NCBI GenBank assembly: GCA_947568835.1
Contig: OX387607.1
Span: 13,469,701 to 13,533,700 of the forward strand
Length of the DNA: 64,000 bases
Source of the DNA: Protonemura montana
Lineage: Eukaryota > Arthropoda > Insecta > Plecoptera > Nemouridae
Direction of reading: 5' to 3'
The notes under the pieces were generated by a model. The model was given only the letters and a program-made list of their open reading frames with translations, was not told the DNA's origin and ran no database searches. Position 1 is the stretch's first letter; each line of letters starts with the position of its first letter. Shown piece after piece: positions 1-64,000 of this stretch. The position numbers were made by a program, and so were the translations under genes.

Positions 1-269
1 TGAGTCCCAGCAAATCAGATATTTACACTTTTATCTTGACGATTTGACATCTTGACGAAATTGGTAATTTTAAAAGATGGCCATATGTTTTTAAAATAGT
101 TCAAGAGTGAAAATTTCACCAGCCTTGTAATTTTATCTGCAGTAATTTCATCTTATGTCTCATCACTAGCATCACAAATAGGCAAAACAATTTTTTTTTT
201 AAATGGGATGTAACAAATAAACTACATTGGTCCCAAGCAACGGATATTCAGTCGACCGAAAAGGGAGCT

Positions 270-437
270 TTATTCAAAGTTCAAAGACTTCACAGCCTTG
301 TTGATGGCTCTTTGATAAACGTTGCACATCTCGGCAACAATCAGCACGGCCACTCTGTCGTCTAGCGAGTCAGCGAAAATAGGTGACAAACGGAATAAAT
401 ATATCTTGTTTATCTCAAAGTGGCCGGGGAATGGGAT
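270..437 (-). other. Possible 3'-terminal coding fragment, unidentified
   Basis: Read on the minus strand this stretch is open for 55 codons with mixed, protein-like composition. It contains segments such as ADSLDDRVAVLIVAEMCNVY and ends in TAA at 272-270. The stop overlaps a canonical AATAAA in the context GAATAAAG, as at the end of some compact genes. There is no ATG at the start and I see no strong splice acceptor, so it would have to be the end of a last exon or a remnant of a mobile-element gene. I do not recognise the family. An open run of this length can arise by chance. Confidence 0.2.
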
Positions 438-1150
438 TCACTTCATCACAGTTTGACCAAGAATTTTCTAGTATTTTTTCTCCATTATGTTCAATGTCGC
501 ACTGTCTGAAGCGTATATTAGGATTATTTTCACAAACATCAGACATGACCTGGTTTTAACTCGGTTTATGCTAAATATTTTATATTTTATAATTAAATAA
601 ATTTTGCTTAAATCAAGTAAATGTATAGGTATAGAAAAACTATTTGAAATTGGGTTTGAATGCTAAGTATAGGACAACCAAATTTTCCTAAGTGCTAGGG
701 ATAAATCAAGTAGACATGAGTCTAAAAACCATCATAAAGTAAATGTATATATTTGTGACGTTTCCGTCAAAGCTACCTGCCATGTGTATATATTTTGCCA
801 TGGTAGCTAAATCAGCTGATAGGACTGCGACCCTCTGCAGCCTTGAGGAAGAAGAGTCTTGGTGGGCAGTCGACTTCGGTTACCTGTGTGAACTGGTGCT
901 AACCGGCTCATAAAAGCTATATGTCTACGCGTGTAGCAGTACCGGTAAATAAAACGCCTGAGACACCGAATTGTCAGCATCGAAATTCTTAAACTTGTAT
1001 CTGCAAAGTTTTTGGTTCAGCTCAATTCGTGCAAACATCATGAAAGTTTTTGAGTTTCATTTAAAAAATATGCCAAAGTAGGTAAGAAAATGTCAAAAAA
1101 AAAACTTTGCAAATATGGCTGCAAATGCTGCTACAGAAGAGTTTTGCGAG
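438..1150. other. Intergenic, no gene seen
   Basis: AT-rich sequence with no convincing coding region on either strand. It contains one arm of the AT-rich fold-back family (listed separately). Confidence 0.5.
632..745 (-). repeat. AT-rich fold-back element, one-armed copy
   Basis: Matches the element at 2155-2366 in reverse orientation. It carries the shared head (minus strand: GGTTTTTAGACTCATGTCTA) and one copy of the arm that contains TGAATGCTAAGTA. The second, inverted arm seen in other copies is absent, so this copy could not form the long hairpin. Confidence 0.55.
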
Positions 1151-1545
1151 CTGGAAACACCGGTTCTCGTGAGATCACCGGTGTTAAGCAACATTGTACT
1201 TGGTCAGGTATTGGATGGGTGACCATCGTACTCGTTATCGATTCTGTTTGGGAAGTTAGTAGAACAAATTAGTATTGCTTATCAACCTCTCGACAGCATG
1301 GATTTGTGGAGGAATCCTGTTGTTCGCGTTGTACCGTCCTTCGGAAGGGACGTTAAGCCAGTGGTCCTCTTAGTGCTCTTCAACAAGAGTAGGCTACGTG
1401 CCAGCACCGGGTTTCTCCTCCTCTCTTCTAAACTAGGTTAGATATATCATCATTTTACATCTACCCACTCATTCAACGACGCAATTATATCAGTGCTGCA
1501 GGGCTCGTTGTAAAAAAAGTGTCATTTAACAACACACACCAATCA
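1151..1545 (+). mobile_element. 5S rRNA-derived SINE (SINE3-like), near full length
   Basis: The first about 90 bases resemble the internal part of 5S rRNA: segments matching GATCACCGAAGTTAAGCAAC and TTGGATGGGTGACC are recognisable, which include the pol III internal control region. A conserved middle module follows (ACCGTCCTTCGGAAGGGACG at about 1334-1353), then a CT-rich stretch and a tail near TTTAACAACACACACC. The same three-part layout recurs at 3421, 58720, 60325 and 62308. Families with a 5S-type head are known as SINE3. The middle module resembles conserved central domains of other metazoan SINE superfamilies, which is an inference. There is no coding capacity. Confidence 0.75.
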
Positions 1546-2136
1546 AAAAGGTCCGTGTGTCTATATTCGCGAACCCACCAGCCAATACCGTCTCAACTCT
1601 CCGTCAAAGCGGTCACCCATCCAGAGCCCGACTCGGTCAAAGTGTTGCTTAACGTCGCTAACATGCCGGGTCATTTGACGCAACTCTCACCCCCGCGGAC
1701 CGTCAAACGGAATTCCTCCCCCGAGACCGTGGTATATACGATCGACCACGAGTCGCGTTTTACTACCGCAGACTTGGCCGATAACGGGCGAAGTGGTGGC
1801 ACTATAACTGATAAAAACTAGCAAGATAAACTGTCTAGTGGCTTGGTTGACAAGGTTGGCTGCCATCAAGTGCCGCGTTATCACCACACTTTTGGCGTCG
1901 TTTGGTTGGCAGCCGTGTTTTACTGGTTTTCAAATCGTGTGTCAAGTTTCATCGTTTTGAAGATCCCTTCATTGTCATTTTGTATGTGAATTTACTTAAC
2001 AGCACAGAACAGCACAAAACAGCAAAAATACCACCATTCCCAGCATTTAATTCAATTTCAAATAAGTATTTTTTTATTCAGTTATTAGCCAAATAAGAAC
2101 AAAACTTAGAGCCATTCAGTAAGTTCAACAAATAAA
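1546..2136. other. Intergenic, no gene seen
   Basis: The first part is GC-richer and open in short frames on both strands (1519-1887), without any recognisable protein or bias that would support a gene. The rest is AT-rich. Confidence 0.45.
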
Positions 2137-2384
2137 TAAAAACTCTGTTTCTTTATGATGGTTTTTAGACTCATGTCTACTTAATTTATCCTTAGCACAA
2201 GTTTTTAGAAAAACTATTTGAACTGGGTTTTGAATGCTAAGTAAAGGGCTACTAAATTTCCCTAATTTTAATTTTTTACTAATTTAATTTAATTTTTACT
2301 AATTTTCACCTCGGAAATTTAGTAGCCCTTTACTTAGCATTCAAAACCCAGTTCAAATAGTTTTTCTAAAAACTCTGTTTCTTT
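2137..2384. mobile_element. Fold-back element with 18 bp target-site duplication
   Basis: The direct repeat TAAAAACTCTGTTTCTTT occurs at 2137-2154 and again at 2367-2384. Between them (2155-2366) lies a head with GGTTTTTAGACTCATGTCTA followed by two long inverted arms: about 2207-2270, and its reverse complement about 2312-2366. The arms share AAACTATTTGAACTGGGTTT and TGAATGCTAAGTAAAGGGCT, so the unit would fold into a hairpin of about 55 bp stem. A direct repeat of this length is typical of LINE-driven insertion rather than cut-and-paste MITEs, which is an inference. Relatives lie at 632, 5690, 6722 and 53420. Confidence 0.7.
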
Positions 2385-3420
2385 CTTTGCCAAAATTTAA
2401 AGGATGCCACATAAGCTAATCTCTTGCGAGGAGATAAAATTAACAAAATATTCACTGACTGAAATTATAAACTAGTCGAATGGCAATTATTTTCTTAATT
2501 TTATGTTCTGTCGCTCAATTTGGTTGGTGGAAGAGCAGGAGGCAACGGGGGTTGCCATGTGAAAAGGAGCGAATTGTCCAAAAGTTACAAATTTGATGAA
2601 GCTGACGTTGAGATATAACGGGAAACCGATGAAAAGCGCTGGAAACGTGCTCCTCTTCCTGAAAAATGTCCTGACAAAAGATAAACCGAAGGTTCACACA
2701 AGTCAGGCACATGTCTGGTGAACCACGTGCGTTCAGTACAGCCAATCACGTGCATTCTTTCAACACGACCGAGTGGAATGGGGACGTGCTTCCTCCGTTT
2801 CTTTTATTGCTCAACTCGACGCTCGCTCGAAATTAGCCACCTCGTCGACGGCGACGTCGGCGTCGGCAAGGAAATTGGACGGGCAAATTAACTTTTGAAT
2901 TTCCCTTTTTCCATCCCCGCCGCCTCCCTGCATTCGCGGCAACCGACGCCGTTTTCCCGCTTGTGTGCCCCCCCCCCCCTTTCCATCCCTTCCACCCCTG
3001 CCACACTTCATTTTTATTATCCTGGAATTTGTTATTTTTTGTTATTATATTCCCTAGGCGGTGGTTCCCCCACCCCCGCGCTTGCCGCTACGTAATCTCC
3101 ATCCGAGAGGAAAATTCACCGCTTTTCCGGCTATGAGAAAAGAAAGGAAAACTAGAGCGAGAGAGGAAAAAAAAGCAGCTCGTTTTCATTCTTTTCATTC
3201 TCTGGGAAAAAGCGAATGGGAAATGTTGACTCGAATCTCCATGGCGACAATAGCGGGAAAATGATCCCCTCCTACCCCGTCACTTTTCTGCGCTTGCCCA
3301 ATAAGGTCATGGCGTTCACGTCCGATCTTCCGTTTCTGTTAAACTCGGACAAAACGTTCATGGTTATCGATAGCAACCCGCGAGATTTGGTTCATCTTTC
3401 TCTTTACTCATTGATTTGTT
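2385..3420. other. Intergenic, pyrimidine/GC-rich stretch, no gene
   Basis: From about 2830 the sequence becomes CpG-rich (CGTCGACGGCGACGTCGGCG near 2843) and then pyrimidine-rich with a run of C near 2970. Short open frames occur on both strands but none has a recognisable product. It may hold regulatory DNA; nothing specific can be assigned. Confidence 0.4.
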
Positions 3421-3745
3421 GTGTTTAACGGCGCACTGTTTTGACAACAGACCATGAAGCACAGATCTCATGGTGTGTGTTGATGAGTGGGTGATGATTA
3501 ACCTCACCTAGGTGGGGTAACCCGGTGCCGGCAATGTTGAAGAGCACCAAGGGGGCTACCGGCTTAACGTCCCTTCTAAAGGACGGTACAACGCGAACAA
3601 CATGATTCCTCCACAAATCTGTGCTGTCGTGATGTTGAACCTCTCTAGCCTTTACTCATGTACCTACTGGTCACCCATCCGGTACTGGACTCAGCGCACT
3701 GTTGCTTAACTTTGGGGATGTCAAGAAGATCGGTGTTCTTACAGG
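3421..3745 (-). mobile_element. 5S rRNA-derived SINE, reverse orientation
   Basis: Same family as 1151-1545 on the minus strand. The tail (GTTTAACGGCGCACTGTTTT on plus) is at 3422, the middle module (GGCTTAACGTCCCTTCTAAA on plus) at about 3561-3580, and the 5S-like head with GGTCACCCATCC on plus near 3670-3681. The head is more degenerate than at 1151. Confidence 0.7.
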
Positions 3746-4190
3746 TCAAACTTTTCATTTTTCTCAGTTAATACTGGTAGTTATTACTTGAAGATCACTC
3801 GTACTTCACTTTGTCTCAAGTTTAGAATCACGGTATTTTAAATAGGGACACGAGGACATAATAATAATATCTGTTCTTTTTGACAAGAACTTTTGACAAA
3901 GAACAAGTTCTTTTTGCTTTCGAGAAATATCAACCACGCCTTGTTGATTGATAAAAACCAAAACAACCTCAAATTAACCAAGTCTATAAAAGCCTTAGAT
4001 TTGCAATCTTCAACTGATTAGATTGTAAGTCAAAACGCTCATTTCGGTCAAATTTTGCAAATGCCAAAAACATGAAAACTTCAGATCGCAATAACTTGGT
4101 CAACCCTGCATAAATTTGAATTTTTTCGGTGTCGTTAGATTGGCGTAATGTGGTGTTATGTTAGCTTGTTTCTATTTTTTGTCTTAACTA
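3746..4190. other. Intergenic, no gene seen
   Basis: AT-rich spacer between the reverse SINE and the telomere-like block. No open frame or structured RNA was recognised. Confidence 0.4.
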
Positions 4191-4320
4191 AACCCTAACC
4201 TAACCTAACCTAAACTAACCTAACCTAACCTAACCTAACCTAACCTAACCTAACCTAACCTAACCTAACCTAAACTAACCTAACCTAACCTAACCTAACC
4301 TAACCTAACCTAACCTAAAC
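4191..4320. repeat. Interstitial telomere-like repeat (CCTAA)n
   Basis: About 25 tandem units of CCTAA, i.e. (TTAGG)n on the minus strand, the ancestral arthropod telomere motif. The variant TAAAC unit occurs at about 4211-4215 and exactly 60 bp later at 4271-4275, suggesting duplication of a 12-unit block. It lies inside ordinary sequence, not at a chromosome end. Confidence 0.9.
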
Positions 4321-4745
4321 CTACTAACTCATCCAGGAAATACCTGAGAAATGAGGAGAGCAAGATTTCTTAATATCATAGCATATGGAGTGGTCACTTC
4401 TCCATAACCATTCTTCAAGTAACCGGTGACGAATACCTACTTGCTTAAGTTAAGATCTTGCCATGATTTTATTACAAGATGAGTTTAGTTCTGCAAATGC
4501 AAAGTGACACATTTTGCAAATCCAGTCATAAAGCAAGGTAATGCAAATGCGTCAATAGTTTTATTCTACTCTGCATTTTTTTTTAATTTAAATTTTTAAA
4601 ATATAATGCAAATGTTTTTAAAACCTCTGGAAGTTACCGCTGCTAACAAATCGTACGATCCAGAAGACGTTGAGTGAGATTCGAATTGCTCAACGAAATT
4701 GTTTCATGTTTCGACAAGAAGTGTCAGATTCATTTTTGCCGCAAT

Positions 4746-4839
4746 ATGACTGCTCTGGGCAGGACTGCAATCTTAGGGCTGCAATCTCTCACAGATGAAA
4801 ACCAATTCGAAGTGCAGCTGATTTATTTTCTAGGCTTAG
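4746..4839 (+). CDS. Scramblase coding exon 1 (start uncertain)
   Basis: I chose the ATG at 4746 (residues MTALGRTAIL). It is followed by GLQSLTDENQFEV, which aligns with the GLEYL segment at the start of the scramblase domain. The donor is TTAG|GTAATT at 4839/4840, leaving one base of a split glycine codon. The frame is open back to 4674, so a longer exon or an upstream first exon cannot be excluded. Confidence 0.55.
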
Positions 4840-7800
4840 GTAATTCGCGTTCAACAATTACATCATATTCTAATACACCGCATGAAAGGAACAAAATGAT
4901 TGGTAACAGGTACACTCGAAAGTCACTCTAGTCGTACTGAACAGTGGTTGCTTTTCATTTCAGGGAGAAGAAGAAGAAACAGATATATCATAAAAAATAA
5001 TTCTGGGAACCTGTTGTTTTCTGGCGAGGAAGAGGCGAACAATCAGGACAATACTTTTCTTGGTTCCTTCACACGCACTTTGGCTCTTGCCAACTCGCAA
5101 AACACGGAAGCTATCATTTTGCGGCGAAATTATGAAACTACTTTAAGGGTACGAGCCAACGTCTCCATATGCAATTTGCAATATCAAATACCATATGCAT
5201 GACAATTTTTCGTTAAAAATTCATTTCTGAAAACAGCTTGCTTGATCTCCAAAAATGTCCACAAAGTCCTTGTGGCTTAAGGTGGACCATGAGTCATTCC
5301 ATGTCAAATCAACCGAAACCGTCACCTCTCGGAAATCGACCAAACTTGGTAGGATGATGACAACATCATTTCTAGTGTTGATGTGTTTTTTTGTTTGCCT
5401 CTAAGTCAAATGGTTCGCCCGGTACGGCCCCGAAACGGCGGGACGGCACTGAATTTTGGGGCACACACGTCTTTTTTCTTTCTCAAATAGCGTCGGCTGT
5501 AGTTAAGATAGATTAATGAAAAAGAAAGCTTGAAAGACATTGAAATGTTGTTTCATAAAACATAAATTTCGTTAGTTAAAAAAATGTTAGCATTATCTCG
5601 ATTAGACAAAATATTATCAATGAAATAGATGTCTACAAATCACAAAATAAATAATGCATTGTGTTTTACGAAAGGAATACAATAAAACTAGTTGTGAGTT
5701 TTTAGACTCATGTCCACTTTGTCTAACCTTAGCACTAGTTTTAACAAAAACAATTTCAACTGGGTTTTTAATGCTAAGTGAAGAACAACTAAATTTTATT
5801 GCTCTTCACTTAGCATTCAAAACCAGGGTTCAAATTGTTTTTGTAAAAACTAGCTATTTTTTATTTTTTACTTAAGAACAAGCAATTTTTAAGAAATCAA
5901 GCATTTATTTGTCAGATGATCAAGAACATGGTAGTGACTAGACAGCTAATTTTTACACTAATTTGTACACTAATTGTACACTAAAAAACAAAAAACCTTC
6001 AGCTTGAACTTCATGTATAGGTGCGTATTTATGCCATTTCTTTATTTTCTTGAACACTATTTTTTAGTGCATTGAAGAGTTTATGCTCGTGTCTGGACAC
6101 AAATTTGCTTGCAGTTCTGCAAGACAAGCTTCCTCCTCTAAATCTTCAGATCCCTGACCATGACCCCATACAATCTTAATCTAATCTTTTCTTTTCGAAG
6201 GTGATGGAGGCATGGAGTCCCTTAAACAATAGATTAATCGGGGTCATCCAGGAAAATTCTACCTGCTGTGGTGTAGAATATGACGTCAAGGACGGCTACG
6301 GGGACTTGATTTACAAGATAGAAGGACCGGGTTACTTCGAAAGATGTTTGTGCCAGCCATCTGTCTTCAAGGTTCGTACAGACTTATACATGTCTGGTTC
6401 TAATTGACTATACTTCCCAACTCATTAAGTTCTATTTCACAAGCATTGATGTATGTTATGATTCACCTATGTACTCATACGCGAACTCACTTGCCGCTGA
6501 TGTCAAGCTACAGCAATCGTCATTACCTGACCTGTTGTGATAAACACCATAAACGCAGGGGGTCCCGGTGGAGATGGCAAAAATATGCTCTGCAAATTTA
6601 ATAGAAATCAAATGAGGAGTTCGACAGTAAGAGCGCAAACAAAAACACGAACAAACAAACAAACAAACAAACAAACAAGAAAACAAACAAAAGCTGTTTG
6701 AAATTTTTACACTGAACATTCTTTGGCATTAACAAAAACTATTTGAAATGGGTCTTGAATGCTAAATAAAGGACAACTAAATTTTCCGACTTTTCGTTAC
6801 ATGTACTAGTTACTTCTTCAAGGTTAAGAGCAGTCCTGACAATTTTCCGATAACCAAAGAACCACATAAAATTATAACAATTCCCAAGTTTAAGCATCCT
6901 AAATGCATCTTAATAAAATAATCAGGGCCAATAACTAAAAAACTAATGTATTTTGTATGTTCTGAAATAAAATCCCGAACACATTGGCGTTTTTTTACCA
7001 ACTAACCAATATGTGTGTGGAATGTCCAGAATGAAATGAATGGATTCTGCAATTTGTTATCGTCAAGGTTGACATCTTACGCACCTCTGACGCAAGAGAA
7101 GTTGGCGCATTTGCCATAAATGTCAATAAAGAAGCGTGATGTAGTCAACCCATCTTAAATCTTGCAGATCATCGATGAAGGAAATTCTACATCGGCAAAG
7201 ATAACAAAAGGAGTAAATCAATTCGGCTTTACAAACGAATATGCTAACGTCTACTATATTGAAGTTTACGCGAATATGCCTGACACACATAAGGCGCTGA
7301 TTCTGGCCGCCTGCATACAATTCGTAAGTTACTAACATTTCATGAAATTGCAAAGTTAGAGTTGTGTTCTTAAGATAAATAATAAAAAGGGGTTTACTTT
7401 CTATGCAAAACTCTGCCCTCCTCTCCCTCCTTGGGCACAACTACCACCCTTGCTGAAAGGTTGGTGGAAAGTATGCGTTGATCGTACCTGTGAATAATAA
7501 TGCGTGATAATGCGTGATAAATTGCGTGTGTACCACAAATACATTTCTGATACGTTAACGAAACTTCAATCTTCAAGTTTATACTTGCAAATATCATGTC
7601 TTCAAGTTTATACTTGCAAATATCATGTCTTCAAGTTTATACTTGCAAATATCATGTCTTCATGTTTATACTTGCAAATATCATGACTTCATGTTTATAC
7701 TTGCAAATACCATGACTTCATGTTTTTACTTGCAAATATCATGTCTTTATGTTTATACTTGCAAATATCATGTCTTTATGTTTATACTTGCAAATATCAT

Positions 7801-9686
7801 GTCTTCATGTTTATACTTGCAAATATCATGTCTTCATGTTTATACTTGCAAATATCATGTCTTCAAGTTTATACTTGCAAATATCATGTCTTCATGTTTA
7901 TACTTGCAAATATCATGTCTTCATGTTTATACTTGCAAATATCATGACTTCATGTTTATACTTGCAAATATCATGACTTCATGTTTATACTTGCAAATAT
8001 CATGTCTTCAAGTTTATACTTGCAAATATCATGTCTTCATGTTTATACTTGCAAATATCATGACTTCATGTTTATACTTGCAAATATCATGACTTCATGT
8101 TTATACTTGCAAATATCATGTCTTCAAGTTTATACTTGCAAATATCATGTCTTCATGTTTATACTTGCAAATATCATGTCTTCAAGTTTATACTTGCAAA
8201 TATCATGTCTTCAAGTTTATACTTGCAAATATCATGTCTTCATGTTTATACTTGCAAATATCATGTCTTCAAGTTTATACTTGCAAATATCATGTCTTCA
8301 TGTTTATACTTGCAAATATCATGTCTTCAAGTTTATACTTGCAAATATCATGTCTTCAAGTTTATACTTGCAAATATCATGTCTTCATGTTTATACTTGC
8401 AAATATCATGACTTCATGTTTATACTTGCAAATATCATGTCTTCAAGTTTATACTTGCAAATATCATGTCTTTATGTTTATACTTGCAAATATCATGTCT
8501 TCATGTTTATACTTGCAAATATCATGTCTTCAAGTTTATACTTGCAAATATCATGACTTCATGTTTATACTTGCAAATATCATGTCTTCAAGTTTATACT
8601 TGCAAATATCATGTCTTCATGTTTATACTTGCAAATATCATGTCTTCAAGTTTATACTTGCAAATATCATGTCTTCAAGTTTATACTTGCAAATATCATG
8701 TCTTCAAGTTTATACTTGCAAATATCATGTCTTCAAGTTTATACTTGCAAATATCATGTCTTCAAGTTTATACTTGCAAATATCATGTCTTCAAGTTTAT
8801 ACTTGCAAATATCATGTCTTCAAGTTTATACTTGCAAATATCATGTCTTCATGTTTATACTTGCAAATATCATGACTTCAAGTTTATACTTGCAAATATC
8901 ATGTCTTCAAGTTTATACTTGCAAATATCATGTCTTTATGTTTATACTTGCAAAAATCATGTCTTTAAGTTTATACTTGCAAATATCATGTCTTCATGTT
9001 TATACTTGCAAATATCATGTCTTCATGTTTATACTTGCAAATATCATGTCTTCATGTTTATACTTGCAAATATCATGTCTTCATGTTTATACTTGCAAAT
9101 ATCATGACTTCAAGTTTATACTTGCAAATATCATGTCTTCATGTTTATACTTGCAAATATCATGACTTCAAGTTTATACTTGCAAATATCATGTCTTCAA
9201 GTTTATACTTGCAAATATCATGTCTTCATGTTTATACTTGCAAATATCATGTCTTCAAGTTTATACTTGCAAATATCATGTCTTCAAGTTTATACTTGCA
9301 AATATCATGTCTTCATGTTTATACTTGCAAATATCATGACTTCATGTTTATACTTGCAAATATCATGACTTCAAGTTTATACTTGCAAATATCATGTCTT
9401 CAAGTTTATACTTGCAAATATCATGTCTTCATGTTTATACTTGCAAATATCATGTCTTCAAGTTTATACTTGCAAATATCATGACTTCATGTTTATACTT
9501 GCAAATATCATGTCTTTATGTTTATACTTGCAAATATCATGTCTTTAAGTTTATACTTGCAAATATCATGTCTTCAAGTTTATACTTGCAAATATCATGT
9601 CTTTTTTTCGTTTGCCGACGCTTAAAATTGTGATTTTTTTTCAGGATATGTCGTACTTCGAGATCGACAGGCGTTATACAATTTGA
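4746..9686 (+). CDS. Phospholipid scramblase-like protein (five exons)
   Basis: Exons 4746-4839, 4964-5148, 6201-6371, 7168-7323 and 9645-9686 join in frame (phases 1, 0, 0, 0) to give about 215 residues. The family mediates bidirectional, non-selective movement of phospholipids across membranes, or acts as a membrane-associated adaptor. Landmarks in family order: a segment like NRYIIKNNSG after an N-terminal GLQSL segment; the core stretch ending in a KIEGPGYF motif (family: GPC); and the conserved C-terminal hydrophobic helix, here KALILAACIQFDMSYFE, split across the last intron exactly at IQF|DMSYF. Odd points: no CCCPCC-type palmitoylation cluster is present, and the acidic Ca2+-binding motif is degenerate. 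It is shorter than human PLSCR1 (318), mainly for lack of a proline-rich N-terminus. The start is uncertain: the first exon is open upstream to 4674, and an earlier exon could exist. Confidence 0.85.
4964..5148 (+). CDS. Scramblase coding exon 2
   Basis: The acceptor is TTTCATTTCAG|GGAGAA. The exon encodes residues 32-93 and begins with the GRRRRNRYIIKNN segment, equivalent to GFETNNKYEIKN in vertebrate scramblases. It ends at TTAAGG|GTACGA in phase 0. The last residues (ILRRNYETTLR) align with the ITLERPLRC segment, but the cysteine-rich stretch that normally follows is missing. Confidence 0.8.
5690..5855 (+). repeat. AT-rich fold-back element in scramblase intron 2
   Basis: Carries the head TTTTTAGACTCATGTCCACT, then two inverted arms (about 5741-5795 and 5799-5852) that share CTAGTTTT, AACAATTT and TTAGCATT cores. 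The hairpin loop is only a few bases. Short direct repeats AAAACTAG flank the unit (about 5684-5691 and 5847-5854), though the second overlaps the arm. Same family as 2155-2366. Confidence 0.65.
6201..6371 (+). CDS. Scramblase coding exon 3
   Basis: The acceptor is TCTTTTCTTTTCGAAG|GTG and the donor TTCAAG|GTTCGT, phase 0 on both sides. The exon encodes 57 residues (94-150), including RLIGVIQ (family: PIGYVIQ) and LIYKIEGPGYF (family: VLKISGPC). Confidence 0.85.
6650..6690 (+). repeat. AAAC microsatellite
   Basis: A run of AAAC/AACA units (ACAAACAAACAAACAAACAA) in scramblase intron 3, slightly interrupted. Confidence 0.8.
6722..6800 (+). repeat. AT-rich fold-back family, single arm
   Basis: One arm only, with AAAAACTATTTGAAATGGGT and TTGAATGCTAAATAAAGGAC, in scramblase intron 3. 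No inverted partner is seen nearby. Confidence 0.5.
7168..7323 (+). CDS. Scramblase coding exon 4
   Basis: The acceptor is AATCTTGCAG|ATC and the donor CAATTC|GTAAGTT. The exon encodes 52 residues (151-202). The region equivalent to the acidic, Ca2+-binding DADNFGIQFPLD motif of PLSCR1 reads roughly TNEYANVYYIEV, which has lost most of the aspartates. The start of the C-terminal hydrophobic helix (KALILAACIQF) closes the exon. Confidence 0.9.
7570..9599 (+). repeat. 29 bp minisatellite, exactly 70 units
   Basis: Head-to-tail units of 29 bp, read as TCTTCAAGTTTATACTTGCA followed by AATATCATG. The span is 2030 bp = 70 x 29 and I could follow every unit without a single indel. Variation is almost confined to three positions in the first eight bases (T/A, C/T, A/T). 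Coding 1=TCTTCAAG, 2=TCTTCATG, 3=ACTTCATG, 4=TCTTTATG, 5=ACTTCAAG, 6=TCTTTAAG, the array reads 1112334422 1223312331 2112121123 1421312111 1111251462 2225251211 2351213461. Units 13-16 and 17-20 (2331 twice) show a four-unit duplication. The array fills 2030 of the 2321 bp of the last scramblase intron. Because 29 is not a multiple of 3 and the unit has no stop in any forward frame, it appears open in all plus frames; this is not coding. Confidence 0.97.
9645..9686 (+). CDS. Scramblase coding exon 5 and stop
   Basis: The acceptor GTGATTTTTTTTCAG|GATATG lies 45 bases after the end of the 29 bp minisatellite. The 13 residues DMSYFEIDRRYTI complete the family's C-terminal signature, and TGA is at 9684-9686. 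Confidence 0.85.
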   Translation, partial: DMSYFEIDRRYTI

Positions 9687-9758
9687 CATCTGCGAGTAAA
9701 GACAAATTAATGTTACTTGTTTGGTATTTGTTATTTGTAACCAAAAATTAGCGTCGGC

Positions 9759-9764
9759 AATAAA
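9759..9764 (+). terminator. Polyadenylation signal AATAAA (scramblase)
   Basis: A canonical AATAAA 73 bases after the scramblase stop, followed by a T-rich stretch. Other AATAAA-like hexamers occur further downstream (about 9843-9858). Confidence 0.6.
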
Positions 9765-9869
9765 CGAAATTTTTTTTTTAAATATTGAATAATTTTCAAC
9801 ATGTTTCAGACTTGCAAGGTAATCTTTGAGCATTTTATTTATAAAAAAAAATAAAAATAAAATATGCAA

Positions 9870-12460
9870 AGATCAATGAACGAGGCTAGGTAGTCATTGA
9901 TGTAATAAAGGTATTTGAACCCACCCAATCTTTTCATTGAGCTGACTTTACATCAACTTGGTGAACAGAACCGTTGTTTTTTTAGAATTATATTTTCCCA
10001 CAACAAATTGAAAATACGTTTGAGTTAAATGGCCTCTAGAATCATTATTGCGCCGAGTGCAAGCCGAGGTTTTTTAGGGGTCGGACTTTTAGGGATATAA
10101 AATTATTCGGGTGAGTTTTTCAAAGAGAGCTAATTGCACATATTTGAAGACCATAACTGTAATACAAAAATTATTTTTCATCCTTCCCCTATGCACTGTT
10201 TATCAAATTAAGACCCCTTAAATTCTGATTACGTAAGGATGCAAAACTCCAGGTTTTTAGTAGCTAACTACATCGGATTAGCAAATATTGCAATCAAGAA
10301 TTGAATCCTTTGCCTTGGAACGCTGACAGATAAGAAAGCAGTCGAGTTTATGAATCAGGGGATTTATTTGAATAGCCTTTCGATGTCAACTCTCTGTTTT
10401 CCTCAAAGCTTGTAACCTTGAGAGGCGGCTCGTCCATAAGGGCAGCCAGGGCACGGCCCAGGCGGGTGGAGACGAAGAGGAAGAACCTTTACTATAATCG
10501 TGTTTTTATCTTTTCCCCGGCACCCAAATATAACGCCAGCCACCACTGGTTGCATCTGAAGTTGAAATTTCTTGACATATTGATGAAAACTCTAAGGATG
10601 TCGAGGTGGTCCAGGTTGAAAGGAGGTGGGTCACGGATGTCATCTAGGCTATTGAGGCAGGTGAAACGATAAGTAGCTAAAAATGTGACAAATGGCTCTT
10701 GAATATCGTTGCCATCGGATACTGTTTTGATTGAGCGTATACACCTTCAATAAATACATTTTAAATATTTTTTTTAACTCACTTCGACTACGTTTTTCAA
10801 AATTATTTTTTGTACAATCTTTTTTTTAATAATCTTTTGAAACCCGATCAAATCGCCGCATAAATGTAAAGTTTGCTTCATGTGCAGTGGTCTAAAACCA
10901 ACTTTGACGCTAGCTGTCAAAATATTGCGATCAAAAATTCTAATAATCCATCTATGAGAGATAAGCTAATTAAGTACGGGTTGAATCTGTACTAAATATC
11001 ACCTAAATTTCATTAATCACACGCATTGAAACTTAAAATAAACAAAAAGTAAGATTTATTTCCATACAGTTGCGTGATCTCGCCTGTAAAGAGTAAAAAA
11101 TTTTCCTTGCCTGCCTATTTAAGAAAAAATTATCTTTTAAAAACCCGATCAAATAGCGGTAAAAATTTCACGATTGGTAATGTGCGAATTAAAACCATTT
11201 TCAGCCGTCTACATTGTTGTACATTTTCATAGTATTGTCCCTATCATGTTTTAAAACCCATTCGTTGTATTTGAAATTTGCCGCCTATGTCACTGGGGGG
11301 GTCACTGCATTGTGGAAACTCTGTGAATTCCAAAGTGGCCACGATGACAGTTTCGAAATCAAACGACGCTGGCTGTCAAAATATTTCCGTCCATTATTTC
11401 TTGAAATCTTTCTTTGAGAGTAAAACTAATTCAATACATGTATAAACCTCCACCCAATCTCACTAAAAACATGTCAAAAAGACGGATAAGCACTTAAAAC
11501 TGACAAAATGTCCGTTTTTTTCTGTAATTTAGTTGTTTGACATTGTTTGAAAGCTGTCAAAATCTTTCCATGCCAGCCAGTTTTAAATAAAATTCATTTT
11601 GAAAATCTTTTTAAATCACCGTAAAAATGTCGCGTTGGATCGTGCTCAGAATTCATGTACCATGTGTTAAATGGTAAAGCACAGACCTGGTTAAAGTAGT
11701 TAATTTTTGAAATGAATATACCAAAACAACCTCAAATTAAAGATATCAAATACTTTAATACCTGTCCATATTTTGTTTCACTTTTTTTAATATAAATCTG
11801 TTTCTAACAAGCTGACGTATCGTATATTTATAGAGTAATCGTACACTTTTGACATTTATGGCACCACGAGTTATTGGAAATAAATAATTTAATATCGGTT
11901 ACATATTTAATTTTTCACAGCCTCGCGATTAAAAAAAAAAAAACCACGATTCTTTAGGTATCTCACTGAACACCTGCGGAGCTGTCAATTATTGTTGTCA
12001 ACCTCATAAAGTCATCGACGAAGCCATGCAGACACTAAATCTAGCTTCAACTTCAGCTATAATAATATAGCAACCCCTGGAATAAGCCAAGCGAGTTGGT
12101 GCACCGTAAACTGATGCCATGGCCTTCCGTTTCGGGGCTTTACCTCGTCAAGCAAAAGACGATCGTCCGTGATTGCCGCCAACTCACCGTGACACAAAAC
12201 GACGTACGGGCGGGATGCTCTTTCAACGCTCACCCTCTCCGACAACCCGACTCACCTGCCACCAATTAGCAAGCACGTTCCGTCCGATCTAATCCAACGC
12301 CTCCCCTGCACCCTCAGAGAGCCGTAGAGGGTGAGAGTGGTCTTCTTTGGGCAAAGTGAGTGTCATTTTGATATTTTTATTAAGTTTTCGATGATCATTG
12401 GGGGGATGTTCACTTGTTCAACAGGAAGTAATGACAAAATTTCCGAAAAGTGAGGCTAGA
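9870..12460. other. Intergenic, with diverged tandem repeats 10,840-11,680
   Basis: No convincing gene. Between about 10,840 and 11,680 there are three diverged copies of a module of a few hundred bases, each with AACCCGATCAAAT or a variant and a GCTGTCAAAATAT-like core (10,847 and 10,914; 11,144 and 11,373; weaker near 11,551). A CpG-richer patch lies at 12,050-12,340. Confidence 0.45.
11235..11330 (+). repeat. Dispersed repeat, partner at 17,530-17,625
   Basis: This stretch (AAAACCCATTCGTTGTATTT, then GCATTGTGGAAACTCTGTGA) matches the reverse complement of 17,530-17,625 at roughly four positions in five. Nature unknown. Confidence 0.5.
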
Positions 12461-12463
12461 AAT

Positions 12464-12756
12464 ATTATTCCCTATTAAAATGAAATCTTATTTAAATTGC
12501 AAACGCTTGCAATGCGCGGGGTATTTCATTATTACCAACACTTTAACCGTCTCAAAAATTGATGCCTAAACGGGGACACGTACCCCAATCTCCACCTATC
12601 GCGGGTGTTGCTCTAACCAATTGAGCTACTTGGACACTGGCTTTTTGAGACGATTTAAGTGTATTTGATGAGAATGACAAACGTCCAAACGTCCCCGTTT
12701 GGACATCAATTTTTGAGACGGTTATGGTGTTGATAATAATAAAATTATTCCCTATT
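12464..12756 (-). mobile_element. Hairpin-flanked tRNA-derived SINE with 13 bp target duplication
   Basis: The direct repeat ATTATTCCCTATT lies at 12464-12476 and 12744-12756. The 267 bp insert (12477-12743) reads on the minus strand as: left arm, spacer, tRNA-like core with an A-box-like TAGCTCAATTGGTTAGAGCA (12628-12609), a degenerate B box (12586-12573), right arm, then a tail module with GCATTGCAAGCGTTTGCAAT ending in AAGATTTCAT. The two arms (12691-12741 and 12528-12576) are inverted repeats of about 50 bp that enclose the tRNA-like core. Their inner end includes the TTGGGCA-type acceptor strand of the tRNA part. Head and tail fit a pol III-transcribed, LINE-mobilised SINE; the enclosing hairpin is unusual. 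Confidence 0.8.
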
Positions 12757-12818
12757 GCTTCCCATGGTTCGCTCCCAGCTGGAATAACCAGGATGAAAAA
12801 TAACTCCATTGGTATGAT

Positions 12819-12855
12819 GTGAAATCTTATTTAAATTGCAAATGCTTGCTATGGC
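12819..12855 (-). repeat. Tail fragment of the tRNA-derived SINE
   Basis: The plus strand reads GAAATCTTATTTAAATTGCA then AATGCTTGC, matching the tail module of the element at 12477-12743 in the same orientation. It may be an older insertion into which, or beside which, the complete copy landed. Confidence 0.65.
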
Positions 12856-13853
12856 CTAAGAATACTAACAGCAGCTAATAATAATAAAAATAAAAATAAA
12901 CTTGAATTTCACAGAAATCAGATCTGCAAATAAAAATCATAACGTGAATTTCTTTCTTCCTTGAATGCGGGGGATGTAACAACGCAAAAAAAAAAAATCG
13001 GAAAAGACTGAATGCCTGCCACCCACCCAATCCCCGAGCAACGTACGGTCTTGGAAGTCGCCCGCTCTGACGGCGAGCGCTACTCTCTCCCCATCCAGGT
13101 GCAGTGGTGGGTGGGGGTGCCCTCCGTGGCGGCTCAGCTCACCTCGTTATCATCTCACGGGCCACTTGACTCTGGCGAGCAATGTCACGTGGAGAACGCC
13201 GTCGCTCGATCAGCTAGCATCGGGTATAGACTCGGCAAGCGATAGGAGAGATGCACCTGGATGGAGGTGCTGACTCTTGACATATAAGTGTGGGTCATGT
13301 CGGGTGTTGATACTGAAAAGGGCTAACATGGTTTTGTCACTTTGCCTCGAGAAAGAAAAATTGACGACTTGGACCACCGCAGCACAGTATTTACGCCAAA
13401 GGTCCAGTTGTACTATTTTTTTAAATATGTAGTCGGCCATTTTAGCTAGAGGTTCTTATCCTGGAAATACTGTAATTGTAAAAATTGTCTGGATAAATAG
13501 GCTTTTAATTGGGCTTTTTCTGTCTTACTATGTTGAATTTTAATGTTTATGTCATCTGATTCTTAAAAGAAAAAAGAAACCAATTACTGTCAAATCACAC
13601 AGAATGCTAGTACAAATAATAACACAAAATAATGATAAATTAAGCAATCGCAAAAGCTTGTCCCATAAGATCATTCATCTCCATGGTTAAATCAACCATC
13701 CCTCCACCTGGCCGCGATTCCAGCAACCCAGAGGCAATTAATTCACCTTGCTGTGTCGCAAGGCAGAGGCAATTAATTCGCCGCTCGCCGCGAGAGCCGC
13801 GATGCGAGCGGCCGACTCAATTAGACGGCCGCTAGGTTCGCTAGTTTCGCCGA

Positions 13854-13863
13854 GTGACGTCAC
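13854..13863. promoter_or_regulatory. Consensus CRE palindrome GTGACGTCAC
   Basis: A perfect palindromic CREB/ATF-type site inside a CpG-rich island. There is no adjacent gene start, so function is inferred from motif only. Confidence 0.35.
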
Positions 13864-16009
13864 GGCTAAAGATGTGGCTCACGCGACCGATTCGTCGCAG
13901 TGATGACGATAGGTTTTGCGTTGCGTCAACTCGGTGGATAGGGGAGGAGGATGAGCCGCTTCATTGGCTTCAGCTAATGAATAAGGTTGGAAGGCAAACC
14001 CAACGGATGGCTTTGAATGGCTTGCTCTGCGAATCAAACTGTTGCTGCTGGAAGTAATGTGCATTGTGCTCCAAAGTACAGAATAATTGGGGTCAATAAG
14101 TGAGATCTAATTGGATGTCTATCATGTTCCAGAGCCGGCCACTCGGCGTCGACACTAACGGCTGGTTGCGGTACTACCTGCTGATTTGGGCGCATTTTTA
14201 CAGCGTTGCCATGTTTTGATGACCTTGGATCCAGCACAACTTTGTGCTAAACTCACTCTGGACCAGACCGCTAATTTTCAGTGGATTTACTCTGCGTTTC
14301 CACCATTTTCGACACGGTACCATCTTCGTGGAATAACAAGGCAGCATGGTTGCCAGAAAAGAACGCCTACACATTAAACAATTGAAACAATTGATCCAAG
14401 ATGATATGTGCTCAGGGTTATTAAAAAAACCTCTGTCGAGTTGACAAAGGCGTTGGACTCGATTTCGAAATTGAGATAATTTTGAAAAAATTCTGACGTC
14501 ACTTTTTACCCTATTATGTAATCACCAGGGGCCACATTTTTAAAGCAGGTGTTAAGCTTAGCCCCATAAATTTGAGTTACTATGGCAAGAACCTATAAAA
14601 ATCTGAAAACACCGTCTGTGTTTGCCTGATCGTCTTTAAACTCTTAGGGTTGACTCAAGCTCTGCTTTGGAGATCCCAGAAGGTCGTCGGTGACCACGCT
14701 TGGTAAAAACGACCGATATCACCAGGTGCATATGAGAACATCTACCATCATTGAAATCCTGGGAATCGCTTGCCGAGTTTATCCCGATTACCAAAACCCT
14801 TTCCACGATGAGAGGATGTCGATGGCCATTCTTGCACTTGACCAATTGCTTTGCAAACCGACCCGACTTCGCAATCTCGCTCTAGCCACAGCAAAGACGT
14901 CTAGAAGAGTAGCGATCCACCCACGATACCTCCAGGATCTCTGCAACTCTGGGAAAACCCAGGACACTGCCTGGTCTGACCACGCCGACGCCGACGACGC
15001 CGACGACGACGATCACAGAAGCGTGTAAGCGAACCAGCCGTAATTACCCATCCCGCACGACGGCGTCCCAAGCTGGCGGAACGGCGGGGGGTGCAATGGA
15101 TGGTGTGGGGGTGGGGGTGAGCAGGGGAAAAAATAAAGCCAGTCGCGAAAGGGGTTTGGGAGGGGGGGTGGTATATAGAGTAGAAGAAAAGAGAGTTCTT
15201 TTAAATTCCATTTTGCGCTAAAAACCCCATCAGCCGGGTAATTTATGCGCTCGGGCAGGATGAGATCCGAGGTACAGTTAGAGCGTGGCGGGAATGACGT
15301 TAGATATTGCGCCTATATTCGTGTTGTGGGGACGACGGGGGGCGTTTCACTCAGACCCAGTGCACGGTAGAGTCCCAATCGATTTATCAGGGATTATGTG
15401 CTTCTTTCATCAGTGGTAGAGTACAGTTAAGGATGGCATTAGTTATTTTTACTCTTGTTTGTGATCTGTTCTTCTGTGTTGATTCATAAATGGTGATAAA
15501 GAACGTCTCTTTTTTCCCAATTATAATTAAGAACTTCTGATTTCGAATCCCGGTTAAGTCGCACATATTTTCAGACTCGCTCGCCTAAATAACTAGACAA
15601 TTTTTTAAAAGCTCCGTTTCATTTCAGCTATTTTGTTTCTTAGTTCCTACTTTTCGTCCAAAACTGACAAGATCTTCATCCCACAATTCGTTCGCATCTC
15701 ATCTCATTACAGTCAAGAGATATTTCTTGTATTTTGCATATAATTAAGCGACAGCAATTAGCAAAGGATTTCGGTTCATAGCCCTTTTCCTCATCATCTT
15801 TACAAGTTTTCCTCGTGTCTACCAACGTCATGAACTCTTGCCCTGCCTACGCCAGACAGAGTATTTCAGAAGTCCTGACAGACTTTTCCTGAATGCACTG
15901 TAACCACACCGATCGTAGCTTTCAGAATGGGGAAAAAAAGATGGTGTAAGAACTTAAAGAATCCTTTTAAAGGATCTTGCTTAGCTTCGTTGGAAGGGGA
16001 TGGGGACGT

Positions 16010-16027
16010 GGGGGGGGGGGGGGGGGG
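16010..16027 (+). repeat. Poly-G tract (18 G)
   Basis: An uninterrupted run of 18 G. Similar tracts are at 18,113 (17 G), 36,997 and 62,982 (29 G). Confidence 0.85.
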
Positions 16028-16552
16028 CAAGAAGAGGGGTGGGGGGAATGAAAGCAATGGCGCCCAAATGAACGCGCAGTGCACACCGATCACTTTTATG
16101 GGCCAGCTGGATCGGGCAAAGTGTTTAAAGTGATTGTGAACCAATCTTCACCGGGATTATACCATTCGACCGTCAGGGGCGCTGGAAGATTTCTTTCGGA
16201 GGTTGGTTTTGATGCCGGAAATTACAGAAGCCTACGAGTCTATAAAATTACAAGACTCAATGGGTAAAATAAGGAATACTCTGCAATGGGGAAGTTAAAA
16301 CTATGGCTAAACCATCATGGGTATTTCATAGCGTTCATTACATAAAGAATGTATATGTTCCAAGATTATCATGAGCAAACCTGGGCCTTTAATGCTGAAT
16401 CTGTCTTGAGAACACTTTTTTAACAATTCAGGGAAAACGCTTTCCTCCAGTAACACGGATTTGGTGAAGTTCCCTGTTTTTTGGTACTTCGGTAAGCGGA
16501 ACACTGAGATTTCAAGCCGGTGAACGAGATCAGGTTGCCCGGATTCCATCTT

Positions 16553-16730
16553 GATCCCCTTGGTGCTCTTCGACAGGAGTGGGCTATGAGGCCGCACCGC
16601 GTTTTCTCTCCTCCCTTCTAGGCTATTCTATTCAAAACCATTCTCATCATCAACACATTCAGCGACGCCATTAGACCAATACCGCGGGACCCGTTGTCAA
16701 AACAGTGCGTCGTTAAACACAACCAATCTA
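16553..16730 (+). mobile_element. 5S-type SINE, 3' part only
   Basis: A 5'-truncated copy: it starts at CCCTTGGTGCTCTTCGACAG and continues through the CT-rich segment to the tail CAGTGCGTCGTTAAACACAA. The 5S-like head is missing. Confidence 0.7.
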
Positions 16731-18482
16731 ATGTTTTTTCTCGTTTCAAAAACAGTTCATTATCTTTTTGTATAATCGTCTAATGGAGATAAAAAAAGTT
16801 TTTTTAGATCACAAAAATACATTTTTGTAATCTTTTTTGTCGTTTACCAGCTATCATTTTAAAGAATTGAATATTATAAGAGAAGTATAAGGACATTAAA
16901 AGATGAAAAGGACCTATTACATACGGCATGGTATTTTCAAAGTTAATCGAATACCAGCCTGCTCCATGCCAACAGTGCTAAGTCCAATTAAGTCCCACGA
17001 ATTTCCCAGAAATCTGACTCCCATTACCATAAACGTCATAATGAACCAAACTAATTGTTCCCAATCAATTCACCCACTCGAGGCAACACCAAACAAGCCG
17101 GTCCCCTGGCGGACGCATCCTCCCCATGACTGACCACGGGTCTGTCGTTCAGCCCCACGTTTTTGTGTCGTGCCCGAAGGGTAGGGGGACGGTTCGACGG
17201 GAACGGAGCCATTACCATCTCAATGGGATTTCCTCGATTTCAATTAAAGTTGAATTGGTTGCGGGATGGGATTGGGATTGGGACGCCTGCCGCCTGGCGA
17301 CGGTAGCGCCGCGCCGTGTGGCGGCCTGCAGGAGAAGCTGCGAGTGATTCAACCGAGAGATTGGACCAATTCACCCGGCGTCGCTCGACGGCGTCGGCGT
17401 CGGCGTCGGCGTCGTGGAGGACGAAAGCCACGAGGTCCGGAGAGAGTGAGTTTGTTGAATGTAAGCTAAAACTTGTAAGTGTATCCCTAACTACTGTCCC
17501 TAAAGTTGGAAATCTCTTGCTTGCTACCTTAATGCAAAGTTTCCACAATGCAATTCCCAAGATAAAGTCGCCATATTTCAAATACAGAAAATGGGTTTCA
17601 AAGAATAAAAATGGCAATACTAAAAATGTGCAGCGTAGCCGGCGACCGAGTCACGGCATCGGAGAACTGCAAGTTCTTATTTAATTTTCGTTTGGTCGCA
17701 ATGATTTGTTTATAACAAATCTAGTTAGCACTTATGGTTAGTTCAATACCGCTGAAAGGTGGGGAAGGTGACCAGGGTAAGATTACCTGATTGGGTAAAT
17801 ATGTTTTGAGATTATTTTTATAATAATAATAATAATGGTATTTCTAAACACTTGCAATGGCATTTAATTTAAAAAAAATCTCAAGACAAAAGTGTGACTG
17901 TCTCAAAGAGAGGATTAAAATTTGACAGTACTCTACCGTGTCAAATTTGATCTCAGTTGCCCTCTCCGTGTCAATCACGGCCCTCTAGTTGGGCGGCAAG
18001 GGGGATGAGGAGACCGACTCGATTATTTCGCGCGGCACGGCGATCAGTGGAACTAATTCGATGAAAAGATTTGCCAGCGGAAAGTGAAACTGTGTCCTAC
18101 GTTTGTTGGGGAGGGGGGGGGGGGGGGGGTAGGGGGGGGGCACGCTTACGACGGAAGTGTGCTGTCACGACAACAAAAACTCCCCTGCAAAGTGACAGCT
18201 TCACAAAGGAAGCTTGTAACGAAATTGTGGCATCCGTTAATTTTTGTGGTAGACTATCACAAGGTAATAATGCTATCGGAAGGCATCTCATATTCTACAT
18301 ACAAACATTAGGATTGTCTGAAGTGACTAATTATTTCTGAAGACTTTAAGGATGTTTTAATTTGTTTGGTCAAACTTCGAGGTCTCTGTTCGTAGATGGT
18401 TCTTCGCCAGGCAGGTGAACTGCTTGACGGCCATGTAAAATAAACTCTCAGGATTTCGCAACGGGATCATTTTAACAAAAAC
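16731..18482. other. Intergenic, no gene supported
   Basis: Contains a CpG-rich block (about 17,090-17,460) with a GGCGTC hexamer run at 17,388-17,415, the inverted partner of the dispersed repeat at 11,235 (17,530-17,625), and a 17-base poly-G tract (18,113-18,129). Opposed open frames at 17,240-17,684 overlap on both strands and look like composition artefacts. Confidence 0.45.
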
Positions 18483-18640
18483 AACTAAAATTATCAACAC
18501 TAACCGTCTCAAAAATTGATGCCCAAACGGGCCCCCGTTTGGGCATCAATTTTTCAGACGGTGATAGTGTTGATAATAATAAAATACCCCGCGCATTGAA
18601 AGCGTTTGCAATTTAAAGAATATTTCATCCTAACTAAAAT
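18483..18640 (+). mobile_element. Hairpin SINE derivative lacking the tRNA core, 9 bp target duplication
   Basis: The direct repeat AACTAAAAT lies at 18483-18491 and 18632-18640. Between them the two arms of the 12.5 kb element abut almost directly (18,493-18,538 and 18,539-18,580), meeting at AAACGGGCCCCCGTTT, and are followed by the same tail module (CCCCGCGCATTGAAAGCGTT) to TTTCATCC. The tRNA-like core and pol III boxes are gone, leaving a near-perfect hairpin of about 40 bp plus the tail. Confidence 0.75.
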
Positions 18641-21600
18641 CCATTTACTGCGAACGGGAAGTCATTGGAGCTGCTTATTTCGGCCAAAGTTGGCCTTGAT
18701 ATGCTGTCCAAGGTCATCCATGAAGGTCATATGACCAACCTACCGGTGCTATCCATCAAAACGGCAACAAGTGCTGACCAAAAGTAACGAGGTAAATTCA
18801 AAACAAAATACAGTTTGAAAAGCGACTGTCATTGCTCTGAAAATGTTTCTAGTATGGGATGATATAGCATGATAAGTATATTGGGCACACAACCTACGTC
18901 CCGAAGCAGCGAATGCACATAATTGATTGTGGAAGCTAAAAATTAACGACAAAATAATAGTGTGCCACAAATGAATGCTATCTGAACATTGGTAACGTCG
19001 TACAGCGAGATTCACCCAACCTTGCCGACCTAGTCATTAGCCACAAATCGCACTTCGTCCAATTTCCTTGTCTCGTAATCGCCGAGAGTAACAATCTGCA
19101 GACCACACTTGGGTGTCTCACTCGATCAATCGCCGCGGTAATTGAAAGCCATCCCCATTTTCCATGAGGCAAGTGTGTGTACACAGAGTCCGGTCGCCGG
19201 CCGCCGTCATCATCGCATTATCAGCACAGACAGGCGTCCCGCTATTGACTCCAATCGTCGTCGGCCACGTGGCCCCCTACCCCCTGCCGCGGACACAATG
19301 TAACGGCGCCAAGCTAATGGGGTGCCGGTCGTATCGATTGTCCCGTGCGGCGGCCATCGATACCGAAGGGGGGGGGGGGGACGCCGAGCACGGCAAACAT
19401 TTGCTCGGCGCCGTCCTCCGGGGACGCCGTTCTGATTGCGTGGTTCGAGATTGGAGATGCTGGACGTGGATGCGGTGGTCACCTGTGGAGTGGGTGATAG
19501 GGGACTGTGTTTTTCTTTCAGTGGTTCTTGGGGCGAAGATTGAAGTTGGATTGGGTTTAAAGTTTGCTGGTCGCTGAAGAAGCGTACAGAGTGAAACATT
19601 TATTGGTTGACTTGAGCCGTGACGTTCATCTGTAATGTCAGTTATTTTGTTGACGGTTTAGATTTCGAAAGGAGTAGGGATTCCACTATTGTCCCCAGTG
19701 AGTTGATTTGGTGAAAAGCCTTCATATTTTTCATCTTTTGCATTGAAAAAAATTGGCTTCGTGTTCTCAACTCATCTCGCTGTAAATCAGTTACAGCTTC
19801 GCACTTCACGGCAACATTTCATCAAAATGCGTTTTTTTTGCAGCACAGAAATCCATGTTTTGGCAAAAACAATATCCGATGAAAGAAAAACAAATTATAT
19901 TGTTTTTTATTGTGTATACAACCCTTGAGTTACTGCCACGGAGATACTTGCCTTGCGATCTAAAAATAAAATCGGAATTCAAGATACACTAGGATTAATT
20001 TGAGTTTGCCACTTTCTGGGGTGCTTGTACCAACCAGGAAAATATGACACCATGATGCTACTGTTAACTATCCGATTTAAAAGCAACAAAATAACGTTTT
20101 TCTTTGGTTGAAACATTAAATAATTTCAGGAAAACAAAATATTTAATGAAAAACAATAATTGTTAATCAACCAAAGTTAAAATTAATATATTTTGGATTT
20201 CTTTTAACTTTTATCAGGTTTTGGCAGGAAACCAAGCTTGCAAACTGCTTTATGGCAGCCATTGCTAGAGTCCGCTAGTGTACGGCAGGTATTTAGCAGA
20301 AGTCATTAGGACTTTTAGTTTTGCATTTAAGTTCTTATTTTTCAATAGAATTAATTTCACGTAAATAAACTGTTAAATTCACAAAGAATTTAAGTGCATG
20401 ATGCATTGTTTGATCATAAAAATTCTGGTTAATTTTTAAACCCCCCGGTGAAGACTGGCTTTATTTTGCATTCTAAAGTTGGCAATGTGTAGTCAGAGTC
20501 CACCAGGCTGTGGTAAGATAAGGCTAACACAACTGTAGTTGCCGCTAAATTAGTCTTAAGGCCCATCATTCCCGCGGGTAAAATCGTTAAAAATGGGTCT
20601 CAAACGGGTATATAGTATTTGTATTATGTAAATGACAAGGAAAAATAAGTGCCGGAAAATTGGTGAGTTTTCCGGGCAAATTAAAAATCAAATCCTTTGT
20701 ACGCGACAGCACCGCAAAAATATGAGTTAAAGAGTCCGCGATTTTTTTCCGTAGTGCCTGAACTTGCTTTTCTTAGACAAACAATTTTGGTAGTCACAGC
20801 TAAAAGATTGATTGAGATATCAATTTTCAAAAACTCTTTTATTAATCTCAAAAAGTTCCTGGTTTTAAACAGATCATCAGTTGCACAAAAAGTGATCCAT
20901 TGAACTAATGAAAAAAACGTCTTAAAGCCTTAAGTATGCAGATTTCAAATATGTGTGTTTCATCGCGATCGGTCAAACGATGTAGGTTCTGTTATGTACA
21001 AGGTAAGTGCTTGCGAGGCACTACTTTTTGGGCTCGTCGAACCTGGAAACATTGCATATTGCATACATACAGGCTGATGCTAGTGCCCGCTAGCATCCGA
21101 TGCCAGCTACTTCGAGCGCGACCTTGCAGTCTTTCATGAGGCAGGAGAGTCTGCAATTGGTCTTATCGCTGTAATCCTCGAGTGGAATTTTTTAAATTCC
21201 CTAATGAATGAGCTGAGATTTGTAAACATAGCGCGCGATTTCAGAGTGTGTAGCAAGTATGATTTGCCTGCCAGACTTCAATTCCACATTATTATTTTGC
21301 GAAGGAGCGGGAGCAATTAGATTATTTCATTTCATTCGGGTTCACCAATAGTCGCGATTGACTTATTGGCGCTACATATTATTGTAGCTGTACATTATTT
21401 CTTCACAGATTGCAACACGGTACGCAAACGTCATTCGAGGATATAAAATCTTCAAACCATGTTCTGTCTGACGAAAAATTAGCCAATTACCAGAACCGAT
21501 CAGGAATCTGATATTTCACATTGCAACCATCGATACACAATTTATTTCTTATCTAAGTGAGGCACACGTGGGAAAATAATTAGTAGTGAAATTTAAAGTT

Positions 21601-22799
21601 CTCAGCGTAATAATTCTACAAAGAAATGCAGTGTAATTCTTGGCTTACCAGTGGTGGGCCACCTATAAGAGTCCTCGTCAGTTTGTGCCAACTTTTCGTT
21701 CATTGAATACATGATAGTTTACTGTATCTTTGGTGAGATTCTGGACATTTTTAAAATGCATCCACCAGAGGCATCTCACGAGGTTTTTTTATTGCTCGGT
21801 CAAAATTGACTCCAAAGTTCGTTCAAAAAAGGATTATCAGTTGCGAGTCGATACAGTTACGATAGTAATCACCAAAGAATTGAAATAAAAAAATCAATTG
21901 ATTTTAAATGTATTAATTTTTATCTCCTCTTAGGATTTTGCTGAGTATTTTAAAGCCTCGCTTCAAGCGCAGAGCAATGAAAACATCAGTCCTGCGATAT
22001 GAAGGCTTAGCGAATAGCGATGACTCATTTGCAAGGATACGAGAAATCATTATTTTACAGCGCGCGAACGCACTTGGCGTTCCACATTTCTTGTGCTAGA
22101 AAATCGATTGAAATTGATTTGAAATCTGCATATTATCACGAACTCAATGATATCAAGAAAATAATGAAACTCCCGATTTAGTAGGTTTTTTGTTGTTGTT
22201 GCATTGGTTGGGGAATTACTTGATAAATAATAATCCTTCGAGTGCGATAAGCTTGGTAGTGTTTACAACATGATATAATTTGCTCAATGGCTAGACTGAA
22301 TTCTAGCAGTGGAATGAGAGGTAAGATACAAGTGGGTAGAATAATTCGACCTTTTCAATACTTCGCGACTGGATAAAACCAGGAGCTTGCGAAATGAACG
22401 TCCTATCGCTTTGAGAGCTGAAACTCGACTAAAATTAATATGGCAACAGCCTGAAGTAGATCCTCGTCCTACATATGGCAACAGCGGAGTGGGGATTGGC
22501 ATGATACGCGTTAAGCCACGTAGAAACCGAGATACGGCCAGGTTATGTTCTGGATCGATGGTCAAAATCAGCCAAACATGCAACTTGCCTCTACTCACAT
22601 TCCCAAAGAAAAGTAGAACCAAAACAAGGTCAAAGCAATGTTGGCATTCTTGTTGGTAATCTATTAAAACTTCTTCGCCGCCCGTGTTCGAACCTCTTTT
22701 GGACTTATTTCTTCAAGAGAAAAGTTCTGTCCGTTTTTGTCGCCAAACACGGCAAGGATCATCTAGTTTTGTCGGATAATTTCTAGAATAACGTTTCAC
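18641..22799. other. Intergenic, no gene supported
   Basis: CpG-rich block at about 19,020-19,460, with overlapping open frames on both strands and a G run at 19,369-19,380; AT-rich elsewhere. No recognisable domain, RNA gene or long repeat was found. Confidence 0.45.
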
Positions 22800-23745
22800 G
22801 CCTTTCAAGCGTAAAGACTGACATACAAACATCTTGTATTGTTCGTAGCAACATTGAATAGAAAAATTAAACAAAAACATGAATCAACAAAGAGTGTCGG
22901 TACCCGTGTAAAGTTAGTGGTTACAACAGCTGGATGTCACGTTTTATCCGGAGTAAGCTTTGTCCGTTTCGTCAATCAACCTATCAAATGGTGCTATTCA
23001 AAAAACCTCACAGCAAACTTGGCGCGTGTATTTCGTTAATGTGCGGTTTTCGTGTTTTATTCAGGTTTTGACTATCAAAAAAAAAATTTTTTTCTTAGAT
23101 ATTGATAATATTTATTGTAACACCTGATACGTATCTATGAAGAAACTGGAATCCCTAGAAAAATCGAAAATGCTCATTATTACTATCTATTTTTTCAACA
23201 ATTTTCAACCTCTCTTTTTGGGGTTTCCCTATTGGTTCTTCCAATCAGTAAATCTTTTTCTACACCTTGGAGGCGTGCAAAAGTGGTATAAATTGCAGCT
23301 TGATATACCATCGTCACAGGAAACTTTGCAAGACAACGAATTTTGGCATTCGCCTGCAAGTGAAACAGAAAAATCGTTTGGTGCGCCATCTACCCGCTAA
23401 GAATGGCACTAACCGTTCACCTTCTACGCTTTTATGTTCAGTTGGTGTCTTAAGCGTTAAAATGTGACATTAATTATAATAATCATTGTAAAACGCATTT
23501 ATCACAGTACAATGAGAGCAATTCGGGGTCCTCCAGGCCCTCCAGAAAATCTCTAAAATAGTTTCCCGTTCCGCGCTGTTTGAGAGCGTTCTTCCCACCC
23601 GCGGCTGTATGACTACTCTCTGTCGGGTAACTGGTACCGGAGGGGTCTGTGGTTGTGAAGCGCAGACGCAAGTCTGAAGGAACGAGAACTGGGTTGAGAC
23701 AACACTTTCACGCTTCACCCCCAATTCGACCTTCTCCTTTTTTTT
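22800..23745 (+). repeat. Diverged R1-family copies
   Basis: Two partial, diverged pieces of the R1 repeat: 22,918-22,970 (TTTTATCCGGAGTAAGCTTT) and 23,375-23,745 (GCGCCATCTACCCGCTAAGA, CCAGAAAATCTCTAAAATAG, TTCGACCTTCTCC). The stretch 23,000-23,110 also resembles 24,190-24,320. Confidence 0.5.
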
Positions 23746-24632
23746 TTAATCAGAAAGGCATCAATTTCTTATGCATCCTTTAATTTACAAGAAATAAACT
23801 TTACTGCATTTTAAATGTGTTAAATAGGGTGATTCATTCCCTAATTATTGTGCGCATTTTGTAGCTTGTTTTTTTAATGTAAAGTCAATTACAAATTTAA
23901 AAAATACCGCGATTTTCGACAAACATTGAATTTCGAAAAGTGGGGTATTTTAATGGTTTTTGTAGTTAAGGGTGTAAAACAATATTACGTAAAGCGATTG
24001 TTACTAAAATATGTCAGATTTGTTGGTTTGAGAGCGGTTTTAAACATTTCTAGAAGTAGAAACACGATAAACTTATTTTACGCGTCACTTGCCGCTTCTA
24101 TGAACAAATTTCTGCTGTGGAATTAACGTTTCCAATTTTGTATTTTTTTTTATAGCCAAAGAGTAGATATTCTAAATAAAAATAACAATTCACGGCAGCA
24201 AAAACTGCGTCTTGCACAATTAAATTTGGCGCTTGTATTCGGTTTTAGTGTGGATTTTGGTATGTTTGATTCATGCTTTGACTCTCAAAAATACAGAAGT
24301 TAAGTAATGTATTATCGGTTCTTGTAAAAAAACATTATGTGGCGTACCTGAGAATATTTCAACCCTTTAAAAAATCTACATTGAATGTCTTTAAGAAAAA
24401 TATTTGATTTTTATCGAAAACCTTTGATTTTAATAATTTTATTTAGGGTTATATATGGCGATTATTGCAGTGGAAATTTACACAAATTGCCTCTGTGGTG
24501 TTTTCAACAAGCGGTCAAAATGTTAGCTTGATGTACCGCCAAGGTAGCTTCCTTAGTTAACGACTGTTTACCTCTAGTCTCCTCGCTTGGCTACTTTAAC
24601 AACGCGTTTAACAATAAAACAGAACAATACAA

Positions 24633-25410
24633 ATCTGTTGCCAATAGTGTGATGAGTCGCCTAGTTTTTGTTTCGTCGTGATCGGACAAGTAGTTTGGCC
24701 GATTAGTTGTATCCAGTAAGCCTTGATATAGACCTGACTACGCTCCTGATACAACAGTCTTATGGCCGCATTCTTGCGACAGAGCAACCGCTTGACGCGC
24801 CATCTATCAGCTAAGAGTGGCACTGATTGTTCACCTCATGTGCATTTGTTTATTTAGTGTCTTAAAAGTTAAAATGTGACGTTTCATCCGGAGCAAGCTT
24901 TCTGTTTTAGTTAATAACAAGTAAATAAATCATTTAACGTTTAAATTGGTTGATTCAGCGAGCCAAAGTTATTTGTATCCTGATAAAATACTTGTTAAAA
25001 CTAGAAATTATTGTAAAACCACATTTTTTAGAACGCAATGAGAGCAATTTGGGGTCAAACAGACCCGCCAGAAAATCTCTAAAATCATTTTCCCCAGCGC
25101 GCGGTTTGAGAGCGTTCTTCCGGCTAGCCGCTGTTATAAGTACTCGCTGTCGGAAGAGGATGGTAAGAGGGGTCTGAGGTTGTGGAGCGCGGTCGTGTGT
25201 GTGTGTTGGCAGAATGAAATACTCTCTTGAGGTAGCTTACTTCACGCTCCACCCCCATTTCGACCTTCTCTTTTTCATGATGAAGAAGCATTTACACATG
25301 CTTCAATTTTTGCTGCATCCGATATTTCACAACAATTAAACCTCGTTGGTTGCGTCAAGTTAGTTTCTTGAAGGATTGGTAATCTCTTGAGTTCTCAGAA
25401 ATCTGTACAA
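24633..25410 (+). repeat. R1 dispersed repeat, copy 1
   Basis: Shares high similarity over nearly its whole length with 28,318-29,116. Shared landmarks in order: GTGTGATGAGTCGCCTAGTT, GCGCCATCTATCAGCTAAGA, CCGCCAGAAAATCTCTAAAA, CATTTCGACCT and TTCTCAGAAATCTGTAC. No open frame of note runs through both copies, no pol III boxes are obvious, and I see no terminal inverted repeats. Class unknown. Confidence 0.75.
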
Positions 25411-25499
25411 TTGTTGTGAGGCAAAACTGTTAACAATAAAAGCTGCATTTTTTCTAAGATCTTTGTTTGCTTTGCCACTTTGAAAACAAACGTCTTCGA

Positions 25500-26215
25500 A
25501 GCTTAGAAGGTTTAATGGTAGATTCAATGTTTGGTAGACGTAAAGATGCTGAGATCGCCTGACAGAGCTTCTCAATTCTGCTATCTTATGTTACCACGGG
25601 TATATCATGGCCTAGCATAGGAGATTCAATGGTAGATTCAACGTTTGGTAGTCATGGAGATGCAGAGATCACCTGACAGAGCTTCTCAATTCTGCTATCT
25701 TATGTTACCACGGGTATATCATGGCCTAGCATAGGAGGTTCAATGGTAGATTCAACGTTTGGTAGCCATGGAGATGCTGAGATCGCTTGACAGAGCTACT
25801 CAATTCTGCTATCTTATGTTACCACGGGTATATCATGGCCTTGCATAGGAGGTTCAATGGTAGATTCAACGTTTGGTAGTCATGGAGATGCTGAGATCCC
25901 ACGCTTCTATATACCACGGGTATATCATGGCCTAGCATAGGAGGTTAAACGGTAGATTCAACGTTTGGTAGCCATGGAGATGCAGAGAGCACCTGACAGA
26001 GCTTCTCAATTCTGCTATCTTATGTTACCACGGGTATATCATGGCCTAGCATAGGAGGTTCAATGGTAGATTCAACGTTTGGTAGCCATGGAGATGCTGA
26101 GATCGCTTGACAGAGCTTCTCAATTCTGCTATCTTATGTTACCACGGGTATATCATGGCCTAGCATAGGAGGTTCTACGGTGGATTCTACTTTTGAAAGC
26201 CATGGATATGCTGAG
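25500..26215 (+). repeat. 114 bp tandem repeat, about six units
   Basis: The anchor GGTAGATTCAACGTTTGGTA recurs at 25,517, 25,631, 25,745, 25,859, 25,951, 26,065 and (diverged) 26,179. The spacing is 114 bp except for one 92 bp unit that lost 22 bp near 25,893-25,910. Each unit includes TACCACGGGTATATCATGGC. The array begins about 90 bp after R1 copy 1. Confidence 0.9.
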
Positions 26216-27295
26216 ATTGCCAGTGATAGTAAGGGTCTATTTTTATTAATTCTAATATGACAAAGAGGTTAATTTTCGTGTTAAATTTCAGGTATTTATT
26301 GCCATCAATTGTTAATGGTAAGATTGCATTCAAACAATTTTTCTTTGCGCACGTTATTTCCCTGGCTCGTGATTTCACCCCAAAATCAGGTACAATGATT
26401 TCTTGCCTCGAGCAAACGCCCCTCCAAACGTCCACGACACCACAACGTCGAGTCACCGCTCACGTCGTCGACTGTACTTGTCGGTATACGGACCGCCTCT
26501 GTGTGCGTCGGCATTAATAATTACTTAAACAATTAGTGCACATTACAGAGAGAGAGACCAGGCATTAGCCGAGGCGTACGCCACCAATCGTAGTGCTCGA
26601 CCGGGTTGTTTGGTTTCCGCTCGAGATGGATCTCTCTACGATCCCCCTGGCCGAATGGGGTGGGTTTGTGCGAGGGGAGGGTGGGGGATGAAACGGCGTT
26701 TATATAACTTTGATTAACTGTTGGGCACGGCGTTTGTTCTGTGCAAATAGAAAACGACGGGCAAACACGACGGTCGGGCTCCTGGTTTGGTTAGCGCTCT
26801 TCGCGGATGATGATGATAATTGTGTGATGCTAAGATTTGCTTTTAATTGATTGCGCTTGTTAAGCGTTGTTGGAAAGCGGTCTCCATCGCGGCAGTGGCG
26901 GGTGTAGGGGTCAATGTCTAAGGGGAATGTCTTGCAGTGGCGGAATTGACATTAGGTTTGTGATTATTTTACCCTGAACAGACATCGACGTTTTCGTAGG
27001 TGGAAGCGTTGACAGGTTATTTAGAATCATGTTTACAACTGAAATTCGCTTGTTCGCGTGACAGTTATTGCTGAGTTTGAGAATATCGCATTGGAAAAAT
27101 TGTCAAGGAGGGTCTGTCTTTTTTTGCCATGTTCCTGAAAGAATGGTTTCCAGCGAAGATGTTTTAGTTCTTTTCAACGTTGTCATGCCAAAGATAATTT
27201 GAAGATCTTACCAGTTTTTACTCGGAATTGATGAGATGTGAAAGATTACTCCCGTGTGAACAGTTTTTGAGTCGTTTAATATTAGGAACACAAGA
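26216..27295. other. Intergenic, no gene supported
   Basis: AT-rich, then a CpG-richer stretch (about 26,390-26,700). No recognisable product. Confidence 0.45.
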
Positions 27296-27459
27296 ACCCT
27301 CTCAAAAAGCGATGCCCAAACGGACACTCCGACCCTAATCTCCACCAATAGAGGTTCGAGTCCCCGTTTGGGCATCGATTTTTGAGACGCTAGTAGTTTT
27401 CCTAATTAATAAAATACCACGCGTATTGCAAGCGTTTGCAATTTAAATCAAATTTCACA
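27296..27459 (+). mobile_element. Hairpin tRNA-derived SINE, internally deleted
   Basis: A left arm (CTCAAAAAGCGATGCCCAAA on plus, 27,301) and right arm (CCCCGTTTGGGCATCGATTT, 27,362) form an inverted pair. Between them is a short remnant, with an intact B-box-like GGTTCGAGTCC (27,353-27,363) but no A box. The tail module (GCAAGCGTTTGCAATTTAAA) follows. No clear target duplication was found. Confidence 0.65.
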
Positions 27460-27734
27460 GAGTTTTCTAGTCTTTTGATCATTTCTTGTGTCTCCAAATA
27501 AAGTCTAAAGCTGGTTTTACAGTCAAAAATGTCACTGACATGATCTCTTTGACATCGGTTCTGGAGGAGTCAGAGGTTCTGAACGTGTTCACGACATTGC
27601 GTCCACGGGGCTGTGTCATGACATTCCAGACTTTAGCATTGTTTAATGTTTGTAACAAACGTGCTGTTTATGACTATGCTAAAAAAAAACATGAAATCTC
27701 AGAAGCAACGTGTTTTTAGATAATTATCCCGTTT

Positions 27735-27910
27735 CACGCGGCTAACAATCGTTCTTCCAAACGAGCCGGTGCAACAAATGCTTGCTGTTGGGTGTCTGGT
27801 GGGTACTTGAAGGTCCACGGAAGTGGAGCACATACACGAGTCTTCTAGGCATTGCTTAGAAAACTACTTGACGTCTAACCTCCAGTTCGACCTTCCTTTC
27901 ATCGCAATAC
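27735..27910 (+). repeat. Very diverged R1-like segment
   Basis: Shares the order of short landmarks with R1 (CGTTCTTCC, GCTGTTGGGTGTC, TTCGACCTTC) but little contiguous identity. Confidence 0.3.
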
Positions 27911-27957
27911 CATGAATAAAGTTTGTGAAACGAAAACGCGGCCTAATTTTTGAATTA

Positions 27958-28030
27958 CAACCGTGCATGTGTATGATGGTCACTTCTGCAATCCTAGGCC
28001 TAGAGCAGTGTTGCTTAAAAGGGTTGTAGT
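27958..28030 (-). repeat. 5S-type SINE head fragment
   Basis: On plus it reads GTGCATGTGTATGATGGTCA and AGAGCAGTGTTGCTTAAAAG, the reverse of the 5S-like head seen in the array at 32,236. Confidence 0.5.
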
Positions 28031-28317
28031 GCCTCAATCTTCTTTTCCTGGGGGATCCAAAGGAACAGAATCCTATTTTGAAAATTTCCAGATTTTTTTT
28101 ATTATTATTATATATGCAAAAACTAGATAAAATAATAAAGGAGACTTTTCAAAATGGTTGGCTAGTGTTTTTTTGTATCTGAAGTTGGTAGTGTTAACAA
28201 AAAAAAACAATTAAGATCCACAGGTGCCAAGAACAATCACATATATTTTTTAAATACCACAGGCGAAACGCCTTGAACAGGCTCTTGAACTATCATTTTT
28301 TAATTTAGAAATACGTT

Positions 28318-29116
28318 AATCTGTTGTCAATAGTGTGATGAGTCGCCTAGTTTTTGTTTCGTCGCGATCGGACAAGTGGTTTGGCCGATTAGTTGTATCC
28401 AGTAAGCCTTGATATAGACCTGACTACGCTCCTGATACAACAGCATCGTGGCCGCGTTCTTGCTACAGAGCAACCGCTTGGCGCGCCATCTATCAGCTAA
28501 GAGTGGCACTGATCGTTCACCTCATGTGCATTTGTTTATTTAGTGTCTTAAAAGTTAAAATGTGACGTTTCATCCGGAGTAAGCTTTCTGTTTTAGTTTT
28601 CGCAAAATAAAACGAGCAAATAAATCATTAAACGTTTTAATTGATTGCTCCAGCGAGCCAAAGTTATTTTTATCCCGATAGAATACTTGTTAAAACTAGA
28701 AATTATTGTAAAACGCATTTTTTAGAACGCAATGAGAGCAATTTGGGGTCAAACAGACCCGCCAGAAAATCTCTAAAATCATTTTCCCCGCGCGCGGTTT
28801 GAGAGCGTTCTTCCCACTAGCAGCTGTTATAAGTACTCGCTGTCGGGTTATCTATGTCAGAGGGGTCTGCGGTTGTGAAGAGCTGACGTAAGGCTGGATA
28901 AGATTTCGCTAGGTTTACAGCACTGACCTAAGCCTTCACCCCCATTTCGACCTACTCTTTTTTATGATCGAGAAGCATGGTCACCTGGTTCAATATTTTT
29001 ACGGATCCGATATTTCACAACAATCAGACCTAGTTGCAAAGTTGTTTTCCTGTAAATTGCGTCAAGTTAGTTTCTTAAAGGATTGGTTATCTCTTGAGTT
29101 CTCAGAAATCTGTACT
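28318..29116 (+). repeat. R1 dispersed repeat, copy 2
   Basis: A same-strand copy of 24,633-25,410, from TCTGTTGTCAATAGTGTGAT to TTCTCAGAAATCTGTAC. The two diverge most around the 25,140-25,240 / 28,810-28,920 segment. Since the ends coincide in both copies, they probably approximate the true element boundaries. Confidence 0.75.
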
Positions 29117-29445
29117 TTTTTTGCCAGGCAATAATGCATGAGCGATGAAAAGCGGTACAGAAGGTGAATAAGACGTAAAAACTGCTAAACATCTCGAAAA
29201 AAGATATACAAAATGGGAATTCGGTAAATCAGTAAGTTTTAGGTGTGCTTTACCATCATCCAGGTGGTCATCACATTTAGAAAATTTCATAGGTTGGGCT
29301 TTTATTAGGTTTTCAAATTTTGTAAAAAAATCTGAATGGTTTGTTAGAATCTAATAAAAAAAAATCTGGCTGTAATTGTGTTAAAATGGTCTCATGATAA
29401 TTTTATGCAAAATATTCCAGCTTTTCAATCATTAGTTTGCGAACA

Positions 29446-29594
29446 TGCTCAATGGGCTAGAGCAACACCCGCGAAAGGTGGAGATCGGGGTTCGAGTCCG
29501 CGTTTGGGCATCAATTTTTGAGACGGTTATAGTGTTGTTAATAATAAAATATCCCGCGCATTGCAAGCGTTTGCAATTTAAATCAGATTTCATC
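29446..29594 (+). mobile_element. tRNA-derived SINE, 5'-truncated, B box intact
   Basis: Starts inside the tRNA-like core (CTCAATGGGCTAGAGCAACA), with B-box GGTTCGAGTCC at about 29,490, then the right arm, and the tail module through GCGCATTGCAAGCGTTTGCA to CAGATTTCATC. The left arm is absent, consistent with 5' truncation during reverse transcription. Confidence 0.7.
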
Positions 29595-29857
29595 TAAATA
29601 TATATCGCGTTTTTTTTTCTGGGTGGTCACAATGAGACTTCACTTTGCTCATCCAACAAAATCATCAGCATTGGATTGCACTACTTCAACAAATATCCTG
29701 CACGTGTCCCGTTCTTTTCTAAATGCGTGGCACCTTGCGTGTCCCACCAAACTCCAATCAAAAGCAGAAAATAAAATCAACACCCTTACAAAGCGCGTTT
29801 TTTGTATTCACGATATGTGGTAATTTTCCTTTCCCTCCCATTCCTTTCTCTAAGCCA

Positions 29858-29905
29858 ACATTCTTAACTTCGGTGATCTCACGAGTACCAATGTTTGCAA
29901 CTCTC
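29858..29905 (-). repeat. Small 5S-type SINE fragment
   Basis: The plus strand AACTTCGGTGATCTCACGAG matches the head units of the 32.2 kb array; the match fades on both sides. Confidence 0.4.
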
Positions 29906-31605
29906 CAAGCTCTTCGGTTAGTTTTGTTTTTGATTCAAAGAAGAATAGATCATTGTTGCTAGTGAATCGCTGCAAGCAAATTATGCAAAGCGGTCGGGAG
30001 TTTTTCTTTCTTGTACCAGATATATAACCGTAACGTATTTCTAAACACAAATTCAACAATGTGGCTTTATTTTCTCTCGTTTTGCATGTTTTGACTGAAC
30101 TAATCTGCCGACCTATTTCAAAATTTCATACTTATTCTTGAGCCCAAGCCGAGATTGAATCAAGTTAAGCCTGATTTTGGTGAAATCGGCCCCGAATGAC
30201 TCGAAACGAAACAATTAAACGGGCTGCAACTTATTATTTAAAATCGCTAATCCCCAACTCGACGAATCCTATCCGCAGACCGGCAACTCTTTGACCATCG
30301 CCAAGAACCGGCCGTTACCCTTTCACTCTCTCCTCTCGCGTCGACCACGAAATTCCACCACCGACGCGCCCCGAAAACAGTCCGTTTAAAAATACCCGCC
30401 ATCAACGAAATCCTTGTGCTCGCCGTCACCGGCCGCTAGGCGCGCTAATCGCCCGGCAAACGACGCAAGCGCACGGCGATCGGCGCGTGACGGACGGACA
30501 GGTGCCGCACAAGGGACCCTTGTGCGGCGTGCGCACTCAAAGGGCCCCGCCCACAACGGCATCGTTGTGCGCGCGCAACCAGCCGCGACTGGCCGCGGCT
30601 ATTTTTATGTCGGAGTCGACACTAGCGCGGCCATGCGGCTGCGGCCGACATGTGGCGAGGTGTCGACGTTAAATTGTCGGTCCGTTCAAAGCGGTGAACG
30701 GAGCCCGTTGAGAGGTCGCCGACGAGAGGATCGTGAAGCTAATTGGTGGATGCTATTAGCGGGTAGCAGGGGTGGACAAAATGATTTTGGAACCGAAACA
30801 TTAGCAAAGCAAGCACTTGCTGAAGCGAATACCGCTCGGATTAACCGTTGGCTTATTTTACCACTCTTAATAGAAAACATACCTTCTTCTCTGGACTAAA
30901 GGAGGGACCTAACGTGGATTGCAAATAAGCACAGACTTTTTAATTCTATAGGTATGCACAGACTCACGGGTAATGGAAACAAATGCATAAAAAGGATTTG
31001 ATAGTCAAATATTTGACAGGCAGTTCCCTGCTGCCTTCACATAAAAAGGGTCGAGTTATGGTATATCATAAGGAATCACACACCCCTGACTAGTTTGGCG
31101 GCTGATTCCATCAGCGAAGACGCGCGTCGATGCGTGGAATGTTTTAATTGCCGCCGGCCATCGAGCACAGTGGGCCCACTGTGCGTCCGACTCGACGCCC
31201 GATGTCGCCTGGCAAGCGTCGCTTAATTGCCGGCGCGATCCTCCGAAGATCTAACAGCACCGCGACTCACCCGCGGTCGGCGAAGAGGTTTTGTCAATGG
31301 ATGGACTCATCACAGCACTTGAGCGTGACGTGGAAAGCGCGCTCGGTTTCAGCATTGTGAAGGAGTGTATTTTTACTCGGTGGTATTCTTAGATGTGAGG
31401 ATGCAGAGGCAGTGTTAGCAAATTTGGGAACTTATTCTGCAATGAAATAAGATAGGATCTACGATAGAATTCTGCTGTGATGGGAAAAATGTTTCAAATC
31501 CGACAGGTGATGTGTCAATTGTATAGACAAAAATAATTGTACTAAAAATTACTCTTTAAATTAGTAAATAATCTATTGAATGATCATTGATTTGATGATT
31601 AGTGA
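29906..31605. other. CpG-rich intergenic islands, no gene supported
   Basis: Dense CpG at 30,240-30,780 and 31,090-31,360, with TTAATTGCC-type cores (31,145 and 31,223). The 161-codon open frame at 30,414-30,899 is Arg/Ala-rich, overlaps others on both strands and has no recognised domain, so I treat it as a composition artefact. The islands could be regulatory. Confidence 0.4.
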
Positions 31606-31910
31606 TGTTTAACAACGCACTGTTTTGACAACGGACCCGTGGCTCTGGTCCAATGGCTTAGAAAAATGAGCGAGTGATCGCAAATGAAAGAGGCAGGTAG
31701 CCTCCTCCTGTCTATGAGCACCATGGGGGTCCATCGGCTTAACGTTCTTTCAGAAGGACGGTCGAGCAGGCAGCTAGTATCCCCTCCTCCCTTCTAGGCT
31801 AGGTAAGGTTCATTATAATCCTCATCATTATCTACTCATTCACCGACGCCATTAAACCAGTGTCGCAAGGCCAGTTGTCGAAACAGTGCGTCGTTAAACA
31901 CAATAATCAA
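31606..31910. mobile_element. Head-to-head inverted pair of 5S-type SINE 3' ends
   Basis: 31,606-31,765 is a minus-strand copy (GTTTAACAACGCACTGTTTT through GGCTTAACGTTCTTTCAGAA). It switches near 31,770 to a plus-strand copy that runs from the CT-rich segment to GTGCGTCGTTAAACACAATA and ATCAATC. The outer ends are inverted repeats of each other over at least 60 bp. No 5S-like head is present in either half. Confidence 0.65.
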
Positions 31911-31959
31911 TCTATTAATCAGAAGTACGGTACAACGCAAACAAAATGGTTTTTCTACC

Positions 31960-32125
31960 ATTTTTACCCCTTCAGCTTCTCTGGTCTGATCAGCCAAACC
32001 CTCAAGAAAATTTCTAAAATAACTTTACCGTTTCGCACATTTCAAAAGCGATCTTCCCAGCAACCCAGTTTACAATTACCAGCCGTTGGTGGTGAGGCGC
32101 AGGCGCGAGTGTGAAGAGATGAAGG
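31960..32125 (+). repeat. Diverged R1 fragment
   Basis: Resembles the middle of R1 (AGCCAAACCCTCAAGAAAAT, TTTCTAAAATAACTTTACCG, GATCTTCCCAGCAA) with many substitutions. Confidence 0.35.
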
Positions 32126-32235
32126 GTCAATTCAGTTGCAAGAACTATCTCATGTGTCACCAATAGTTTGACACCCTTTTTTTGAAAAACTAAAGTGCGG
32201 GCACGGGATTCAACTTAAGCGTAATGAGTGTGCAT

Positions 32236-32757
32236 GTGTATGATGGTCACCCATTCAATACTTGACCCAGCGCAGTGTTGCTTAACTTAGATGATCTCAC
32301 AAGAACCGGTGTTTCCAACACACCAAACCGTGCGGTGGTCATCCATCTAATACCTGACCCAGCGCAGTGTTGCTTAACTTAGATGATCTCACAAGATCCT
32401 GTGTTTCCAACACACCAAACCGTTCGGTGGTCACCCATCCAATACTTGACCCAGCACAGTGTTGCTTAACTTCGGTGATCTCACGAGATCCGGTGTTTCC
32501 AACACGCCAAACCGTTCGGTGGTCACCCATCCAATACTTGACCCAGCGCAGTGTTGCTTAACTTCTGTGATCTCACGAGATCCGGTGTTTCTAACACACC
32601 AAACCGTTTGGTGGTCACCCATCCAATACTTGACCCAGCGCAGTGTTGCTTAACTTCGGTGATCTCACGAGATCCGGTGTTTCCAACACGCCAAACCGTT
32701 CGGTGGTCACCCATCCAATACCTGACTCAGCGCAGTGTTGCTTAACTACGGTAATTG
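32236..32757 (-). repeat. 92 bp tandem array of 5S-SINE head units (six copies)
   Basis: The anchor GGTCACCCATCC or a variant recurs at 32,245, 32,337, 32,429, 32,521, 32,613 and 32,705, exactly 92 bp apart. On the minus strand each unit holds the 5S-like core (GATCACCGAAGTTAAGCAAC, then TATTGGATGGGTGACC) and a short linker containing GAACGGTTTGG. The internal units are nearly identical. None carries the SINE middle module or tail, so only the promoter-bearing head was amplified. Confidence 0.9.
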
Positions 32758-35700
32758 CGCTTGGAACTCGAGGTAAATACGATATTGCCGTTGCACAAGT
32801 AACTACGGGTAAATACAACTCCGAGGTTAGAACGAGGCCCCGGCGACAGATCTAGATTTTCCGTAGAGAGAAACAATTTTTAAACGATTTCAACCACGAC
32901 TCCCTCCCAATTGTTTCATGTTTCTTCGCGATTCTATTGTATCAATTTTGCATGACGTCCCATAAAGTAGTCAACTAATTAACAACCTGAATCGGAATTG
33001 TATTTATTCGAATTTACACTGATTCCATTGGATTTGTACATCGGCTTTGTTAACGAATGCTGATAGCATCGACGCGTCGATTCGTTCACAATAACGATTA
33101 TTTTACGGATAAAAAAACTGCCGCGGATTATAATTAGTTGAAAACACACCGCTAGGCGCTAGGTTTGCACGATCCACGAACCGCGAACAAGCCGTCAACT
33201 GTTGGGAACTGGAATCGTGTTCGAAAAATGTGTTTTCTAATTAGTACGTTTACAGGTGTATCTTTCCTTGAAAAAATAAAACAGGGCAAACTTTTACTTC
33301 TTCTACGGATTAACGTTACTTGTCAATCCATCAAAGTGCTTCATTTTGCAGTGGAGAAAAAGTTGACAGACATCATTTACCATTCGTTTTAAATATCAGT
33401 TTCGTCAGAGGGTTACGAGTTTGCCAAAATACTCGAAAAAAAGTAACAAGTAATGAGTAAAACGAGCTAGCCCTAGAGGGAAAATGTACTTCGGGCTAAG
33501 CGGGGTTAGATTTCCCGCTGTATTCTCTGACAATATTTCAATGCAGTGCCTATTCCCAATCTAGGTTTAAAAAGCTAAGACAGCTGCGAAAAAAAACACA
33601 CATTTTTTAATTGCTATATCATAACGATTGGTCTGCTTGCGTCAAACATCCAGCTTCCCAACGTCGTCCTTGCCAAACGGGCATCACCTTTGGACATCAA
33701 CTTCCAACTGACAGCGCAAAGAAATCGAAAATCGAAACAAAGTACAATGCAGTTCCAACCACCGCAAGCCCAATCAGTCTCCCATTACGCCCGGCCCGTT
33801 GGTCGCACCCTTGTAAACCAGCTGGGCAAGAACAAAATCGCAAGCCATCATTTCCCACTCAACGCTAGGCCACGAACCACTAAACAATCATCAACGCGAA
33901 TCAATCTTCCAACACGATCATTGTCAGTCGCTGCAATCGGAGTCATCAAACGAACAAACAAACAAACAACCAACTCCCCATCGACCCTAGCGCGCGTTCT
34001 TTCATAGCGAGTTAATTTCATTTTAAATGCAGCGGCCGGCTGCCGATGTTGATCTTACGACAGTCATCACACGGTGATTGCGGTAGCTACTAGATAGCGC
34101 GCGCGGCAGCTGCGTAGCGCAGCGCGCTCTCTCTGTGTATACGTGTGTGAATTGTTTGTTAATCCCGCATCTGTGCCTAATCCCGGGTCGGTCGCCGGTT
34201 TACCCGGCGGGTGACGTCATAGCACGACGCCCCAATCGGTGTTAACACGATACAGTAGTCCACCCCGCTCATCCCGAGGGATCTACCCCCGACCCCGGGA
34301 TGCATGCCGTCCACGGGGATTTGTTTAATTGGTATTTTATAAGCCATGTGCGGACAGGTTCGAGCGACTTAAGGGTTGAATACATTTCATCCCTTCGGTC
34401 TCGGGGCCCGTTTGTTGTAGATGAGGGACTTGCTTGGAGCGCGGGGAAAGCAGAGGCCGGATGACCGGGCGCTAGAGCTGCGTTTATTTTGGGACACTTT
34501 AAGGGTTGGCTTAAATGGTTTGCATTAACGAAGTATTTCCACTTTGATCGGGAAAGAGTGTTAGCGGTAATAGATCCTAACGGGATCCTGAAATCAAGTT
34601 GAATTATTTTCATACCGAAAATTGTAAGACATTCTGAGAGTTGCTTTATGAAAAAGTAAATGGAAAGAATATATCCTTGATCACACTGTTCGTTGCCAGT
34701 TGGACAATCACTCTGGCAACAATGGAGATGCTATTTGCGGCTAGACTCATAGTTAAAAAATAATTAACAGCTAAGTGTGGTATGTTTATAAGAAAATAAT
34801 CCTAGAAAAGCAAACTCCTTGAGTCTGAAACCAGAAAATCTGTTAAGGACGATTTTTCCAATATCTTGTGTACCTACGGCCTAAGCTGGTTGGGTGGAAA
34901 GAACCGTACGGACCTCTGGATGGGATGGAAAGGTATCCCTAGGAACCCCAGATATATAAGTAGAAAAGCTCCTGTTTCTCCACATCAGACTGCCACCTAC
35001 CGGCAACTCCCGACACTAGCGCGCCGAAAGCGATACCCCTCCAACGCGGGAACGATCTACTCTCCCCTCCACCATGCATTATTAATATTCGCCGCTCGTG
35101 GACGACGCCGCCGACGCCGACGATGATTAGTTTTTGGGGGGCGCCGTCGGTGTCATTTCGCCGTCGAGGGAGTTGGTTCGCGGATGCGAGGGGTTGGGCC
35201 CGGGTGGTCGGAACGCGTGGGGGAGGGGGCTAACATTTATTAAACTGTTGTTCGGTCGGCGCGCTCGGCATTGTGCGAAGCTGATTAGGTTGCCATAGCA
35301 AGGATTTATTCTCCCATTAGCCCGCGCTCACCACGCCGTTATCATCCGTTTAACTTTAATTGCCAATTTAATAATTATAGTTTCGAGCGTGTAATGGGTG
35401 TAATTATAATGCGCGTACTCGATTTTAGAACACGTCCTACTCGATTTCAGAAATTACACTCTTTGCCCGATGCCTTCGAAGATCATCGGAATGAATATAA
35501 GCTTTTACGCCTTTTGCACGGGTAAACGGGTTGCAACCCTTTTTTCCCCTCGCTCCTTCCTCCTTAGATCAAAGATGTTGGTGGTTCATTTTGCAAATAA
35601 GAATATATCCGGTAGATCACACAATTGAAGAGATAACTCTGGGCGAATTCTGGACGCACCTATCGGGTTTTGATACTTATCACGGCGGTACATTAAGATC

Positions 35701-37104
35701 GGGGATGCCGAGCACGCGAGACAATGAGTCGGCCTCCACGCGCGTTTAGTTCCTTCCCCTACCGCGAGGCGCGTGGCCCATGGAGATGTGTAGCAACGCA
35801 GGGAGTCGTCACAGCCCGCTGGTCCAAGCATGCACCTTCGTTTTGTGGCACCGCTACAGAACTTTTTCATCGATGGGTCTATGTCACCATTGGCTTTATG
35901 CAAACATTGATAGGTTAGCTCTTAAATTCTATGGCACCGTTTGAACTTGGGCACCGTTGGCACTTAATCAAAGTAGGCATCGTTGGCACCCAATGAATCG
36001 ATGCACTCATTGCTATAAAGTCTTCAACACGCAACGTATACAACTCACATCTTGGCGTGATCAGCCACTCCCAGTCTCTACGCATATCCGCATGCGACAC
36101 GCACCTCCATGGCCAATTACCGCTACCCCATTGTCCTGGCGACGCCGACGCCGTGTTATCTGCGTCGCGACGCCGTAAAGCACAATTATCGGCGTCGCTT
36201 CGTGGTCATTAACGCGCACAATGCGTAGCGCTCTTTCGAATTATCGGCCTCTCAGGGGCGCGCTTATCGCCCCGTCGTCGGCCGCCATCTTGGTCACGAG
36301 GGGAGGGGTGGGGGGAGGATGTCACCCACACACGCACTTTGCGGTCAGGCACATCCATGCCAGCCAACACAACGACGCGATACGATGACCGTCGGGATCA
36401 AACCCGATTGCGATAGGCGATTCTCCTTCGCTTTGTTCGTTTCATCTGACCATTTCACTAAAATAAATTAAAATATTTTGTTTTGTTTCGGTATCGGTAT
36501 CGGTTTTAACTGATTGCCATTTGGGCTTATAGTAAGCCTCTACAAAGTCGCAGCCCTAATGTTAAACTTTCTGCTGAGCAATTGAGTCAGGAACTTTTGG
36601 TAACGGTACCGTTACATGTGATTTCGCCTCGAGGTACAGGTACAAGCATATCAATCGTCCAAGTTGGTGTTCTAAGAGAAGAATTGAGCCTCGACCAGTA
36701 TCAAATGTGGGTTCATCTTCTGAAAATGGCGAAACATGATGTCTTAACACTCGAGAAACTACTTTATCCCTGAATAATCTCCGCGAAGACAATTTTAACA
36801 TCGTCGCTTACTGCTGAGACTCTAAATTATTGGAAACACAAGGGACTCAAATTTCACCGGTTTCAAAACGAGATTTTCAACGTCTAGAATAATGCAAATC
36901 ACCAAAACATGCAGCTTTATACTCATGTCCATACCATGAGGCATCAGCTGTCCCCGTCTCTGCATTGTCTTGGTCGGTTTGTCTGTTGCGTGAGGGGGGG
37001 GGGGGACTATCTGTCATGTTTAAACTCCGCTCGGTGCTCGGCGGTGAGTGATGGATCGGATCAGATCGACAAGCAATAACCGGCACCGCCTTGCCACACA
37101 CTGT
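32758..37104. other. Intergenic with several CpG islands, no gene supported
   Basis: AT-rich to about 33,600, then CpG-dense DNA at 33,600-34,500 and 34,980-36,430, with short hexamer runs GACGCC (35,101-35,123; 36,136-36,153). Open frames here (for example 33,690-34,007 and 35,586-35,903) have no recognised product. A G run occurs at 36,997-37,008. Confidence 0.4.
34211..34220. promoter_or_regulatory. CRE-like site GTGACGTCAT
   Basis: A CREB/ATF-type site in a CpG-rich island. The nearby stretch at 34,090-34,130 is unusually rich in GCGC/GCAGCTGC palindromes. No transcript start can be tied to it. Confidence 0.3.
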
Positions 37105-37874
37105 CGCCTCTGTGCTGGACATTCAGTGACAGGGTGCAAGCTTAGCTCCTCGCAAAGGAGCGGACACTCGCCATCGCCTCTGTGCTGGACATTCCATGAC
37201 AGGGTGCTTGTTTCGCTCCACGCAAAGGAGTGGACACTCGCCGTCGCCTCTGTGCTGGACATTCCGTGACAGGGTACAAGCTTAGAGGTGCTTGTTTCGA
37301 TCCACGCAAAGAAGCGGACACTCGCCATCGCCTCTGTGCTGGACATTCCATGACAGGGTGCTTGTTTCGCTCCACGCAAAGGAGTGGACACTCGCCGTCG
37401 CCTCTGTGCTGGACATTCCGTGACAGGGTACAAGCTTAGAGGTGCTTGTTTCGCTCCACGCAAAGAAGCGGACACTCGCCATCGCCTCTGTGCTGGACAT
37501 TCCGTGACAGGGTACAAGCTTAGAGGTGCTTGTTTCGCTCCACGCAAAGAAGCTGACACTCGCCGTCGCCTCTGTGCTGGACATTCCGTGACAGGTTGCT
37601 TGTTTCTCTCCACTCAAAGGAGCGGACACTCGCCGTCGCCTCTGTGCTGGACATTCCGTGACAGGGTACTAGCTTAGAGGTGCTTGTTTCGCTCCACGCA
37701 AAGAAGCGGACACTCGCCGTCGCCTCTGTGCTGGACATTCCGTGACAGGGTACTAGCTTAGAGGTGCGTGTTTCGCTCCACGCAAAGAAGCGGACACTCG
37801 CCGTCGCCTCTGTGCTGGACATTCCGTGACAGGTTGCTTGTTTCTCTCCACTCAAAGGAGCGGACACTCGCCGA
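37105..37874 (+). repeat. Two-length minisatellite (70 and 84 bp units)
   Basis: Ten units start with CGCCTCTGTGCTGGACATTC at 37,105, 37,175, 37,245, 37,329, 37,399, 37,483, 37,567, 37,637, 37,721 and 37,805. Lengths are 70, 70, 84, 70, 84, 84, 70, 84, 84, 70, i.e. S S L S L L S L L S. The long unit equals the short one plus a 14 bp segment containing AAGCTTAGAGG or CTAGCTTAGAGG. All start spacings obey one of the two lengths exactly. Long open frames on both strands follow from the repeat and are not genes. Confidence 0.95.
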
Positions 37875-38569
37875 TATCTCAACGCTATATCATCTTTATG
37901 AAATAGAACGTTTCCGTTCAGTTTTCACAAGAAATCCAGTCACCATTTAGCTGCTTGGCCCAGCAGTGGAGGTCGATGTTTGCTACCCGTTTAGCCCCAT
38001 TACTGACTTTCCCAACGCGATCACTAAATTATCCGTGGCCAGCGGCGATCCGGACGACTCGAAACGCTGATTCGGCGCCCTTGCTCGTCACCCTCCGCCG
38101 CGTGGCCTCGACGGCGACCCTCGCCTCAACTCTACGACGAGATGCATTCGATTTCAAGCGTCATTGCTTCCCCATCCCCCCCCCCCCCCCAACCCCAGCG
38201 AGGTCGGCGTTCGCTCATGTCACGGCCCATTAGCGAGGTGAGAAACAAATGCCGATGACGCGGCTCTGCTCGTAGATACCGCCGCCCGGTTCCGAGTTGT
38301 CGGCGTCGGCGTTCAGGATTAAGGGGGCTTCAATATTATATGCGTGAAATCTGTACAAAGCTGTATTGTCATTGCAATGATGCTGCAAGACCGTAATTTG
38401 TAGTGCGTTGGAGAGTTTTTTTATTCAACCTACAATTGTGAGACGCCGTCATTACCGTGTTATCTCCCAACCAATATCATATGCACGTCCAACCACAAAG
38501 TGCGTCGTTAGACCACAGAATGACACCGCGGTGATCTAATCAGATCAAGTTTACAACATGAAGTGTTAT
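37875..38569. other. Intergenic, CpG-rich then AT-rich, no gene
   Basis: CpG-rich from 37,970 to 38,320, with a C run near 38,177 and a GGCGTC hexamer stretch at 38,296. No product recognised. Confidence 0.4.
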
Positions 38570-38731
38570 CCGGGGCCGCGCGGACGCAGCCCCGACTACC
38601 AAAAATTACGCGCCCGAGTAATCTACATTTGAGATCATCGCAGGGGTCAGCCCAACCGTAGTGCAATGGAAGAGCCTCACCCTGGGGGAACCGCCTTGTT
38701 GATCAAGGTAACCCCTACGCCAGGTAAGTAT
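38570..38731 (-). ncRNA. U1 spliceosomal snRNA gene or variant copy
   Basis: Transcribed on minus from 38,731. The 5' end ATACTTACCTG is the exact U1 sequence that pairs with 5' splice sites. Stem-loops I, II and III follow, the Sm site AATTTTTGG is intact (about 38,607-38,615), and a strong GC stem-loop IV (GGGGCTGCGTCCGCGCGGCC) ends near 38,570. About 162 nt matches the normal U1 size of about 164. Stem-loop II has ATTGCACTAC, one base away from the U1A-binding ATTGCACTCC. The stem-loop I loop reads GATCAACAAGG instead of the conserved GATCANGAAGG bound by U1-70K. It is either a functional variant or a recent pseudogene. I could not assign a proximal sequence element with confidence. Confidence 0.85.
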
Positions 38732-41211
38732 GCTTTCACTGTGGTCTTGGGCTTGCCCTACCATATGGCTCTACACGAACATGCCCGAGTAGTATCATTT
38801 TAAAATGGTAATTTTTACAAAAAATACTTAATGTATCAGTACAAAATTGTTATAATCTTGTTGATAACACTTTTCTCCTGCAGAATTATATTGCTTTACT
38901 TAGATTTTAGAAACAAATACGAGCGTAACAAGCATTTTAAGAAAGTTTTTTGTCATTTCGAACTTATGCGCTCTCAGCGCCACCTAGTTGCACACTTTGT
39001 AACTGCTGTGCTATGTGGCGGCGTCAAGTGATGGCGCTTTTGCTTTTGTTTTTTGACTACATTGCAGTTATTTGATTGATAATTATTTGTGTGTGCGATT
39101 GATTTCAGCCTATTTAAATCGGGGATTCGTAATTTACTCTAAAATAATTGTACTCAAATAATCGCACTTTGACAAAATCTTACAGTTATTATAAATCTTT
39201 TCCGGTATTGGATTGGTAAAAAATGTAAATAATGGTTGGTGGTGCGTGTAGATAGTACTCTCTGGTAAACATCAAAGATACGAAACTAGTAAGAAACTAG
39301 TACTAGTAATAAACTTACTGTGTAAACACTAGTAAAACGGTGCATATAAAGAACTTAGAAATGCATAGCTGCCCTAATATCAGTGAGTGTGTACGATTAT
39401 AATAGCATCACAAGTATGTACTTATTGCTTCTAGTAGAACACTATTTGGACACAACAGAAGTCTAATTGTAATTATCACCAGAAAGCCTCATTTGGATCG
39501 AAAATCAGAAAAGAATTACGTAATTTAACTATTCTACGAAACCAAACTGAAGTTATTTTCATACCCGTGAATATTTGCTGCACGCCGACGCACATATCCG
39601 ACCCCTGCAGAAGCCACAGGAAGACTGGTTTATTGCACTCGTTACCTACCAATTGATGGTTCTGACTGATAAGACTGCGATTCCTCGGATGTAAACAAAC
39701 CTAACCTAGCTAGCTATACATACCCAGCTTGGAAGGATGCTTTTAATGGCCTTTTGCTTCCCGATAGGTTGTAACTGGTTGTAAATATACTATGCACCTA
39801 GAAAAATTACCCTGTTACAGATTTATGCTTTGTATGGTTTGATTGTTGGTGTAAATTCTTTCTTGGATATATGAAACTTCCAAGTTTATAAATTCCACCT
39901 TTCAGCTGCACTCAGTTAATACTTAAGATGTAACTCCATTTTGCAATACTAGACCTATGAAAACACATTTCACATCAAGTTAATTTCTCTTACCTATAAT
40001 ACTCTTGGGTACTCAGCCTTATTTCTTCTGCCTCCTTAGCGCACATGTAAATCTTTACAGAGAATTTAACTTTAAATTTATGTTTGTTTACGCTAAACAC
40101 CTCCAGCATATCTGTAATCAGTTCAAAATCCAAATACAAATTGACTCAAAAATTATGCACAGCCATGGCATAATATTTACTGTCAAAGTCAAACGTTATA
40201 TTGTTGTCTTGAGGTGCCAAATTCTAAATTGGGCACTGTTATTGAAGGTCACACTCATTGCTTATCGATACACTTGGAAAAAGCTGAGTGTTCTGTATGT
40301 ACTGCTAAAAATTAGCAGGCCCTTTTGGCCAAATAGGTAATGAATAATCTGGGGATCAAAGCCATAATGGATTAAGAGACGTATCCAAATATTGAAAGAA
40401 AAACTTAAGCTTGATGTACAAGAAAAAAATCAAAAATCAATTTACCTTTGTTGATTTCTAGTCTCAAAAGGATAACTACGTTTTCAAGGAATTTTTGCTT
40501 GGAACAGATAAAAACTCTTTTGTAATCATACAATAATATTATCTTTATACTAAATACATAGTCATATTTGCTACACACATATACTTATTGAGAGGATATG
40601 TACAAAAATACAAAAAGCTTGTCTCTTGTACCAATCAGGACACGATTCACAATTGAAATCATTCGGAACAGTGGTTACATTCAATAGTGCACACTGTGTC
40701 GGATACTCGTGGGCCTGGCTCATTTGGTTCACCTTCTCTGATAAATCCAGCTACCTACTACAGGGACCGACTACCAAAAGCTACACACAAACGATCGGGA
40801 AAATAATTGCGTTCACAACGTAATAAACAGCAATGTTTTTGCTGTTCAATTTTAACTTGTACTCAATCGACAACGGTAACAATTAATTACCTACATGATG
40901 AGAAATTAGATCTGACTAAATCAGATAAGCCATAATTTAACAAGCATTGGCATGGCATACTGTTTATTAAAGATAAGAAACACCTTCAAAAATAGCTGAC
41001 AATCCCTACTTGATAATTAGATCTTAAGGGCAAATTTTGTTCAAAGGCTGTTTTTTTTCTGAGAGTTGTGTCAGCTGTTTTTTTTTTGTGGTTCTTATCC
41101 TAAAAAGGCAGTATTTAAATGTGAATCTGATGGTTATTATTAGTGCTACCTACGTATGAAAAATGCAGTTCAAAATCGAAGGCAATTGTTTGGTAAAAAA
41201 ATCACTGATTA
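38732..41211. other. Intergenic, AT-rich, no gene supported
   Basis: Open frames such as 40,005-40,340 are AT-rich and have no recognised domain. No RNA gene or long repeat was recognised. Confidence 0.4.
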
Positions 41212-42416
41212 CTGATGAGTAGAGCCACGATTATATGGTGATGCGCGAAATCGCGAATTGTTCTTATCTCTTGTTTTTCTTACAAATGAGTGCCATTCAT
41301 TGAATTCCCAACTCAAATATGTAAGAAGCTCATCGCGACATAACGCGAAATTCACGAAAAATCATCCATAACACCGAAATCAACCATTTCCCGCGAAATC
41401 ATCGCGAAATGAGCCTTTTCCCATCCAAGTATCTTAAATTTCAGATAATCGGTTATTTTTTCATTTTTATCAAGCCACATATCACGGAAAATAAATAAAC
41501 AAACAAAATAACCCATTTCACTAAAATGTGTGTATTTTGCGAAATAGCCACTAATTTCCATTCAAAAAATTTTAAATGTTTATTTTATCTCGCTAAACAC
41601 ACATTTCCATGAATTTGTCAGATTATTTCCCCCAGTCTTGTTGTCAGGTCTGTTTCTCATCAAATGCTGTCAACATTCCTAAGTTTAGGGGGTAGAAGTA
41701 GTGGGGCAAAATGTTTGCTGTAGGAAACTATTGCCATTGGTTGGCTGAATCTTCCCCTCCTTGCCATGTGAGCACCAGCATCACATGCATTTAGTCTATA
41801 TAGAGATTAGCAGGGATTTCAAATTTCAATGGGGTGTAATAAATCTTTGACTTTTGAGGATCAAACAAAGCAACTCTTTGTGAGTGATGGATATATTTTG
41901 ATGTGTGGAATCTAAAACACCAGACTTGTCTGGGAGAAAAAAATAAAATCTTGGAAAGTATGTTGTTAGTACCAGGCAGTGGGTCTAATTCAAATTATCA
42001 TGGACAAAAAAATCTCAAACCCCTCACTGACAAACTTTTTAGTTTTAAACTCTTTTTGGAAAATTAGTGTTACAAATAGGAGCTAATTGAAATTAATTTA
42101 ATTTTGCATCAATAATAATAAAAACATGGAGCTTATATGGATAAATTTTTCTTGTGTCTTATTTGTTTTGTAGTTTTCTTGTGGCGTAACAATGTATTTT
42201 ATGAAACAAAGGTATTAGCTACATTTTAAAGGAACTTATTGAACAGAAACACTATGTTTAACTATTCTTCTTTTTTTCGTCACCTATGTCCGAAATCTGC
42301 TATAGACATGAAATTCTGTACTTTTTCCATAACACCGCCATAACACCGAAATCCAAAAAGCTTACCACGAAATTAACGAAATCATAACACCATAAAATCT
42401 TGGCTCTACTGATGAG
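41212..42416. mobile_element. Non-autonomous hAT-like DNA transposon with 8 bp TSD
   Basis: A perfect direct repeat CTGATGAG flanks the unit at 41,212-41,219 and 42,409-42,416. The 1,189 bp element (41,220-42,408) has terminal inverted repeats: the left end is TAGAGCCACGATTATATGGT, and the right end read inward is TAGAGCCAAGATTTTATGGT, 18 of 20 identical. Subterminal motifs recur (CCATAACACCGAAATC near 41,368 and 42,337; several GCGAAAT). An 8 bp duplication with short inverted repeats starting TAGAG fits the hAT superfamily. No transposase frame is present. Confidence 0.85.
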
Positions 42417-43349
42417 TTATACTGCAAATACTTTTTCCCATGATTTACAATCGAACAAGTTTATATGCTTGCGATTTTAGCGGGAAATAAAAATTATGCA
42501 ATCAATTCCGTGTTTTGAGCAAGCCTATAATTGTAGCAAGAAAGAAATAATCAGAGGTGAGGGACACACATAAGTGCATAGAACAGCTGTGGAAATTGGT
42601 TTAAACTACTCTTATATAACTATGTAAGTTTAATCTACAGTCAATTCACAATCAAAACAATTTAGTGATGGTGAAAATTATACGTATTGAATATAATTCA
42701 AAATTGTAAAATATCTTTTGGCACAAAAACAGTGGAAGAGATAGGTACTTAAAGCTAGAATTCAGAATCCAGCACACCAAATAGAACGATGGTTGATTTG
42801 AATTTGCAACAAATTTGTTCAGGTTTAGATAGAGCCGACTCGCTTTATGTCATTCCTGAATACATGGCAACAAATCTAACGTGGAAATGAACCTTAGTGA
42901 AATCATTCTTCGGGTCCATCTTTCTCTTAGGCCACTGGTCGATAACAGTCATAGAGACCATCAAAACTATCACAATACGTTAACAATAAATAAAACAAAA
43001 CAGCACTTTCCAAAAAAAAAAAAAAAAAAACGCCAGAACACTAACAAACTAGGTACCAATTTGTAATCGAGTCGAAACAAATCTAAAATTCCAGTTTTTC
43101 CGGTATAGAAGGTAGGAATGAGATTCAAATGTATATATTTTTTAAATTTACAAACATTCTACAAATATACACATGGATAAAGGAACAGATTTCCAACCGG
43201 AATTACGTACCGATGCCATAACCGGCAAAAGTTGCCTGCATAATAACAAGAATGGAAACTTCAACACTACTCCAATGGCTCCCAACTTTTCCCTCTCCCG
43301 TCTGTCATCCCGACCCAGACTGCCGACCCGCGGCAGGGAAAGCTCCCGA
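42417..43349. other. DAAM 3' side, probable 3' UTR and flank
   Basis: Lies immediately downstream (minus strand) of the DAAM stop. An A run (43,012-43,030 on plus) is present. I see no clear AATAAA on the minus strand close to the stop, so the transcript end is not located. The segment 43,288-43,336 repeats the end of the coding region (see findings). Confidence 0.4.
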
Positions 43350-43652
43350 CTACGCCTTCTTCCCGTTGCCGAGCGCCCTCTCCCGACTGTCCTCCCGACC
43401 AAGACTTCCGACTCGAGGGGGAGAGTTGCCATTAGACGATATGCGGGACTTGCGACCTCGTTTGAACTTGGCCATGTCCTCGCCGAACACGTCTCCTGTG
43501 CGCAGCGCCGAGATGAGGTCGTCGAACTCGCCCTTCGCCCCAGTGTTGGCCTCGCGGCGCCCGTTGGCTCCAAGTCCGTTCTTTAGGCTGTTGCCAACCT
43601 TCGCCAAGAGGCCCTCGCGGCTGTGTTTGCGCTCCATCGTGCGCTTCTTCAG
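43350..43652 (-). CDS. DAAM: DAAM exon 16 (DAD and stop)
   Basis: Residues 999-1098. Contains [20 protein letters not shown] and the basic FKRGRKSR cluster, the autoregulatory DAD that binds the DID. It ends [23 protein letters not shown] and TAG (43,352-43,350). Acceptor TTGTCCCTGCAG|CTGAAG. A second copy of the RVGSLGR coding sequence follows the stop in another frame. Confidence 0.95.
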   Translation of the reverse strand: MKKRTMERKHSREGLLAKVGNSLKNGLGANGRREANTGAKGEFDDLISALRTGDVFGEDMAKFKRGRKSRISSNGNSPPRVGSLGREDSRERALGNGKKA

Positions 43653-46600
43653 CTGCAGGGACAAAATGTGAACGGTTATTGAGCGTTATTCATCTTTTGA
43701 AACTCCCATGGTTTCATTTTTAGTTTGTCATCTCAATGCCACCATGCCTCCAAGTCCCCTTTAGGACAATAAACCCTACAGGAAAGATGCTAAATCATAA
43801 GACCACAACAGTCAATATGATGACAGAAGGCACGCTTACGCCCTTGCTAGCTATTGTTTCTCCCCCGATTTGCTTATATGTGTTGTATGAGCGTAGTACC
43901 AAAGGGCTAATATTTAACTGTCTTCGCAAAAAATGGTTGCCAAATGGCCACTTTACGGACAAAAATGGGGAATGCATTTAGGTGGAGTTACCGCCATTTT
44001 GATTTTAAAGAAATTTTATTTTGTTATTTTTTTCAGTTACTCGTTGTTAGACTGGTTTACGCACAATTTATCTTCATGAATGCTAAGTTCAACAGTTGAT
44101 TTACTGGTAAAAACTACGAGTTGTAATTAATAAACTGTAGAGGTTTGTTAAAAAGTACCGGCTGCACGCACCTTTGAACGGCAACTACCGTTACCACGCC
44201 ATGCCAGCTCGTTTGCTCAGCAAAAAGTTGCTGGCCCTTTTACTATTGTATACGTATAAACTGAATAGTATTAGTTACCTCCGCCTCCTGCAGTACTCTC
44301 TTCTCGTCTTCGTCTCTCCGCTTCTTCATGTTCTCGTTGTCTTGCCTTGCCTCGTTGAACTGAGTCAGGAAGCCGTCAAAGATGCCAAAGAAGTCGTCTG
44401 GCTGGATGGACGAGTTATCTTCTCCGAAGAGTCGGACAGCTCGGTCAAACTGTGGGCAGGCAACTCTCGTAAATTCCCAGAGAGGATATTTCGTTACCCA
44501 AGTGCAAAGCTAACTAATATTCCATATCAACCGCATCCCAGTTATGTAAAGATCAAATTTAGGCAATGTAAGACATTTTAACCAGAAGGTAGAGAGCAAA
44601 AGCAGAAAAACTTTTTGTTATAGCTAAATTGCTTTGTAAAACAGTTATAATACTAGAATACGGTCTATGAACGATTGGGTTACGATGACAATGATAAGGA
44701 ACCTAGTCATTTAAGAAGTAAGAGTAGTCACCAAAAGCACATCCTAAACAGTTGGTATTTTCCCCCACTATCCAAGTCAAAGAGTTGGTGGATTTTTAGC
44801 ACAATTTTCATTAACTTATTGATTTAATTTCAGTATCAATGATCTCAGTTCTTTGAATACTTGCAAAATGTTTAAAACTTTATCCAAACATATATATCCA
44901 AACAGGCCGTTGCTTAAAAAAACCCAGAATACTGTGAAAAAAATTTGTGAGATGAAATTGAAGAAAATACCATGCTATTTTATTATTATGAACACTATAA
45001 CTGTCTCAAAAATTGATGCCCAACTTTCATAATAATAAAACACCTCGCGCTTTGCAGGCGTTTGCAATTTAAATAAGATTTCATCAAAATACCATGCTTT
45101 TTATTTAGAATCATCAAAGAAATGGTTGGTTACAAATGAGACTGCCATATCATAACTGCACTCACCCTGGTCTTCATGTCTTGGAAGAGATCTTCCAGCT
45201 CCGAGAACCGACACGTGGCAGTGGACAGGAAATCCTTCATGACGGGAAGGAAACGGTCGCCAGTGGCAACGGGCTGTGATCGATGGAAGTCAATCTCGCG
45301 TTCTACGTCTTTAAGTCCATTACGTAGAGCGCTCATGTCCTTCTCGAGCTCAGCCATGCTGCCAACGAAAGAGTGGTTTTTAGATTCTATAAGGCTATGC
45401 AATTGACGTTCCCAGCTTTTACTTGTACGGCTCTTAAATACAGCTTTATCTTCAATTTCAGGTGTGATTTTAGAGTTGCCACGAGTTGACAAACATAGAT
45501 TCTATAGTCGTGCATAATTATTTTTTTATTTTTGTGGTGTTCTTGAAAGCTTGACACAGTAAAGTTAGCTTGTGAGTTTTTGTAAACTAAGCATTTAAAA
45601 CTTAGCTGATCATGAAAAAAACAGCAAGTAATATAGAGTTATTGATAGCTATTTTTGATGTAATCAAATTACTTTCACTTATGCATGGTTCCTATATAAG
45701 TGGTATAAGTGCCAAAAAGCTGGTACATTTAATGGGGAGAGTACAGAACAAACACAACTAACCAAGAAAGAAAAAGCTATTTCCATTTCTCTGAATCTAT
45801 TGCAAGCAGCTTTTTTAACCCCAGTGTGTTGCTTCCATTTTTCCACTTTCCCATTAGATATACTTTCATATTTACAAACTAAAATGCCATCATATCAGGT
45901 TTTACACAAAATACTCCAATGCCAATAAAAAAAACGAACATTTGTTATATTTACTAATGTAAACTACCTGTCAATGACTAAATGCCCAAAAGAAAAGTAC
46001 CTGAACTTATATAATAAGATGATCAATAAACTAACTCACCTGACTTTGGATGCTGCACGGACATGTGGAATGTCCTCGTCCAGCTTGAGAACGTCCTTGA
46101 ACTTCTTCTCGAGAACTTCGACCAGGTAATGCAGCAGCGTGGTACCTTTAGCGGCACTGGACTTGGTGTCGGCCAACCGGTTGAGAGACGTCAGGCGGAA
46201 GCCAGAAGCATTGCCACGAGCCCCCCGGTTCATGTAGTTGCCTGTCGAGGTAATGTCCACAGGGTGAGCAGTTGTCGGTAAACAGGGACACATAAAAACT
46301 TTTTGACTTTAACTTTGAGAAGGTAGATTTGAGACGAAAACAATTCTTTCTTTCCTTGTGAGAGCATTGAATGTGTAATGATGATGACATCGATACACAA
46401 GCACTGACTTGGCATAGGGTCTGAAGCCGAAGAATGTATAGCGGTGTAGTCATCAAAATAGTCAATACAGTCTCTCACATTCGAAGTGAGCTTGGCCGGA
46501 ATGTGCACTCAAAACACATATGATACATATGATTGATTTTGTTTCGTGACTATCTTGCCAAAAGCTGAAAAGTCAAAAACCTAGTTGTGTGGCCCTGTTT

Positions 46601-49600
46601 GGCCAGGGATCGCAAAATGACAAGAAATTTAAAATCATTAGCACTGTAAGAGAATAGAATGCAACAAAACCTTTCTGGCCTAAGCACATTACGTCTAAAA
46701 CGCTACTGGGGTTGGCAAAGCATAAAAGTACGCATCAGCTTACTGTGAGAGTGTTTAAAAACTGCTAAAACTGATATAGCTAATGTCGTTTTCAAGTAGA
46801 TGGTAGACCCATTTGAGGTAGGTATTAATAGTAAACAAAAGTTGCTAACTATAATCATCACAAAATTTTTGATTCTTTTTGAAAAAGTCATAGCCAGAAC
46901 ATAAACTGTTTTTCCAACTTAAATGTGCAGCAAGTGACAAAGTGTGACACCGACGGAGGGTGTTGGTCTCGTCCGAGATCATACCAAGAGCGAGCACGAT
47001 CTCGAGGAGTTTCCGCAGCCTGCGAGAGCGAGCCACCTCCCTCGACGCTTCCAGGACGGCTTTGATGCGCGGCTGGTACTCGCCCACCCAGATCCCAAAC
47101 CGTTTCTTGTAGTGCAGGCTGCGAAGCCTCTGTTCGTAGTGCGGGATCCTGCCACCAGTCACGCAACAACATTAGAGCTGGGTGATTTCATTTCTACATG
47201 GTCATTTTTCATTGTCAAGTAGAATTTCAGAAAATGAGGAGTGAATAACGGTGAATTCTTAATTTCGATTGCAAATACTTGAAATGGGCTGTCTTGTAAT
47301 TATTATGAACACTTTTAACACCTCAAATTTGATACCTTACTTTTTGAAGATTTATTATACTCTTCAAATACACAAAAATCCTCTTAAGAAGGTGGTTTCC
47401 AATTAGCATAGATGGTAAGTGCAACACCAGTGCTAGGTGGTGACCGAAGATTGATTCCCCGAATGAGTACACATTTTTGAGAAGGTTAATAAAAATGCAA
47501 AAGATTAAATGTTGCAATAGCACGTTACTTGACCATGCACTTATTATTTTTGAGGCGTAAATAGAGTCAATCACCTTCCAAATAACGCAAACAGAGTAAA
47601 AGCACAGCATATTTATACCTATACCGACAACTACAGATTGCAGTCATTGGTCGCGAGGTAAGCAAGAGATAGACAATGTAAAATTATAACTATTTGTTTG
47701 TAAGAAATGTTTAGCAATAATGAGTGGAACTATATATATGGTGGTAGTTTCTGCAATTAAACACCTTTAGAAAGGAATCAAAGAAAAACAGATAAAGAAA
47801 TTTAAAGAAGTCTGCTTAGAAGTATGAGAAATAGTGACGCAGTTACGGAATTTATGGAGAGAAGCAAAGCAATGGAAGTCAACTTGTATGTGAGACCAAG
47901 GCTACAGCCAAAAAAATGTATTAAACCTAAAACACTCATGGATTACCACCTTGATTCACTTCTCTTGGTAATTTCTGTAACTACCTCATTTTTCTCCTCC
48001 TCATATGCATGTTCAGGATTTTGGCACACTACCAATATTTAAAAAAGCCTACGAGATTTCACTTTGGTTCAATGTTTTCATTCAGGAATAATATTGCCTA
48101 CGAGCACTTACTTGGCGATCTCGTAAAGGAAGCGGTCCGCTCGCGCCAAGCTGTCGATCTCGTCACTATGTTCCTCCAGCAACGCAGACTCTTCGGGTGA
48201 CGGAGTGAACTTGAGCAGCTGCTCCACCATGTCAATGGGCAGCTGGTCGCGGCTGTCCATGCCGAGGATGGCTCGGCAGATCTCTTCGTCCGACATCTTA
48301 AGCTTGGACAGCAGAATTGTGCAGTTCTGCGCACGGCGCCCGTCTATCACCGACAGCACTTTGGCACGATTCTTGCCTGCCGAGGGGAACAAAGTTTTAG
48401 ACTTGTTTGTAAAATCAGAACTCAGGTCAGATGTCAGGTTTCTCATTTGTTGCGCTAACAGGCTGAGCTAACTCTAGCTAATAGTAAAATGTTTTTACAC
48501 TATAAACAGTATTTATAATTGGAGCATGGATTTTGTTTGTAATATTCGTATCTAATTTTATTGTATATTATTTTGACTGTCCTTATTTCATGTTTAGGAT
48601 CACCTGGACAATAAACATTAAAATAATAAATGATAATAAATAACCAAATTTACCCAAGAAAACTATTGTATTGAATTAGTCTGATGAATCTGCAAAGAAT
48701 AAATAATTTCCCATTCTACACCCATTCCATTCTAACGAATAGTCAGTCCCCATATAGATCCACATTTTTGAGAGGATAGAATGCCCCCAAGTGTATGCAG
48801 TTCACCTATTATTTATTTATCGTCTTGCCCTACCCTCACTTCTACAATTTAGTGGAACGCTAGGAACCTCGGTGCTGGGGCACTTGGATTCCACAACCAA
48901 ATTCACTGGAAATGCAAAGGATGCAAATACCAAGAGATTACAACACCCATGAAAAAAAGACCCAATTGCACCAGCAATTTGGAATGTTTAAATGTTACGA
49001 GAATTCAATGTCTCCATGAAATATTTGTAAATAACATAACTCTGTCTTGCCCCCTCGCCTCTCTAGTTGTCAGTAAATCACTGAATAACTACAATTTTTT
49101 TTAAGCACTTAAATGGTCATAATAATAATAATAAAAGCCACCTTTCTGTAAGTGATCGAAACCAGCCAGGCTGCACATAACCTACCAATCTTCGTGAGGT
49201 CCTCGACAGAGCCGTCGTTGGCCACCCCGTTCTTCTGGTAGGCACAGAAAAGCCGGTCGATGTTCTCCAACTCCATGGCCTGGTACAGCTTGGTATCATC
49301 CAGCTCGGACCAGACCGTCCCGTTAACCTTTGCGTCCGGCAGCTTGGACCAGTTGAAAGACTTGAGCGCGTTGCCGGGCTGAGGGACATTCTTCTGCCGA
49401 GGGGCGGCAGGGGCCGTAGGAGGCGGCGGTGGTGGGCCCATGCCAGGGGGCGGTGGTGGGGGTGGCCCCGACATGGGGGGCGGTGGTGGTGGTGCCGTAA
49501 ACTTGCTTGGGGACTTGTTGGTGTCCAGAGCAAAGGGTGCGGCACCGTTTCGAAGGGTGACAGCCTGGAACGAGATTACAGGTTTGTTAACTGAGAGTAT

Positions 49601-52600
49601 TGGCTTCAAAGAAGCAGTCCTTTGCAATATGACATTGGTGATTATGACATTGGAAACGACAATTCAGTTTGAGAGAAATGCCAAATGGCTTGGTTGGTCA
49701 AATGTAAATCATTCTTGAGGTTATAATTGTTTAGTTTGTAGTCAACTGTTTTATATTTCATTATTCCTTCTCACATTCATAGAAATTGATTAACAAGCCA
49801 AACATTTTTTTCAAGAAAGTGCAGAATCATGGTCTGAAAAATTGAACATAATCTGCAACTGTATTTTGTTTTAATTTCTTTTGCTTTTAACAGAACTCCT
49901 CAGCAGACTAAAGAAACGAGTGAAGCAAAACCCAGTATTTTAGATCTATCAGCATGCAGCACCTACCTGCAATTACCTGACAAAAATATCCAATTTCAAA
50001 TAAATACCAGCTTGCTACATATACTAATATGTATAGTGTGTACCGAGTTAAAATCTTATACTCAATGCAATTAAATGTGTCGTAGCTCGGTACTAGCCGT
50101 ACCTTAGCATCATCGGGCAAGCTTCCGCTGCTTACAATTCGCTCTAGCCGGTGCCGTTCTCCACGCTCGTCGTGGACGAGTCTGTCGAGCTCGGTGGCCT
50201 TGCTCTCGAGTTCAGACAGCCGTTGTTTGGTCTCCAGGTGACCCGACGTCTCCTTCTCTAGACGCTCCTTGACACGGGACAAGTTGGTCTCCATGTCCTC
50301 CTGGAAAGCCACAGAAACCATTGAAATACATTGGAAACTTTCATTACAAGGGCATTGGTGGGATTATTTAAATTTAAAAATAAATTAACAATACAACCTT
50401 TACAAATAAACACAATCAGCCTAAATATGCAGTGGCATGTCTTGGGTAGAGGCATCTTTGTTTAAAGTATTTGGCCCAACTAGGTAAGTTTTTTGAAATA
50501 ATATTGTTTTTGTAATTTTTAATAAAGGGGTCCTCTAGCGATCGGAAAATTTATGCAATGTGCCACAATATAAATGATAAAATATATTGAGAAAAGCTGG
50601 GATAGAGGAATTATTATTATTAATATTATTACAATAAAAGAAATTTAATTGCCCTAGTTTCTAATTGAACAGTTGAACTAGATTAGAGGAAACAAACTAC
50701 CAGTCCTCACAGAACATTTAATAATTCACTGGTAAGTGTGAATTGATTGGAATATGAGACGAGGAAAAAGAAAGAACCGAATGAGCAGAAGTTGAAAAGA
50801 GCTGGTTGCAATAGACGCAGAGTTGTATGATGGCCTTGTTCACATGGAGTACAGATTTATTTACTTTCTTTTTTGCAATCAGCTTTTTAATTTTGGTATT
50901 AATTTTGGTCTTAATTTTGGTATAATTTTGGTTCCTTCTTTTCTCTTAAAAAATACTTACAAGTTTTAACATTTATCAATATATTTTCCGTTCATTTCAC
51001 GACTAGCATCTAGCAGTTTACATTAAAGAAACTGATGTTTTTGAACAACTATTGCTAGAATACCATTCTCATCCCTTACCTTTTCTTGTGTTCTGAGATC
51101 CAATTCTTGTTCTTTTTTGGCCAGTTTTGTTGACATGTCTGAGTTTTCTTTCTCTAGTTCTTCAGCTTTGTTCCTTGCAGCAACAAGTTCCTCCTCCTTT
51201 GCCAAGCTGGAAATCAAGAAAAAAACTTCAAACAGCTGTATCTAAACTCCAGCTTCCTATGCTATATTAGTTTCTAATAGAACCAAACAGTTCTAAGTAT
51301 TTAGAAGATATACACAGCATTATAGTTATTTATTTATTTAAGGGCCTTTCATATAGTTAAAAAATGTATGTTTATTTTAAAATGAGAGCATGTGACTTGC
51401 AGAATGATCGAGAAACCACAAATTGCCTAAAAATCTTATGATATTATGATTGTTACGTACAGACGAACGATTTCCTTGACGTTGATCTTGAGTGGGGAGA
51501 CGTCAGGGTTTTCTCCCGTTTCACCTTGCAAAGCAATCTGTTGGACGATTCGGTCGAACAGCAGCCAGTGTTGAGGATGCGATCCATAGTCCACTAATAA
51601 AAAATAACATGTTTAATATGTGACATAACCAAATATAACCGTACTAATTGAACACCAGAGCATTGTCACGTACAGAGTTGGCCCAAAACATGACTATCAG
51701 GAATTCTTTGTAGAAATCGGTAGGCATGGTGAAAGTATAGGATTTTTAGTGTAAAAAAGAGTCTTTCTTGAAAAGACGAGATGCAGAACGCCAAGTAATG
51801 TATGTATATCTAATCATCAAATATATGTATATATTTATTTATTTACTTATTTTGTTATTCATTAGTTTATTTTATAAGTATAACTGACGTGATCCACGCA
51901 TTTTAATGTATCTTTCTGATCAAATAAAATACAATACAATACAATACAATCTCAGCTCCAGCCATAATATTTTTACAGTTGCCTAAATCCTCAAATTGAT
52001 AAAGATACAGACTTGCAAAACAGGAGATAAAAATGGTACTCTATTAGCACCTCGACTTACTTCAGTAATTGTCTCTTCGCCCTTCCCCAACCCCTTTGCA
52101 GACAATTTGGCACCAATAATCATCTTGATTATTTGTATTGCATTCAACATTGAAACCAGTGTTAACTGATGAACACACATGTCAGAGTTACAGGTCATGG
52201 TACATTGCCAAGAAAGACTGACAACAAGATAATATCAACAAGCAAATATTTACCAAGTCCAAATGTATGAAACAATTAAACTAGATAAGACCCACATCAT
52301 CACCATGCTTGTAACTTTAACAAGAAATGCATTTCATCTGTGTATAATTTCTGGGTCTTCCCTGTTGCAAGTAATTTCATTCATTATGCAGGAAGAAAAG
52401 ATTAGAGACCCGTTGCAGACTTAGTTCGGTGTTTGGGTATTTTCTCTTTCCACAGATACGAATACATAAGAAGTACTAGATAGTAGCATCGAGTATAAAG
52501 GTCTAGCCAGAGAGTCAGCATTAATTTTAAACTTTCTGGTGCGAAAACAAGCCGGCGAGACTTGGAAAAGGTAGGTGCTATCTTATGGCGTTTGCGGCCG

Positions 52601-55600
52601 TTCTTTTTAACCAACTTTCTCCATACTTTATTGTTTTCTACTCCCCCAGCTCTTGAACTGCATTATGTAATTTAATGGAAGATGCCCATTTCATAACCAA
52701 AATCACTTACGAGGCAAGAGAATGCAGTGCTCGAGCAACGACAATAGATGTGGGTACGCTGCCGTGTGGCTGAGTTTCCTTCGCAGCAGCTCGAACATTG
52801 CGGTGGCGCTCTTCGAGTCAATGTGCTCCTTGTCGTAACGTCGAGCCAGCTCTTTTTCGTCGTCGTTTCGAACCATCTCGAAGAAGTCCAAGTGACGGTC
52901 CAAGGTTTCATTCTCTCGCAGGCGCAGTTTGTCGATCACCGCCTAAGCACACGATTGGTTAGACGTTGGCAGGCACAAATTTGAGAAATTATCGAGAAAC
53001 CAGTGGCTAACGTAACAGTATACAGTGTTCTCTTGCTTTGTGGTTATAAGCTCAGTGTGGTTCAAACCTATGAAACCAACTGCCACATTTGGTAAATACT
53101 ACTTCTTTAATCCCATTTGTTATTGATTGTAAATTTATGAATGAATTAATCAATGAATGAATGGTGTAACATTAAATACTTTTTCCTCAACAACAGAATA
53201 GTATTTTTGACTAGATGTATTAAAGGCTCTGATAATATGTGATTTACGATCAATCTTTCTCATACTGTAAATCTAAACTGTCATTTAATCCCGATCATAA
53301 AATAATAGTATAGTGCAATTAAACGATGACAATGGCAGACCTACTACACTTGATAGGCTGACCTAAAAAGGGACAAGCACTTCCAGAATTGGCCTGCATA
53401 TGGCCTGCATATTATTATGGTTTTCACACTAATGTCTAACTTTTCTAACCTTAGCACTAGTTTTGACAAAAAAAAATAAACGGGTTCTGAATGCTAAGTA
53501 AAGAGCAACTAGATTTTCCACCGGTTCGTAACTTGTACTTGTTACTTGATCAAGTAACATTTATCCTAAGTTGGTCTTCACTTAGCATTCAAAACCCAGT
53601 TTTTGTCAGGTTTTATTGTTATACCTATATCTAGTATCTACAGTTCTAAAGCTAATAGTTAGTTACTAAAATGCTAATGGTAACTCTTATGATTTAATAC
53701 GATCGGTGATAAATAAATACTTTTATTTCAGCCACAGGACTTGGACTTAAGGACTTAGGAAAAATGTGTAAAATAGGTACCTAATAGACAAAGTCGGCAA
53801 TACTAATTAAATCATAGTGCTTTCACGCTTGAATAAAGTTCCAATGTTAATGTTAAACATTCTGCTGACTAAAATTTTGTCGGGTGTTGATCGGTAAGTA
53901 TTTTTTCCCAAGACAGCTTAGCATTAGCGCTGACTTTGATGAAGACTAAAAGCTATTGTGTGGCAAAGATAGAAAGAGAGACAGAGCTCAACCAAAATTG
54001 GCTTTGCTTGATGCACTCGTCGAGAAATCCCAAAAATTAAAACGTTTTGTTGTGTGCTTTTGTTAGAATTGTTGACAACGTGACTCACCTGTATCCCGAG
54101 CATGAGCAATTCGTATCGCAGATGAAGCCTGAACTCCAGGTTTTCCTGTCCTGGTCCGTAGTTGAGTACAGCATTGACAAACGACATGATAGCTGTCTTC
54201 AGGCAGACTTCGTCGCGGTAGACTCCCGTGCTGCGGTCCAGGTCGTTGACGATGCCTTGGAACCGTGTTCGTTCAGAGGCAAACGTCTGGTAATGCAGCA
54301 TCGCTTCCAGCACCTGACAAAACATGATCGGGTCAGCAATTATGAGGTCACTTGATAAGATTCTTTGGCTGTAAACTATTGAATTGCCTTGTTCTTTTGA
54401 CGTAGACCACTATTTGTCAAAATTGATCTCAATGTTCGAACGCAACTAATTTTTTGGTAATATATTTTTGTTCTTTCTACTTGAAAACCAGCATTTTCTA
54501 AAATTGTTATCTTAAAAGCTACTGAATAACAGTTGTAAATTGAATCTGTTCTTATCGTCATAAGCCATACGAAAAGAAAATTCATCTATTAAGAAATTAA
54601 TCTCTCCCAAGAGATACTGAAAGTCATGAGCTCGAAGGATTTGGTTCAAATTTTTCGTAGTGGACATCGGGGGTGACGTCGTTTTCTGCGTGGTTTTGTT
54701 ACCTTTCTGTGACCACCAGGAACCAGGCAGACAGCGCCCAAGATTTCCAGCACCGCAACCTTGGTCTTGATGTTCTCCGTGCTGAGACTTTGTGCGATCG
54801 TGTTGATGCCCGTGGGATGTGCCAGAACGTGCGCCCGGCCGTTCTACAATCAGGAACGGCACATTAGCCTAAAGAAATGTCTTCCACAGATAATATTTTT
54901 AATTATTATATTATTTATGTTCTACTATTTTATTTTTTCTGATTATAATAACTGCCATAAGTGGATACAATTGCTAAACTTTCTTTAACAATTCTAAAAG
55001 TTAGCTTTCAGATTCTGTTGAATTTAAGTAAAGAAGAGAACATACAGAGTGCAATCACAGAATGCAATGATTTTGTTGGGTTCATATCCCAAATGTTCTA
55101 AATTTTTTCCTCAATTTATACTGACAGAAAACATTTTTCGACTTTTCAGCTATGGAAAGACTAGATTTGTGACAGGTATACTCTTTGAGCGCCATGGCCC
55201 ATAAACCTTCCACCCCATCGCATGTTGAGCCTGAAAGATAACCACGCTAAGCATAGGCCGGAAAATTAGTCTAGATATCCTCATCAGTAAATATTCAGCT
55301 TGCGGAGCGGAATCAGGTTGTAGGATGCTCGAAACAGGCAGACAAATAGTTATTTTCATAAGAAATGTATCTTTTCTAAGCTAAAAAGTGAAATAACGTA
55401 AGCCACCCTAGCCTCATAGCATACCGAGTTGTTCATGAGTGCCTTGACACATCCGATGAGGGAAGTGTGAATCGAGCTCTGTGCAGTGCAATGGTCCATG
55501 TTGGTCAGGAAGCCTAGCAACGCGGGCAGGCCATCCAGCTCGATGAACCGAAGAACGAAGCTGTGTGGTTGTGTGCGCAGTGCGGTTTTGAGACCGTCAA

Positions 55601-57914
55601 GCTGTCGCGTGCGAGAGCACGTCTCTGTCTCGCCCTCCGTCGGGAACTGCAGCTGAAACGTTCACGGAACGCAGGTGTCGATTAGCTATTGAAGCTGACT
55701 TTCAAAGCGGTGGTAGATATGCATAGTTTATCTATTGCTTAGAAACCAAAAATCAAATTGATGTAAATCTGATTTTAATAATTTGGTACATAGATTTATA
55801 ACAGATTTTTGGCAATTTAGCTTTTGGCAATTGTAACAGGACCTCTACAAGAATGCTTAACCTCGGGTTTCACACCCAGATTTGTTAACTCAAACTATTT
55901 GAAACTTGTTTTCTCTACAATGCCTGGTCTAATGATTTTCATTAAAAAAAAAGATCAAATGTTAGGCCCATCTAAAAAAATGTATGCAAAAGTTGTAGCA
56001 ACCTACATTCATTGACAAAGTGCTCCATTATCGATTCATGACTCGAATGTCATGTTATTTCCAAAAGAGAGCCACTTCAAAACCCTTTTAGGTGAATAAA
56101 GTCTCTATACATAATGAGTGTGCACAGAAAATTTCGCTCCCATTTGGAAAGTCCCAAAAACCAGACATACCGGATCTGTTGCCTTCTATACTTCGCTACA
56201 ATTTTCTCTAGATTCATGGAAAACTCTGCGAGCCAAAAACTCAAATGTAGCATTTTACTTCTAAAAAAGATGTCCATAGCCGGGCAATGCCGTTCTGGGC
56301 ACAAACCAAGGAAGCCAGAGACCACCTGGTTCAGAATTTTTACTAGAAGCAAGATTTACCATGGCAAGTGCTTGCACGCGTTCGACATAATGCTCTGGGA
56401 GGTGCGTGAGGTCCGTATCAGCGCCGACGTTCATCTTGCGACTGCAGTAGATCTGCCATTTCTTCTCGGCTGGCAGACCCATCATCGCCGCCTTGTTGGT
56501 GGCCGTCAGGTCCAGCTCCTCCTGAAAACGCAACACATGCAATAAAATCACCAACAGGTCACTTCGTGCAGTGAACTTTATATTTAGATTCCGTGGTTAT
56601 GCCGTAACCCATGATCACGTGTACCAAGTATATTTCTCAGGGTACATTTTAGGGTTCGATTGCTCACCTCAACCGAAGATCATCATATCAATAAAATGTA
56701 AGCCGTCAAAATCAAAAAATTTGAACTTCATCGACGTTATTTTTATAGCTTGATCTTGGAGCTGTCGATGTAACTAGGAAGATATCTAGGACCAAATTCA
56801 CAGAGCCAAGGTTTAATTTGGGGGTTAGGGTGTTGTCATGGTAACAACCCCTAAAAATCAGAGAATACAGCTGTGATTGGCAGATCATATTTAAGCCCGG
56901 GGGTTAAATTTAAACGCTGTTTCGTTGATATGGCCCTGATGTGAAGAATTACATCAGATCACAACAAAGGTCACATCACACCACATAAGAGATGTGGCAT
57001 TTGATTCTGTGATTTTTCAGTAATAAACATAAAAAAAAATACTTCGATCACATCCATTGCAACATAGTCGAGCTCGAACAACCATCCAGCCGAAATATTT
57101 GGCAGTACTAGCAAATTTTGTACAGTAAGCAAAAGTATTAAATACTTAAACTGATCAACAAGACCTCTCTGATAAGGAAATAGGAAACATGGAATGACAA
57201 AGGCTTACTACTGATTTTCCTCTTATTGGATGATGGATATCTAACCATTTATATGTGACTGGTTTATGGTTAGCAATTCTCTGCAGACCATCTGCTGGTA
57301 CTGCCACATGTCATGAGATTTGATCTCGATGGGGAAGCCAAGTTTCTAATATTCAGAGGGGTGCCAGAAATATAGGTATCCAAAATCACACAGGGGGGGA
57401 GGTTGTAAAAAATGTAAAATTCAATTTCTTCAGCGCGGGTTATTTTCGATACGTTTTAGTTATTCATGTTTTGTGGTGTACACTTTTGAAGATTTGGGAT
57501 TGATTGTAGTATATAGGAAATAAGAGTTAAAATAGTTTGTTTCGAAGAAATCAATCTTAAAACGTGGTTGCTTGGTTGATTATTGTTGAACAGTTAATTA
57601 TGCACTCGCCCAAGTTATAGCTGTGTGACAGAACTAATTACCAATGAGTTTCTGCAGAAAAATTGTAAATAAAATTAAATATAGCTTTTTGTTCGGGTCA
57701 CCCCTGGAGTCGCCTCTGTGGTACACCCCAATGCACTTACCACCAACTCTGCGAACTTGTCATCAAGCTCCTGCTCGGCAGGCATGGGTTGGGTGGGCGT
57801 CATGGCCTGCAGCGAGAGGGTGCCGGTCTGATCGACCACACAGTAAGTGATCTCAGGCGGCTCATCGTTTGCCAAGCAGCCGCACCAGCCGCGACGCCCT
57901 CGAGGCATCGGCAT
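43350..57914 (-). CDS. DAAM: DAAM-type formin, complete coding set of 16 exons
   Basis: Sixteen GT-AG exons join in frame to encode about 1,098 residues (human DAAM1: 1,078). Domains: GTPase-binding/armadillo inhibitory region (about 30-310), dimerisation (311-390), coiled coil (430-540), FH1 with three proline runs of 6, 7 and 6 (563-590), FH2 (605-990) with [22 protein letters not shown] and the GNYMNRG signature, and a C-terminal DAD ([10 protein letters not shown], then the basic KFKRGRKSR). DAAM proteins nucleate and elongate unbranched actin filaments. They are autoinhibited by DID-DAD contact and activated through Rho GTPases and Dishevelled in planar polarity, muscle and neurite growth. 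The start [10 protein letters not shown] fits the short basic N-terminus of the family. An acceptor TTTCTTTCTAG at 58,008-58,018 shows that a 5' UTR exon lies further upstream; I did not find it. Introns are 254-1,219 bp. Confidence 0.95.
44279..44449 (-). CDS. DAAM: DAAM exon 15 (end of FH2)
   Basis: [20 protein letters not shown] and [20 protein letters not shown], then a charged [12 protein letters not shown] tail. Phase 0; donor GCGGAG|GTAACT. Confidence 0.95.
44964..45098 (+). mobile_element. Short hairpin-SINE derivative in DAAM intron 14, 13 bp TSD
   Basis: The direct repeat AAAATACCATGCT lies at 44,964-44,976 and 45,086-45,098. The 109 bp insert starts with the left arm (AACACTATAACTGTCTCAAA through TTGATGCCCAAC) and jumps straight to the tail module (AATAATAAAACACCTCGCGC, GGCGTTTGCAATTTAAATAA) ending TTTCATC. 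The tRNA core and right arm are absent. It is in antisense orientation to DAAM. Confidence 0.8.
45166..45358 (-). CDS. DAAM: DAAM exon 14 (FH2)
   Basis: [20 protein letters not shown] and the [16 protein letters not shown] helix. The exon starts with the last base of a split serine codon and leaves in phase 0 (ACCAGG|GTGAGT). Confidence 0.95.
46040..46241 (-). CDS. DAAM: DAAM exon 13 (FH2)
   Basis: Starts with the rest of [17 protein letters not shown], the FH2 signature, then NRLADTKSS and [14 protein letters not shown]. Donor GTCAG|GTGAGT. Confidence 0.95.
46985..47148 (-). CDS. DAAM: DAAM exon 12 (FH2)
   Basis: [20 protein letters not shown] through [11 protein letters not shown]. The donor splits the signature glycine of GNYMN (CTTG|GTATGA). 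Confidence 0.95.
48112..48376 (-). CDS. DAAM: DAAM exon 11 (FH2)
   Basis: Encodes [20 protein letters not shown], which carries the conserved Ile needed for actin contact, then [14 protein letters not shown] and [11 protein letters not shown]. Enters in phase 1 and leaves in phase 2 (GCCAA|GTAAGT). Confidence 0.95.
49186..49564 (-). CDS. DAAM: DAAM exon 10 (FH1 and start of FH2)
   Basis: Residues 541-666 plus one base. FH1 holds proline runs of 6, 7 and 6 separated by MSG and GMG (about 565-590), short for the family. FH2 begins at [15 protein letters not shown] and continues through [19 protein letters not shown]. Donor AAGATTG|GTAGGT. Confidence 0.95.
50103..50300 (-). CDS. DAAM: DAAM exon 9 (coiled coil)
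   Basis: Residues 475-540: [20 protein letters not shown] and further charged heptads, ending SLPDDAK. Phase 0 at both ends. Confidence 0.9.
51080..51206 (-). CDS. DAAM: DAAM exon 8 (coiled coil)
   Basis: Residues 432-474: [20 protein letters not shown] followed by more Glu/Lys-rich heptads, ending RTQEK. Acceptor TTTCCAG|CTTGGC; donor GAAAAG|GTAAGG. Intron 7 is the shortest of the gene (254 bp). Confidence 0.9.
51461..51593 (-). CDS. DAAM: DAAM exon 7
   Basis: Residues 388-431 plus two bases: [18 protein letters not shown] (family: YWLLLDRIIQQIVIQ) and INVKEIVRL. Acceptor TTATTAG|TGGAC; donor CGTCT|GTACGT. Confidence 0.9.
51929..51950 (+). repeat. (AATAC)n tract, possible retroelement tail
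   Basis: Four to five ATACA units after an AAATAAA stretch in DAAM intron 6. Preceding AT-rich sequence (about 51,770-51,928) may be the 3' end of an old LINE or SINE; no body was recognised. Confidence 0.45.
52711..52942 (-). CDS. DAAM: DAAM exon 6 (dimerisation region)
   Basis: Residues 311-387 plus one base. Contains [16 protein letters not shown] and [18 protein letters not shown], closely like DAAM1. Donor TTGCCTC|GTAAGT. Confidence 0.95.
53420..53615 (+). repeat. AT-rich fold-back element in DAAM intron 5
   Basis: Head with TTTCACACTAATGTCTAACT, then inverted arms around TCTGAATGCTAAGTAAAGAG (about 53,488) and CTTCACTTAGCATTCAAAAC (about 53,576), with a longer AT-rich loop (GTACTTGTTACTTGATCAAG). 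Same family as 2155-2366. Confidence 0.6.
54089..54313 (-). CDS. DAAM: DAAM exon 5 (DID)
   Basis: Residues 236-310, including [26 protein letters not shown]-like [14 protein letters not shown] and [15 protein letters not shown]. Donor ATACAG|GTGAGT, phase 0. Confidence 0.95.
54703..54843 (-). CDS. DAAM: DAAM exon 4 (DID)
   Basis: Residues 189-235, from [10 protein letters not shown] through [16 protein letters not shown]. Donor AGAAAG|GTAACA. The continuous armadillo fold binds the DAD in the autoinhibited state. Confidence 0.95.
55425..55652 (-). CDS. DAAM: DAAM exon 3 (GBD/DID)
   Basis: Residues 113-188. Contains [20 protein letters not shown] and [18 protein letters not shown], the first armadillo repeats. 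Donor AACTCG|GTATGC, phase 0. Confidence 0.95.
56360..56521 (-). CDS. DAAM: DAAM exon 2 (GBD)
   Basis: Residues 59-112, phase 0 at both ends. Contains [14 protein letters not shown], nearly invariant in DAAM proteins. The donor is GCCATG|GTAAAT. Confidence 0.95.
56790..56945. repeat. Putative MITE with imperfect terminal inverted repeats
   Basis: The left end (GGACCAAATTCACAGAGCCA, then AGGTTTAATTTGGGGGTT) is roughly mirrored by the right end (inward: GGGCCATATCAACGAAACAG, then CGTTTAAATTTAACCCCC). The centre includes the palindrome GTTGTCATGGTAACAAC at about 56,832-56,848, which fits the RFX X-box pattern. It lies in DAAM intron 1; target duplication not clear. Confidence 0.45.
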
Positions 57915-58007
57915 GGTCGGCAGGCGCACCGACGACACCGCCGCCGAAACGCGCGATAGCACGGCACCCAGCCCGGCAGGCAGCTCCGCGGGGCAGCCGG
58001 GCAGGCC
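57741..58007 (-). CDS. DAAM: DAAM exon 1 (first coding; includes 5' UTR part)
   Basis: Acceptor TTTTTTCTTTCTAG|GGCC; donor GAGTTGGTG|GTAAGTG. The coding part runs 57,914-57,741 (residues 1-58), starting at ATG 57,914; a second ATG at 57,908 also fits. It encodes the N-terminal basic segment, PPEITY (a DAAM hallmark) and LDDKFAELV, the start of the GTPase-binding region. The frame is open upstream without an ATG, so 58,007-57,915 is taken as 5' UTR. Confidence 0.85.
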
Positions 58008-58069
58008 CTAGAAAGAAAAAACAAACAATTAGGACGGATCCGTTGTAGGTACATGTATATGCCGGTAGA

Positions 58070-58240
58070 TTTTGATTGATTTGCGCACTGTTTTGAATAC
58101 GGGCTCTTTAACTAGTCATCGGAAAATGAGTGAAATGGTGATGATGATAACCCTAGCCTGGCCTAGAAGAAGGGAGGGGAAACCCGATGCTGGCGACATT
58201 CGGCTTAAAGGCTCTTCTGAAGGACGGTTACAATTCAAAC
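58070..58240 (-). mobile_element. 5S-type SINE, 3' part, reverse orientation
   Basis: The plus strand reads TTGCGCACTGTTTTGAATAC (tail), then a CT-rich-equivalent segment and CGGCTTAAAGGCTCTTCTGA AGGACGG (middle module). The head is absent. It lies just upstream of DAAM exon 1 on the minus strand, presumably in the 5' intron. Confidence 0.65.
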
Positions 58241-58719
58241 AACAAAGGACACTTTTCTTGTTGTTATTGTAGACAAACTGAGCATTTTTGCTTCGCCCAT
58301 TTAATGATCACTTTAATCAGAAAAGTGCTTGACAAAAGCAGCATTGATTTGCTTGTACTGAACCCATGCTTTCCCAAGGGGAAGTTGTAGAGATTCTTTC
58401 AAACTCTCTCCCCCACGTATTAGGTCTTAATGACACACCTAATACCTGACTAAGCGCGTGCACAATGCAGTGGTTTATGCTTCTGTGCAAGAAGCAATAA
58501 CCAGTGAATCAGCGATTAAAGAAAAATAAAAAAATATTTTTCAAATGTGACTTATGTCTCATTTTATTTGGTGAATCACAGATTATGGAGTACCTTTGGG
58601 AGTGTTAGGCGGTGGTCACCTCTGTTGGTTATAGCTAGTTATTCCAGCGGGATAGTAGACCAACTGACGTGATTTGGAAACACCACAATGACGAAATATC
58701 CTCGAAAGATCCTGCTTCG

Positions 58720-59070
58720 AGGACAACGATGATAAGGATGATGACCATTCTAGCCTAACCTAGCCTAGATGAGAGGAGAGGAAACCCGGTGCCAGCACGC
58801 AGCCTTTTCATGTCGTAGAGCACCAATAGGACCACCGGTTTAACGTTCCTTCCGAAGAACGGTACAACGCGAACAACAGGATTCCTCCACAAATCCTTGC
58901 TGTCGAGAGGTTGATAAGCAAGACGAGTGAAGTTGCTATACCAACTGTCATTCCTCCAACCTCTCTACCGAACAGAACTGGTCTTGTGTATGATGGTCAC
59001 CCATCCAATACCTGACCGAGCGCAGTGTTGCTTAACTTCGGTAATCTCACGAGAACAGTTTCCTCAACAC
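58720..59070 (-). mobile_element. 5S-type SINE, reverse orientation, tail missing
   Basis: The middle module is at about 58,840-58,870 (GGTTTAACGTTCCTTCCGAA on plus), and the 5S-like head at 58,993-59,057 (GGTCACCCATCCAATACCTG, GTTGCTTAACTTCGGTAATC). The CGTCGTTAAAC tail is not present, so the copy is broken at its 3' end. Confidence 0.7.
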
Positions 59071-60324
59071 CAAATCCGTGCAAACTAAACTCATCGATAA
59101 GTAAATCGATTCTAAAATCAAAAAGTATACCATGAACTGATTTTGTAACTGTAGTACCGCACTTATTAAGTATTAACACCCAAAATCTAATCGAAATGCG
59201 TGTTTGGGGCGTGCTTCGCTATGAATAGATTTGATTGGAATTTGTATGGTCGACGTGCTATGTGAAATGCAGCACAAGGCAAATTGAATTAACGTTTGTG
59301 CCTCATCATTTACCCGCTTACCTTTGGTCTTTCATGCTCCTAGCCGTCGGCACGATTGCTTTCGTCTTGCATTTCTCAGAATAATACAAGCGATCGTGAG
59401 GCGGTAGCGTTGTTTTGAGGTTTTACTTATTATTATTATTTTTTCCCATTACCTGTTAGTTAAAAGTGATAATTTTATTATTATATATAGTGTGGCATTT
59501 AATTTAACTACTATGAACCTTTCTCCACGCGGAGTAATAGATTTTAATTATTTTCGTGTACTACAGAATTGATATATATATATTGAACACGTGTACCTAT
59601 ATTACCTTTCACTTTATGTGTACGATTTTGTTAAAACTATCAAAGAAAGGTAATAATCTCTTTTTTTCCGGTAAAACTATGCAACGCTCACGAGCTGTAG
59701 CACAAATCTAAATCAATGAAAGGCGATGGTAGAAATTGTCATGTTCAGTTAAGGTGCCACGATTTTTAGACTAGGTTCGAGTTACGTGCAGGTATTGGTT
59801 ATGTGGGATAAATGCAAATGCCAATTAATTGACAAAAAAACACTATTACTAGGTAATTGAAAATTTGGACCACAAATCGATCATAAAATTCCACGTGATT
59901 ACTGATATTAAATTCTTTTCTTTCTCGATCCTAGGCAGTGTTTATAGCGGTTTCCGCAAAAAAAAAACAATGCAAAGGACGACGGAAATAATTCCAGGGA
60001 ACAGCCCTTGGCTCAGAATGGCTTGCTTTTGACTACACAACCTAGAGAAAGGTGTTGACTATATTGTGTAGAAAATTTGTTTTCCCATCTTTTGTCATAA
60101 CTGCTAACTAAGGGCTGAAATCCGTAACTTTGTTTCACTTCCAAAAACAGCTTTAAACTGCGTTAATCTCAGTGCGATTTTTCTTAAAACAATTTTTGGA
60201 GAATTCCTATTCCAAAACAATTGTTAACTTTCAGATTTCATCAAAAAAACTGGATATTTTTTGTTAATTCTTACACATAGCGTTTGTCTACGGCGCCCTT
60301 AAGCGTGTTGGCGCGGTTTTTAGG
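59071..60324. other. Intergenic or 5' intron of DAAM, no gene seen
   Basis: AT-rich, with no convincing coding region or structured RNA. The DAAM 5' UTR exon may be in or beyond this region but cannot be identified by eye. Confidence 0.4.
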
Positions 60325-60705
60325 TCACCCTGCTCTGGGTTAGGTATCATGCACATGACCAACTCTGTTTGGACTTTGGGAGAGAGGTTCGAGGAATGAG
60401 AGTTAGTACAGCAACTTCACTCGCCTTGTTATCAACCTCTCGACAGCATGGATTTGTGGAGAAATTCTATTGTTCGAGTTGTACCGTCCTTCAGAAGGGA
60501 CGTTAAGCCGGTGGTCCCTTCGGTGCTCTTCGACAGAAGTAGGCTACGTACCGGCACCAGGTTTCCCCCCCTCCCTTCTAGACTAGGTTAGCTTCATCAT
60601 CATCCTCATCAGTATCTACTCATTCACCATAAGACCACTGAAACATGGCCAGATGTCAAAACAATGCGTCGTTAAAGCCCAATAATCAATCAATCAAAAT
60701 ATCAA
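60325..60705 (+). mobile_element. 5S-type SINE, degenerate head
   Basis: The head is reduced to CTCTGGGTTAGGTATC and a GACC remnant. Then come the linker (CTCTGTTTGGACTTTGGGAG), the middle module (ACCGTCCTTCAGAAGGGACG at 60,484), the CT-rich segment and the tail AATGCGTCGTTAAAGCCCAA followed by (ATCA)n. Confidence 0.7.
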
Positions 60706-62307
60706 GGTCCCCAGTCATTTTCTCCCATTCCGTAGAAATTTTTACAAGTGTAATGCGACCCATCGACTGGTGCATTATCGTCATGCGCCTTGCCTTGTAA
60801 ACCACGAGCACGACCAAACAGTTTCCTATCAGAATAGGTGAACCAGAGATCGCTGAAAGACGCGTTTCCAAGAAGCGATGGACATTCCATCATTCATCAT
60901 CATAATGTTCAACGAACCAATTTGCGTCAATCAAATAAGATTTATGTCCTAATGATCGCTAGGTTAAGTAGGAGAAATGGTTGGGAATCTTTGAATCGTT
61001 TGGATATGATGATAGACAAGAATTCGAATTATTAATCTCGAAATGATTTTAGTGGCTTTATGCTAACGTGAGAATTTGCTAGCTACTTTTGCTAGCTGAA
61101 GTTCTTTCAACGATCAGCTTTTAAGCGGCAAAAACAATTGAAACGTATCTCTGATTTACAAAATTATGCCTTAACCCTGCTTTACTGGAAATAATAGAGT
61201 AACAAACCAAAAAACCTTCGCCTAAAACCGTTCGGTCCAAACGGCCACCACTTGCACTAATTCCCATGGTGCACTTTCGGGCCCTATGTTTCGCTATGTC
61301 CCAATTAATCCGCAACTTATCCCCGGTCAATTACCACCATCAGAAGAGATGAGACCCGCATAGGACTTCTAGTCGAGGTGAGATGAAGGAATGTCCTTGT
61401 TTCGACACGAGGCTTCGTGGCTTTGTGGAACTTTATAAGGAAAACGAATCGAGGGCGAAAGTAAACTCATAGGTGCACTTCGCGAAGCGCCGCTGTCTTG
61501 AGCATCGAAGGTCGACAGTGCAATTAAATGAATTAGCGAGCGATTGGACGACTGTCAAGCGCATTGGATGACAAAGAGCTAATTTAGAATCGACATGTCA
61601 CTGGAAAATCACTTCCATTAGACCGAAGTGGCCTGAAAAGGAGGTATTTCATCAGTGTTTTTTCAAATTGGCTTCATTTTATATTAGTACTACATGTGTT
61701 ATTGTGTTTGTAATTAAAAATAGCTTTCAGCTCTCATGGCGTCGAATGTCGATGACGTTAATCGGTGAAATTTGATTGGATTCGCTGTCTGTTATGGTGT
61801 TATTGATCTTGACACAATACCAAAACAATCTTCTGGCATTGTTTGGTAATTCGTTGTTTCATAGCTTCGTTCATGCTGAAAAAAATTGAGGCTTATACCT
61901 ACACGGTGAATGAATTTTGTTTTATTTTATATTTGTGTTCATTTGAGTTCATATTTTATGCTCATTTGCTAAATCTTACTCTTTTAAGTGTTCCCCTATT
62001 ATTTAGCGCAAAAACAACCGCCATTTTGAGTGGTATTTGTGTTAGATCAGATTACTATGAAGCAAAATAGTTTGTTTTCCTGTGCCAGCCTCGGTGGTGA
62101 TGTGAGTTGGAGAGATAATAAATGAACAAGTTTCAAAATGGTCAACTCTGCTCTGATCTAACAAAATGGAGTCACAGCCGGGCAAAGACCTTATCGAACG
62201 TATAAGTATGGTAATCTTCAGGTAAATACAATAACTTATTCGAAACGTAAAATAACTGAGTTGCCGCGAAGCAGTCTTGCATGGATATAATTTCTGATTG
62301 TTTGTAG
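60706..62307. other. Intergenic or 5' intron of DAAM, no gene seen
   Basis: Mixed composition with short open frames only and nothing recognised. Confidence 0.4.
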
Positions 62308-62715
62308 TGTTGAAAATCACTGGTTCTCACGAGATCACCGAAGTTAAACAACACTGCCCTGGATCAGACATGGGATGGGTGACCAGTTCTGTTTGGGAGA
62401 GAGATTGAAGGGATTAAACAAAGTACAAAAACACCACTCGCTTTGCTTATCAACCACTCGTCAGCATGGATTTGTGGAGGAATCCTGTTGTTCGCGTTGT
62501 ACCGTCCTTCGGAAGGGACGTTAAGCCGGTGGTCCCCTTGGTGCTCCTCGACAGGAGAAGGCTACGTGCCGGCACCGGGTTTCCTTTTCTCCTTTTCTCC
62601 TTTCTACACTATATTAGCTTCATCATCATCCTCATCATCACCCACTCATTTACAGATGCCACTAAACTATCTATACATGACCCTTTTTCAAATAATCCAT
62701 TACAAATCAATCAAT
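62308..62715 (+). mobile_element. 5S-type SINE, full three-part layout
   Basis: Head GTTCTCACGAGATCACCGAA then TGGGATGGGTGACC (62,323-62,383), linker with CAGTTCTGTTTGGGAGAGAG, middle module ACCGTCCTTCGGAAGGGACG at 62,501, CT-rich segment and a weaker tail ending near ATCAATCAATT (62,706). One of the two most complete copies in the window. Confidence 0.75.
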
Positions 62716-62979
62716 TGGCCAAGGACTGTTTTCGGTTATGCCTCCACACAAAATCGATTCCTAGTGAGCCTTAGTGATCCAACGAGTTAGTTTTTTCTGT
62801 CCCCCTGTCCTAAATGAGTTCGCGTTCCAGCCGCCAGGTTGCCAATGAACAGTAGCCAGCGAAGCGAGCACATTTCGCAGATGAGCAAATAACGTAATGA
62901 TTGTCTAACACTTTCTTTCACCGTATTGTGGTCTGATGCCGCGTTCCCGCGTTCTTTCGTCCGCAACGTCTTGGTCGGT

Positions 62980-62981
<2 letters not shown>

Positions 62982-63010
<29 letters not shown>
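62982..63010 (+). repeat. Poly-G tract (29 G)
   Basis: Twenty-nine uninterrupted G, then A and six more G. Long enough for stacked G-quadruplexes; length may be inexact because such runs sequence poorly. Confidence 0.85.
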
Positions 63011-63017
63011 AGGGGGG

Positions 63018-64000
63018 AGAAGCTCGTTGCCACCATCACAAAAACAGTGCGGTATTTATTTTTTCGTTTCATTTTTTTTGATAACCCATTTTTATTACTA
63101 TTTTCATTGAGTTACATTTTTTATTATAATCTAAATATTATTATTTGAATGAAAATGTCCCTAATATATTGCATGTAGGTAAATAACTTGTAATAGACAA
63201 GGTACGTAGCACGGAGAGAGCTCTTATGGCAACAATTGGTCTAGAAGGCTTCAAAATTATAGACTATAGAATAGTTGATGAAAATTAAAATTAAAAGTGG
63301 TGAAACCATAATAGATATTTTTCATATTTTTATGAAAAATATAAGTAGCTAACACTTCTCAAGAAAATTCATTGCTGTTGAGAGTGCGATGATTCGTGAG
63401 TTTGGGGAATATAGTGATCTGCGATATTTCCTGGATTGGAATTTCACATAACATTTTAAGAAAGCTTCTGAGCGGGAAATTTAATTTCAATGACATTAAA
63501 AATACTACAGCGTAAAATAAAGTGATGTGTCTTTAAACAAGTTTATGTTCCATCGTTAAAATTGTAAAGTTATTACAGGTTTGATCAAGAATTAAGACAT
63601 CAATTTTATTATTTGTCACCCGTCCTCATCTTCGGTCATAAAAATCACGCAATAAATCACAAGCAAAAATTTCTTTCCGCGTCGAATATTTATGAAAAAA
63701 ATATTAATTTTTTTCAAGCATCTAATTCGCTGTGGCGACAGAATTTTAAAACCACGTTTAATAAAATGACACTGCAATTTCTCTCAAACATATTAAATTC
63801 CACTATCACCATTTTACGCTTTCATCTCTAAATGCTTACATCACACCGGCAGCAACAATGACTCAAAAAAAATATTCAGCAATAAAACTAATCTACAGCT
63901 AATTGTAATTGTAAAGAAACGTTGGTGGTGCGATCAGCGATTGTTGCCAGCTCACGCAACGCACGCATTTGTAACAATCACAATTCGATTATATATAGAA
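63018..64000. other. AT-rich, no gene seen
   Basis: No convincing coding region, RNA or repeat to the window end. Confidence 0.4.

Follow-up and report, generated by a model that had tools for sequence, protein, structure and literature searches.

LINEs are usually held responsible for moving short tRNA-based repeats. For Penelope-like elements (PLEs), work with a purified anole protein showed cleavage and extension of both strands and initiation at two internal sites, which bound the 'tail' (PMC11167929). The available portion of the work on rotifer PLEs describes inverted terminal repeats, a tail at one end, partial tandems and duplications of 8-10 bp; it also reports palindromic junctions, which its authors attribute to self-priming, and a single gene that had been mobilised in trans (PMC3846280). 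No tRNA-derived element moved by a PLE was found in searches of the open-licence literature. The repeat family analysed here, met in a 64,000-nucleotide stretch of the Protonemura montana genome (the window), shares with the endonuclease-bearing PLEs of Penelope/Poseidon type (PMC11167929 and the accessible part of PMC3846280) a head-to-head inverted end without the 30-50 nt tail, duplications of ~8-13 bp, partial tandems and variable junctions, but it is a tRNA-cored family without ORF, with the tRNA-like core set in an inner stem, and has no sequence in common with the PLE families examined. With metazoan retrozymes, as characterised in the accessible part of PMC7229834, it has in common a short, non-coding and non-autonomous unit of a few hundred bp and low GC, head-to-tail junctions and, when present, target duplications; it differs in carrying a tRNA-like fold in the hammerhead's place, in its inverted ends and in that no long arrays were seen. 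A search for the type I hammerhead gave no match in positions 1050-1750 of L036, a relative of the window copy, at E<=5, and RF00163 had no match genome-wide, in a search where no positive control matched either. The short nonautonomous Penelope elements of Heliconius are likewise short, non-autonomous and filed with Penelope, whereas a tRNA core goes unmentioned in the available portion of that source (PMC6685494). Finally, the tRNA-like core with A/B-box-like parts, the shortness, the high copy number and the target duplications are shared with LINE-moved tRNA SINEs, in contrast to which the long copies have a long head before the core, five T residues (T5) follow the core directly, the ends are inverted and no LINE tail was found at 76 exact tail sites.

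The window copy (12477-12743) is a single insertion with its sense on the minus strand, enclosed in a 13-bp target duplication that reads ATTATTCCCTATT directly repeated at both ends (Table 1). Its flank match of 13 exceeds the maximum of 9 (99th percentile, 8) among 300 random flank pairings, so the composite was inserted as one piece, in agreement with the preliminary description, which had proposed one insertion with a clean target duplication. The copy covers unit positions 126-325 of the family consensus. Two complementary pairs are present, the arms at 12523-12577 and 12691-12745 (55 nt, 89% complementarity) and an inner pair at 12538-12558 and 12642-12662 (21 nt, 90%). The 55-nt arms come from a stretch of the element's own 3' region that is attached, in inverted orientation, to the 5' end of the direct part. 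The separate tail module of the preliminary description exists, but not after the hairpin, where it had been placed: on the plus strand it occupies 12479-12522, outside the left arm, and the sense strand is minus. The A-box-like TAGCTCAATTGG and the degenerate B box GGTACGTGTCC are named after what we take to be the box consensus.

Table 1. Features of the window insertion and other family copies in the window (unit, position in the 326-nt family consensus)
Feature	Position	Strand	Basis or remark
Target duplication, left copy	12464-12476	none	Sequence and flank-match test
Direct part, unit 325-126, 95.5% to consensus	12480-12679	minus	Consensus match
Tail, unit 283-325, missing from inverted arm	12480-12522	minus	Consensus match and outer-end table
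Inner stem 3' strand, unit 247-265	12540-12558	minus	Family-wide stem
T5 run immediately past tRNA-like core (AAAAA on plus strand)	12554-12558	minus	
tRNA-like core, unit 168-243	12562-12637	minus	Consensus match, Rfam, ARAGORN
Degenerate B box, GGTACGTGTCC	12574-12584	minus	Read against box consensus
A-box-like TAGCTCAATTGG	12617-12628	minus	Read against box consensus
Inner stem 5' strand, unit 145-163	12642-12660	minus	Family-wide stem
Junction filler, 11 nt	12680-12690	none	Common only to window copy and L002
Inverted arm, unit 228-282, without tail	12691-12745	plus	Arm complementarity and consensus match
Target duplication, right copy	12744-12756	none	First 2 bases match inverted arm too
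Tail-only piece, unit 291-324	12820-12853	minus	64 bp past right duplication of window insert
Second composite, inverted 231-274, direct 230-326	18490-18629	plus	Near-perfect palindrome, 1-nt centre
Composite, inverted 206-280, direct 221-324	27275-27457	plus	
Copy with direct part 179-326	29447-29594	plus	Inverted block or duplication not found
Composite, inverted 236-283, direct 267-326	44976-45085	plus	
Old composite (~72%), inverted 111-261, direct 239-324	47252-47488	minus	

Elsewhere, the window holds a minisatellite at 7570-9603 (29-bp unit, ~70 copies at 96%), a 92-bp tandem array with two 5S rRNA-like matches at 32244-32752, an additional 5S match at 1133-1248 and a U1 snRNA match (146.6 bits, minus strand) at 38570-38731. 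About 26 chromosome-internal CCTAA repeats at 4194-4323 resemble what we take to be the arthropod TTAGG telomere unit, and open frames on the minus strand at ~45000-55000 look by eye like exons of a DAAM-type formin.

The family was sought throughout the assembly (258 Mb, 34 contigs). Positions 12464-12756 as query yielded 118 matches with the best 40 of 2208 candidates scored, and the number of candidates points to a large family; an exact tail pattern occurs at 1796 sites genome-wide, the reversed control at 0. Building and folding a consensus, as the preliminary description had proposed, was done from 17 long copies (326 nt once trimmed). In the sense direction the unit comprises a head, the inner stem 5' strand (145-163), the tRNA-like core (168-243), T5 (247-251), which sits within the inner stem 3' strand (247-265), an A-rich stretch (269-282) and the tail (283-326). 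The earlier assignment to tRNA is borne out by L036, with an Rfam tRNA match of 46.5 bits (gathering threshold 29), and by the consensus itself, which ARAGORN calls as a 76-nt tRNA; the window copy is too diverged, with 0 tRNA genes reported by ARAGORN in the window and its core missed by Rfam at the gathering threshold. At L041 (2566-3009), pieces of the 5' part of the core, from unit 170, lie in a head-to-tail row.

The consensus folds into a cloverleaf with the inner stem as its base, at -51.8 kcal/mol for core and stem together. This stem, of ~20 bp, encloses the cloverleaf and is common to the family, each pair being standard in 34-43 of 43 copies. Across the same 43 copies, double-sided changes were seen at one pair only, in 2 copies, and hence covariation gives the stem no support; any function is putative. 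At a guess, its left strand might be a fossil inverted end. Of the enclosing hairpin originally described, it is thus this inner stem that stands; the 55-nt arms are not a fixed family layout, as 41 copies show 40 different junctions.

The plain label 'SINE' given to the element is doubtful. The core and the A/B-box-like parts fit it, but just past the core TTTT is present in 39/44 copies and TTTTT in 37/44; in the box test, exact GTTCGANTCC was found in only 12/44 copies. A run of T residues is the terminator of pol III, so a T5 directly after the core disfavours pol III transcription through the whole unit and would argue against the status of an ordinary pol III SINE. By the same reasoning the template RNA was probably a longer transcript.

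Inverted blocks were catalogued in loci L001-L054, which had been picked by similarity to the window copy (L001, identical with L031). From 82 clusters, 64 were left once repeats and clusters near locus ends had been dropped, and 56 when a block reaching unit 315 was required, which leaves out copies whose direct end is without tail. An inverted block is present in 41 of these 56 composites with a 3' end and absent from 15. Duplication scores of at least 9 were obtained for 24/56, with duplication lengths of 9-20, and all but one of these 24 (L050) carry an inverted block. In the resulting set the outer end of the block falls at unit 273-287 in 23/23 copies, which leaves ~44 nt to the true 3' end; among all 41 blocks, 28 outer ends lie at unit 277-287 and 13 elsewhere. 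In a sample drawn independently of similarity (the window and six 10-kb stretches), five of nine places had an inverted block and four had none. These data dispose of the concern attached to the preliminary description, that the left arm is a chance second insertion: both arms lie inside one duplication, the outer end is near-fixed and the nine close pairs of arms among 100 listed sites, described below, are all head-to-head. Inverted ends and short length would also suit a MITE or fold-back DNA transposon, a reading that we regard as having hardly any chance of being correct and have rejected, since identical inverted termini and a constant duplication length are absent: one end is ~44 nt longer than the other, the duplications vary from 9 to 20 and the 5' ends are truncated at many points.

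The inner side of the blocks is far more variable. The 41 composites have 40 different junctions, the sole shared one being that of the window copy and L002, which have the same junction with filler, yet different target duplications. This pair, with the short string linking core and tail that recurs in ~6 of 76 listed sites, would be expected if the inverted composite were itself the master, a hairpin-shaped gene copied whole. So many distinct junctions, however, cannot stem from one or few masters; a fixed hairpin master is therefore rejected, and the general idea is very improbable. The inverted piece is made anew at insertion and is not an inherited part of the family, and some composites were probably re-copied. 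The blocks mostly repeat unit 228-282, found in the direct part as well, and 21 of 41 inner ends lie at unit 227-236, on the T-arm side of the core. A putative stop of the second cDNA at the tRNA-like fold, or at a modified base near the T arm, is possible; m1A58 is a candidate modified base in the tRNA T arm.

Whether the two arms were copied from one RNA or two can be read from their differences. At unit 269-270 the arms of a single insertion differ in 15/33 cases. At variable columns they agree in 95/128 comparisons, a level reached by 0.45% of permutations (mean for shuffled arms, 0.66), and at conserved columns agreement is higher, 1090/1193. The disagreement and the intermediate level of agreement indicate that the RNAs behind the two arms were related but often not the same, and the excess over shuffled arms means that some pairs may derive from one RNA. 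Self-priming (snap-back) of a single cDNA, favoured by the authors of the rotifer study in its available portion (PMC3846280), would generate an inverted arm without two-strand priming, and palindromic junctions such as 18490-18629 or the hairpin-like filler at 12680-12690 resemble its products; but it predicts agreeing arms, contrary to the 15 disagreements, and leaves the near-fixed outer end without tail unexplained. As the source of the arms we judge it more improbable still than the hairpin master, while self-priming may contribute to junction formation and to fillers such as that of the window copy.

The same differences bear on a LINE-mobilised tRNA SINE with 5' ends inverted by L1-type twin priming, or by a LINE priming both strands with two RNAs. 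Its appeal lies in the tRNA-like core with A/B-box-like parts and in the target duplications typical of SINEs, and inverted 5' ends are known for L1 too, according to the accessible part of PMC2912911. Yet with twin priming on a single RNA it is the upstream part that becomes inverted, whereas here the 3' region is repeated and the direct part has it too; this one-RNA version is rejected, the inverted part not being the upstream part of the same RNA. The arm sequences differ as noted, an outer end that is nearly fixed and has no tail is characteristic of PLEs, and no common LINE-like sequence was seen upstream of the 76 exact tail sites that lack the usual bases there, although a diverged LINE tail would escape this comparison. 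Overall, we consider a LINE origin unlikely.

Counts were also made independently of the fetched loci. An exact 28-nt arm word has 794 sites genome-wide, of which 431 continue into the tail and 363 do not, mutation in the four required tail bases explaining part of the latter. Among 100 listed arm sites there are nine pairs no more than 600 bp apart, all head-to-head; six have a tail on one arm, three on neither arm and 0 on both. Partial head-to-tail tandems are also present, with 238 exact tail-to-head junctions (control 0). As a separate observation, 21 of 55 listed exact arm sites on contig C1 fall in its last 3 Mb, and young copies may gather near chromosome ends.

PLEs of the same genome were examined for comparison. 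A PLE-type RT motif pattern matched 37 sites (control 0), and a wider RT motif returned the same 37. One copy of PLE family A has an uninterrupted 856-aa frame (RVT_1, E 2.8e-13) with a GIY-YIG-like segment recognised by eye and no Pfam call; its inverted terminal repeat spans 297 nt, shares 99.3% identity with the direct repeat and stops, at its outer end, ~49 nt before the 3' end, and a 12-bp duplication, ATGAACCTATTT, stands at both ends. The end word of this family occurs at 851 sites, and the 100 listed include 20 close pairs, 19 of them head-to-head and 1 direct. In PLE family B, seen in L070 and L071 as one repeated segment, the inverted block measures 70 nt and the tail 32 nt, and each end carries the 12 bases ATATATACTTAT; L072 has a 168-nt inverted block (91.7%) and no clear duplication. 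Since PLEs here show the same geometry, the odd architecture of the tRNA-cored family corresponds to a type of PLE product in this genome. No sequence shared between the two was found in the PLE loci examined, nor did the tail resemble that of PLE A above shuffles (24.8% as high). The single Pfam GIY-YIG match across the genome looks by eye like an SLX1-like host gene and was set aside. The family B end (L070, 2240-2285 and 3771-3816) matches the histone 3' UTR stem-loop at 24.9 bits, below the gathering threshold of 34.

Head-to-head arms, a short tail at one end, duplications of 9-20 bp and partial tandems make up the signature of PLE insertion, and we think it probable that a PLE retrotransposase inserts the copies of this tRNA-cored, non-autonomous retroelement family. 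Because no shared PLE sequence was found, we infer the PLE partner from architecture; the best reading is that insertion works like that of a PLE, with membership in a PLE family putative. A PLE reverse transcriptase-endonuclease would bind an RNA holding the unit and cut both target strands with a stagger of ~13 nt. The 3' end of one strand would prime at site 1 (~unit 326), giving the direct part with tail, and the other strand at site 2 (~unit 282), often on another RNA, giving the tail-less inverted arm; the two start sites would account for the fixed outer end. Both cDNAs would then extend toward the RNA 5' ends, the second often halting in the T arm of the tRNA-like fold, and their ends would be joined at variable points, with gap filling producing the target duplication. 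Counting against insertion by a PLE are the 15/56 composites without inverted block, L050 with its duplication among them, the 13/41 outer ends outside unit 277-287 and the block in only 5/9 places of the independent sample.

A more general proposal, which we advance tentatively, is that tRNA-cored short elements can be clients of PLE retrotransposases instead of LINEs. Instead of acting as a pol III promoter, the tRNA-like fold might then serve a longer RNA in its structure or processing, much as the hammerhead does in retrozymes and PLEs, and it might halt the second cDNA at the T arm, so that copies would have hairpin-like palindromic 5' ends at birth. In annotation, such copies could pass for a fold-back element or for a pair of SINEs in opposite orientation, and hairpin-ended copies might yield double-stranded RNA. 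The many natural insertion products could be used to read two-strand starts and cDNA joining by PLEs, which are poorly known, and a family of this size with a Penelope-type signature would add small tRNA-cored units to what PLEs mobilise in trans.
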